Shown: positions 1-64,000 of the stretch, piece after piece | Position numbering within the stretch: position 1 is the first letter of the stretch | Layout of the letters: every line of letters starts with the position of its first letter | DNA from: Vitis vinifera | Taxonomy: Eukaryota > Streptophyta > Magnoliopsida > Vitales > Vitaceae | Assembly (NCBI RefSeq): GCF_030704535.1 | Contig: NC_081821.1 | Location: 7,393,001 to 7,457,000, forward strand | Length of the DNA stretch: 64,000 nt | Direction: 5' to 3' | Notes under the pieces: model-generated | What the model was told of the DNA's origin: nothing | Database searches by the model: none | What the model saw: the letters and a program-made list of their open reading frames with translations, nothing else | Program-made: the position numbers and the translations under genes

Positions 1-1236
1 AGGCATCACTTGCTGTTCTCTGTCTTCCCTTGGATTAAACCGTCCTACCAATTCTAGTAGAGTAGTTAAATTATAAGATGGAAGGTGAAAAGTAATGGAT
101 AAATTATCTGAATCATTTGGTAGATTGGATCAACTTGGAACACTGATCTCTTGTTCTCTTCATCTCCTCTTCCTCTTCTCCTTCTGTCAAATATGGGAAA
201 TCCAGCATCCTTACTGGGTTTGCAATTCCCATGTTTTGCATATTGGCAACATGTCAGTAACATCCACTTTGTCAAATCATATCAAAAACATTGGAGATGG
301 ATGAAAGAGAAATGAATACCCATTCTGGGTCAGTCATTCTTGTGAGCCAAACACCCTTAGTGTTTTTCTCCATGATTGTCCACCTTGGGGTTCTTTTTTG
401 TATTTTTTTTGTTTCACTAGGTAGTATTGAATCCCTGGTATGTGCTCCATAATGGTCGCATGCTAGCTCTAAGCTAAGACACCTGTGGTTGATTTAACTG
501 AAGTTTCACTTAAAATTTCAATGCTTGCAAGTTTTTCCAATTAAACTGAGAGACAATTATTCCATCCGTAGCTGCCTGTTATATTACTTATTTTCAAATA
601 TGCAATATCTTCTGTGGAAATGTCAGTTGGACACTTTGATTTTTGACGCTTTCTTATCGCTTTCTGTATTATTTCTTATCTACTATCATTCTTTTGATGC
701 TTCCAGTACTGTCATGCTATTTCTTATTTCCGTTAGTTGCATCTTCTTGTTCTAGATATCAATTCTAAGCAAATTCTAAATTCTTAGGACAGCCTGTTTA
801 CTAACATTTGTTCAATGTTGATCATGGATACTTGTAAATTTTTTCTTGACAATAGGCCTGGAGACACCCTTGCAAACTCTTCTGATTGCTATTCTTGCAT
901 ATTTGTGTTGATTATGAGGATTCTTAGCATAAATTCAAATACCTGAATGCAGAATCTTTAGGAGTTGTGCCTTTCTGTTGATGTGCTCTCACAAAGATCT
1001 GTGAGCATTATAACAGTTACACCTATATTATAACGGTCATCCCACGTGTTCGATCTGTTAGCTTCCAGGCTGGAATTTATTGTGCCACTTCACCTTTTTA
1101 TTTTTATTTTTCACATTGCATTTATTTTGTGCATGTTCCAGTTATTTTATCATGTAAGTTTATGAGCTAGATACTAATTTTAACTATGACTGAGAACTCT
1201 TACCTGTTATTTCTTTGTTTTTAACTGTGCATGCAG
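1..1236. other. Upstream part of the first gene; no exon recognised
   Basis: This stretch precedes the first exon I can support (1237). That exon begins in the middle of a codon, so it must be spliced to an exon further upstream, either outside the window or unrecognised here. Small open frames exist, but none joins in phase with a convincing acceptor and donor. The sequence is T-rich and intron-like. I see no RNA gene or clear repeat. Confidence 0.4.
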
Positions 1237-4200
1237 GCCTCCCTTCACTTGTTGCATTTCCCTCAGGTTGTAGAACTTCAGATTGTCTAGTTAGGTGAGC
1301 TCCAGATGGATTTTGAATTTTAGCTGAAGAATATAGAATTGTGGAAGCTTTCTTGAGCTCTGAACCTTTTCTGAAGGCTATTACAAATATCCACATTCTT
1401 TACTGATGCTGTTTTTTCTGGAACAAATCATATCTCCTGCTTATTAGATGTTATAGAGTGAAAATGTAAAATTGATTTCCCTTTTTTTTTAAATTAGGTA
1501 TGAAGGAGAGCTCTCTGTTGATGCAGTTACTGATTGGTTTGCAACAGCTATACTCACTTTACCTCGCATTTCTTACTACTCAAAGGAGTCACTGGTAATA
1601 TTTAGGATCTTTGTGTGCCCGATTGTTATGATCTTTTCTCATAACAAACTTGTTTCATTCTTTCCTTTTATCGGAGAAATATAATCTTCAGTCCTAAATT
1701 ACCTTGAAATTAACAGGATCACTCCATGAACTATAGTTTACAGTTTCAATAAGAGCTACTGAAATGTCTAAAAACAACTCATGTATAGAATTCGGCATGA
1801 GTACACACTCAAAATTTAACCATTGCTCATGGGTCATGTAGCCCAAAGTTGAATACAACAGAAAATATCTAACTCTTGGAAGACCAGAGGTTCAAGAATT
1901 CACAGTGGAGCATTGGTGGCAGAATATGATTTGAGTAAAAAGTCCTATGCATATAATTCATGAGGCATTGTACAAAGGAAAAAGCTACCAATAGAAATCC
2001 TTCTTCTAAAATCTCGGTAGCAATCTTTATGAACTTATTGGCTCCTATTTTGATGTAAGCTCCAAACCATCAGATGTGGGTCCCCTCGTCAAAATTTTCA
2101 TGACCAGACTCTTGTGCCCCCATGCCTTTTGAAATCTCACTTGCTATATATGGGTTTGATTGACCAACACCATGTCAACTTTGACCAGCATGTGTGATCA
2201 ATGTATGTGGCCTTTAAAGTGCAAATGTTAATATGGGATCATCTTGTGGTTCCAGTTCCAGATGTGATGATATGGCATGTTGCTTGAAATTTTGGCCAAA
2301 AGATGTTAAGAAGGCAGTGAGGGTGTCATTTTTATAGCTTTGCTCATTTACAATTATAGTAGAGGAACTTCTGGAAGTAGTTGGCGACAGAAGGTGTGTA
2401 CTTGGTTTTCTGTCTAGACCACCAATAATTATAGATTCTTTATATTTGGAAGAGGCTTAGTCTTATTTTTATCGTAAAAATTTAAGTCCTATTTTGTTAC
2501 CAGGTCTATTCTCATTTCTAATTGCTTATAAAACGTCTAGAGTCTTATAGTAAGGTCCATTATACCAAATGAATGTAGAGAGTTTCAGGTTAACATAGAT
2601 GAGCAAGGAAAAAAAAAATTATATTTGACATTGTATCTTTTTCTATTCTAGTTTCTTCTTCCTCGGTTTCGTCTTCCTCCCACATTCTCCTACTATCAGG
2701 GCTATAATATTGCTTAAGATTGCTTGGTTGCCTTTTGTAGATTATAGATTCTTTATATTTGGAAGAGGCTTAGTCTTATTTTTATTGTAAAAATTTAAGT
2801 CCTATTTTGTTACCAGGTCTATTCTCATTTCTAATTGCTTATAAAATGTCTAGAGTCTTATAGTAAGGTCCATTATACCAAATGAATGTAGAGAGTTTTA
2901 GGTTAACATAGATGAGCAAGGAAAAAAAAATTATATTTGACATTGTATCTTTTTCTATTCTAGTTTCTTCTTCCTCCTTGGTTTCGTCTTCCTCCCACAT
3001 TCTCCTACTATTAGGGCTATAATATTGCTTAAGATTGCTTGGTTGCCTTTTGTAACTGGGGCCCATCACCCACATGATTAGGTTTTGCCATATATGACAT
3101 TATTGAAATAGGCCAGGGTTTTTTTTTTTTCCTTACATCTGTTTTCAACTTGCTGTACCATGATATTTCACTTTGATCTGATATGTGATTGCAACAATAA
3201 CGTGTGATGCACACGACTCTGTTCTGTGTTTGATATTGGCAATAATTACCTTCTACTTTGTTGTTTTTAATAATCATGCTCTAATCTTATCAATATTTCT
3301 TCTTGGATATTTGTTCTCTTGATTTTTTTCATTTCATGACCTTATTGCTAGAAATGACACAAACCTGTTTTCAATTCCAGGGGCAAGCTTTTCTTGCAAA
3401 GAGTAGTCCTTGGAAGGTACAAATTCTTTACCAGTACCCAAATCTCATTCTCCATTATAGTCCTCATACATTTAAGTTTTCCTTATCTCAAAATTTGATT
3501 GTTATTTGTCATTGTACTCATGTGAATAATTAGCAGTGACTACTTAATTAATAATAGTAAATTGTGTTGTAGCTTTGTACACTTCAACTTTCACTAAAAG
3601 CTTTGCTACTTGGCTTGCCTAAGATAAAGGGATTGTTATAATTCTAGCTATATCAACCTAATTTAATCACCTTAGAGGGAGGGTAAATAAGGTGATGATC
3701 ACTTTTTGCAAATTTAAACTTAAAGAATGCAAGAGACAATATAAGTAATAGTATGATAAAAATCAATATCAAAATAAATAAATAAAGGGAGTAGGGAAGA
3801 GGGAAATACAACCTTAAGATTTATAGTGGCAATCTCAGCCTACATCGACTTTCCTTTAGGTTCAATCCCAAGTTTTAGGTTCCATTATACTAAGGCTTCC
3901 AAACCAAGAGATTTCTCAGTCTTGAACTCCCCAAGTGATACCTCATAGTTGGCAAATACTAAGTGATGCCTCACACTTAGATTTTTCTCTCAAGTGATAC
4001 TCCACATTTGAGCTTACCTCACAGGGTATACAAAAAAAAAATTGATAGGAATATAAATCCTAGTTTACAATTTGGCACAATGGAATACAAAGAAATTAGG
4101 GTTAATGGTGTACTAAGATGAGATGCAAGTTTGAAAGCAAGTGCACTCTAAAAACATCCCAGCAATATAAGAAGTATGGGGCCTTCAAATAGGAGTTGGA

Positions 4201-7200
4201 AGCCCAAACTAGCAGTTAGACATAGTTGGAGTTTGACCAATTGGTTGAATTGGCTATTAGCTGTTGGATAGCGGAAGGTACAAAAAGTTATCGTTAGGTT
4301 AGAGGAGCTCAACCAGTCAATCACCGGTTTGACCTATCCTTGACTGGTTGAGTGAACAGGAAACTTTTGAGCCGAAGGAATAATAGCAAGTTGAGTGAAC
4401 AATAATCGATTGAGCCAAATTAATGGTAACCGGTTGAGCCACTTCGGTCAAACCTTGGTCAAACATACACAAAATATGGAAATTAATGCACAATTGACCT
4501 TTAACGATTCAAATTGTTTCAATATCGAACTTAAGGTTAAAGAATTCTTTTTAATGATGAAATACATATTGAAACATGAGTTTTTATCCTTGAAACAATC
4601 AATCTCAGTGTTTATAAAAATCATTAAAAGATGCATAAATGAACTCTATAGTTTTTGCAAGTTTTACATTGTTAACATAAAATCCTTAGGGAAATCTAGC
4701 TAGATAAACCCTTTGTCATTTTGAAAACTCTTTTAACTATGAATGACACTAAACAGAGGTGGTTTTCATTTGGAAAGATTCTTCATCTAATTTATAAAAT
4801 AATAAAACCGATTTAGATTTAGACAGCTGCATAATTTTAGGTGCTTATGTAAAAATGAAATGCATAATCCTAGTGTACCAACAACCTTACAAAGAGATCA
4901 TAAAGAATTGGTCTTGATTGATCTTCTCTTTAAGGTCTTCTCCGTCTTGATTTTTCCTTTGGCTTGATGTAATCTTTGTGATTGTCACTTCGAAAATCAT
5001 CTTACCTAAAGACACTTAAAAATAAATCATTAGCTTCAAACCTTGATTTGTTATCATCAAAATCGAAATTAACCAAACCTTGGTTTTACAAGGATAAACA
5101 ATAAGGAAATTCTCAAAAACTGTTGGTTTCTGAAGTTTCTTTTCCTTTTTCCATTTTTTTTTTCTGGAAACCAATTGGAATGGAAATTTAACAGCCTCAC
5201 AACATGAACTTGATTTTACTATTTCAGTTTTTCATTAAAGCAGTTTTTGACTTAGCTTCTTTTCTTGTCCACTGAGATGTTCTGATCTCATGGTGCACTT
5301 CTTTTATCATGTTAGTTCTCTAATGATTTTGGCACACATTCACCATACCTTTCTCTGAACCTGGTCTGGTTTACTTGAACAATTAATAACATGTAATAAA
5401 TGAAGCAAAGTTCAATTTCCATGTCTTACTGATGATCTTAACTCATCCACATAAAGCTTGCTTGATTGAATATATCGTTTGCAAGAACAAAGACTGTGTT
5501 CTAAGTTTCCATGTTTTCAAACATTTTCTTGTATTCTATGCAGTATTAATCCACAAAAATACCATATTAAAAATTACAATGGCATTTTTAGCTTTAGCTA
5601 TTTCCATCTATAGCTCATATTTGCTTTGGAATTTTTTTATTCTTCCATGTTTCCAGACTTCTTTTTCATTTTGTTTAAGTTTATGGCACATCAATTTGTA
5701 TCAACAATTGCAAGTTATATATATCCTATTTTAATAGGATGGTCAATATCAATAACTTAAAAAATAGTAAAAACATGTCTCTCTTGAAATACTTATGTTT
5801 TTAGTGAAGTCTTTTAATAATCACTTTTGAGCACTCTTTAACTGCAGCATTATTCCTTAATTTTTATTTGCTATCTAGTGATGTACTTGTCATAATATTT
5901 ACGTTTTTTAATTCTAAAATATAGGTGAAAGTCATAGTTTTCTCAAGAACTGGGCAACGGGCTACTCCTTTCTTGCGCCAAGCTGCTAAGAATTATTGGG
6001 CTCATGCTTCCTTTGCATTTGTACTATGGCAAGAAGAGGATTCTTCAGTTTGGTGGAATACGTATGTGGATATACTATCTTTCTATTCTTGCAGTATGCG
6101 TTCATGAAAATTTATTATGCTCTTTTACTTTCCTCGAATGTCTTTATCTGGTTGGGTTCTAATATGGGAACCAAAGCCAACAAGCTTCATCCCAACTATA
6201 TGGGATTGCCTCAATGGAAGTAAATATGAACCATCAAGGTTTGAGATTATTTTATGGTGGGTTCTTCACCTGATGTCAAGGCAAAAATTTGATTCAAAAT
6301 CCCTTGGAGGACAGTTGGTGGTAGGAGAGGGCCCTGCTGTGAACGTTGGTTGAGACCATTGTTGGATAGGGAAACCTGCCCTATTTAGTTCTATCACAAT
6401 ACCGTAGATAATTGTTTATCATTAATACTCAACTACAATATTTGATAATAATTAATTGGTGTCAATCTTTTCTTTAAAAGGACAACTGTTTCAACACTTA
6501 TATGATTCTCAGCAACACACTTAAGCGGTGATTAGAACCTAATATGCCCTGTGCATCAGGAGCTCAGGTTTACAGTAATGGTATAAATGAATGGTTTTTT
6601 GGCATTGATTTAAGTTCAATTTCTTTTCTTTGAGTAATTCACTTCAAAAGAGTGAAAAAAAATTTAGGCAAAGTGGATGTTTAAATTTAAACCTATCATA
6701 TTATGCTAATTTTTAGCTGAGTCTGACTTATGGACTCATTAGTTGGTGGAGCCTAAATCGTACGATATATATGCCATGTCAAATGCTAGATATACAACGT
6801 GTGTGACAAAACAGAGGGTAATGCAAAAAAATAAGGGGAACGGCGTTCTTAGCTATTCTTTCTCCACACCACCACCCCACCCCCCCCCTCTCTTTTTTCT
6901 GACAATGTGTGTTGCAAGGACATGATACTTCATATAGTCAAATACTTATTACTCTATGGTGCTATCATAATTATTGGATAAAATCAATTAATATTTATGG
7001 TAAACCTAATCTTGCCCATTTTTCATCTATTTTGAATCTGGCTAAAGGATGTATCTTATTTTATTCAATGGGGTTTTCTATCCCACAAATAAGGCCTTCA
7101 TGGTGTTTAATTTCAGGTTGAAGGCTCCCCCACCATTCCCAGTAAAAAATAATGAAGTAAAAAAATGAGTGGGTCTAAATTTTCTGTCTTTAATCACTCA

Positions 7201-10200
7201 AACTGGAATCTCAACCACAAATGCTATGAGAATTGAAATATTTTATAGTTGTACCCTTGAAGAAGTTATATTATTGACAACAGGTTTGAGGTGGAATCTG
7301 CACCTGCTATTGTATTTTTGAAAGATCCAGGTGTCAAACCTGTTGTGCACCATGGTATGTGCTTTGCTTGATTTGCGTTCTCTCTTGTTGCTTCAAAAAA
7401 TATTGTGATGCAAGTTCTGTTGCTTCATGGGCCAAGCTAATGAATGTATGTTGTGTGCAGGATTTTTCAATAATTCATGGTTTGTAAATATCATGGAACA
7501 GAATAAACAACAAGGTATAATATAGTAATAATTTTTTGTTGCTTTTAGTTCATCCATCTAAAAGCTGGTTATCATTAATTAATTTTTCCTTATCATGCTT
7601 CATGAATGAGTACCGGTGTTAGATGGTTCAAGCATAAAATGTTTCTTTATAACTACAAGTCAGATTATTTTTTTGTGTTGAAAAAATCTTAAGGGATCAT
7701 TGTGGATTGTTTGAATAAAGACTGAAAAACAAAGGAATATGTATTTACTTTGCTTCTGCTTGTTTTTCTTTTTCTTTTCTTTCCATGGGATATATTTTTT
7801 TTTTTCCTTATTTTTTTCTCCATGTTGGGATCGAGCTGAACTCTCACTCATTGCCACCCAACCATTTGCCACTTGGGCCAGGTCTCAAGGCCTACTGTCC
7901 TTCTGTTCCTAAAGGCATTCACATGGATATAGACCTAATTTTGATAATTTCCAAGTTTTTTTTTTTTTGGTTGGGAGAGATTTGCAATACTGCCTGCTGG
8001 GGGACACAATTGTGTAATGACAAAAGGTAACTTGTTAATTTTCTTAAAGAAATACCAAGAACTAGGAAAAGGATTGTGATCTTGGTCTCGATACCAACAG
8101 ATAACATGAAAACAAATTACGAACCCAAAAAAGATAGACACCTAAAAAATTGAAAACCTAAAAATAAAAATAAGAAATCTTAAAAATAAGAAAATTAGAA
8201 AAAATAAATAAAGAAAACCTATTTTCATGGCAAACAGGCCCAAAGCTGCATCAGGAGGGCGGGAGGGAGGATGTTTGGAATGTAATGGAAAAAATAGGCA
8301 AAAGAGAAGAAAAAGATGTAAACAAAAGTTGTAGAATGAGGAAAAGCCAATAAAATTCTCTGTATATATTTATATATATATAACCTTGTTGTTTTACTTA
8401 TTCAATAATTTTGGATTTCTTTAAAGTTCTGACATTTTTGATGGAAAGTTAATGTAGCTAGTGTTTGCCTTGAAGTTTGCAGTTATCTTCTAGTCATGGG
8501 ATATTGAATAAATAAGGTTCTAATCAAATTTATTGTGCAGTGAGATCTCCAGAGGCATGTAATATTCATTATCCGTTGTTGGTTATTGCAGTTACCATAT
8601 GGATGCTAAGCCTCCATCTGATGCTTGTTATACAAAAGTTTTTATAATTGACAGTTTCAATCTATGAGATGATATACCTCACTCACTTAGTAGCTGTTTA
8701 TTTGTTTCTGTAATATTTAAAACAGGATTGATTCTTGGTGATACTCTACCAAGTTTTTGCTGAGCCTACTTATTTTATACATTTATAGGGACACTTTTGA
8801 TCTCTTATGCCTTGTGTTTTCAGAGCTTCCCCAGTTGCGGAGTATAACATCGATGGAGCTGGGCTGTGATGCCCGAGGCTATTCTCGTGCTGGATATGAT
8901 ACCATGACTTGGTATTGTGTTATTCTTGCAGGAAGGCTAAGCCTGGAACTTAACAAAATGCGTGAAGTAAGCTTCTTTCCCCTGATGTTATTTAATGGTT
9001 TAAGCTCTAGATGGTAGATTTTTCCTTTTATGTTGGAATCATTTACTTCTATGTTGCCTTGACACTGAATCCAATGAGGATCAGTCTCTCTACTTTTGCC
9101 TTGACAACGAATCCAATGAGGATCAGTCTCTCTACTTTTTCATGGCTTTGTAGATGCAGACAAATATTTAAGTGAAACCATCCAAAAAAAAAGTAGTGAA
9201 AAAAATGAAAGAAAGCAAAAGATGGGACATTTTAATGAAATATGGACTTAATATTCTAATGAATAGAAAATTTATGCATTCTAAGTAAAATAATATGGAA
9301 TAAATTCATTTATGTGCTGTCAAAATTTTCATATATTATTCAAGCCTAGCAGGCAGAGTGAATTAATTATGGTGACAGACCATGCGCAGGGTCCAGCAAA
9401 TACTATCAAGTGCTGCTGAGTTAAATGGAGCTGATAAACAACAACCATCGGAACCATCAGCAATTGCTCTAAAAGACAAGAGATTGACATTTACTTGGCT
9501 GGATGGGGAAGCCCAAAAGGTAAGTTTATTTATTTATTTTTCTTTTTTATCAAGCGTGTTATGATGCTTCAATTAAGTTGTATTTTGGACTCATATACTT
9601 AGCTCTAGTCCATAATACTTACGCCAATCATGCATGTGATGCTATGTTTTGGGGGTACTCTGCTTGATAGTTCAGTCTAAAGGCCAAACTTATTTAGGAC
9701 CAAAAGTGCGAGCAGATGCCATATAGTTTACCTAGTTGATGGCATCCCATTGCAAAGGTCATGCCCAAGTTGGGGAAACCATGTATTTCCACCATTTTAT
9801 AAACCACCATGACATTTGAAGGCATCGAAATGCTGTCAAATATGTTCAGCTATGGTTCCATCGTAGTTTGATTTAAATTACTTTGTCACTATTTGATGAA
9901 ACATTCTTTATCACCTTCATCTGTCTAGTGCCCAGGTTATATACCCATTGCTGCTCCAGTTTTCCTGAAAGATTATATATAAAGAAAATGAAGAGGATAA
10001 GAAAAATGGAAAAGATATATTACCTTATAGTTTTCCATTTGTATTTGCCTTTTCTGACACCAACCGACATTTTCTATTTAATTAAGTAATTTGGATTTCA
10101 TCATCAATTATTTATATGGTCTGATTGGTGAACATGGGCCAGACAACAGTGAAGTTTCATCTTATGAACGTATCGATATGGAATATGATTTTTTATTTGA

Positions 10201-13200
10201 AACTGGTGAAAAAAATATTCATCTAGTCAATCTAGTGTGGTTGGGATAGTATTTTATTTAGTGTTCTTATTGGTTTGTTTCTTCTTCCAATGTACTACAC
10301 AAAACAATTCTTAGTTCATTAGAGATATGAACAAATAATTAGAGTACTAAATCATGCAACACTGTTCCTCTGATACACTTATATACAACCTCTTAATGTT
10401 TTGGTCTAAATTTTCAAGAACATGCATAATTTGGTATGCTAATATTATTTACGTGTAATGGCCAACTTTTCTCTCCCTCTCTCTCCATCTCTCTGTCTCT
10501 ACATAAATATGTTTTATGGATTTGGTGATATTATAGGATTAAAAAAAATGACATGCAGACACACAAACCTGGAAGGGAAAAGTCTAGTGTCTTAATATCT
10601 TCCGTCTAATACTATATTTTCTGAATGGTTCATGTGCATTGTGTGTTAATCCATATATAGCTGACAGCTTGGGCTACTATTTTTTTTTTTTTTTTCTCTA
10701 TTAGCCATTCATCCACCCATAGGCATTGTATACACCCACTGGTTAACTACTGAACAATCCGGGATTAGCCATTATGGTTACAAATATTATGCCAACATTT
10801 GGAGGCATAACTTCGCATTAAGATTTAGCCCATTTTTGGTTGTCAATTGGTGACAACCTATGAAGCAAGCTATAATCATGAAGTCCAGTGTGATGCAGAA
10901 CCATGTATCCTGGCATAGCAGGTGTGGAACTTACTGTTAACAAGTAAGGACCTGAGAATCTGTTAAGGCACCAGGGTGTAGCATATGGAAATATATACCA
11001 TGTATTAATTCCACTTGCACTCAAAAACAGCAAGAGGACTGTTTAAGAACATAAGGCAGCATTGAGTGCATAAATTTTTAGCTTTTTTGGATGGGATTAT
11101 GAATGCAGATGAGGAAGACTTTAGGACTAGCAGTCTACCTATATTTCATGTAGTTAAAATGATAATATCATTCCAAGCGTCATATTCTGTAGAAGCATCA
11201 TAACAATTTTCTTTTGAATTCCATTTTCTTTGACTCATGATGATGTGCTATTCTGTTAGGCACTGACAGTATCTCTTTTTATGCAGCAATATTGCTTCTT
11301 CTATATTCATTCTGAGGATAGCTATGATACTTGTGGACCGAGAAGGGATGTGGCTGATGTACCACAGTTATTTATTGTACGTTACAAAAGAAATGCAACT
11401 GTAGACGATTTGAAGGTTGAGAGGAGGCCAAAAGGCATATGGAATCCATTTCAGGAGGAGGATGTGGATCCTGCATCACAGCTTGTGGCAAGGTACAATG
11501 GTTCAGGTGAAATTCCAGAGGTATGGATATCTCCCAGCTGTGCATGCTGTTTTTTACCTTTGCAGATTCCAATTTTATGACTAACTGCTTATGATCACCT
11601 CAGTTTTATATATTGCCAATTCCTACTTTACGACTAACTGCTTATGATCACCTCAGTTTTATATACAGATTCAGTTGATAACCTAGCACATTATTCTTAT
11701 CAGTCTCCCCATGTTGATGTACTCTGTTTGCAGATTATTAAATGGATCTCACAGATAATCAAGGATGGTGACTCCAGGGATCTCCCCCTTTTTGTAAGCT
11801 ACATTTGTAACTCTATAAGCAGGCTCTCTATATATTTTTTCTGCTAGACAACCAATTTTCCTAAAAAGTTTAAACTTTTTAGATTTGGGTCCACAATGTA
11901 TAGAATGCGCTCCAACACCCTCTATCATAGTTAGCCTCTTTTTGGGCTTAATAAAATGGAGAAATAAATATATAGTGAGGTTTGAACACATGACCTTCTC
12001 TTAAATGAGACTCCGATACCATGTTAGACAATCGATTTTCCTAAAGTTAAGCTTATAGGATTTGGGTCCACAATGTATATCATACTCTTTTAACACTCTC
12101 CGTCATGTGCAACCTCATACCTACACATGGAGATATACATGGGCATGTAGGTAAAAACCACAATTAGCTTCTTTTGGGCTATTTAATAAATTAGGGAAGT
12201 GAATATGCGGTGAGGTTTGAGCACAACCTCTCATCAAAGGAGACTGTGATATCATGTTAGACAATCAATTTTCCTAAAAGCTTATGCTCATAAGATTTGA
12301 ATCATGCACTCCAACACCCTCTATAGTTAGCCTCTTTTGGGCTTTAAAAAAATGGACAAACAAATATATGGTGAGGTTCGAACATATGATCTCTCGTCAA
12401 ACGAGACTGATATGCATTGTGGGACCAAATTCTATTAGCTAAAGCTTTTAAAAAAAGCCCTCATTTGGCAGGAGGTAATGTGTTCTTACCTTATCATATA
12501 TTTATTTGTCCACTTTATTAAGCTTAAAAAGAGGCTATCTCTGATAGAGGGTGTTGAAGTGCATGATATACATTATCATCATTATTAATGTTGATAAAAA
12601 TACTTTTTTATTGATTTAAACTGGAGACTTGTTTTGAACTTTGACCATGACAGAGAATTGCCTTATTATTTTGTACCATAAAAGAAACAAATCATTATCA
12701 TCATGCATTGTTAGCATTAAGAGTGATAAATTACCCCATACATCTGAAGGATTGGTCTCAACTTGAGAGGAAGAACTGGTAATCAATCGACCATGCTACC
12801 CACTGTGCATATGCATGTCTCCTTGTACCTATCCTTGTATTTTATTGGCCTTAGTTAAAGCATCTTAGCCTTCAAAATCTTGTTTTTAAATGTTATATCA
12901 TTCCTATTGAGTGGCATCCAAAATATATGACTAATTGCAACAAAATTGTGGATTGCATTGTATTGTAAATGGCAACCATAGAATGGTGATGGACGGTGGC
13001 TAATATTTGAACATACACTGGTTCTATTTTTTGTAAATTTTAGAATGTAAAAGCTGGGGGGTTCAGGAGATTTTCGCTTCTCAGGCCTTTTAGTTTCTTT
13101 TCTCTTTTTCTTTTTCAAGATAAGAACATTTTTTTTTTATCCTTTTTGAATGCAGAGAACAAAAACTCCTCAGCTTGTTCCTGAGGATGGGGATCCTATC

Positions 13201-13785
13201 TGGTCAAAAGGTGCCCAAAGCATTCTCTCCACAAGCAAGGGGTTGAAATACAGGATCAAAAGCATCATAAGTGGAATGAATGATCGCCTGGGAGATCCAA
13301 GGATTGGACCTATGTTGCTTTTGGGATCGCTAATGTCTTTTGCTAGCATTTGGCTAAAGAGGAGTCAAGCAACACATCAAAGCCGATTAGATCAGCCTAG
13401 TCAGCCAAGTAACATGGTAGGTGATGGCTTAGGGCATTTGCCTACACTGGTTTCTAAACTACTTAATTCAGAAAAAAAAAAAAAAAAGGTGTTGTTTCTC
13501 TTTCCAGCACCTGTCCTCAAACATTCACGTTGATCATACTGAGAGTACCTGTTCTAGGCTACCAGGCTAATGAAGAAAGTACATATATTACGTGCGGTGT
13601 GCATTTTATTCTCCTTCCTGTTATATCTACTAACAAGATGTCATGTTTCTTTTCAGGATGAAGATCGAAAAACTCGGAGAAACCGCAAAACAACTGTGTC
13701 AAGCCAAGATCGACCTACATCCATCACTGACATGGAACCAAAAGATGCGTACCAGGCGCCACTATCAGATTCAGACTCTGATTAG
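1237..13785 (+). CDS. Thioredoxin-fold / DnaJ-type ER membrane protein, 3' part (12 exons visible)
   Basis: Partial gene; the 5' end lies upstream. Exons joining in one frame: 1237-1294, 1498-1594, 3381-3416, 5925-6061, 7284-7354, 7461-7514, 8824-8966, 9379-9519, 11287-11520, 11734-11793, 13156-13416 and 13657-13785 (TAG), about 472 residues, all with GT-AG borders. The first exon encodes GLPSLVAFPSGCRTSD. A later segment, ESAPAIVFLKDPGVKP, resembles the cis-proline strand of a thioredoxin fold. A hydrophobic stretch (GPMLLLGSLMSFASIWL) near the C-terminus followed by basic residues looks like a transmembrane segment, and the tail is acidic and serine-rich (DSDSD). Thioredoxin-like repeats plus a C-terminal anchor recall DNAJC16-type J-domain proteins of the ER. 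The J domain would lie upstream and is not seen, so the family call is inference. The introns are long and repeat-laden. Confidence 0.62.
2428..3054. repeat. Tandem duplication, two copies of about 313 bp, intronic
   Basis: Copy one spans 2428-2740 and copy two 2741-3054, head to tail with no spacer. They differ by a handful of substitutions, one A-run length change and a 3-bp indel in the CTTCCTC tract, so the event is fairly recent. It lies in the intron between exons 1498-1594 and 3381-3416 of the first gene and holds no coding sequence. Confidence 0.9.
3640..5105. repeat. Interspersed repeat of unknown class, intronic
   Basis: This stretch differs in texture from the surrounding T-rich intron. 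One end reads, on the minus strand, GATTTTGATGATAACAAA, a phrase I associate with dispersed plant repeats. The middle carries repeated 'aagtgatgcctcaca' and 'tgaccggttgag' style phrases. I could not find a coding frame, clear terminal repeats or a target duplication, so ends and class are approximate. It lies between exons 3381-3416 and 5925-6061 of the first gene. Confidence 0.35.
9056..9139. repeat. 42-bp tandem duplication
   Basis: Two adjacent copies (9056-9097 and 9098-9139) of a unit beginning GCCTTGACA, differing at about two bases. They lie in the intron directly after exon 8824-8966. Confidence 0.85.
11578..11672. repeat. 53-bp tandem duplication
   Basis: The phrase CTAACTGCTTATGATCACCT occurs at 11581 and again at 11634, with matching flanks, giving a 53-bp period. 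It lies in the intron just after exon 11287-11520. Confidence 0.8.
11843..12590. repeat. Cluster of four related repeat units (three direct, one inverted)
   Basis: Three units each contain a 'gttagacaat(c)..attttcctaaa' start, 'gatttgggtccacaatgtat', 'caacaccctctat', 'gttagcctctttt' and 'tggtgaggtttgaacacatgac', at about 11847, 12023 and 12256. A fourth, diverged copy runs the opposite way at about 12425-12585, recognisable from 'aagaggctatctctgatagagggtgttg'. The recurring 'gataccatgttag' contains, on the minus strand, TGGTATC, the core of a tRNA-Met primer-binding site, so the units may come from a small LTR-type or other non-autonomous element. No coding capacity is seen. Confidence 0.6.
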
Positions 13786-15489
13786 CAGATGCTGCCTTGA
13801 AGGAATAGATGTTTTTAACCTCATGAACAGAATCTAGAGATCGTCAAACCAAAGATGATGCTTAATTATCAGGAGTCCAGATTTAACTTATTAATAAACA
13901 TGTCCATTGAGTGACAAACTAACCGGAAATTATCAAATGGGGTTATGTAATTTTGTAGCCATACAATACAAAGTACATATTTAAGTAGACTGTTTTTACT
14001 CAAGAGTTTTCAATGAATCAATAATTAATAGCTTGGCTTGTTTCCCTCTTTCTATACCATCTTAGACTGCCTCTGTTTCCCCTTCCTGGAACTTCTCTAA
14101 TACCTCTGTCCGCTGCATAATTATATATCTGATTGCTATACCGTTAATTGCAGGGTTGACGACTCCTTATTGGCCTCATCCTTTAGTGCTGCTACCCACT
14201 GGATTTCTCTTGATTGAAACACAGCCACTTGAATGGTATGAAAAACCGTGAAGTTGGTGCCCTGCTTTTCAATGATGTCTCTTTTCATGCCGTCTAATTT
14301 TTTGAATGCTGGCCAAAACCTTTTTGTGGTTCCGACTGAAATGAATATCCATTGATATCACCAGAAGCAGTGTATGTTGTACACGGGTGGAATGTCCTTG
14401 TTGAAAGAATTGCAGACCCATCAGGCAATAAATTATTTTTCATGTATTTTATGACCACAAATTATGTATTTTTCAGTATAACTTCTACTCTTAATTTGAT
14501 TATTGACTTGGAAATTGCTTGAAAATATCACTTATCAATTGTAGCATAGGGTTGTAACTACTGATTAATTAAGTAAATGAATATTATAAATTTACAAATC
14601 AACGTATTTAGAGTGTGTTTGGATTTTAGGAAGTATTTCAAGTATTTTTAATAATTGAAAGATAATAATTTTCAAGTGTTAAAAAGATTAGAAATACTTT
14701 CTAAAATCACTACCAAACGAAGTCTTATTCATAAAAGTAGTAAAATTTTAATTAAATGAATGTTGCTTATAATTTTTATTTAGTTGATATATGTTGATTG
14801 ATAAAAAGTTTTAAGGAAATGGATGTTAAACTTATACAATGCTTATTAACCTAACCATAATTATCACAAACATATATTTACTAATTTGATTTTAACCCAA
14901 GTTTAGAATAATAAGCTTAAGGTTTGAATTGGGTTGAACCTTGGGTTGGGTTAGATTTAAGCAAATGAGTTTAATGTATGAGATATTTGTCAACTCAATC
15001 CAACCTATTTGAGTTGTTTTTGTATACGTGATGGGATAAAAAATCTTAATCACTAGAGTGAAAAACTCTTAGTTTAACGAGAGAAAAAATTAAAAACATT
15101 TCTTAAAATCATTATCCAACAACTTCTTTATTGATAATTATAAGGTGATAATCACCGAATCAGATTGTTGTGGAATAATGGTCAAGTTTTTCATTATTAT
15201 GTTAGAACTTGTTTTAGTTAATGTTAGTAATGTTACTAATCTCACATAAAATTGTTTATTATACCTTTGATATCATACCTCACATAAAACTGATTTGAAG
15301 AACAATTGGTAACCAAATCTATTTTCATGTGTTTTTATTTTTAGAAACAAAAGAATATTGTTGTGACTTGTGAGTAATTCCCCAACATGGCCTAAAGTTG
15401 GATATTTATTTGAGGGAGAAAAATGAGATTTTCCAAAATAATAAATATGTTTAAAAGGGTAAATTCGTAAATGTATCAAAAAGACCCCA
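13786..15489. other. 3'UTR of the first gene and intergenic spacer
   Basis: The 3'UTR of the upstream gene probably runs to about 14.0-14.5 kb. The spacer contains one MITE-like hairpin (listed separately) and otherwise AT-rich sequence with no coding frame or RNA gene I could recognise. Confidence 0.5.
14612..14722. repeat. Short MITE-like hairpin
   Basis: The left end reads GTGTGTTTGGATTTTAGG. The right end is its imperfect inverse (CTAAAATCACTACCAAAC). The two arms around an AT-rich centre form a fold-back of about 110 bp. The same terminal phrase recurs at 30.65-30.94 kb and 61.61-61.70 kb, so it is a small repeated family. Superfamily unknown. Confidence 0.6.
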
Positions 15490-17411
15490 TATCAAGTTCG
15501 AGGTTCAGCCTCCAGAAGAGATCATATCACTGCTGGTCTCTCAATTGTGTTGTTGGAGGCGGTCATCGAATCCAAGGTAAAACATCGAAACCCACTTCTC
15601 CCTTTTGCATCAGAACTAACACACCCTTTTTCTCTCCCGTTCCATGTATGCTGTTTCACTGTATTCGGAATCGTTCTTTTTGGGTTTTGTTCTTCTGGAT
15701 GAATGCTGCATATAATCCTAATCTAACGGTACAAGCTTTCGGTTTTGATTTTATCGAGTCATGGTTTTCCTAATTTTAATTTTTGTGTCTGGGTATAAGT
15801 GGATTTTGATTGTGGAGGAATGATGATCAGGATGATGAGACTCATGCAATTTGTGTGTGTGTGTGTGTGTTTTTAAATATGTTTTTATCTGTTAGTAGAG
15901 GGTGAATGATATCAGAGTTTGGTTTATTTTTGCGTTTAGGGTAAACTTCAGGGTTTTGGGGACAGTCGCTTAGATGAAGAATGGCAAAAGTGAACGACAT
16001 CTGAGGGTTTGGGAATTATTAGGCGCAAGGGCGGGAAGTATGGGGAATTTTTTGGAAGAAATTTAAGTAGGAATTTGAGGATGAGCGAAGCCATATATAT
16101 TATGAAAGAATTATATATTTTGATGTTAAAGTCCTGGGAATATTTTAGCAATTCTTTGCAACATCTGGGTTTGTGAATAATTTGAAAATATGGGTTAGTT
16201 TCACTTGGTCTTCCCTGAGGTTTGGCTCGCATATACTTAGCCCACTAGTTTGAAATTTCCTCAAATATCTCCCCTATCCTTCTTATTTTTATTTTTCATT
16301 CATATCCTTTGATTCAAAATAAGAGTTATTTGATTAAATTTTAAACTCATAGCGGCTAAGTGTAGTAGCCCAAACCTGGGAAGGTGAGTGAAATTTACCC
16401 TTGAAAGTATTGAAGTTGTGTTTGGTTTTGAGGAAAATTTGAAAGAAAACGCTAGGTATAGAAAATAGGGAGGAAAAGTTGAAGGAAAGAAAAAATCAAA
16501 GAAAGTAAAGAAATATATTTGATGTCAATAAATTATTCAAATATGCTGCAAACCTATTGCACTTATTTTAACTCATCTATAAAAAAGATCGAAATAATTT
16601 GAAAATGTATAAGCTTTTAACTAAATTTAATATTTGATTTTCTTTCATATTTTTCATAGTAAAATCAAACATGAGAAAATCATTTTTCTTAATATGTTTT
16701 TTTCTTAGTATTTTCCTGGAATTAAACATAACATGAGTTTCCTAATATAAATTTGGTTTTTGTTTGTTTAATGAAAAGAGTGGGTATAATTTAAAAAATC
16801 TGAAATAATTGAATAATTGGCTATAACTTTTTGATGACCCATTTTGATGGTCTTCTGTTTGCCAAGAAAATCAGTTACACTAGATTTTATTTTCAGGTAA
16901 ACAAGGTGGAAAAGAAATGTGTTCATCTTAATGGATGAGGTTGCCATGATTGAGATTATAATATTCTAATAGTACTAAAAAGCTCAATGCAGCAAAGCTT
17001 TAATCCCAACTAGTTAGGGTTCGTGACACGAACCCTTTTTTCGTGCTGACATTTTTTAATTAAAATTATTAGTCTACTAAACCTCATTATCTCTCTTTAT
17101 CCCCCTCCCTCTACCGCCTGTTTTGGGCAGTTTGTGACACCAATCTCTTTTGTGTGCTAATACTTTTTGATGAAAGTTCTTGCTCTGCTAAACATCATTA
17201 TTTCTCCCTCTCTCCTCCTCCCACAATTCTTGTCTTGGTAAGTTCTGGTGGCCCTACATGTACTACAACCCCTAGAAATTTCCTTCATTTACTATACCTT
17301 GTGATTGCAGTGGTGTTAACTAGTTTCCATCAAGCCACTGTTTATGGTTTTAAGCTTTGGATAATGCTCCTTGAATATCAACATGCTTTTATAATCTAGG
17401 TTTGTAACATT
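15490..17411 (+). promoter_or_regulatory. Probable 5'UTR exon and leader intron of the parvulin gene
   Basis: A transcribed-looking stretch ends in AATCCAAG|GTAAAA at 15576/15577. A pyrimidine-poor but acceptable acceptor, TAATCTAG, sits at 17399, leaving 12 bases of leader before the ATG at 17412. I infer a leader intron of about 1.8 kb. The transcription start cannot be fixed from sequence alone. The intron carries a MITE-like element. Confidence 0.4.
16415..16735. repeat. MITE-like element in the leader intron
   Basis: The left end is TGTGTTTGGTTTTGAGGAAA. The right end, read inverted, is similar (TTAGTATTTTCCTGGAATTAAACATAAC). The right end also matches, in inverse orientation, the left end of the element at 55068-55380, so both belong to one family of about 320 bp. 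Confidence 0.5.
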
Positions 17412-17897
17412 ATGGGGAAGGACTCAAAGGCAAAAGAAGGGAAGGGTAAGGGAAAGCAGGCAGCTAGTGGAGGTGACGAGAATGCTTCAAAGGGGAAGGG
17501 GAAAGCTGGGAAGTCTGCTGATGGGCTCGGCACTTGCACATATGTCAAAGGTCTCCTCATCTGCATTTTAGTTGGAATTGTTAATTTAAGTATTTGATCT
17601 TCATGTTGATTGTTCTGGCCTTTCAATTCCCTTCCAGCAAGACATATCTTATGTGAGAAGCAAGGCAAAATTAATGAAGCATACAAGAAGCTACAAGATG
17701 GCTGGCTTAGTAATGGAGACAAGGTTCCACCAGCTGAGTTTGCGAAGGTAAATTCCTAACATCCTATCCTTCCATTTTTTATATTTTTCCCTTCATAAAA
17801 GGAATTGAAGTTGGCAGGCTGCTTTGATATATTTGACTTGGATCCATCTCATTCAATAATTTTGATTTCAAGTTAATCTCCACTTAGATAACTGTGG

Positions 17898-17979
<82 letters not shown>

Positions 17980-18585
17980 ATATTCCTTGGTGTCTAGTGA
18001 GTTGATGTGATGAGTTACAAATATAAAATAAGTACAGTGTTCTTGGTGTTGAATGCTGCCCTGAAACAAGTGTATACCTTCCACGTGAATTTAAATCTAG
18101 TAAAATGATGGATAATTGGACATACCACATACAAATTTACCAGTTTAGAGGCCATAATTTAGCAGCTAAACCTTTGTGCATCTGCATACATCTCCATCTC
18201 ATCACACTAACTGAAAAGAAGATAGAAAATTCTCTTCTTGGAGTTCCTGTGATAATTATTTTTCTTCCTTTATTTTCTCAGCTAGCAGCAGAATATTCAG
18301 AATGTCCATCAGGGAAGAAGGGTGGTGACCTTGGATGGTTTCCGCGTGGCAAGATGGCTGGTCCATTTCAGGATGTTGCCTTCAGCACAGTTATTGGAGC
18401 CACCAGTGCACCATTCAAATCAACGTATGGATTCAAATTTGGGTGGTTTTTATGCTCGTTGAGTTAATTCTGTATCTCTAGATTCTTAGTACTACTCGGG
18501 TAGCTTCAACTAGCTAACCTTATTTTGCTTTTGATCATGCAGGCATGGATATCACATTATATTGTGCGAAGGGAGGAAGAATTGA
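17412..18585 (+). CDS. PIN4: Parvulin-type peptidyl-prolyl cis-trans isomerase, PIN4 class
   Basis: Catalyses cis-trans isomerisation of X-Pro bonds in proteins. Four coding exons, 17412-17550, 17638-17747, 18282-18424 and 18543-18585 (TGA), join in phase to 144 residues, the usual length for plant PIN4 (par14-like) proteins. Residues 1-40 are a lysine/glycine-rich disordered tail (MGKDSKAKEGKGKGK), typical of the class and able to bind nucleic acid. The parvulin domain follows: ARHILCEKQGK, then YSECPSGKKGGDLGWFPRG, PFQDVAFS and the C-terminal HGYHIILCEGRKN. There is no WW domain and the phosphate-binding loop of PIN1 is absent, which separates it from PIN1-type enzymes. A leader intron probably precedes the start. 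The intron before exon 3 contains an 80-bp palindromic microsatellite. Confidence 0.93.
17900..17979. repeat. Palindromic compound microsatellite (CT)n(TA)n(AG)n
   Basis: About 16 CT units, then about 12 TA units, then about 11 AG units. The CT and AG arms are perfect complements and the TA centre is self-complementary, so the whole 80-bp run can fold into one hairpin in DNA or in the intron RNA. It lies in the intron between parvulin exons 2 and 3. Confidence 0.95.
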
Positions 18586-18785
18586 GAGGAACCAGCATCC
18601 ATGAAGCGTGTTTCAAACAGGGCTATAGAAATGAAACATTATGCGAGTTTGCCTATTTAACAACCTGCATGTTGATGGCATAATGTATGGAATACTAGTG
18701 ACTCAGTGATGCTTCCCGTAATAGTTTCTTGGCCATTTATCATCAAAGATGATGGAGTCTGAATTAATGTTATTTGTTCCTTTTT

Positions 18786-19484
18786 AATTCCGCCAACTTT
18801 TGTGAAAAAAGGGAAAAAAAATTTTAAAAAAAAGAAGAAAAAAAAATGGATGGTGAAATTTAAGATAATGCCACGTTGTCCTAATAGTTACAGAAGTTGC
18901 AGAAAGAGCGTACAACATTAGCAAGTAAAGCCCGAGAAGCATTTTAGAAGATTTAGCTTTGGTTGTGCAGGAAATCCGTGACGAAAAAATGGACATGATT
19001 AAAGAATTTGTGTATTGCCCATTCTTTGTTTAATGGAGTTCAGCTTGTCTCTTGGTCTTTTCCCTCACTATTACTTGGAACCATGCTGAAGCAGAATCAA
19101 GTGGTTTCGTCCGGTGACATATCGGAGTAGAATTTTGTAAATGATCCAAGGTCTATTTAGTTAGCTCGTCAGGATGTGTGAGACGTGCTCTACAATTTAC
19201 ACACAATAATTTGAAGGACAAGGTGGCCGCACCCTTGGAAAGCTTGTGTGATATGCATTACTCATAGAGAACAGAAAGAGAGAGAGAGAGAGAGATTTGG
19301 TAAGAATCTTACACATCTCACTATGTCTGCAACAACTGATGCCTTTATCAACTAATAGTAACACTTCTAAATGATTTGCATGGGAAAACAGGGTATATAT
19401 TCGAAAAATAATTGAATGACATTCCTTCAAACTAAACAACAAACTAGAACTCAGTGCTGTGATCAACCAGTTTAAGATCCCAGC
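18786..19484. other. Convergent intergenic spacer
   Basis: Between the 3' ends of the parvulin gene (+) and the fucosyltransferase gene (-). It contains A-rich 3'UTR-like sequence, a (GA)n run near 19276-19294, and from 19441 the second copy of the fucosyltransferase C-terminal duplication. No gene seen. Confidence 0.5.
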
Positions 19485-19555
19485 TCATGTCCTCACAACC
19501 CCATGTTCCTGGCTGTCATCAACCAGTTTGAGACCCCAGCTCATGTCCTCACAAT
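19441..19555 (-). repeat. 56-bp tandem duplication at the end of the fucosyltransferase gene
   Basis: The C-terminal coding phrase for CEDMSWGLKLVD is present twice with a period of 56 bp (marker gctgt at 19456 and 19512). Because 56 is not a multiple of three, the second copy is out of frame and the protein ends a few residues into the junction. Confidence 0.9.
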
Positions 19556-22500
19556 GCCTCACGTGAGGAACAAGTGCGCCTGTGTCAACCCCCTTCTTTG
19601 CCTTGCAGTCATAGAAGGGAGGGGCGTGGAAACAAGGCTCCATTGACATGGCTCGGCGACAAGGTGGATCTGGGGCAGTCTGATTTTCAGGCTTGTAGAG
19701 AATCCAAGGTTTTAATCCTCCAAGGCCCTGAGCCACATACCCAAAAGTTGACCATGAACTAGTGACCAACACATCAGTCAAGCTCAGTAGATACATTTCT
19801 GCCCATGCCTTCCTGTTGTGATTCTGCTTCTCAGTTTGTTGATATTCTTCATGACTTGGTTGATAAACGCCTATCACTTCCCCTGTCACAGTTGGGTGTT
19901 CCCAATACATGTTCCTTACTTTCTCAAAGTATCCAGCGCTCAAAGATGTCATGAGTACAGCTTTAGACTTCTTATGTCCATATGAACTAACGACAGGTTC
20001 CCTCATGTTGATTTCTGGCAGCAAATTCTCTGTCATGGTACAAGCTATGATCTGATCTAATACATGTTGGAATGGACCAATCCCAGTGTCAAAGACTCTG
20101 ATCTGGATGCCTATTGTCTCATCTGCTTTAGCTAAATAAGCTTGATAGTACCTGGTGATAAGCCCCCATACAACATTTGTGGGGTGGAAGAGGTATCTGC
20201 CCAAGAAGTGGAAAACCGTTCCCTTTACTGGGAACAGGTTACTGAGTTCTTGCTCAAATGAAGGGATCAAGAAGAGAGATGGAACAAAGTAGTTATCAGT
20301 TTTGATAATTAAACAAGGGATTTTTCGGAGAAAAGATTGATCTTGATTGCAGAAGAACATCTTATCGTGATCATCATAATCATGGACTAGATGGAGATAC
20401 ACATAAGGTGGCAGGATCGACCAACTAGAATCTGTCAAAGTCTTATTCTTGAGCATTTTCCCATAACAAAATGGGGATTTCTGATCAAAGCTGTTAAACT
20501 CATTTTTAAGGGGAAAGTCCAAGGGGAGTAACCAGGAAACCTCGGGAAAAGGTTCACAGAAGAGATCAGGCATGTCAGCTCCAGGATCAACAAGTAGGAC
20601 CCTGTTTGTGAGGATAGCATAAAGAAATGCCGAAGCTAGAGTTAGTATCCTGTTGCCTAAGCCACTGAATGATATCCATACCAAATAGTTGCAATCTGAT
20701 TGCTCCATATGTTGGCCCAACTGGAGTTGTTTCAAGGTACGGTTGTAGGATTCTGTATAGGGTCCACATCGTTTATGAAGAGCTTCATAACTCCGTAACT
20801 TAGAGAGGAGGTAAGAAGAAGGTTTATGCAGTAGTTCTTTGCGATATAAGGCTGATTGGTACCTGCTGAGACAAGATCTTTCATTGAATCCAGCATCAAG
20901 AAGGCCGCCAAGCAGTTTATCTTTAGGTTCCTCGGCTGACCATGAGAGATTATCTTCTGCATCTGTGATTTGAGAAAAAGAAAAAAGGAGAAACAGGAAA
21001 AAAAAAACAGAACAAGAAGCTAATGATAACAGGAATAGCACTTCATAGAAAGTAGAAATAAGATGGATGATATATCATGATCAATATGGTGTTTTAGTAA
21101 GATAATTTCCGGCAGCAGGAAAACCGTCTAACAATTAAGGTGGCATCTGCAAAAAAAAAAAATGTGATTCTTGATGATGACAACAAATTCAGAGAGAAAT
21201 AGAAAACAATTTCTCAAGCAGCCACATTCATTCTCAGCCTTTTATTTTGCATCCCATTGTAAAATTTAATATAATTTAAACTAAATTGGAACTTCAAGAG
21301 CCATAAGAGGAAAAAGGTCTCTGATCCTGTACATTACAAGTACTCCAGGACTTATATGCCAACTACCAACTTGATCGAAAAATATGCAGAAACAAACTGG
21401 AAGCAAAGCAGGATATCGATAAATAAGAGATGAAGAAACAAGTAGTGAAAATGTATCAAAGGAAATATTACTGAGTAAAGTATCTAGAAATCTGGTATAG
21501 TGAACAATAAATATTCAAATGATTTTTATATGTTTTGATAAATTATACATTTCCTTAGGTTTTAAAGGCAGCACTTGTCATGGGAAGCAAATGAACAAGC
21601 TGAGTGAGAAAAGAAGTATCTTAATATTTTCCTTGTGGATCTATTTTACAATGGCAGCCCACACATTTCATCAAAAGATGAAAGTAACTTCAGAAGCAGA
21701 ACCAATCATGAAAACTATAGCAATTTATACTTCTGAAGTACGACTCAGCCTGATATTCCTGATTAAAATAATAATAATAAATTCAATAAAGATGCTATGA
21801 AATTTCTAATTAGCTCTGACATCAGAACCTTTTTACATTGTTTAAATTGATGGAGGGAGGTTTCAACTTAAAAACTAACATCAATGGAAATACAAAATTC
21901 AAAATTAAAATCCATGAATGAAGTTCTGCAATAACTTTACTCGTACCAATATGAACTTAATAGTAAGAAAATTTTCAAGATAGTTCCATGGCAATGAAGC
22001 TTATGGTGCATACTGCTGGGAGCCAAGATACAACATACTAGAAAATGAGGTTAGTTGGAATAAGAATTTAATGATGAATGAGTGGAAATAATAAAATACA
22101 AAAAAAGTAGATCTGTTTTTAATGACATAGAGGAATCGTTTAGGGAGAAAATGTCTCATTTAAGATGGTTTCTTTTCATGCAACAAGTACCAACAATTGA
22201 ACCACCAAGAAGATGTGATTTGATTTAAGTTGATGGGCAGGAAGGAATGCTAAGATGAATGTGGGTCCAAGTAGTGAAAAAAGGTTGTGGTGACTGACGG
22301 GCCCTGCGTAGATATGAATGAGAAATGAATGCATTCACAAGGAGCTAGAGGTGGCACCAATTGTGTAAAACGCCCAAGATAGTTGCCTGAGATGGTCCAC
22401 TCACATGCAATGTAAAGCAATGACTACACTAATAAAGTGGAGGGCTTTATTCAAGTATGAAGGCAAAGATCAAAGAGAACATGGATCAGAACAATCAGAA

Positions 22501-23280
22501 AGAATCCAATGCGCACCATCTAAAGAAGATATGGACCTTAACTAAGCTGAAGGGAAAAAATGGATTTTTGCAGATAGATGGGATATGAGGCTTTGTTGGA
22601 TTGAGTAGAAACTACTCTTAAAACAAATCAAATAGCCCAAGCACAAAGCAATTCGTGCACCATATTCAAGGACAAGATAAAACCAATTCTTAGGAGTTTG
22701 AAACCTTCTGTCATAGGAAATAGTGATTAACTTCTTCGTGGATAATAAAGATCATAATGAATGATTTGAAATGATATAGCACAACAACAGAAATCACTAT
22801 AGGAAAAGCAACATTTTCATGTAAAAAAGTTCTATAGCAGAAACCAAATTCATAAAATCCAGACCAGAACTTCTTCAAGTAAAAACGTTGCATAGCAGAA
22901 ACCCAATTCAAAAACCCCTACAAGATTCTAAATAATCTCATGATGACAGAGAGAGAAGCCAAAAACAAAAACAGTGGCAAATAACACATATATCAAAACC
23001 CAATAACCAATTTTTCCAAATGACAAGAAGGAGTACCTTTCCTAGGATTTACTTGAAGAAACTTAGTTTCTTCACTAGCCCAAACTCCATCAGATGGTGG
23101 GTCTCTAAGGACCACAGACACTGAAAACAGAACTGAAACAACCATCAAGCAAACGACCAAGATCCCCATCAATCTCATTGGATTCTGCTCACATTCCCTA
23201 TCCAAGGGTCGAGAAACAGTGTGATGTTCCGGATCCGACAGCCTCAATTGTTCATCATCTGTGTTTCTTCTCAACCTCAT
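19485..23280 (-). CDS. Plant GT37 fucosyltransferase (FUT1-like)
   Basis: Golgi type II membrane enzyme that transfers fucose from GDP-fucose to cell-wall glycans (xyloglucan in FUT1; other family members act on arabinogalactan proteins). Two exons: 23280-23037 and 20962-19485, joined in phase (AAAG|GTAC donor, CACAG acceptor), 573 residues. I start at the first true ATG (MRLRRNTDDEQ). Residues near 36-56 (MGILVVCLMVVSVLFSVSVVL) are the signal anchor. Family blocks follow in order: YLVWISFSGLGNRILTLASA, TNRVLLVDPGADMPDLFC, IGIQIRVFDTGIGPF, KAVLMTSLSAGYFEKVRN and LTDVLVTSSWSTFGYVAQGL. The last residues (DDSQEHGVVRT) are altered by a 56-bp duplication. The intron of about 2.07 kb holds nothing I recognise. 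The acceptor substrate cannot be told from sequence alone. Confidence 0.93.
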
Positions 23281-23300
23281 CACGTGTGTAGAATCCACAT

Positions 23301-23849
23301 TTGGTTGTTGCGCAGAAGCGGTTCGGCTCCACGATGCAGCAAATGGGTGGGTTAGAAATGGGTATTCGGATCTGAAATCGTTGCAAAAAAATGATCTGAG
23401 TGTTGCTGAGAAGCAGTTGCGGAAGAAGAAGAAGAAGAAGAGTGGCTTAAGGTCTGTGATGGACCGATGGCGGCTAAAATGGTATGTGCTCGGTACGGAT
23501 ACAACTTATTACAATCACTTTTTTTCCTAACTCTCTACCCCCTCCCTCTCATTTTTCAAATTAGTTAATATTCTCATCATTAACAAATTGATTGAAATTT
23601 ATCATTTTTCTTTTAAATTTCTAATTTTTGCTTTAAGTTTTCCGCTTTTGAAATTTATATTAAGGTTGTTTAATATTATTTTAAGAGTTTCAATCAAACT
23701 ACTAACTACTTTTGAAAAGTTTATAATACATATGTTTAAGTTTATTTAAACATAGTATATATTATAGTTATTATTTTTAAAAATTTTAGTAAAATATGTA
23801 ATAAAAAATTATTTATAAAAATATTTTAAGGTTATATTTGGTTAGTGAG
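23301..23849. other. AT-rich spacer upstream of the fucosyltransferase
   Basis: Includes the promoter side of the minus-strand fucosyltransferase gene, then increasingly AT-rich sequence leading into the plastid rRNA relic. No gene or RNA gene recognised. Confidence 0.4.
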
Positions 23850-24102
23850 TTATGTTCACTTCGGATTGCTGGTTGCAACTCACTTGCATAAAGTCAGAAT
23901 CGCTAGTAATAATTGATTAGCGATATAACATTGAATTCGTTCTCAGGTCTTGTATAGAACGTCAATTACATTATAAGAGTTGGTTGTGCCCAAAGTCATT
24001 ATTTTAACCGCATGAAGGAAAATGTTGAAGGTGAGGCTAATTGTTGAAGTGAAGTTGTAACAAGGTAACCATACTGCAAGATATGGTAAAATGATCTTCT
24101 AA
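23850..24102 (+). pseudogene. rrn16: Plastid 16S rRNA 3' end, nuclear relic (NUPT)
   Basis: Matches from memory the last 240 or so bases of chloroplast 16S rRNA in order: TCGGATTG, GCAACTC, GAATCGCTAGTAAT, TGAATTCGTTC, CTTGTA, GTGCCCAAAGTCATT, TTAACCGCA and GTAACAAGGTAACC, ending near the anti-Shine-Dalgarno region (ATGATCTTCTAA for ATCACCTCCTTT). The central and 3' blocks fit plastid better than mitochondrial 18S rRNA. Most changes are C to T or G to A, as expected for an old methylated nuclear insert. It is not functional, and the flanks are plain AT-rich nuclear sequence. Confidence 0.88.
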
Positions 24103-24988
24103 ATTAATACATGATAAATAAAATATGTTATATTTTGATTATATTTAATTTATAAAATAAATATAAAAAATAAAATATAATATATATATATATATTATTT
24201 TTTAATGATGAATATTTGTTTAAAATAAAAATTATATTATATTTTAATATTTATTATTAAAATATTTAAAATTTTATAAAAAAAATAAATATATAAAGTA
24301 ATTTATATATATATATATTAAATTAATATATATAAGTATTATTTTATAACATATTTTATAAATATTTAATTCTTCTTTTTTAATCATGAATTTAATTTTT
24401 TTAGTCAATTTTTGGCAAAATAAATACATAAAAATTTGATAAAAACATAAATTTATGGTAAATTGAAGAGGTGGAAGGGTCACGTGCATCTGTCCAATAT
24501 CTGTCAAACTTAATTTGAGACGTGAGAGTACGCTGTCGGTGAAATGACTCAAATGAGCGGGCCGGTAGGATTTGGACTTGGCGGTTTTGGGTTAAGAATG
24601 GGCCCCGTGGGTTGGGCTCCATTCCGTATCCAGCTCTGCGACGTGGGCCCTTTTTTGCTGGTAGCGAAGAATTAAATTTGTGAATGGAACAGTTAAATTT
24701 CAAATTCATTTATTTAAGTGAAGTACACGTGTATTTAATATATAAATTAAATTGAATTATATTGGGTTATATTAAATTAAATCCGGATGTTCTAGGTATA
24801 TGATTATGATCTACTCCACATTATCATAATTTGATTAATAAATACATAGAATTCATACTTACATAAAATATAAATTAATTTATTTTTTAAATAATTTTAA
24901 AAAATAACAAATTAGTATAACTTATTAATATTAATCATAGATTCTTAAAAAATATAAAATATCTATAATTACGTGAATTAGCAACTAA

Positions 24989-24989
<1 letters not shown>
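24103..24989. other. AT-rich spacer
   Basis: Very AT-rich with short TA runs, apart from a GC-richer island at about 24470-24660 that has no coding frame I can assign. Nothing else recognised. Confidence 0.35.
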
Positions 24990-25027
<38 letters not shown>

Positions 25028-28000
25028 ATTTTGCAGTTTTGCTAATTATGGAAATAAAACAAAGCAAATGAAAGTACAATTAATGGGGAATATACAATAG
25101 GAAAGTGTGAATATTAGAAAATCAAATAAGAGAATTAATGGTAATAGGAGAATCTGCTAGAGAATTATGACAAGTCTATATTTTCAGGACAAGTTTATAT
25201 TCTTAATACTCCTTCAAGATGGCATGTGAAGATTATGAACACCCATTTTGACAATGAAATCATAGAACTATTGCAAAAGCTTTTGTAGAAATATTAGCCA
25301 ATTGTTGTTTGGAGCAAACATAGTTAGTACGAACTATTCCCTGCTAGATCATTTTATGAACCACATGACAATCTATCTCAATGTGTTTGGTACGCTCATA
25401 AAAGATTAGGTTTGCAACAATATGTAAGGCGACTTTGTTGTCATAATAAAGATGAGTTGGTTATGGGTGATGAATTTCAAGATCCTTTAATAAGTGTCAT
25501 AGCTGACTAACTTCATAACAGGTTGTCGCCATTGCCCTATACTCTACTTTAACGGAAAAACAAGAAATGGTTGATTGCTTCTTTAATTTCCATGAAATAG
25601 GATAGCTTCCAAACAAAACACAATATCCTATGGTCAAATGACGAGAATAAGGACAACTTACCTAATTTGAACCATAGTAGGCATGACATTGCAGTGAGCT
25701 AGATGTTGAAAGAAGAATTCCTTAGCTAGGGCAACTCTTTAAATAACGCAAAACCTGTATAACAACAAGATAACGTGGTTGGCAAGGTTGCCTAGGAAAC
25801 TAACTAAGAATTTGAACACCATATGCAATCTTTGGTCATGTTACTGTGAGATAACACAAACAACCAACCAAATGTCTATAAGATGTTGGATCTGAAATAA
25901 GTTCTCCATCATTCTTGCTTAAATGAAGATTTTGCTCCATTTGAGTTGTTGAAGAATGTGTGCTAAGGAGACTAAACTCTTCAGGTAACTCAAGGAAATA
26001 TTTTTGTTGGCTTAGACAGATACCAATTTTGATTAAGCAATTTTTATACCAAGGAAATGTTTTAGAATACCAAGATCTCACACTTTGAAATGACTATAAA
26101 GAGTCACTTTTAAGTTATGAATCTCCTCAAGATTGTCACCTGCAATAATAAGGTCATCGACATACACAAGGATTATAGTAAGAGAGTTGTTGGTTGTCTT
26201 TGTAAACAAGGAATAATCCGCCTTTGATTGTTGATAACTGACTCCCAACAATTTTGTAGAAAGCTTGGCAAACTATTAACGGGAAATTTGTTGAGACCAT
26301 AGAGGGACTTTTGAAGTTTACAAATTACATTGTCAGTGCCTTAAAGTTGAAAACCTTGTGGAAGTTGCATGCAAACCTCCTCATTCAAATCTCCATGAAG
26401 AAAATCATTGCTAATGTCGAGTTGATGAAGGTGTCAATTTTTAATAGCTGCAATAGCTAGCAAACATCCTATTGTTGTGAGTTTAGCTACTAGTGCAAAG
26501 GTTTCTTAATAATAAAGTCTTTCTCGCTAATTATGCCATTTCACAACTAATCGAGTCTTGTAGTGCTCAATAGTGCCATCTAGTTGGTACTTGATTTTAT
26601 AGACTCATTTGTAACCAATGACTTATTTCTCAAGTGGTAGTGGCATAAGCTTCCAAGTTTGATTAGATTCCAAAGCTTTAATTTCCTTTGCTATGACCTT
26701 TCTCGAGTTCACAACAAGCATTGCTTATTTGAATGTCTTTGGTTCCTAGCTAAAAGACATGGAAACTAAAAAAGAACGATGTGTTTGAGAGAATTTTTCA
26801 TAAGATAAGAAATTTTATAGTAGATGAGAGGTACTTATAGGATTGGAAGAAGACTTTGGTATCGACAAATCACATGTGACCAATTGACAATAATAGTATT
26901 TGAGATAAGAAGGAGGACGAGACTCATGACTTTCATGTTTAATAGAAGAATTTAAAGTTGAAATGTAATGTGAAAACAACTTGAAACGATTGTACCTAGG
27001 GTGTCCAAAACGTTGATGCCATAAATTATGAACTAAGGAAGACACAACTTGAGAACATCCGAGATTAGTTGTTGGCAATAGAAAAAGATAGAAGTCATCA
27101 TGTAATCTACCCACTTTGATCATCTTCTTCGAGAATGGGTCCTATATATGACATGAATAAGAAAGAAAGGTTATAAGACGTTTCGCATCATGCATTAGTT
27201 TAACAATAGAAATCAAATTAAAATGGAAGCTTGGAACGTAGAGGACATTTTTCAAAATAATATTAGGTGTTAACCAAACATCACCAATATGAGTAATTGA
27301 AACATTTTCTCAATTTGAAAGCTTAAGTATTTTATAATATGTAGATTTTACTTGGGAGAAAAAGAGGGAGAGCTAACCATTAGATTAGTAATCCTAAAAT
27401 CAATTATCTAAGAGGTTGAATGAATAGAATGGATGACATTAAGAGCAATACCTGTTAGATTATTTTGAGAGGCATTGTTACTTACAAAATTTGACTTTGC
27501 TTAGGTACCAATTAATGTCAAAATCTGTTGGCATTGTTTTGAAGTGAAAGAGAAATTTTGTGTCATCGAAAAAGGAGTTGAAATCTAATTTGTAGAAGCC
27601 TAGCCTAGTGTGAATTGGTTTGGGCTCTTATACAGCTTGTTACTATGAGGATAGCCGTGCAACTTATATCACTTCTCCTTGATGTGTCCCATTCTTCTAC
27701 AAAAATCACAACTGATTTTAGAATTATTGGAATGATTTTGACAATGATTTTTACCTCCACTACCACTCTCTGTAGCGACTAGTGTAATAGACTTCATTGT
27801 AGGACATTGACTTCATTGTAGGACATGAAATAGCTAATCCACTTTGTCGTTCTTCTTGAAGAAGTAATGAGAAAACCTAACTCACTATTAGAATATAATT
27901 CATCAATAATATTTGACCATGCATAGTTATGTAGTTTTCGTTCAAATCCATCAAGAATTGCATGGTGCGATCTCTATCTCTATACCTTTCCAAAGTCTAG

Positions 28001-29230
28001 TCAGAATCACAAGTGTAAGGAAGTATAATAGATTAAACATTCAATTCATCCCACAACTCTTTCAACTTTGAATAATAAATTGTGATAGAATCTTGACCTT
28101 GTGATATAAAGATAATCTTTTGTTTGAGTTCAAAGATTCAGGAGCCTAACACCTAAGAAAACCTTTCCTTTAGATCCAACCAGAGGTCTCTAACTACTTC
28201 TACATAAATGGCATCGCTTGCAAGTTATGGGATAATAACATTCATGATCAAGGAGGCTACCATGTCATCCTATTGCTTCCAATCCTCATAATTTGCATTT
28301 TTTGTGACAACTTTGAGATTGCTCTATTAATAAGCCTAGACATGTTTTTCGCATAAGAGCCTTCAACATGGCCTTGCTCCACATAGTATAGTTGTCTCCA
28401 TTCAACAAACAAGACATTAAAACAATCCCTGGATTATCCAAGGGATGAATAACATAAAGGTTTTTCTTCTTAGTTTGATCCCCTACTGCAAATAGGTGTC
28501 AAAACGAAATAACTTGTTTCAATATATGAGAAAAAAATGTCTTAAAAACAATATGGATACTCCAATACAATGACAAAGTTTAGAAAGTGGAAAAGAAGAA
28601 AAAAAGCTCTCACTTATATATATATATAAAAGTTTTGCTAACTATGGAAATAATGTTAGAATAACTATGGACTCGCATATATTAATAGTTTTTTATGATT
28701 AAGTTATCTATACATATTTAATTTATATTTATTAAGTATGGGTCACCTTGTGTGTAGAGCCCAAGTCTCATGTGTCTTACATGATGGGCCTAAGACACAT
28801 GTGACCCAACAATCCAATGGGTATGGTCCCTAAGGCATAAAGGAAATTAATAAAAGGTAAAAGTAAATTGATTTTTGGTGTCTTTTAAGTTTTCTTTTCT
28901 GAAAATACAAAACATTCCCTCTCCTGCCTCCCATCACTAGAGAGAAAACAGAAATGTGGTTTCCTCCTCTATTGCCTAACCATACTTCTTCAAGACCAAC
29001 AATAGATTCAGGTTTGTCTGCATTCTCTAATCTAATTGACATGTTTTCTTTATATGATTTAACATGAGATTTCTGGTTTTGGGTTGACAGTAAAGTTTAG
29101 AACAAATAAAACAAAGGAAAGTGTGAATATATAAAAGGAAGGTATGAAAATTAGGAAATTAAATTAGAGAATTAAAGGAAATAAGAGAATATGCTAGAGA
29201 GAATTTTGACAAGTCTATATTTTTAATATT
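24990..29230 (-). mobile_element. Ty1/copia LTR retrotransposon fossil, minus strand
   Basis: A decayed copia element with many breaks. Related direct repeats at both sides mark the LTRs (about 24990-25225 and 28606-29230, the right one enlarged by a nested insertion); shared phrases include 'ttttgcta.ctatggaaata', 'ggaaagtgtgaatat' and 'gacaagtctatattt'. Between them, on the minus strand, are a GAG-pre-integrase-like stretch (LWHQRFGHPRYNR) near 26.8-27.1 kb and a reverse-transcriptase stretch with a YVDD motif near 26.15 kb, followed by a further RT/RNase H side fragment near 25.85-26.08 kb. The order (integrase side before RT) is that of copia. The many breaks suggest considerable age. Exact ends are approximate. 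Confidence 0.82.
28654..29104. mobile_element. Solo LTR nested in the right copia LTR
   Basis: A 451-bp block begins TGTTAGAATA and ends TTTAGAACA (TG...CA termini, short TGTT/AACA inverted ends). It is flanked on both sides by AATAA (28649-28653 and 29105-29109), a 5-bp target duplication. It has no internal genes, interrupts the copia LTR, and the left LTR of the host element lacks it. It is best read as a solo LTR left by recombination, and is younger than its host element. Confidence 0.88.
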
Positions 29231-29643
29231 TAAAAACAAAAAATAGAATTAATTTTTATATAAAATACATAAATTCTTAAAGATTTATATTAAAAATGCA
29301 ATGATTTTTAAAATTTGATTTTAAATTTAAAATGTTTTTAAAAAATAACAAATAAAAATACTTCAGAAAACAATTTAAGAAAAAATTTGTCAAATTGATT
29401 TTGTGTTTATTTATTTTATTTTCTGCACTCTTATTCAAACTTTTCTCAAATCCAAATTAATCTTTGGGAATATCTAAAAAGGATTCCTCAAAATCTTGAT
29501 ATCAAATTTTGGGTAGAAAATATGAAAAGAAAGGTGAGTAAATTCCCAGAGTGGGGTTTTGTCTGAAGGCATAAGCATCCAAACAAACAGTTGTGGCCTC
29601 TCTCTCTCCAAAGTCAGAAATGGAGAGAGGTCCAACCATTGCT

Positions 29644-29685
29644 GATAAGCAAAAGCCCCACCAATAAACAAATGAGACACGTGTC
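29644..29685 (+). promoter_or_regulatory. I-box plus palindromic G-box upstream of RPE
   Basis: GATAAG (I-box) at 29644-29649, CCAAT at about 29660, and the perfect 10-bp palindrome GACACGTGTC (G-box CACGTG core) at 29676-29685, about 175-215 bp before the RPE start codon. I-box and G-box pairs are a known light-response module of photosynthesis genes such as rbcS. The role here is inferred from motif and distance. Confidence 0.5.
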
Positions 29686-29857
29686 ATACACACAAAATTT
29701 CCTGGATTTTTCCTTATTTTTGAATCTTACCAATACCAACTATGCTGAAGGATTGGTGAGCGGAGAAGAGGGATACACAACAAACTCTCTCGTCACCTAA
29801 CCGTTAAAGCTTCTTCAGAACGAGTGGGAGAGAAAGAGAGACAGGGGCAGAGAGAGA

Positions 29858-32800
29858 ATGGCGACTGCTTCATTGGGTTCGTCTACTCTTCAGTCCCAAA
29901 TCAATGGATTTGGTGTTAATAAGCTTCAAAGATCTTCTCTCTTTCAACCCACTTCCTTCACCTTTTCAAGGTATGGTTGTTTAATTACCTTGAGTTTTGT
30001 TTGGTTGACTAAAAACATGAGGAAAAAGCAAAGAGAATTTTGAATTTTGTGGTTTTATGTTGTTTTGGTTTCCTAAATGGAACCGATGGAATTGTGTCCG
30101 GAACAATTGAGCTAAGGTTTTGTGTTTTCTCAGGCCCCAAATGGTGAAAAATCTAAGATTCAAAATCTTGATTGGAAAACCTTCCCCACTCTCTCTCTCT
30201 CTTAGTTTACATTTCTAGGCAACCAAACAGACATAGGCAACCAAACAGAGGATTAGAATTCATTTGTTCTAAATTTTTAATTAGGAACTCTTTAATTACT
30301 TGTATGTTATTGGTACAAATGATTGTGAAATTTATTGTTTTTGATTGGTTTTTTGGTTTATGATAGTTAAGATTTTAGTTTCATTTTTAGTGTGAGAATG
30401 AGGAATGAATGACAAGGTTTGGGAAACTAAAGATTTTTGAAATTGGTAATTTTGGTTCTCTAAGAGACTTCAAAGTGTATGCGTTAATACTTTTGGTGGT
30501 TCCGGGTACAGAGGGGAGAACCAACACCTGCTTGAGTGGGAATAATATATGCCGAGCCTGGGGGGCATTTAGCTCTATATCTTCACTCTTCTAATGTGTA
30601 GACCCTAGAGAGTGTGTTTGTAAGTGTTTTTACTCGAAGTGGTTTTAGAGCCCATTTGGTAGTAATTCTAGGAAGCGTTTTTAATATTTTTAATACTTGA
30701 AATTTTTTTATCATTCAAGTGTTAGAAATGCTAGAAACACTTTCTAGAATCAGTCCTAAACGCACTTTTAGTGGGAGTGTTTTTAAGAGAATCACATGTC
30801 AAGTGTTTCTCTAGAAAAACTACAAGTGATTTTTCAACAGATTTTTAAAAGTGTTTCCTAAATTTTTCAAACATTTAATTTTTTTTTCAAAAACATTTTT
30901 AGGTTAAAAGTGCTTTCTAAAATCACTGCCAAATGAATTCTTACTGTTGGTTTATATTTAATTCATGCACAAATTTAGTATAGCAAAAGTAGCACCTAAC
31001 AAACTCTCTTTTATGTTAATGGTTAATTCATGCTTAATTTAGCACTTTTCTTAGCATCCTGGGCAATAATTTTTCTTCATGATTTGAAGCTGTTCTGAAG
31101 ACCATAAATTCAATTTCTGATTTGTTTCATTTTGTATTGACTGAATTCCAGGAGAAAATTTAGTAGTACAGTGAAGGCCTCGGCTCGGGTTGATAAGTTC
31201 TCAAAAAGTGACATCATTGTTTCTCCATCTATTCTGTCTGCTAATTTTGCAAAGTTGGGAGAACAGGTTCTATTTTATTTTTGTGATTATGCTGCCACAA
31301 ATGCTACTTCCATATCTTTCTTCCCTTGAACTGCAGGGATCATATATCCATTTGACCCAATTTTGATTTTTTTTTTTCTCTTCTTCTGCATTAGTTTGTT
31401 GTAATTTTCATAATGTTTACTAACTTCTATGGGAAGTCCAACAATTTTAGTTACAACTCTTCAATCAAATCTTTTTTTTTTTTTTTCATGATTTCTAAGG
31501 CATTTCGTTTTTGTTTTTCACGCAAAGTTCAGAGTTTGATTTTTCATTTTATCTAGGTAAAAGCAGTGGAGTTGGCAGGTTGTGATTGGATTCATGTTGA
31601 TGTAATGGATGGTCGCTTTGTTCCAAATATAACAATTGGACCTCTCATTGTCGGTGCCTTGCGCCCTGTGACAGATCTTCCATTGGATGTGCATTTGGTA
31701 TTCTTCCTTTTGCTTCTTGTTCATGTTTATTGGGCTTGTATTATAATATTTTCACTAAGGTGAATTGAAACACTGCAGATGATAGTGGAACCTGAGCAGC
31801 GAGTTCCGGATTTTATCAAGGCTGGGGCTGACATAGTCAGTGTCCATTGTGAGCAATCTTCCACCATCCATTTGCATCGCACAATTAATCAAGTAAGAAT
31901 TTTTATTTTATTTTTTCCTATTCTTGTGATTACACACTATTGGAATCCCAGTTCATTTGGCTAAAGTGCATGTACAATGATTTCATCTAATGCTTGTTTG
32001 ATTGCTAAAAATGTGAAGAAATATGATGATTTGGAATCTAATTATCATGTTGGATCTGAACATTTTCCAAAAGATTCTAAATTTGCTTTTCCTTTTTCTA
32101 TCTGTCTCAGAAACTACAGGATGCATGATTAATTTTCAGTTAATATTCTTATTGATCAAGTGTAACCACCTTATTGGCATATTGCTAGTGCTTGCCTTGG
32201 ATATTCAATCTTGGTTTGATTTCAAGGTCTTTCTAGGATGTTAGATATGGTTTCATTGCCTGCATTCTCGTTTCTATGTATTCCTTTTCACTGTAAAAGG
32301 GTAGTGATAAGTTTGAGGTCATTATCATATTTTTTGTAAATGGGGTACCTTCCTAATGAAGGTGCAAACATAACCCTGTTCAATTTTGATTATGGTTATA
32401 TGAATACAGTAATGGGGATAGTCATGCCTAAATTACTGCTTGGGTCCTGGGTTCTGTATTACTTCTTTCTTCTCCTTTTCTTGGGGTTTATCATCTGACT
32501 TGATGTATTAAACATCCATGTAAATAGAGCATGCTGTAGAAAAACTACCAGTAAAGAATACATAGGTAGCCACCCATAACTCATGGGCCATTGACCATTG
32601 TGTCAGCATGATTGGAGGTTCACTTTAACTGTTTGAATATAATGAAGCCATTAACCCCCACAAGTTGAACTTGTCCTTCACTGCACGATCATTTCTCCAT
32701 TGATTTTTCTATATCCTAGCTATTTTGGATTAGCTACATGAATTATGTATCTTGGCTGCAATCTGTTTCAATCTATACCTGCAAATTGACACTTCTCTTG

Positions 32801-35800
32801 CTGCACTTTATGTTAAAAAATGTTATCAGAATGCTTGGAAGGTGTATTTTAGAGCATAAAAGCTTATGTGGAATTGTTTACAATAAGAGGGTATTCAATT
32901 TGAAAATAGGATTTCGGTTGTAATGGTTTTTGTTGGTTTATTTTTCCTCTAAATGCTGTTTCTTATGTGGCTGTGTTTCATCTTTGATCTGCTTGTTTTC
33001 ATGTCAGAAAATTACTATCTGTTTCAACAGTATGAACTAGTCGATATCTTCTTTGACTACTCTGTACCTTTTCTTATGACTCAGATTAAGAGCCTGGGAG
33101 CTAAAGCTGGAGTTGTTCTAAACCCTGCTACACCACTAAGTACAATAGAATATGTCCTTGATGGTGAGATCTTGTTGTTTTTGAGGGGATTACTTAAACC
33201 TAAAGTTAGTTAAAATTAACATCTGAGAGGGAATTGTATGTTGAGGTTATTTTCCTTTGGTATTACAATCCATATCAGGGTTCATGTGTTGCTATGCATC
33301 TGACTTCGCGTCTAATAGTGGATGTAGTAAAGAAAAAAACTCCTATCATGGGTACCTTGGGGTAACAGCAATGAATATCATGCAAGCTGCTTGCTAACAG
33401 TCAAGAACAGGTATTTGAAAGTCAATTGAAGAACAAATGAGTGAATGATATTCTAGTACTTCAAAAAATTAATTCTTACTACATGGTAATCTATTACAAA
33501 GGGACACATATTGGGCTAGTAACAAAGGTGAGACAACACATTTTTTTTGGAGATACTAAAGATAAAATTGGCTTGTGCCATATTGCTCTGATTTTCAATT
33601 AAAATATTCTGCTGACAAAGATGCTTCCATGTTAAGTGCGAGTGCTTTAGATAGATCAGTAATTACAGGTTAAAATTCCTATATATTCCTCCCAATTCAG
33701 GTCTTTCAAAATCCCTCTTTGGATCACTTGCCTATTTGAGATCAAGATTGTTTAAGAACACATAGAGGCGAAGGTAAGTGGTTTAAGGTTGTGGATGGAT
33801 GAAAATGAATCAACCCTGGCTTTCAAATTATGGTTGGCTTGATAAATTTCTGCAATAGAAGATCATAGAGAGTGAATGGGTAGCATTTTTTTTAGATAGG
33901 TCTTTTCGTGCTCCACTTTGTGATCAATCCAACCTTAATTATGATCAATCCATCTTTAGAATTGAGAATGGATAGTGTGATACATGTATTTATCTATCCA
34001 GATCAAAAGTTGATTGATCTACATAAAAATTTCTTTTAAAACTTTTTGGTTGAATATCAACCATTGGATTGATCTCAACCTTTGCTATTTAAACCCAAAT
34101 TTTTATTTTATGGTTCAAGGGAAACACAACAGCTGTCATACCACTCCCATTGTGCTCCTCTTTCTTTCCAAATGGAAAGTGTTTGTTTCCCAAGAAAGCC
34201 CACCCTGTTTTGAGCTATAAATTTGTTTTTCATTGGGCATTTTTGCAAAATATGGGTTGTTTCATTTGGTTCCTTCATCCGTACGCTCATTATAGTTTTG
34301 GGTTGGGGTAAAACTTATTTTCTTCTTGATTGCGCTTTAAGAATTGGCTGAGATCAAGCTTCTTATGGACTCCAAGTGCATTCTTGAAGAAGAAAATATG
34401 TAAATGAAGTTAGAAAGTGCTAGTCAAGTAGTTTGAGAGAGGATTGGTGGACTTGAGCTAAGTAAATCTTTGTACTCAGTTGTTTTTCTTTATAGTGGAA
34501 TCACTTGTAGGCCTGTGGTTTTTTATCTGAAGAGATTTTCCATGGTAAATTCTGGTGTCATCACCTCTCTCATTTTGTTTTTTCATTTGATTATTTTTAT
34601 TAGCCTTTATTTGCTTGTGAATTTTACATTCTTATAATTAGTTAATTGGTTGAGGATATGAGCAGAATTTGATCAGTTGTGCTACGGAAAGTTTTGAAAT
34701 AATTTCTGTTTTGGCCATAGAATTGATGGATATTTGGGTACGTGATGGGTGTTGTTGAAAGTTTATATAAATCTTGATTGGGGAGTGTTGGTTCATATGC
34801 ATATGAATTGCATTGTTTAATTCAGATAGTGTTGGTGCATCCATTCTTGTATCCAGTTTTGATTGTTTATTTAAAATCTTGAAACAGAAAAACAAGAAAG
34901 AATCAGGGGAGTGATTACCATTCTTTGGGAATCATCTCAAACTTGTAAAAACATCTATTTACCCCTCTAGGTGTAATCCATAGCTGAGATTTATCCACAT
35001 TAAGCATTGTCATGTTGTAACTAGTTTGGAATCACTTAGACAGACGGATTAAAACTGACAAGATGATCTTCTTTGCATGTGAACAGTGGTTGATCTGGTA
35101 TTGATTATGTCTGTAAATCCTGGGTTTGGTGGGCAGAGCTTTATTGAGAGCCAAGTAAAGAAAATCTCAGACTTGAGAAGAATATGTGCAGAGAAGGTAT
35201 AATTTCCCAGCTATATTTCCTTTTCTCATGAACTCAAAAGAAAGTGACTCTTTGTGTTCTAAATCTTTCTGCAGGGAGTGAATCCATGGATTGAAGTGGA
35301 TGGTGGGGTTGGCCCAGCAAATGCATACAAGGTAGCTGAATCAGAACCATATGATCTTTCTCTAGTGAAGATCTGGCATATATAGAATGATGTTATAGGG
35401 CCATGTTCTTGTGCCCATCCAAAAATAGTTGGAATTGGACTTGGTTCTCCTTTGGGGTTTGGATTTGACCTCAATACATATTTCCACACATTTTTTAATG
35501 CAAAATGAATCTTCTTTGATGCTAATTTTTCACGGAACACCATTCCTACCAAAAGGAAGTTGAATGCTGACCTTCCCTTTTCTTTCTCATTAAAGCATAT
35601 AGCATCTTCAGTTTTATCATTTTCGTTTGCAACATTTAAAAGAAAAGGGAAAATAGAAAAAACACACCATTTAAGTCATCAGAACTCAATAATAATGCAA
35701 AAAAGTGCATGCATCTGATGCCTTTATGATATCTGTTTATGTGCTGCATGCGTTTTCCTATATATGTTGAGCAAAAAAATTATCTTATTTTTATCAATAT

Positions 35801-36027
35801 TGGCAGGTTATTGAGGCTGGAGCCAATGCTTTAGTTGCGGGTTCTGCTGTTTTTGGAGCTAAAGACTATGCTGAAGGCATGGATTCAGTGAACCTCAATG
35901 AATCTGAAAGAGATGTTTCATTTTTTATACACAAATGAATGTTTTTTGACATTTTATTTTGTTGAACTGCCTTGCAGCTATAAAAGGAATTAAAACCAGC
36001 AAGAGGCCTGTTGCAGTTGCAGTATGA
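29858..36027 (+). CDS. RPE: Ribulose-phosphate 3-epimerase, chloroplastic
   Basis: Interconverts ribulose-5-phosphate and xylulose-5-phosphate in the Calvin cycle and the pentose phosphate pathway, in the plastid stroma. Nine exons: 29858-29970, 31152-31266, 31557-31697, 31779-31892, 33085-33163, 35087-35196, 35275-35331, 35807-35876 and 35978-36027 (TGA), 282 residues, as usual for the plant enzyme. Residues 1 to about 48 are a Ser/Thr-rich, acid-poor transit peptide. The TIM-barrel blocks follow: [37 protein letters not shown] (catalytic Asp and metal ligands), [52 protein letters not shown] (second catalytic Asp) and LVAGSAVFG. The last intron needs a GC donor (GAAG|GCATGG) to keep frame. 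The 5'UTR is GA-rich. Confidence 0.96.
30648..30940. repeat. MITE-like fold-back element in RPE intron 1
   Basis: The left end CCCATTTGGTAGTAATTCTA and the right end, inverted, TTCATTTGGCAGTGATTTTA pair with each other, enclosing about 290 bp of further short inverted phrases (AAGTGTTTCT and similar). The terminal sequence matches the hairpins at 14.6 and 61.6 kb. Confidence 0.55.
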
Positions 36028-38010
36028 GTCTCAACTCCAAATGATTTGATCCAAGTTGGTATGTGGTTCCTGCATTCTGCATTCCCACATATGCTATTTT
36101 CTCACATATATTAGTATTATGTGATGTAATGCTAGATGTGATGTGAAAATCTTCCTTACCATGAGACAGTTTTATTATTTTTTATCATCTTATCCCAAGT
36201 TGCAATATGGCATGATCCTGATAACATTCAGATTTTAAGAACAAGGTGCATTGAAACTTTGATCATCAATTTTCTTGTATTTTTAGTACTTTATAGTGAA
36301 CTGCATACGAAAAGTAAGGACTCTGGCAACTTCAATGACATATTTGCAGTCATACAAGCATCATGAATACCAAAATGGCCCATTTCACCATAATTACATA
36401 ATTATTTTCATCAAGGTTCTACTCCATCCAACCGATAGACATACATATGAATTTCTACAAATATCTTTCACCATGCATGAAATACTTGTGACTTGATGTT
36501 TCTGTTGATGTTCTGATAAGTTTTTCCATGTGAATTGAGCATGATTCTCTGTTTTGACAGGTAACATGCCCAAGTAGAGAGCAGCATATTGATATCTTCA
36601 TGTATTGTCAGATGTCCTGGTACTTTCTGGTTGATTTATCTGGTCTTGGAGATGGAACATAAGACAAAAGACAAGTTCACTGCAAGAGTGCAGCTAAGGA
36701 GAACTTGTGAGCCATAACCTGCATAGGACTTTAATAATTCGAACTTATATCGGCGCCCTTCCTTGTAACAAATCATTAGTTCCATGGATGTCCATTTTAA
36801 TGAAGCGTTTTATATGTATGTGTTAAAAGCGTGAAAGAACAAAAAAAAATAAAAATAAAATGTTTCTCCTACAATTCAAATTGCTTGCTAAAAATTTCAT
36901 GTGTCAAATTCATTTCCATGAATGTCCATTCAAATTGCTTGCTAATTCATGTGTCAAATACATTGGAAAACCCTTTCTAAGTAGAAGGTTTGAATTTCCT
37001 CTTTATCACAAGTGGCCGCCAAAAAATTGGAGCAGGGGGACCGCGTAGACAAGCCTGGGGAGAGTAATGACCACTTAACTTATTGAATTCTCTACTCGGA
37101 ATGCCTCCGCTAAAAGCTGAAAACCGAAAATGGGAAGAAAAATTAATTGGTTTGACAGGTTTCCAAGGGGCAATTTGTTGCCTTGTACATTCACTCAGCA
37201 TAAAAAACACACAATGGTGGAACACCAATACATCAGCTTCCAAGAAGATGTTCACCTTTTGGCCTGATGGCATTACATTACAGTGCTTCCCAAGAGACCT
37301 GAGTGACAGAGGTTTGACATTCAATCTAGCTCATCTTGTATAGAGAAAGTTGGCAGTCTGATGCAGTTATCGTATTCCGAAAAACCAAAAACAAAAATGA
37401 GACCACTTCAATCCTATGGTTCCAGAGGTCTTAATAGGTGTGCTTTACCTTCACATAGGAGTTTCCGGGGCAAATCTTGGAAAAGGAATGGAATCCAACT
37501 ATGTTGAATTTATAAACTACATTTCCTTGAGCACTGGGTTTTATGCCTACAGAGCTAATCTGCTGTTAATTATAGACATTTCTTGCCAGGGAAAGCGCAA
37601 TAGCTCCCCCTGACCCATCTTCAACCACCAACCATCCACACCATCACCCTAAAGGAATATTTTCTTGAGCTATAAACAACTCATGAGCTACCAGGAAATC
37701 AAGTCAATATTCTGTACAGTCATCAGGGGCATTGTCCTAAATAAAATACATCAAACCATATTTTTAGATTATTATGTATATGATACATAAAGGATACAAG
37801 CTTCTGCTACTCAATTGCCTCACAAAAACTGTCTTGCAAAGTGGGGGAAAACAGACCTGATTATTTCTTCAATGCACAGATTTGACGGGACCTCCAGCGA
37901 TCTGGGGACATCATATAGCAAAATAAATACATATAAATTACATATACATGGATTAATGACTTTGATCTCAATGATCCTTTCTGTACAAGAAAAAGAAAGC
38001 CTAAGCACAC
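36028..38010. other. RPE 3'UTR and convergent spacer to the RING gene
   Basis: RPE 3'UTR sequence probably ends by about 36.8 kb (AATGAAGCG, T-rich). The rest contains the 3' flank of the minus-strand RING gene and a short imperfect repeat around 36.88-36.96 kb ('tcaaattgcttgctaa' twice). No coding frame with family features seen. Confidence 0.4.
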
Positions 38011-41000
38011 TCAAACATTGCGCCTGCACACAGGGCACGTGCCATGTCTTATAAGCCACTTGTCCACACATGCCAAGTGAAATGTGTGATGGCACCAAGG
38101 CAAGCTCCTTGCAATTTCCCCAACTTCAATATCCTGTCAATTACACATTAGCGCTACTTAGCAAAATTGATGGATATAAGGAACTACTTAAATGGTAAAT
38201 ATAAGGTCCTTATCTTCCCTAAGACAATAATGACCTGCAAACATATTGTGCAGCAGTTGCTCTGTGCTGCCTTAATTTCATCCAAGATTACATGGCATGG
38301 TAGTTTCTTCAGTGAGTCCCCTGACAGACCCCTGGATGCAACTTCACCATAGACATCATACATCTCATCATAGCTTAAGTTACCAATGCTAACCTGCCCA
38401 TCCAATGCAAATTTATTAAACCTTCAAACCATTACTATAGGTTTCAATATTTTTATGGAGCTTTTCAACTACCACACTTACAAGCAGAGACAAATCAGGA
38501 ACTTGAATACAAGAAGCAACATGCACTCTTGAATTTTTTAATTTTTTTTTTAAAGTAATTTTTGCTATGCATGGTGTTGCATTTTTGTGTAGGAAGAAGG
38601 GGGTGATGAATGCATTATTTCCTCACTAAGACTTTTGTGAGATATCCAATTTGAGGGGTTCAATTCAGTATTTTTATGGTTACCATTCAAATAATATAAC
38701 TATTAGCAGTTGGGATTTAAAATTTTGCTATTGTTGTCTCACAAGGACCTTTCATGATCATATAGGAAGCCTATCTCCCTATCCCACACTCTAGGGCTGG
38801 CACCATACCTGCATCTACCCCTGCTATTAATGATCATTTGTCAAAAACAACACTTGGAGCAGAGTGCAGAGTGCAAACCAATGATTCCATAGAACATATA
38901 TTGATATGCATGATGGATAAGTGGACAAACATTTTTCTTATCAGCAATCGAAATTTTGGAGAAGCATGGAATGGATGTTCATAGATAAGCAAACATTGGA
39001 GTGGACAAACATTTTTCTTATCAGCCATCGAAATTTTGAATAAGCATGGAACGGATGTTCATAGATGAGCAAACATTGGATCGATCATGACGCTATTGAG
39101 TATCAAGTATGTCCTAATACAAGATGAATATGCCATGGACAACCATCTTTTTCAAAGCAAGTGACATCCAAAAATTAATTAAAAGCAGTTTTGTCTGCTT
39201 TTATTTCAAGCACTATATTGTTATCAACAAATTAGCATTTTTTTAAAAGAAATACTGACGAGTTTCTAAGGCAGCAGACCACTAGTAGCACCCATTATAT
39301 AAAACAATTTCCTCAATCTCTGTTTTTATATGGTAAACTAAAAAATCTATTAAAAAATTTATTCCCATAAGTACTTCAAAAATTAAAAAGCACTTAGATA
39401 CTGAGATTCTTAATATTGTGTTTTTCTAACAAAAGCATAGAACCCCTGAACAAGAGGAAAGATGTTTGAGATTCAGGGGGATAAACCAAAGAAATGAGCA
39501 CAGATTGAAATTTGTATTTCAATTGTTCTTCCAAATTCCTGAAAGGTTGAGCATACAAAAAATGAGTACATATTGAAATTTGTATTTCAATTGCTCTTTC
39601 AAATTCCTGAAAGGTTGAGCATACAAAAAAGTGATTATTGCTCATCCAAACAAAAAATGATGAAGAGATGAAAAGGGCACAAGCTTGTGCCCTTTCCTGT
39701 TCGGCACCTTATAAGCACCTTCTTCTATTATTGTTATTGCTCATAAAAACGAAAAATAATGAAGAGATGAAAAGGGCACAAGCTTGCGCCCTTTTCACCT
39801 TACATGCATTTCTCTTGCCTATAAAAAAGGGAGGTGAGCTTGGAAAGTTTAGGTCTTTTTTCCTTTACTTAAGTCTAACTTATTGAACCTTATCTTTGTT
39901 ATTTGTAGGTCACCACTGTTGACCTAAACTATTATTGCAACTAGTAACCCCTCCATCTTTTTCTTTTTATTTAGTTTTACATTTCCAACATTTGCAACAA
40001 GTTCCAATCCGGCTTCCACACTTAATTTTAAGGTGCGAGTGCTGGGGTTGGATGTGACATTTGCAAATCAAAGAATGTGACACCCAAATCATAACATCAC
40101 CAGGGGCCACCAGCAGGTGTCTTCTAAGTGCACCTTATCGCACATTAGCTCTCCACTTATTTGTCCACCTCTTATGTGAAAAATTTACAATGGGTAAGAT
40201 ACAGCCCTTTCCCCCTTTTTCCACATGGAAGTCATATTCTTTTAATTACTCTTCTATCTCTGCAGCTTCACTTGTGGTCACATGTTTATCAAGGCTTTTG
40301 GGAATAAACAGGCAAAAACAAAATTAAAATCTTGGGTTCTAAACAAATGTCCCACAGGAGATTTCTTTAGAAGGATAGTAAGATATGGAATATTTGCATG
40401 ACAAGCAAGATAGCCACCATAAACATAAACAAAAGGTAAGTCTAACTTTCTATCACACAGATCAACATATGAATCTGCACATTATTTTTGTCTAATAGAG
40501 ATATAGAAAAAGAGAGGGCCAAAACCTGCCATCGGTAAGTAGTTAACACTGCTGGTGTGAACGATTCCTCTACAATTCTCCCACGGAGAAGCTCCTCTAT
40601 GAAATCTGTCTGGACCAAATGACTGGACAATTAGTCTATGACTAAAGAACTACGTTATGAGCACTATCACGAAAAAGATAAGGAAATTCTACTGAGATCT
40701 CATGAGTGAGTGCAGGCATAAAAAACAGGTATTGACTAAATGGACAGTTCAGAAGCCCAAAAATTAGACCGGCCAAGTTTAACAAGATCTTGTTACTTCA
40801 CAGTTCATTTCACATGGTTTAGATGTTTGGACTGCAACTATTTTCTGAATACCCACGTTAAAATACCAGATTACCAAAAACCATGCAAAGGTGGATTGGT
40901 TCAGTTTTAGCTGGCCAGAAATCATGAACATGCAGAAAGCACAAAATCTACCAAGCAAAACACCAAAACAAAGAGTAATAAAATTGGTGAACTAACAATA

Positions 41001-42049
41001 GATAAGGAGTTCTGTGAGTTGGATCGGTCTGAACACCAGTAAGCACGGGAAGCCTCCAAAACCTCAACAGACAAAACAGCCCCAGCAATGGCACCAAGTC
41101 CAGCTCCACGGAGGACACCACTGTCAGAAGCTCTACCTGCTATAGCACCAGTGATAGCCCCCGTGAAAGCACCAGCTGCAATTAAATTACAGAATCAGGG
41201 ATATATGAAACAACCCTGTCATAGTAATGCCATGTAAGACCCATAAAAACTTTAGTTTCCGAACACTCCTGTATATGACCCATTTCTTGGTAGTTAGATA
41301 ACAAGAGCACCCACAATTTCATAAAATGATCCATTGTTGCAAGGGTCCACCACTAATACCATACCCGTCAAAACCACTAAACTGCAATGACATCAGATTG
41401 CATCCGGCCAAGTTAACTACATTACATTCATCAAGCATGTACAAAATTTGAATGAAAAGGAGAAATGCAATTGCAAAAGACAACCTTTTCTTTTTACATC
41501 TCTCGTAATTTATTTCTTATGAATTCAAAAGTTGATTTTTTTTTTTTTTTTGATAGGTAACTTCAAAAATTGAAATTAAATGACTCTTATTTCAGATTTT
41601 AACCATTGTCCAGATTAAGTCTTCCCTGACATGAAATTTCATTTCAAAGGACAAACCTTAAGAGCTTCCATTCTTTAACTAACCTACGCCCTCTGATCAT
41701 ATCATCCTCCAAAAAAATAAAACATAAAAACTCAACCATGAAAAGGATGTCATTATTTCTCAAAATTCAATCCAAAAATTTCCATAATTTGCTACCAATA
41801 TCCACCATTTTTCCAATTATATTTTCTCCTCTGGATTTACCTGAAGACATCCCCCATAACCCAAGAACAAAATCGCTCGACTCCAACGACCATAATTAAC
41901 AAAAGAGAAAACAAGATTGAATCAATGGAAGTAACATTACCGAGAGCAAAAACACCGGTGAGAGCGCCGGAAAGGGCGCCAGCGATCAATCTGGGAATAT
42001 AATGATAAACCCTAATCTCACCTCCTTCTTCAAAACCCCCATGTTCCAT
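38011..42049 (-). CDS. RING-H2 E3 ubiquitin ligase, NEP1-interacting-protein type
   Basis: Predicted membrane E3 ligase. Five exons: 42049-41941, 41175-40997, 40609-40526, 38393-38235 and 38133-38011 (TGA), 217 residues, all GT-AG and in phase. The start is the first ATG ([10 protein letters not shown]). The N-terminal half is a glycine/alanine-rich hydrophobic region ([16 protein letters not shown], then [13 protein letters not shown]) that would cross or insert into a membrane, as in the NIP1/NIP2 proteins reported to bind the plastid RNA polymerase RPOTmp. Next come [18 protein letters not shown] and [20 protein letters not shown], then a C-terminal RING-H2: CTIC, then [12 protein letters not shown] and HGTCPVC, i.e. 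C-x2-C-x14-C-x-H-x2-H-x2-C-x10-C-x2-C. All eight zinc ligands are present. The intron between exons 3 and 4 carries several tandem duplications. Confidence 0.9.
38921..39080. repeat. 80-bp tandem duplication
   Basis: Two head-to-tail copies beginning GTGGACAAACATTTTTCTTA at 38921 and 39001, differing at about five positions. They lie in the intron between RING-gene exons 3 and 4. Confidence 0.92.
39494..39795. repeat. Two adjoining tandem duplications (68-bp and 99-bp periods)
   Basis: The first pair starts at 39494 and 39562 (ATGAG.ACA.ATTGAAATTT). The second starts at 39635 and 39734 (TTATTGCTCAT), with an internal palindrome AAGGGCACAAGCTTG(T/C)GCCCTT in each copy. It is intronic in the RING gene, with no coding content. 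Confidence 0.88.
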
Positions 42050-42595
42050 ACCCGCCAAACACGATCGAACCCGCTAGGCCGGGCTCCAACCACAAGCCTC
42101 GGAGGAACGGACCACGGGCATCTACACGAGGGGAAACCCTAGTTTGCTTTTTGATCATTCCAATTTCGAATGCCGTCAATCTTATATTTTGCTTTTCATG
42201 TGCATATCCCAAATACAAAAGGTGAATTTTATTCCACACCACCATTCATTTTCCTACCCCATTTTTAATAATAATAAAAAATACAAATAAAATTTTAAAC
42301 TCCAAGAGGGCACCCTTTTTCTCTCTAGGAATCCTGTATGAATAAATGTTATTATTCCAAGTTTGCTAGATTTTTTTATTCATCCAAGGTAATTTTAGCA
42401 ATGCCCACGTATTGAGTTGGCTATTTGTCCTTCATTTATTATTCCCTAAAAGGTGGTCTGATGAAGAAAAATACCTTACTATAGGGAGGACAAACTCTAT
42501 GAGGCCATGTTCTACTTCAAAACATTTCTTAATTACAGAGATATAATTTTTTGGGCAAATAACTTGAGCCCTAGATGATCAGTACTCTGTATATA
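42050..42595. other. Spacer between RING gene and first PPR gene
   Basis: Contains the RING-gene leader side (GC-richer, 42050-42130) and the AT-rich 3' flank of the minus-strand PPR gene. No other feature recognised. Confidence 0.4.
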
Positions 42596-44044
42596 TCACT
42601 CCATGGGGGTGTCTGTCCCCAGAGCACAGTCAGAAGCTCTCATGGTTCTAGTCAGGTGGTCAAGAATCTCATATATCTGAGGCATACATGGATGTTGATC
42701 ATCTGCAGCAACAAACTCTTTAATGTCAATTCCCACTTCAATTGAACTGCAACCTGGATCTCTCCTCTGCTTTATTTGGTTTCTGACTAACATCTTCTTA
42801 TCCCACATGCCTTTGGCAGCATATAAATTTGACATGATGACATTGTCACCAACATGGCTAGGCTCCAGCTCGAGCAGCTGCCGACGGGCTTCTGAGTAAA
42901 TCTTAATGTTGCTGTTGCCGTTGCCGTTGCTGTCACCTTGGAGGCTGCATGCACCTAGCAATGTACGCCACACCACTGCGTTTGGCCGCACCGGCATCTT
43001 CAATATAAACTCATAAGCTTCTGTTAGGAGACCAGCACGGCATAAAAGATCCACCATGCAGCCAAAGTGGGAAATTCTTGGCCTCAAGCTATAATCCTCT
43101 TTCATGCTTCTGAAATGCTGCTTCCCTTCTTCCACAAGACCTGCATGGCTGCAGGCCATTAAAACTCCCATGAAAGTAACATCATTAGGGAGGACTAAAG
43201 AGCTCTCGTGTTCACCATTCCTTTTGTTCTTCCTTGCCCTTTTGTTCGTTTCTTTCATTTCTGTAAAAAGTTGAAGCGCCTCCTCTGCTTGTCCATGCAG
43301 GGCATGCCCCACAATCATGGATGTCCAGGTTGTGACATCCTTCTTCTGCGTACCATCAAACAATCTCCTGGCAGTACCGATCTCCCCACATTTTGAATAC
43401 ATGTTTATGAGAGAATTGTTTAGGCATAAATCTGTATCGAGTCCTCTATGGCGGATGTAAGCATGAATCCATTCTCCCATGTCTAACGCCCCAAGGTCAG
43501 CACAGGCGGAGAGAGCTACAGTTACTGTGACTATATCAGGTTGCACATCATCCATCTGCATCTGCCTGAAGAGCTGAAGAGCTTTATTGGGCCTCTGATT
43601 GTCAACATAAGCAGAAATCACGGAAGTCCAAGAGATGAGATTTTTGGAAGGTATTTCGTCAAACATATTATGTGCATCAGCAACATTTCCCGTTGCTGAA
43701 TACATGCTTATGAGAGATGTTTGGAGGAAAATGATGGGTTCAAAGCCAAAGTTTATGACAAGCGCATGCATTTGTTTTCCTTCTACCAAGGAAGACTTTA
43801 GGGTGCAAGCTTTAAGGGCAAACATGAGGGAGAAGCTGTCAATTGAAGAAGGGTTTTTTCTCAATAAGATGCGAAAGAAAAGGAGAACCTTGCTAGTGTT
43901 ACTGGATTGAAGGTACCTTTTCAGAGTTTGGTTTGATTTTGGTGGTTTGAGGTGAGTATGGAGATGGGCTTTGGGCTGATTGTTAGTTGCAAATAACTTG
44001 GTCACCCTTCTGCCCAATGAAGGGAACCTTCTTAAGAATCTCAT
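42596..44044 (-). CDS. PLS-class PPR protein, E/E+ type
   Basis: Single-exon gene, 482 residues, starting at ATG. PPR proteins bind organellar RNA, and PLS-class members mostly specify C-to-U editing sites. The N-terminus (MRFLRRFPSLGRRVTKLFAT) is basic and acid-free, suiting a mitochondrial or plastid presequence. Tandem P, L and S repeats are clear, for example ISWTSVISAYVDNQRPNKAL, WTSMIVGHALHGQAEEAL and FMGVLMACSHAGLVEEGK. It then has the E-domain block VVWRTLLGACSLQGDS and an E+-like block (PGCSSIEVGIDIKEFVAADD). No DYW deaminase domain follows, so if it edits it would need one in trans. It is short on PPR repeats for the class. Confidence 0.92.
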   Translation of the reverse strand: MRFLRRFPSLGRRVTKLFATNNQPKAHLHTHLKPPKSNQTLKRYLQSSNTSKVLLFFRILLRKNPSSIDSFSLMFALKACTLKSSLVEGKQMHALVINFGFEPIIFLQTSLISMYSATGNVADAHNMFDEIPSKNLISWTSVISAYVDNQRPNKALQLFRQMQMDDVQPDIVTVTVALSACADLGALDMGEWIHAYIRHRGLDTDLCLNNSLINMYSKCGEIGTARRLFDGTQKKDVTTWTSMIVGHALHGQAEEALQLFTEMKETNKRARKNKRNGEHESSLVLPNDVTFMGVLMACSHAGLVEEGKQHFRSMKEDYSLRPRISHFGCMVDLLCRAGLLTEAYEFILKMPVRPNAVVWRTLLGACSLQGDSNGNGNSNIKIYSEARRQLLELEPSHVGDNVIMSNLYAAKGMWDKKMLVRNQIKQRRDPGCSSIEVGIDIKEFVAADDQHPCMPQIYEILDHLTRTMRASDCALGTDTPME

Positions 44045-45137
44045 GAGGAGAAGGTGGCTTCAGGATTGTGTGAAAATACCACAAGAGCACAAAGCTATGT
44101 ATACCAAATGCTGTTAGGTAACTGCTGTGGCACTCCTGTAGAACACAACTGCTTGATCCAAAAATAATCAAAACTGTATTACAAAACTCACATATAAAGT
44201 GTTTACTCTGGGAAATGAAAGTTCTTTAGAGAACAAGGATTATTGACAACTAAATACCTTATCTAAAGTTTCACTTCATGCCCATGTACACAACTACCTG
44301 CCAGACGGGCTGCATAGTACCACCTAGTGCCCACTGATAACAGAAGGGAGTGGCAGTTCAAAAACTCTCAGGCGGGACTCAGCAGAAAACCTAGAGGGAC
44401 TGAGTTGACTCAACAAATCTTTGATTGCAATGCACAAGATTCATGGATTGATAAACTGGTTTCAGTAGGCTTTTTATTGCTATTTCATAGACTGGATCTA
44501 CGCAAAACTGCAAGGATCCAATAATCAGATTTACAGCATAGAAGAGAAAACTAGAACTTTTGGTTAAATGAAAAAATGCTTGCAGTTTTCTTTATTTTGA
44601 ACACTATGAATTCTGAATGGTTTTTAGTCAGAGTGGGATTCTTGTACTGCACTACCTTCTTCTCAGTAACAACACAAAGTTGAAATCTTAAATGGATAGT
44701 GTAGGACCCCAAGGTTCTGAGTTGACTCGATCAAGAGGCTGTACACCTTCTCCACAGAAGCTAAATTAAATGAGATGATTCCCTTAACATTAGGAGCTCT
44801 TCAAAATATGTTTGATCCACTAAACATTAGCACCTCACCAGCACAAGAAAGTACTTCCAGTGCACTTTGAGTCCAAGGTTTATTCATAATAGTGGCATGG
44901 GCATTGTCAACACAATTCTATTGTTTCTATACTCAGGAGGGCATCGATCATGCAATTTCAATATGACATGGTCATTTCTCTGGCTTCAATGAGGAGAAAT
45001 GGGAGTTGCTTTATTTCCTCTCTAACACTTCTTTAAAGGATATCACTCTTCTCATGAGGAAACCACTACCCACAACATAATTTATTGCCCTCATTCATCA
45101 AGATGTGATGTTTTGTATGACCGAGAAAAAGATCCTG
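44045..45137. other. Spacer between two minus-strand PPR genes
   Basis: 5' flank of the E+-like PPR gene and 3' flank of the P-class PPR gene. Short open frames on both strands have no recognisable family features. No repeat or RNA gene seen. Confidence 0.4.
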
Positions 45138-47135
45138 TTACAGGTCATTCAAATTTGAACACCCAATGCCTATCCCTGATAAATCCTCAGAACACCTGAG
45201 AGCTGATTTGAGGTATCCACTCTCTTCATAACCCTTAGCCAAGACCCGGTATACACTACTGTTTGGTATGATACCCATCTTTAGGATATCAGCCTGCAAC
45301 ATCATCACATCACGCAAATGCATGGCTCGGAAATGCCCCTGAATAATGACAATGCAAGTGAACACATCTGGTCTTAAACCAGAGCATCTCATATCTGAGA
45401 AAAACTTACTTGCTTTAAAAATCCTCCCATCCGTGCACAAACCCTGAATCAGGGCTGTATACATCACATGGTTTGGGGAACACAAGCTTCTATCCAACTC
45501 ATTAGTTTTACTACCAGTGGTATCAGTTCCAGTTTTCGCTAAGAAAAGTTTGATTGCATCACTAATCCTTCCATCCTTGCATAATCCATCAATTAAGCAA
45601 CTAAGTGTGAAAACATTAGGATGAAGGCCTGCCTCCTGCATCTCCTTATGAAGCCGGAAAGCTTCTTTTGTGTTGCCATCTTTGAAATGCCCATCAATTA
45701 AAGCTGTATAAGCAACTACATCAGGTAGAAGACCTTTGATTACCATTTCAGTGTACAATCCCATGGCAGCCTCCATTTTCCCTGCCTTGCAATAACCATC
45801 AATCAATGTAGAGAAGGTAATGATGTTAGGCTCTATACCCTTTTCTGTCATTTGAGAACACACCTCTATTGCCTTCTCCATGTTGCCTTCTTTGCAGTAC
45901 CCATCAATGAGTGTATTGTAGGTCACAGCATTCGGAAGGAATCCCTTTTTCTTCATTTCTTGCAACAACCCATCTGCTTCTTCCATTCTATCGACACCAC
46001 AAAGGCCCTTTATTAGTATACTGTAAGTGAAGACATCAGGCAAAATTTCGTGCTTTTCAATCTCTGAATGCAAACTCAGTGCTTCAGAGAGGTTCCCTGC
46101 CTTACAGTAGCCGTCTATCAAACAATTATACACAAATATATTTGGAACAACACCAAAACTAGCCATATCAATCAAAAACTTTCTGGCAGACACCATTTCA
46201 TCTGTTTTGCAAAGTCCATCAATTAAAATACCAAAAGTCACAACGTTTGGCAGCAGACCATCACCTAGCATTTCCTGGTACAATTCAAGGGCTTTCTTCA
46301 CATGGGCTATCTTACAGTATCCATCCATCATTGTGTTGTATGTATACAAATTTGGGAGCATACCCGAATTCCTCATTGTCCTAAACATACTTTCTGCTTC
46401 TGAAATTCTACTCTCACCGCACAGCCCACGTATGAGAATTGTGTATATCACAACCGTTGGGAAAATTTTCTTCTCAATCATTTCATCAAACAACCTGAAT
46501 GCTTTCAAAAAGTCACCTTGTCTACAACACCCATCAATCAATGTCCCATAGGTGACCACATTAGGCGACGCTCCGCGCGCTACCATATCACCATAAACTT
46601 TCCACATCGTATCAAACCTACCCTTCTTAACCAACCCATCTAAGACCATGTTACAAGCCTGCATTGCCGGCAATACATCCATCTTGTAATACACCCACAA
46701 GGCTTCTTCCACAAGACCCATTTCCGAGAAGGCAATAATCAACACCCCAAACACATTGGGAGTGAATTTAGAGCTTTCCAACCGACTAAGAACATTAAAA
46801 ACCGAACAACAAATACGGGATCTCCGAGAATTTTGGAGGCATTGGATGAGGTCTCTCATCAAGCACCTAGCCTTCGCGTACAATTTGGCTCCAGTTAAGA
46901 CATGGATAATTGCTGAATAGAGCTGCGGATTCTTGGCTAAGTCAGCTCGGCGGGAAACTGAGTGGAAGAGCTCGAGTGCTTGGTTAGCCGTTCTGCAGGT
47001 GAGTATAGAGTTAGGGAGACTAGAAGGAGATGAATCTGAAGATGAAGATGATGGAGAAGAAGAGAGTGGTCTCGAGATGAATGAAGAATGCTTGGCGTAG
47101 ATGCGCCTCGATTTTGGTGGGAAGGACTTCAACAT
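45138..47135 (-). CDS. P-class PPR protein, about 16 repeats
   Basis: Single-exon gene, 665 residues, starting at ATG. The N-terminus (MLKSFPPKSRRIYAKHSS followed by a serine run) is basic and Ser-rich, like a mitochondrial targeting peptide. About sixteen 35-residue PPR motifs run from residue 80 to the end, for example VVTYGTLIDGCCRQGDFLKA, LYTYNTMMDGYCKIAHVKKA and AVTYNTLIDGYCKEGNMEKA. There is no E, DYW or SMR domain. P-class proteins act in organellar RNA stabilisation, splicing, cleavage or translation, and many fertility-restorer genes look like this, although this one stands alone here. Repeat 13 has an insertion (TGTDTTGSKTNEL). Residues 5 and 35 of the repeats allow a partial RNA target prediction (see findings). 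Confidence 0.94.
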   Translation of the reverse strand: MLKSFPPKSRRIYAKHSSFISRPLSSSPSSSSSDSSPSSLPNSILTCRTANQALELFHSVSRRADLAKNPQLYSAIIHVLTGAKLYAKARCLMRDLIQCLQNSRRSRICCSVFNVLSRLESSKFTPNVFGVLIIAFSEMGLVEEALWVYYKMDVLPAMQACNMVLDGLVKKGRFDTMWKVYGDMVARGASPNVVTYGTLIDGCCRQGDFLKAFRLFDEMIEKKIFPTVVIYTILIRGLCGESRISEAESMFRTMRNSGMLPNLYTYNTMMDGYCKIAHVKKALELYQEMLGDGLLPNVVTFGILIDGLCKTDEMVSARKFLIDMASFGVVPNIFVYNCLIDGYCKAGNLSEALSLHSEIEKHEILPDVFTYSILIKGLCGVDRMEEADGLLQEMKKKGFLPNAVTYNTLIDGYCKEGNMEKAIEVCSQMTEKGIEPNIITFSTLIDGYCKAGKMEAAMGLYTEMVIKGLLPDVVAYTALIDGHFKDGNTKEAFRLHKEMQEAGLHPNVFTLSCLIDGLCKDGRISDAIKLFLAKTGTDTTGSKTNELDRSLCSPNHVMYTALIQGLCTDGRIFKASKFFSDMRCSGLRPDVFTCIVIIQGHFRAMHLRDVMMLQADILKMGIIPNSSVYRVLAKGYEESGYLKSALRCSEDLSGIGIGCSNLNDL

Positions 47136-48144
47136 CTCTACGTTGGATGGCTTTCTTCGTCCAGCTACATGTTATTCTTAAACCGGAGAAAGATGATCAG
47201 AAGCAGGCAGCAGCGTGTTTTATATATATATATAATAAAGTAAAATAGTAAAATACTACTTCAAATTGTATTAAATTTTTTTGATAAATAATCTTTTTAT
47301 ACTGAACCTGATTTGAATAAAAAAATTAATTTAAAATATATTTTTCTTTAGACAACTGTTTTCAAAATTATTTTCTAACCAAAAAACTACTTTCTATTTT
47401 CTATTATCAATAGAAAACAAATGTAATTTCAAAAAATACTTTTTTGTTGTTTCAATTGTATTCAATTATTTTTTTTAAAGTTGTTTTAAAAATAATTATA
47501 TAAATATGTATAATAATTAAAAATAGAACTTTAATATAAAAATTATTTTTAAAACATATTTAAAAGTATGAAAAATAAGTTAAAAATATTTTAAATTTTC
47601 TAACAAACTTTTATTTTACAAAACATAAGAGAAAATGATTTTAAAAAATGATTTAAAAACTTTTTTTTTTCAAAATTGTTTTAAAAAATAGTTATAAAAC
47701 AAAACTTAATTTAAAAAAAAAAAAAACGTGAAAGACACCTCCCTAAAATCATTTTACTTAAAATATTTATAAAAATTATTAGCATCCTTATAAATATATT
47801 TCATATTTAAAATTTGTTTTTTTAGAATAAAATTTATTTTTTAGTGTAACTTTAAGAACACTTACCTAAAATTTTTCCAAAAAATAATTTTATTAACAAA
47901 ATAAATTTTTAAGGGGTGCTTACTAAAATTAATTTAGGAGAATCTTTTTTTAATAATATATATCGAGAATGATACATGTATTATATAAAAATTTAATTAT
48001 ATTTTTTTTCACTCATAAAACTTAAAGCCAAATAAATTTTAAATTTTATTTTCCAAAAATAATTTTCACTTTTCTTAATAAATAAAATAAAATAAAAATA
48101 CAAAACTTATATATGTGCATAAATTGTGGTGACAATTAAAGGCA
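47136..48144. repeat. AT-rich spacer with a decayed MITE-like copy
   Basis: Very AT-rich. The stretch from about 47345 to 47710 resembles the element at 48145-49235: 'agaactttaatataaaaattatttttaaaacatattt' style sequence continues through the point where the other copy carries the Pack-MULE. It therefore preserves the empty target site (TAAAAATTA at 47537-47545). Confidence 0.55.
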
Positions 48145-48320
48145 TGTTTAGGAACTATTTTTTAGAACAATTTTTTGTTTTTTATAAAAAAAAACACGTT
48201 TTACAACAAAAAAAAAATCAAATAATATCTTTTAATTGTTTTATATTGTTTTCATTTATTTTTTTAAGAAATAATTATACTGTAAAATGATTAAACATAA
48301 AACACTAGATATAAAAATTA

Positions 48321-49073
48321 AGGTTTAATACACTTTGCACCCTCAATCTCAACCTATTACGTGTTTTGCACATTACCCCTTTAGATTTAAAACCAAATAC
48401 ATTGCACCTCATGCTTCTTAAATTGCAGTACTTTGCCTTGATTGCTAGAAGGTGTTAGTTTTTGTGGATAAAAATATCACCACGTGACTGATTAATGAAG
48501 GGTAAATTTGGAAAATCCTAACCCTAAGAAACCCTCAAATAGCTCTCATAGCTCTGTCTTTGTCCTATGGGGGGTGACAGCGGTGACACTGTGTACAAGG
48601 TCCTCCACAAGTTGACGAGGAGGTTGTACGCCTTGAAGGTGATCTACAGAAACCACGAGGACGTTGTGCTCCACCAAATCTATTGAGTAATCGAGATCCT
48701 TAGAGATGTGGATAACCCCAACGTGGTGAAGTGCCATGACATGTACGACCACATCGGCGAAATCCAAGTGTTGTTGGAGCACATGGATGATGGATCTCTT
48801 GAGGAGACTCACATCGTTGATGAGCTTGCTCTCTCCGATATCGCTATTCAAATCCTCTTCGGCCTTCACTACCTTAATCGTTGAAAAATTGTACACTGCG
48901 ACATCTAAAGGTGACATCGATGACATTTTCGTCCACAAAAACTAACATTGTCCAGTGATCAAGGTGGAGTGCTGCAATTTAAGAAACATGAGGTTCAATG
49001 TATTTGATTTTAAGCCTAAAGGGACAATATGTAAAACATGCGATAGATTGAGGGGACAAAGTGTATTAAACCT
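48321..49073. mobile_element. Pack-MULE (non-autonomous Mutator-like element)
   Basis: Terminal inverted repeats of about 150 bp begin AGGTTTAATACACTTTG at both ends and stay alignable inward through 'ttaaattgcag', 'ccttgat' and 'gttagtttttgtgga'. The element is flanked by the 9-bp direct repeat TAAAAATTA (48312-48320 and 49074-49082), the hallmark duplication length of Mutator elements. It has no transposase. Its interior is a fragment of a protein-kinase gene of host origin. Long TIRs, 9-bp duplication and captured gene together define a Pack-MULE. The TIRs differ by roughly 15 percent by eye, so it is not new. Confidence 0.9.
48573..48905 (+). pseudogene. Captured MAP kinase kinase (MKK4/5-like) fragment
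   Basis: The plus strand reads as kinase subdomains I to VIb of a group C plant [13 protein letters not shown] (glycine loop), [13 protein letters not shown] (with the ATP-binding lysine), [52 protein letters not shown] and KIVHCDI (HRD changed to HCD). It has in-frame stops: one after HQIY, one before KIVHCDI and one right after it. The sequence stops before the DFG motif, so the fragment cannot be an active kinase. It is GC-richer than its AT-rich surroundings, fitting capture from a coding exon. MKK4/5 genes lack introns, so a DNA or cDNA source cannot be told apart. Confidence 0.88.
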
Positions 49074-49765
49074 TAAAAATTATTTTTTAAAACATATTTA
49101 AAAAATATTAAAAAGAGGTTAAAAACATTTTAATTTTTCAAATAGACTTTTTTCCACAAAAATTATAAAACAGTTTTAAAAAACTATTCTTAAAAATTAT
49201 TTTTCAAAATTATTTTCAAAAAATGGTTACCAAACAAACTCTAAAATATTCATTTTGTTGCAATTAAATTTATTTACTATTTTGATTTCATTTTATGTTA
49301 AAGAAGAATTAGGATAGGAAAGAAAATTATTTTTTAACGTCTTTCTTGCAACATTTAATAAATAAAATGTTTTTTTAATTCTTTTTATACTAACAAATGA
49401 ATTCATCTAACTCCTTTTATTCCAAATTTCATTAAATAAATTAATTTTTTAGGATTTGATTCTAGACACAACAATGGGTTTCGGATTTTATTTAGTAGAA
49501 TGCACAAATATAAATGATAATATTCTGAGAACTTTTTTAATATTTATTTTGCGCAGCTTATCTTAAAAATTCCGAATTTTAATTGTTATAAAATATTTAT
49601 ATTTTAATAATGTGAAAAACAACATTAAGATAAATATCTTATAAATTTGTTTTCTATGCTTCTTTCATTTCTCCTGCTTTTGAAGGGAAGTCGGCTTTCG
49701 TACGTTGTTACTAACAGTGCAAAGTTACGGGAGTGAATGACCGTTGAATCTCATCCCTTTTTCAA

Positions 49766-51427
49766 ATGTTAGTTGAAGAAGCAAGTCCCGCCAATTTAAC
49801 AGGTTTAAGAGCTCTACAACAACACTTCTTCTCTCTATTACAGACCTGCGACACCATAAAGAAACTCAAGCAAATTCACACCCAGATAATCGTCAATGGC
49901 TTTTCCCAAAAAAATTTCCTTCTCGTTAAGCTCTTGTCTTTCTACATAACTTCTGGTAATCTCCTAAATGCACATAAAGTTTTTGAACGTATTGAAAACC
50001 CAAGTACTACTGTTTGGAATCAAATGATCCGAGGGCATTCTCAGAGCGAAACGCCCCATAAGTTGGTTGAGCTTTACAATCGAATGGTAGAGGCTGAGGC
50101 TGAGCCCAATGAGTTCACGTATTCGTTTCTTATTGGTGGTTGTGCGCGGTCGAGGTTGTTGAGAGAGGGCGAGCAGGTGCATGGAAGAGTTGTGGCAAAC
50201 GGGTATTGCACTAATGTGTTTGTTCGGACGAGTTTGGTTAATTTGTATGCGATCGCTGGGGGATATGATGGGGTAAGGAAGGCACGCCGGGTGTTTGATG
50301 AAATAGTTGATAGAAATATAGTGAGTTGGAATTCGTTGCTTGCAGGGTATGTTAGGTGTGGGGATGTTGATGGGGCACGGAGGATTTTTGATGAGATGCC
50401 GGAAAGGAATGTTGTCTCGTGGACAACCATGATTGCAGGATGTGCGCAAATTGGGAGGTGTAAGCAAGCGTTACATTTGTTTCATGAGATGAGAAGGGCC
50501 GGTGTAAAATTAGACCAGGTGGCATTGGTGGCAGCTTTGTCAGCCTGTGCTGAATTGGGGGACTTGAAGTTGGGGACATGGATCCACTCTTACATTGATG
50601 AGAGACTGCATGCTGGAAATCAGCCATTGCTTGTGTCTTTGAACAATTCGCTCATACACATGTATGCCAGCTGTGGTGTAATTGATAAAGCTTATAAAGT
50701 ATTCATAGGGATGCAACAGAGAAGCACTATTTCTTGGACAAGCATGATCACAGGTTTTGCAAAACAAGGCCATGCAGAAGAAGCTCTTGGTGTGTTTCAG
50801 TGGATGCAGAGGTTGGGAACGGATGAAGGGAGACCCGATGGGATAACCTTCATTGGAGTTCTGTGTGCCTGCAGCCATGCTGGATTTGTCGACCAAGGCC
50901 GTCATTTTTTTGAATGCATGAATAAAAAATGGGGCATTGTACCAAGGATTGAGCACTATGGATGCATGGTTGATCTCCTGAGCCGTGCTGGCTTCTTGGA
51001 TGAAGCACATAGACTCATTGAGTCTATGCCTATGAAGCCAAATGATGCTGTATGGGGTGCTCTTCTTGGTGGATGCAGGATTCACAAGAATGCCGAGCTT
51101 GCTTCCCATGTTGCTCAAAAATTGGCACTTGAGCTTAAACCTGATCAAGCTGCAGGCTATCTTGTGCTACTGTCAAATGTTTATGCTACTGCTAAAAGGT
51201 GGCAGGACGTTGCTTTAGTGAGACAGAAGATGGTTGAGATAGGTGTAAGAAAGCCTGCAGGCCGAAGTTGGGTCCAAATAAATGGAGTTGTCCATGACTT
51301 TGTGGCAGGTGACTGGACTCACAAGCATGCATCTTCAGTATATGAGATGCTTAGCAAGATTACAAGGCAAGCCAAATTGGAAGGCTACAAACTGGACATT
51401 TCAGAGGTGCTTTTGGACGTTGAATAG
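49766..51427 (+). CDS. PLS-class PPR protein, E+ type
   Basis: Single-exon gene, 553 residues, starting at ATG. Predicted organellar RNA-binding protein of the editing-factor class. PPR-like repeats include TVWNQMIRGHSQSETPHKLV, IVSWNSLLAGYVRCGDVDGA, VVSWTTMIAGCAQIGRCKQA and TISWTSMITGFAKQGHAEEA. The E domain (AVWGALLGGCRIHKNAELA, then LLSNVYATAKRWQDVALVRQ) and an E+-like tail (GRSWVQINGVVHDFVAGDWT) follow, ending in LLDVE without a DYW deaminase domain. It is oriented away from the two minus-strand PPR genes. The N-terminus has no strong presequence, so the destination is uncertain. Confidence 0.93.
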   Translation: MLVEEASPANLTGLRALQQHFFSLLQTCDTIKKLKQIHTQIIVNGFSQKNFLLVKLLSFYITSGNLLNAHKVFERIENPSTTVWNQMIRGHSQSETPHKLVELYNRMVEAEAEPNEFTYSFLIGGCARSRLLREGEQVHGRVVANGYCTNVFVRTSLVNLYAIAGGYDGVRKARRVFDEIVDRNIVSWNSLLAGYVRCGDVDGARRIFDEMPERNVVSWTTMIAGCAQIGRCKQALHLFHEMRRAGVKLDQVALVAALSACAELGDLKLGTWIHSYIDERLHAGNQPLLVSLNNSLIHMYASCGVIDKAYKVFIGMQQRSTISWTSMITGFAKQGHAEEALGVFQWMQRLGTDEGRPDGITFIGVLCACSHAGFVDQGRHFFECMNKKWGIVPRIEHYGCMVDLLSRAGFLDEAHRLIESMPMKPNDAVWGALLGGCRIHKNAELASHVAQKLALELKPDQAAGYLVLLSNVYATAKRWQDVALVRQKMVEIGVRKPAGRSWVQINGVVHDFVAGDWTHKHASSVYEMLSKITRQAKLEGYKLDISEVLLDVE

Positions 51428-52839
51428 GACAGATGGTGAGGAAAAGTTGGTTTTGCCTCTGGCTTGTTCTGCATCACCTATAGTATACATCTATTTGATT
51501 TGGGAAAGTTCCTGGTATCATATCCTGGGTGCAATTTATCAACTGCTTCAACATGTTGTCTGATATTAGCATCAGGGCTTGTAATCCTCTTCCCCATTAC
51601 CGTAAGAACAAAGTCTAAAGTTAGAAATCCTTTGTCTGAGTTGTTCACACACTTTTTTGTGTAATCCCTCTAGCAAGGTTCAAATGATTTATTCCAAGAA
51701 CATTGGAGATACTAAAGAATCATTATCCGGTTTACAAAAGCAGGTCAAACAAACTTGCATTCATGGTTTCAATTTTATGTAACTCGTAAACTAAAATTCT
51801 CACTGCAAATGAACCAATGCAGCTATTCTTTTTCTACTACAGTTTCATAATAGATAATGGACCATCTCTCTCTGCTCTGTTTCTAGTTTTTTTTAAGCTT
51901 CCCACAAGAAGCCGTGGGAGTTGGGGCAGCAGGTGTTGCCTGCAGTTATGGTTGCTGAAAACTCTGGCTAGGAAAGGAATATATACCCAGTGTACACTTA
52001 TCATTATACTTTGGCTAGGAAAAGAACATATACCTAGTGTACACATTTCATTATACTACATTGCTTGGCTGAGGCTTCTGAAATCAATCTGCTGTTCAGC
52101 GGCATGCTAAGGCCCAGCCCCTTGTAATCCTAGTTGACCCCCTGCCTGTCTTGGCTTTAATTTGATCTATGCCAGAGAAAGTAATAAAAAAAATTAGGAA
52201 ACAATCCCGAATATCTTATCTGAATTATTGTGAAGATTTGAAAAAGAATTAAATAAAATTATTTGGAAATATGGCATATCCAAATTCTTAATTTTTTTAT
52301 GGTTATGTTTGATTAAATAGAAAGAAAAAAAAAAAAGTAAAAAAATAATATTTTTTTCACCCAATATTCATTATTTTCTTTAATTTATTTTTATTTTTAT
52401 TTTTTATAAACAATCAAAGTTAAAAAAATATATATGAAAGGAAAATGAAAATAAATTTGAAGAAAATAGGTGAAAAACATTTATTAAGTTACACCGTCTA
52501 TGCTTTTATTTCCTTTTGCTTTACCCTTTTCCTTTATTTATTTATTTTTTATTTCTCTTTTTTATTTTCTTTGACCAAATGAGATCAGAGGTTATAGACG
52601 CTTGTCATGCAAGATTTGGCTGCCCACAAATGCAACCTAATCGACTGAATAGGAAGGGAATTTAACAGAGCCCAAAATGGAGAAACCCCAGTGAGGAAGT
52701 AACCTAATCCACTGTCTTTATATGCAATCCTTATTGAAGTCGTCTTCGTCAACCTTAAACCCACCCTCTCCCTCTCCCTCTCCCTTTCTCTCCAGAGTTG
52801 TAGAGGAAAACCCTGAAATTGGATTGAGTGCCAACACTG
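51428..52839. other. Spacer between PPR and NEN-like genes
   Basis: Contains the PPR 3'UTR, a short imperfect duplication near 51966-52050 ('ggctaggaaa.gaa.atatac'), an AT-rich stretch at 52180-52560 and then the promoter of the NEN-like gene. No other gene seen. Confidence 0.45.
52717..52795 (+). promoter_or_regulatory. Possible core promoter of the NEN-like gene
   Basis: TTTATATGC at about 52717 could be a TATA element. A pyrimidine-rich run (CCCTCTCC repeats, 52765-52793) downstream of it fits the plant Y-patch, and the ATG follows at 52840. Inferred from motif and distance only. Confidence 0.35.
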
Positions 52840-55800
52840 ATGGGCCCAGGTGAAGAGCGCTCTGAAATTGCATTTTTCGATGTGGAAACCACGGTGCCCA
52901 CACGAGTCGGGCAGGGTTTTGCCATATTGGAATTCGGAGCCATTCTGGTATGCCCTAGAAAGCTGGTCGAGCTGGAGAGCTACTCCACCTTGGTCCGACC
53001 CCACGACCTCTCTCTCGTCTCCTCCTTGTCCGTCCGTTGTAACGGCATTACACGAGACGCCGTCGTTTCCGCTCCTAATTTCCGCGACATTGCCGATAGG
53101 GTTTATGACATTCTTCATGGTCTCTCTCTCTCTCTCCCTCTTTTTGTTGGTTGCTGGGAAATGGAGGGAAAAGAAAAAAATGAAAATTTCCAAGGGTTGT
53201 CTGTTCGATAAAGGCTATGTTGTTTTTAGGGAAAATCGTTTCTGGAAAATTATCTGGTATTTTTTTTTCCTACCTCGGAGTCAGCTTAATCTTGAAGCTT
53301 AAGGAAGAGAAATGTACCTCTTCATGAATAAAATATAATTTTTTTTCCCGGGAAAATTATTTCCTGGAAATGTTTTTTTTATTGAAAATTGCGGCAAATT
53401 GAAAAAAATCACGTGGATGGAGGTGTTAGACTCGTTTGATGGGACGTTACTGTTGTTTTCTGGTGTCGGGTTGTGAAATTTGAAGATTGGGCCTTGTAGT
53501 TTCTTTACTGTTCCTATGTTTTCCCAGCAATCATGGGATGATTAAGGTTCCTTGGTTTTGGTTTTGAGGTTTGAACTTATGTTTTTGAATGTTAACAGGA
53601 CGGATTTGGGCGGGTCACAATATATTGAGGTTTGACTGTGCTCGAATTAGGGAGGCTTTTGCAGAGATTGGTCGGCCAGCACCAGAGCCCAAGGGTTCAA
53701 TAGATTCCTTGGCGCTGTTGACTCAGAGATTTGGCCGGAGAGCTGGGGATATGAAGGTATGTAGGCTGGTAGCTTGCTCTCTCTCTTAAGCACATGGAAA
53801 ATTGAGCACTTTTCTTGTTGGGTAAAATTTGCTGAAGAAAAAAGGTTCTTAAATTGCATAAAATATGCTGAATGCTTTGGGCTGTAATGGGTTCCATTTT
53901 GTTTAATATGAAGCAAGCATTAGTTTCCTTTAATTAGTATTATTTTCCTGCAATTAGTGTTATTTTCCTTGGATTGTCTGCCTTCAATCTCTTTTCTTTG
54001 CCAACCAAAACTAAAATAAAATAAATCTTTTTCTTATGTTATGTTTTTGTGAATTATAAACATTTCAAACTGCTGCAATTTAGATATTGCCTTGTTCTAT
54101 TGCCTTTGAAATCGTTGTTTGATATGTGATTCCACTATGTTATCTTTTCTCACCTGGTAATCTGAATTGTCCAAGTCTGTAAGAACAAAGAACTTTAGAC
54201 CCTTTCATGACTTAAAAGAAGATATATGTGTGTAATGCTTCTATGGCTCTGGCCTTGTGGAACCTCAAGAATTTGAGAAGATATGCCTTTTTTTTTTTTT
54301 TTCTAATCAACTTGGGATATCAGACTATGGGCATTGCAATTCTGAGGCTCAATTCACGACATTGAAAGTGCTTTTTGTTGTGTAACTTTCTGATTAATTA
54401 AATTCCATGTCTTTACTACTCACAGGAAGTGTAGAGAATGTTTTCCAAACTTGTAATTGTGAAACCAATGATCCAGTACTTAATCTGTAATAATTTCAAT
54501 ACATTCCTCAAATGGAGTGAAAAGAAAAAAGATGGAAACATGAGTTGACTTGGTCGTTGACATCTGTTATAGATTCAGCACGTGCAAGCTATAAAAGCAT
54601 ATCCATATAGACTATGATACTTCCTTAATGTTCTCCATTTGGTAATGTCATTGTTGTTGTTATTCTCATATTATATGCAACACACCATCCTTTGTTATTA
54701 CGTTGTTTGCAATACATCATGATCACCTATTTCATCAGTGTTTAAATATCATTCAATGAATTATTAAGTTACCTAGAATTAAATAAGCTTTTAAAGGCAG
54801 ATTGTATCCAAATTCTTGTGTGCAGATGGCCACACTTGCAACCTATTTTGGGCTTGGACAGCAGACACACAGGTGATTGTGCCTTCGCTTCCTTTTAAAT
54901 GTTTGTCTCTGGTTTATTTCCTTGAATTACTGTTTGTTATATATCATCTAAATCAATTTTTTTTGGAAAGATCTTAATATGATGTTATATGTTGATGTTT
55001 TTTAGTAAATGATCCCTTCATTGAAGTCATTTGTATTGATATTAGTAGTCTAGTATAACATTTACAGTTTGTTTGGTTCCAGGAAATTACTAAGAAAAAA
55101 GAAAAATGATAAAAGAGAATGATTTTCTCATATTTGGTATTAGTATGGAAAATATGAAAGAAAATCAAATATAATTACAAATAGTTAACACGTATGCATT
55201 TTAAAACTATTTAACAGTTATATAAAGAGTTAAAATAAGTGAAATGAGTTTGAAATAATACAATATAAAACTAATTTACTGATGTTAAATCTGTTTTTTA
55301 TTTTTTATTTTTACTTTTTTCCTCTTTTCCTCTTTATTTTATTTTCCTCACATTTTCCCGCTTTCGGGAACCAAACATAGCCTTAGTATCTACAATATTT
55401 TATTTGTTTTGTGATGGTTGTCAATAATCTCATACCTAAAGCTCTTTTTTGTATATTAGATGTTTTATTCTTCAAGTTGTTCTTGAATGTTCCTTTAATA
55501 CATGATTCTCTGGTTGAGATGCAGTATTTTACATGGATGGCATACTCCAGAGTTCATCCTGAATTTTTAACTTTTAACTTGATAGCATCTCTGTGATGTT
55601 GCATTTTATGATATGGGGGTTAATAATGTCATAGGGAGTGTAACCTCTTTAGCTACTAAATATGGTGGACAAGTCTAGCTGCAATTAACCATTCCAATAC
55701 TACTGTATCAGACCACAATTAAAATGTAGATCGTGTTGTTGAAGAGATAGGAAGTGACAGGGAAATTTCTTACTTTCTCTTGTCTTTGATTGAGCCCAAG

Positions 55801-58624
55801 ATTCTTGCTTCCATTGGACTAATCTTTCTCGCCATGATTTTGCAGGAGTTTAGATGATGTCAGGATGAATCTGGAGGTTCTCAAATATTGTGCAACAGTT
55901 TTGTTCCTGGTAAACTTATAAACTTGCATGCTATAAGTTCTTGTTTTCCTGAATGATAAGCCATTTCTTTTCTCACAATTGTTTTAATAACTTTGTTCTT
56001 CACATTCAATAAACCAAACATAAGTGCAATATGCACATCATTGATTTTACATGATTTATGCCTTGGTAATTTTTCCATGCTCTACAGAACATTCATTACT
56101 TCATGTTGCAGGCTATTAAAATGTCAATTATTTTTCTTGAACTTCAATACTTATTGAATATTCTGTTGAAAGTTTAGTGTGTCATGTAATTAAGTATCTT
56201 CATATTAATACGTTCTGGCACCATTTCAAATTGGTAGCATTCCAGTATTCTTCACTCTGGTCTGTTTTGTATGCTATTTATTTGTATTCTTTTGCTAAAA
56301 ATGTCCTCACTTTAGTTTTGAACTCCTATGGATCACCACTTGATTGATAGTAGCATTTAGGATCTTAGGATTGGCTCTGTAGTTATCAAAATTTTTCATA
56401 TTAATTTGAGCTGTCAGTTAGGCATCTTTCTGAATAACAATGTCTATTTAATCTAATATATGCCAAGTTCCTGTTTGCCAATTTCATCATTCTTTCAATT
56501 GGAAATCTCATTACTTTTTATGAAGCCTTGGAGCGCATCTTACAATATCTATTGCTTCATAATTGCACAAACTCTGAATTAGATAGGCTCCACTGAAGAA
56601 CTGATAATGTAACACAATTGGGTTATGATATTTGTTTATTACTTGCTAGATATTTTGCTGTAGGTGTGTTTGATATGTGGTAATAGGATGGAAATGAAGG
56701 TGAATCATAATACCACATAGAAGAGGGGATCAAAATCCTAGTGAGAGTGAGATTTGATTTCCATAACAATGAATTTATTTTATTCTTATTCCCATTTTAA
56801 AAATAATCCAAATACATTAGCAAATTCCATTCCCATTCTCTTTTCCAACGTTCCAAACACGGTCTACAACTATGGAATGGAAAAACTAATTTAGATCTTA
56901 CAATCACTAGCACCACTTGGAGCTTAATTTGGTGATAGCTATGTGAATATGGCTCTTGTTTTATCATGTTTTGTGCTTCCTAGCTTCTTTAGGCTATACT
57001 TTTAGCTCAGAAGACCTTGCATATCCTTACATCCTAGAATGCTAAAGATCATTTCCTTGGTGAATATGAGTTGTTGATTATGATATAGAATAATAATAAA
57101 CAGAGAAAAAAAAAAACTAAAGTCTGCCATAACTGCAGGAGTCGAGCCTCCCAGACATATTTACCACAAACAGTTGGGTTTCTCCAAATGCTGTTACAAG
57201 GAGTCGTAGTAATGGAAAAGCTTCTCCAGTGGGAATGAATCTAAACATGAGTACTCCCTCATCAAGTATCAAATTTGAAAATCATTCAATATCATCTCCT
57301 AGTACTCACAGCAGTATGGAAGGAATATTAAATTTAGTTGAACCTAACACAAACCAACCGGACCCTTTCAACTTGGGTGCACTCAGCAGTGAAATTGAAA
57401 GAGAGTCCCTTAAGCCGGATTATGCCTTGGAAGAAAAACCTGTGACCGAGTCTCTTGAGATGCTTTCTACAACAACTGCATCTCAGGATTGCTGTGACTA
57501 TGCTGGCTTCCTAGATCCTGCAGAGGTTTCTGTTGCTTCTATCAGTGCGTCTTTTGTTCCATTGTATCGTGGGACTCGGAGAATGCAAATATTGCACAAT
57601 GATGTCAAGTTGCTGCTTCATTGTACTCAACTGCGAGTGAGGTTTGGGATAAGTACAAGATTTGTTGATCCTGCTGGACGGCCACGGTTGAGTTTTGTGG
57701 TGGATGGATCTCCAAGCCTATGTCAGGTTCTGGATGCATGTGACCAACTTGCTTACAAGTTGTCTGTGGATTCTGGTAGCAGCTCGGAATGGAGGCCAGT
57801 TGTGATCAGAAAGACTGGGTTTTTAAACACTCCTACCATCAGATTAAGGCAAGTTCTTATACTATTTGCTTTTTATGAAAATAAGGTATCTGGCTCAGCT
57901 TAGAATATTCTAAAATGTTGAGTTGTAGCATTGGAGTTTATTTGATATATTGAAGCAATATGCTGTAGGAGTTTGGCTTTTGCTTTCCCTTTTAGTATTG
58001 ATGTGCAAGAACTGCAAGATGCAGAGGAAAATGTAGCCTTTCTGTTGATAGGTTTATTGTACTCCTTGCATTCCCCATCACTGCAAAATCCTGTGCTTCT
58101 ACTTTGGCCTCTTCTTGCATTAGGAACAAATGTTAGTATCAATTTTATGTGTGGAAACAATTAATTTCTACATTTTTAATGCTCCTTAGGGGTTGTTAGA
58201 AGATAAAGAAAATGTAAAGAAATTTCTTAATCACACCAACTTTTGTGGGTGGAACTGTGGATGCAATATTCCACATTCTTTGTTTGGTCCTGCTAGTGCG
58301 TAGTGGAGCCTTGGTGTTAAATTTAGATCACCTCAGACTGCTGCTTTGTGATGTCTAATGAGTGTATTTCTTTCTTTCTTCATCTACAGCATACCTACTG
58401 TGACAAATGGGGATATTGCCATATATGCCACAGAGATATACCAAAAAGATCCTTCGGGTACCACACAGAGGCTTATATTTAGTAGATTTGATGCTGCAGA
58501 GCTTGATACCTTGTTCGTTCCAGGAACCCTTGTGGATACATACTTTGCCCTGGACCCATATGACTATCAACAGAATGCAGGCATCAAACTAGTTGCCAAA
58601 AAGTTGATCATCCATGGCAAATGA
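52840..58624 (+). CDS. NEN1: NEN1-like DEDDh exonuclease
   Basis: In Arabidopsis, NEN1/2/4 proteins are exonuclease-domain proteins acting in enucleation of phloem sieve elements downstream of NAC45/86; that role is transferred here by similarity. Six exons: 52840-53119, 53599-53756, 54826-54872, 55846-55909, 57139-57848 and 58390-58624 (TGA), 497 residues. I start at MGPGEERSEIAFF. DEDDh residues are visible: FDVETT (D14, E16), GHNILRFDCARIREAF (third acid) and the H and D of THRSLDDVRMN. The exonuclease domain takes about 175 residues. A serine-rich linker follows, then a conserved C-terminal domain (ISASFVPLYRGTRRMQI, VKLLLHCTQLRVRFGI, YDYQQNAGIKLVAKKLIIHG). The last intron needs a GC donor (TTAAG|GCAAGT) to keep frame. 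Confidence 0.93.
55068..55380. repeat. MITE-like element in NEN-like intron 3
   Basis: Left end GTTTGGTTCCAGGAAATTAC; right end, read inverted, TGTTTGGTTCCCGAAAGCGG. About 313 bp, AT-rich, in the intron between exons 54826-54872 and 55846-55909. Related to 16415-16735. Confidence 0.6.
56660..56866. repeat. Possible MITE-like element in NEN-like intron 4
   Basis: Left end GGTGTGTTTGATATGTGGTA and right end, read inverted, GACCGTGTTTGGAACGTTGG enclose about 205 bp with an internal 'aataggatggaaatgaagg' phrase and a partial inverse. Class unknown. Confidence 0.4.
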
Positions 58625-59209
58625 TGAGAGACTCAGAAGATCTATGATTCCCTCAAAAAGAGGGTCAGCTGCCATGTAAAATTGTACCACAGGATATTAT
58701 TTATGCAGGAGTTTGTTTTTCTCATTCATATGGTTGAGATGGAAAGCATATGGATGCTGTGGATGACTGATACTTTATTAAATAGTTCTTTAATGTTTTA
58801 TGTATACCATTTAACTGAAATGCATATCTCCTTCCTGTTTGGTTATTTCTTTTTTCGAAAAAGAAACTTTCTCAGATAATGTTGAAATTAGACATATAAG
58901 GCCATGCATTTGAAAATCTTCAGGCTATTGAGATAAAAAAAAATTGCAACTTGGTTTGTGCTTGAGGCTAATAAGGAAGCATCTGCAGTGTCTTGGGCCA
59001 AAAATTGGAGGCAATGGAGAAAGAAAGAAAGGGAGAAGGAAACAACATTAGGTTCCCTTACGTTGCCTCTCTTAAGCCTATTGCTAGGTTTTACATATTT
59101 AGCTTTAGACCTTGAAATGCAACCAACCTTGAACCCATACTCTGTTATAAAACCCCCAGAATCCTCGAGAAACCCTAAAACGATTAATCTCAATCCTCTT
59201 TCTTATGCT
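58625..59209. other. Spacer between NEN-like gene and first receiver fragment
   Basis: 3'UTR of the NEN-like gene and then sequence with small open frames that show no family features. Nothing else recognised. Confidence 0.4.
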
Positions 59210-60450
59210 GACAACTAAAACGTCATCACTCCACAACATGGTTGGCCATGGTTGGCCTAACTCTTCGGTCTACCAGACTAGTTGTTGGCTAACCTGGTTA
59301 TTTAAAAAGGAGTGGTTTGGTGCCAATGGTCATGTAAATTCTTGTGGACTCTTATTTGCCTTTGGCGACTGTCCTGTAAAGGCCTGTGAATTTTAATGGA
59401 CAAAGGGAAACAGATTGTTACTGGCAAAAGCGATGCTGGTGTCAGTGGCAGTACTAATAAAAAGATTCGTGCTCTTATCGATAGGAGCAAACTGAGGATT
59501 TTGCTGTGTGATACAAATGCTGGGAGTTGTAAAGAAGTTGCCTCACTTCTTAAGGAATGCTCTTATCAGGGTATTGTTTCTCTCTCTCTTCCCCCCTCTA
59601 TACTTGTGCTTCTTCACTACTTAAGACCTTAGAGCTTTCATTCTGCAATTTTTTGCATCAAGAATGCTTAAAACCATGGTGATTTCAGTTATTTTTGCAT
59701 GCATGCATGCCGGCTCCTGATGGTTGTTTACTTGCTTTCAATAGTAATTTCTGTAGGCTCAACTGGAGAGGCAATCCATGTCCTCAGCTCTGAGGGACCA
59801 AGTATTGACATTGTGCTTGCTGAACTTGATCTCCCAATGGCCAACTGCCTGAAGATGTTGAAGTACATTACTGAAGATCAAGAGCTGCGATGCATTCCTG
59901 TGATCAGTAAGATTGTCCTAATGTTTCTTCTCCCTTCCTCCAGACTGCATAATTTCTCTTCTTCATGCTGAAAATATATAGATATCCTCCTCATTGGATT
60001 TTTTGTTGTTTTGCTCAGTGTTGGTCACAGAGGACAAGATCTCAATGATTGCCAACTGCTTGCGGTACGGAGCAGTAGACTATCTGTTAACGCCTTTAGG
60101 CATCAATGAGTTACTGAATTTGTCAATTCATATGGAGAGCAAGGCACACGGTTTGTATCGCTTGATACTACTGAGATCATACCACAGTTGATTCAGTGTT
60201 TTCTCTGTTGATTAAGGTATAGATAGGGAAGTAAGCTAATCATATACTCATATATGTTATTTGTTTATGTTGGTAGCTCCGACTTCCAGAGAAGAATGAC
60301 TTTGAGAGAGTGCTGGAAAGGCCGTTTTGTTACCAGATGATGCATCCCCATCCCGGAGAGCTACTGGACGAGTTAATGCATTTTGAGATAAAGAGCATAG
60401 CTGCGGTAGTCGAGGAAATCTGGGTCCTATTGACACCCAGGGTCATGTAG
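59210..60450 (+). pseudogene. TOC1/PRR1-like receiver-domain fragment, copy 1
   Basis: Truncated relative of the clock pseudo-response regulator TOC1 (APRR1). Exons 59396-59570, 59745-59906 and 60019-60150 join in phase. They encode KLRILLCDTNAGSCKEVASL, IDIVLAELDLPMANCLKMLK, YITEDQELRCIPVI and MLVTEDKISMIANCLRYGAV then DYLLTPLGINELLNL. TOC1 has the same block order and probably the same exon borders. The phosphate-contacting Lys of the KPL motif is Thr (LLTPLG). A 2-bp loss near the end of exon 3 (ATATGG where copy 2 has CATGTGG) shifts the frame. The next exon (from 60277) then stops early, giving at most about 163 residues with no CCT domain. A receiver-only protein could still be made, but decay is more likely. 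The upstream 190 bp are shared with copy 2. Confidence 0.75.
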
Positions 60451-61492
60451 AAAACACTGGGCATTGTAATGATCCCAAGTTAAACATTTTGTGATCAATT
60501 AATATCCATTCTCGTATAAGAAATGCTGAATCTTGTGTCAATCTTCTCATCACAAATTTCTCACCAAATGGCTTCCTGAATAAAGATTTTAGACACATAG
60601 GGGACCTTCCTTTCGGAAATTTAAAAAAGGACAACGCTCATACGCTCAAAAATGGCATTCAAATGGTTATAACAACTGTAACATATGTTACTGACTGATG
60701 ACAATCTATCCTCCTAGGATACCTTCTCATTCTTCAATGAGGGAAAGGATATGAGTGTCAAGAAGCCAGGCAGTCATCTATTGTATTTTACATATAGTTA
60801 TCAAATAATTCAATTACGATCATCATTCTACCAACCTCAATTGCCTCAAACTACTCTAAATGTTCGACCAATGGTGTCAAATTCTTACCTTTAATTTCTT
60901 CCAATTACAGTGAAGAGAAGCGACTCCCACATCCTCTCCAGCTACCTTCCAAAGAGGAGGAAAGTAGACACATGATCAAAATCACATATGGAAGTGTTCA
61001 AACTCACAGAAAAATAGATAAATAAAGTAATAAAGAAAATATCATGTGCTAAATCCAGACATGTGCTATTGCCTAAATATTGTTCTAGGCCTTCGTGCAT
61101 GCATGCGTACCCTCCAATCTCAGTGCATTGCTTGCCAACCTTTTGCATGAATTTTGTCGTTTACTCTACTGTCCTTCACGTGCCTGATAAATCCAGTGCA
61201 ACTCTTCCCAACCTTTTTGCATGATTTTCCACCACTTCCCTTCCTCACGTTTCCTTTCCTTCCTGGGAAAAAACCGAGTGAATTCAGCCAGCTCATCACT
61301 GCCAAGCTATCCCAAGCAGTGGGGCTACCTTCCATGGACGATCCAATCATGTGCTGCTCGCCCAGCTGTAGATGCCTGCCTCATTTTGTGTCGCCCCATT
61401 GCTTAAAATTGTTTTTCCCACGTTTTTCATATTCAAATACTTGCTATGAGGATCCATTTATGTTAGATTTAGCAAAGTTTTGATCGAATATT

Positions 61493-62156
61493 AACGAGGG
61501 TGTGCAACTCAGGCCGGTTGGCCCGACCTTGGTCGGATTTGGGCAATAATTTAACACTTGGTGTGAGCTTAGATTAAGGTAGGTCAAATCAAGTATCTCA
61601 CAACATTAAAAGTGTGTTTGGTACTGATTCTATAAAACGTTTCTAATATTTCTAACACTTAAATAATAACTTCTTAAAATCATTACCAAACAGACCGTGA
61701 GTTTAACTCTAGATTTAATATTTTTATAATTTCTATTATCTTATATAATAATATTTATATCATTTATTCTCTTTTTATTTTTATTTTTTAAATATCAAAT
61801 AATAATTGCATCTTCATTTTTCATAAACATATATGAATTTATTTTTATTTTTGTTATTATCTAGAAAATTTGTCTAATTTGCTTTTTGAATTTTGATATA
61901 CATCAAATAAGTTTTTAAAAAATATTATAGGTGGAATTTAAATCATATAATTCGATTAATCCAAATTTAATTTAACTAATCCGAGCTCAATCTAAATTTA
62001 AACAAATAAGATTTTGTTTGGCTTATGTTAAGTACTTCTTGCTAAATGTCAAATTAGATTAATGGATTTAGGTTGATTATTTATTAATGTGAATTGAGCT
62101 TAAGTTAACCATTAACAAAAACCAGATCGCTCAAATTACAACACTAATATTAACCT
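61493..62156. repeat. Possible TIR element
   Basis: Left end GAGGGTGTGCAACTCAGGCC; right end, read inverted, TTAGTGTTGTAATTTGAGCG. The similarity is imperfect but lies in the right place, bracketing about 660 bp of AT-rich sequence that itself holds the hairpin at 61612-61697. Old and uncertain. Confidence 0.35.
61612..61697. repeat. Short MITE-like hairpin
   Basis: GTGTGTTTGGTACTGATTCT at the left and the inverse (AAAATCATTACCAAACAGAC) at the right. Same family as 14612-14722 and 30648-30940. Confidence 0.55.
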
Positions 62157-62335
62157 TTTTTGTATATGAACATTTTTTGTAAGTTAGTTGGGGTCCTGAG
62201 GTAAAATAATCAACACTCCCTCCTGGGGAGGGCACCAGGTTATCGGTGATCTTGTTCTATATGAACATTAATCCTACATGTGCCTGTGTCTCTTTGTTAT
62301 TTGTGATTCAATGGATTGTCTACAAAATAAGATTT

Positions 62336-62850
62336 TATTAGGGATGACAATGGAGGAGTTTTTTTAGGTACACACTCTGTTTCGCCCCTAATGGGATGAA
62401 TTTGAATTTTAATTAAATGAGTTTGGAACAAGTTTGAGAATTTTTTTAAAACTCAGGGTAAGTTCGAGATGGGTTCGGGTATTGTCTTATCCCACCTTGT
62501 CCTCACCCCGATTATATATATAATTAATTTTAAATTAAAATTAATTTAATTTTTATTTTATTATTTTTAATATATAGATAATAAAAAAATATTTTAAATA
62601 AAATAAGTTAAAAAAATTATAATTATTTAATTATTTATAAAATATATTTATTTTAATGTAATTAAATTTTTTTAAAGTAATTTAAAAAAATTTCAAAAAA
62701 AATTAAACAAGGTGGGAATTAGCAAGTATAGGAATTTCTCGTATCCAACCCTGATCTGCTCCACCCTGTCCTGACTCGTCTCATTTAATTTTTTAAATGG
62801 AACAAAGATGGGGCGACACTTCGCGAACCCCCTTTTGCCATCCTTAGATT
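62336..62850. repeat. MITE-like element with GGGATGRCAA termini
   Basis: Left end TTAGGGATGACAATGGAGGA; right end, read inverted, CTAAGGATGGCAAAAGGGGG. The two GC-richer ends share 'cccaccttgtcctcaccccg' and 'tccaccctgtcctgactcg' style phrases and surround an AT-rich centre, about 515 bp in all. Plant elements with such 'GGGATGGCAA' ends are common. No coding capacity. Confidence 0.55.
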
Positions 62851-63029
62851 TTATATGTGCCAAACTCAACCTCTTGAATGTCATCTGCTTGATTCAAACC
62901 ATGACTCATGTTCTATGCATTTAATTTTCCAGACCTAAAGCACATGCATGATATTTCAAGATGATCTCAGGGAGACGATAAGAATACAAAAGTGTAAAAG
63001 CTGAAAACCTCCATAAACCTAAAAGCTGA

Positions 63030-63970
63030 AAAATTATCATCACTCCACAACAGGGCGGGCCATGGTCGGCCTAACCTTTTGGCGTACCGGACCACTTGTC
63101 GGCTAACCTGTATATTTAAAAAGCACTGGTTTTGGGCCTTTTGGCAAAGCTGGGTATTCAAAATGAGTGTGGTTAATTTGGCCTCGATGAGTCGTTTAAA
63201 CCTTAAACTCCTGTGAAATCTGGATAATTTGCCTTTGAGTGAGAGTCCAAAAAGTGGCAATGGCTACTAACAAAAAGATACAAAATGCTCTTATCATGGT
63301 ATTATTTATTTCCCTCGCTCTCTCTTTCTCTTTCTCTTGCATGCCGACTCCTGATGATGGTTGCTTACTTGCTTCCAATCGTAACTTCTGTAGGCTCAAC
63401 TGGAGAGGCGCTCCATGTATTCTCAACTCTGAGAGCCCAAATATCGATTTTCGTGGTTTCTAAACTTGATCTTGGATTAATCCATGTCCTCAAGTGGATG
63501 AAGATTTTAAAATACATCACTGAAGATGAAGAGCTGCGATGCATTCCTGCCATAATCAGTAAGATTGTCCTAATGTTTCGTCTCTCTTAATTTCTCCATA
63601 ACAAGCTAGTTAATCCTCATTTGGATTTTGTTTTTGTTTTTGTTTAGTGGTGGTCGACCAGGAGAGAGATCGATGTCCATGGTTGCTGACTGCTTGAGAA
63701 ATGGAGCAGTGGACTTATCTCATGACGCCTTTAGGCATGAATAAATTGTTGAAACCGGTGGACTCATGTGGAGAGCAAGACGCATGGTTAGTCCTATACA
63801 TCACTTAGATCCTGGGGATCAATTATGTTTTTAATTTCTTTGTTTTTGGTCATAGAAGGTATAAGAAAATAAGCGATCATATTCTTACATATTTATTGTA
63901 TTTTGGTAGCTTGGACTTCCAGACACGTCTACCCCTCTAGACATGCATGTGCCATTTTGAGATTGGAAGG
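63030..63970 (+). pseudogene. TOC1/PRR1-like receiver-domain fragment, copy 2
   Basis: Second, more decayed direct copy of the fragment at 59210-60450, including the upstream stretch ('catcactccacaaca..ggccatggtcggcctaac'). Recognisable pieces: ATNKKIQNALIM, then after an intron VGSTGEALHVFSTL-like coding, MKILKYITEDEELRCIPAII, then a stretch matching ADCLRNGAVDYLMTPLGMNK only across frames. Relative to copy 1, 88 bp coding the first strand and acidic pocket of the receiver are missing between two GCTCTTATC repeats. There are several further frame breaks. It cannot encode a receiver. The sequence runs to the window end, so a longer remnant may follow. Confidence 0.75.
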
Positions 63971-64000
63971 TCTTCATGCCATGGTCCTAGGCCTACATGG

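Follow-up and report, generated by a model that had tools for sequence, protein, structure and literature searches.

A probable Pack-MULE carrying a decayed fragment of a putative group C MAPKK between two divergent PPR frames

In a stretch of 64 kb of DNA, referred to here as the window, an insertion of 753 bp was delimited at 48321–49073. We assign a probability of about 0.9 to the reading that this insertion is a small non-autonomous Pack-MULE which contains a piece of a group C MAPKK gene, was inserted in trans and has decayed since. According to this reading, some 340 bp from the coding region of a group C (MKK4/5-like) MAPKK would have been taken up by the element. A MULE transposase supplied in trans would have placed the element between two PPR genes of divergent orientation, and the TAAAAATTA duplication would go back to a staggered cut of 9 bp made at insertion. 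After the insertion the element would have decayed, probably while methylated, and the captured piece would make no kinase. We infer the capture by the element from its anatomy; mobilisation in trans, methylation and silencing we infer as well.

The insertion site is a very AT-rich gap with a GC content of 0.13–0.20 (measured for 47250–48249 and 49125–49624). This gap is bordered on the left by a PPR frame on the minus strand (45138–47171) and on the right by a PPR frame on the plus strand (49748–51427). As the two frames are divergently oriented, the element is situated on the upstream side of both. A third PPR frame of the window is found at 42599–44059, so that three such frames are clustered within 42599–51427, including the divergent pair on either side of the element. 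The gene content of the window also includes a xyloglucan fucosyltransferase frame (19488–21074), and from this gene content we take the window to be nuclear DNA of a plant, probably of a dicot. At 23959–24089 the sequence matches the bacterial-type SSU rRNA (model positions 1389–1520) with 51.6 bits at a gathering score of 50; this fragment is perhaps an insert of organelle DNA.

Terminal inverted repeats and target site duplication

The TIRs were delimited by aligning the two arms to each other. The left TIR (48321–48479, plus strand) comprises 159 bp and starts with AGGTTTAATACACTTTG, and the right TIR (48921–49073, minus strand) comprises 153 bp. Identical bases are found at 126 of the 153 aligned positions (82.4%, indel excluded), leaving 27 mismatches and one 6-bp indel, and the outermost 17 bp of both arms are free of mismatches. 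With strict scoring the arms reached a score of 156, whereas 2000 placements with this geometry, chosen at random from the window outside 48000–49400, gave at most 130. With loose scoring the arms reached 198, and the random placements gave at most 194, none of the 2000 attaining the score of the element. A smaller null for the loose scoring (300 placements) had a top score of 190, which came from another inverted repeat near 11.85 kb, and a runner-up of 137, which overlaps the element itself. The top placements of both the strict and the loose nulls start near 11.8–11.9 kb, over this other inverted repeat; when starts at 11000–12700 were removed, the maximum of the loose null was 135.

In that part of the window an inverted-repeat pair is present at 11895–12009 and 12460–12574, with arms of 115 nt that are 83% complementary. 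Adjoining this pair, a TTAGACAATCxATTTTCCTAAA-like unit occurs in direct orientation three times, with copies located at 11844, 12024 and 12257. A GATACCATG-like sequence comes before two of these copies and is reminiscent of the complement of a tRNA-Met primer site, and the repeats at 11844–12574 are possibly a nested small LTR-type repeat.

The sequence TAAAAATTA directly abuts both ends of the element, at 48312–48320 on the left and at 49074–49082 on the right, and the two copies match at nine of nine positions. This is the sole 9-mer identity among 1679 offsets examined at the same spacing within 47300–49750, and two random intergenic 9-mers of this locality match by chance with a frequency of 2.2e-4. 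Among 13 symmetric boundary shifts that were compared, the boundary 48321/49073 resulted in the longest duplication. The earlier note on this DNA had described TIRs of about 150 bp and a 9-bp direct repeat on both flanks, and both features are borne out by the alignment.

A point against the preferred reading is that the duplication is situated in AT-rich sequence. If the boundary is moved one base inward, so that the element reads GG...CC, it is flanked by a TTAA repeat, a palindrome, instead of the 9-bp duplication, and a reading with a 2-bp TA duplication is formally possible. Such boundaries would assign the element to another TIR superfamily (Pack-TYPE) with a TTAA (piggyBac-like) or a TA (mariner-like) target duplication, the 9-bp match having arisen by chance. 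The TIRs of piggyBac and mariner elements are short. Although the junctions TTAA/GG...CC/TTAA are as this origin demands, and gene capture is described for other TIR superfamilies too (PMC8903248), the extra bases of the 9-bp repeat would have to agree by chance, which is a rare event for 9-mers as given above, and long TIRs are described as the pattern of MULEs (PMC3310237). We therefore consider an origin from another superfamily highly improbable.

MULEs, as they are defined in PMC3310237, have target site duplications of 9–11 bp and TIRs of typically 100–500 bp, and for library construction the TIRs were required there to be at least 100 bp long and 80% similar. Both TIRs of the element exceed these thresholds in length (159 and 153 bp) as well as in identity (82.4%), and the duplication, matching at 9/9 positions, has the lower of the lengths given for MULEs. 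Between the TIRs lies a fragment of a host gene, since the MKK5 match described below is bounded by them. An element of 753 bp, in which the longest stop-to-stop frames comprise 131 codons in antisense and 71 codons in sense orientation, leaves too little room for a transposase and is non-autonomous. Long TIRs, a 9-bp duplication, a host-gene fragment and the lack of transposase room thus support, on anatomical grounds, the classification as a Pack-MULE that had been put forward before.

Apart from the element itself, no second copy of the TIR was found in the 64-kb window when it was scanned with the 16-bp TIR end allowing for up to three mismatches. The scan returned both ends of the element and a single match with three mismatches at 47262–47277, which we take as a chance match because three or more matches also turn up in 16 of 100 shuffled sequences. 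Neither the TIR end and the TIR core in viral contigs nor the TIR core in prokaryote genome contigs gave a match (0 matches in each case), which is uninformative for a plant element.

The captured kinase piece

The inner part of the element contains on the plus strand, at 48567–48905, a piece of MAPKK coding sequence of the MKK4/5-like type (group C) comprising subdomains I to VIb, which was identified with phmmer and by alignment. Its 113 codons align without a gap to MKK5 (PDB 7xbr), 73 of the 113 residues being identical, and the phmmer match to 7xbr_A has an E value of 1.2e-39 and a score of 138 bits. Among the best 60 of 219 matches, the next-best solved structures were those of MEK1 with about 49 bits. 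The MKK5 of this structure we take to be the Arabidopsis protein. The designation MKK4/5-like is a tentative one, as it is based on the MKK5 match in a comparison with solved structures and on the typical sequence of the family. The internal plus-strand MKK stretch with subdomains I–VIb that the earlier note had read from the letters is confirmed by the match to MKK5.

Between the left TIR and the kinase piece there is a subterminal stretch of 87 bp (48480–48566), which belongs neither to the TIR alignment nor to the MKK match; it may go back to the ancestral MULE or may have been captured as a second fragment. On the other side a junction of 15 bp (48906–48920) separates the end of the kinase piece from the right TIR.

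The homology starts at the glycine loop and stops at HRDI. Within this region there are two in-frame stop codons, TGA at 48684–48686 and TGA at 48882–48884; the position of the glycine loop is occupied by GGDSGD, and HRD is replaced by HCD. No significant homology to MKK5 corresponding to the DFG motif or the activation loop was detected after 48905. The set of glycine loop, HRD, DFG and activation loop that characterises an intact kinase is therefore not present in 48567–48905. Since two TGA codons, a degraded loop and HCD coincide with the lack of a match to DFG and the activation loop, no working kinase can be made from this sequence, and the captured fragment is a dead kinase pseudogene.

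Nominally, the local alignment to MKK5 reaches 48956, crossing three stop codons and a gap of eight residues on the way. We ended the alignment at 48905 because the right end alone scored no better against MKK5 than 60 of 200 mononucleotide shuffles. For the left TIR together with the subterminal stretch (48321–48566), 30 of 200 such shuffles reached the observed score; for the left flank (48001–48320) and the right flank (49074–49400), 188 and 142 of 200 shuffles, respectively, scored as well as the native sequence. Kinase homology continuing past the TIRs had been named beforehand as an observation that would speak against a Pack-MULE; with MKK5 as the reference, no significant signal was found in the TIRs or the flanks.

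These results also bear on the notion that a degenerate MKK pseudogene came to lie between two inverted repeats by chance and that no transposition took place. The kinase piece is indeed a decayed fragment, as this explanation requires. However, the significant homology is located entirely within the TIRs, and the whole is flanked, directly outside the TIRs, by two identical copies of the duplicated sequence, so that we regard such a coincidence as very unlikely and retain the Pack-MULE as the preferred reading.

In its composition the kinase piece stands apart from its surroundings. Its GC content is 0.481 compared with 0.13–0.20 in the flanking regions, its GC3 is 0.664 compared with 0.42–0.47 in four gene frames of the window, and its observed/expected CpG ratio is 0.82 compared with 0.28–0.49 in four gene frames of the window. 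The contrast in GC3 and CpG is consistent with an origin of the piece in another gene. Genes for MKKs of groups C, D, and E are described as intron-free in most cases (PMC5975520), which fits a kinase fragment without traces of introns. A search for relatives of MKK5 in viral contigs gave one pattern-matching stretch, which was not confirmed.

Antisense frame, transcript folding and decay

An open frame of 131 codons plus stop runs on the minus strand across the kinase piece (48546–48941) and is codon-aligned to the kinase frame. It is open across the 113 kinase codons because these do not include TTA, CTA or TCA. Back-translations of MKK5 are antisense-open over 113 codons in 2.5% of the cases at a GC3 of 0.65 and in 5.4% at 0.70, and when the core was shuffled 2000 times by mononucleotides, a frame as long as the antisense one arose 20 times. 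In the Pfam check of the element, which covered the antisense frame, no match was obtained at E values up to 0.001. Having no Pfam match and a length that is weak in relation to these nulls, the frame was dismissed as evidence for a gene. The antisense frame pointed out in the earlier note thus exists and is mildly unusual. The further proposal made there, that the element could yield RNA directed at the parent MKK, found no support in our analysis. The frame is irrelevant in this respect, since antisense RNA needs no open frame to act on its parent.

We considered whether the element could be a working regulatory locus, in which a hairpin or antisense transcript would give rise to siRNAs silencing the parent MKK4/5 gene. 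The RNA of the whole element is predicted to fold at -301 kcal/mol compared with a mean of -188 kcal/mol for shuffled sequences (sd 6.7, n = 20), and in the folded RNA 136 of the 159 bases of the left TIR pair with the right TIR. For maize, a review describes Helitrons, Pack-MULEs and Sireviruses that carry captured sequences as sources of siRNAs able to silence the donor genes (PMC13317346). However, such folding is expected of any element with long TIRs, and the predicted hairpin consists of the TIR stem, whereas the kinase piece is placed in the loop, outside the long duplex. The transitions between the TIRs show no preference for RNA pairing, as 13 of them result in G-U and 11 in C-A in the plus-strand RNA; with no clear bias in these numbers, selection for an RNA hairpin was rejected. 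The antisense frame, being only mildly long, adds little to this proposal. A donor silencing by way of a TIR hairpin transcript would be possible judging from the predicted fold, but a working regulatory locus appears very unlikely to us. For the more specific version, a live trans-acting locus in which read-through from a flanking PPR promoter would produce a TIR hairpin with MKK sequence in its loop and siRNAs tuning MKK4/5, we consider the chance extremely small. The element would gain in importance only if small RNAs derived from the fragment reached its parent gene, MKK4/5, which codes for a kinase of immunity and stress responses.

The decay of the element was followed in the TIRs and in the kinase piece. 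The 27 TIR mismatches consist of 24 transitions and 3 transversions. When classified by the context of the cytosine arm, changes were found at 5 of 6 CG sites, 18 of 53 CHH sites and 1 of 3 CHG sites, two end sites being unclassed. The probability of the transition bias is 0.008 if two-thirds of the changes are assumed to be transitions, 0.067 at 0.75, and 0.18 at 0.8. This suggests a loss of methylated cytosines in the TIRs, the bias being moderate against a transition-rich background. The CpG ratios of the TIRs, 0.22 and 0.42, derive from only one and two CG sites. In the kinase piece, 11 of the 40 residue differences from MKK5 can be explained by a single C-to-T or G-to-A step; the others would take a T-to-C or A-to-G step (2), a transversion (13), two steps (13) or three steps (1). 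Methylation decay of the kinase piece was therefore discarded, there being no clear excess of C-to-T or G-to-A and a CpG ratio that is still 0.82. As this excess is missing and MKK5 is not the donor, the claim of methylation decay is confined to the TIRs. No firm age can be derived from the divergence of the TIRs, since the two arms of an element that is non-autonomous may have differed already at the time of insertion.

Comparison with known elements

In the open-licence PMC literature no paper was found that combines 'Pack-MULE' with 'kinase kinase', and 'MKK' was absent among the matches listed for papers on gene capture. A search of the same literature for TTAATACACTTTG gave a single match, a paper on a cattle virus that is unrelated by its title. 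Compared with the intact MKK5, a group C plant MAPKK, the captured piece has two stops, carries HCD for HRD and shows no significant match beyond subdomain VIb.

The grapevine Mutavine MULEs, according to their description in PMC2528002, have 9-nt duplications where these were found and have captured genes, as is probably the case here too. In the same source, ULP gene sequences downstream of a transposase are described for Mutavine elements; the comparison with them is one of descriptions. Rice Pack-MULEs (Jiang et al. 2004, cited after PMC13317346 and PMC8903248) likewise combine a non-autonomous MULE with a fragment of a host gene. For rice, more than 3,000 Pack-MULEs from more than 1,000 genes are given in PMC13317346, and a table in PMC3310237 lists 46 for Arabidopsis, 220 for tomato, 2853 for rice and 276 for maize. 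Captured fragments are mostly non-functional according to the 2026 review, which also states that numerous ones are expressed and have signs of selection (PMC13317346).

A detailed counterpart is the tomato Pack-MULE PM-ZIBP-1, a single-TIR element as described in PMC3310237. It is 944 bp long compared with 753 bp for the element analysed here, and its TIRs are 87% identical compared with 82%. Its 9-bp duplication, TTTTAAATT, is AT-rich, as is the one found here. The cargo of PM-ZIBP-1 is derived from a gene for a zinc-ion binding protein and that of the present element from an MKK gene, both being fragments of host genes; the PM-ZIBP-1 family also includes 13 copies with tandem TIRs (PMC3310237). 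Measured against Pack-MULEs as these sources portray them, the identity of the captured gene is the sole departure of the present element, which adds one Pack-MULE to the several thousand described and is an ordinary example of its kind.
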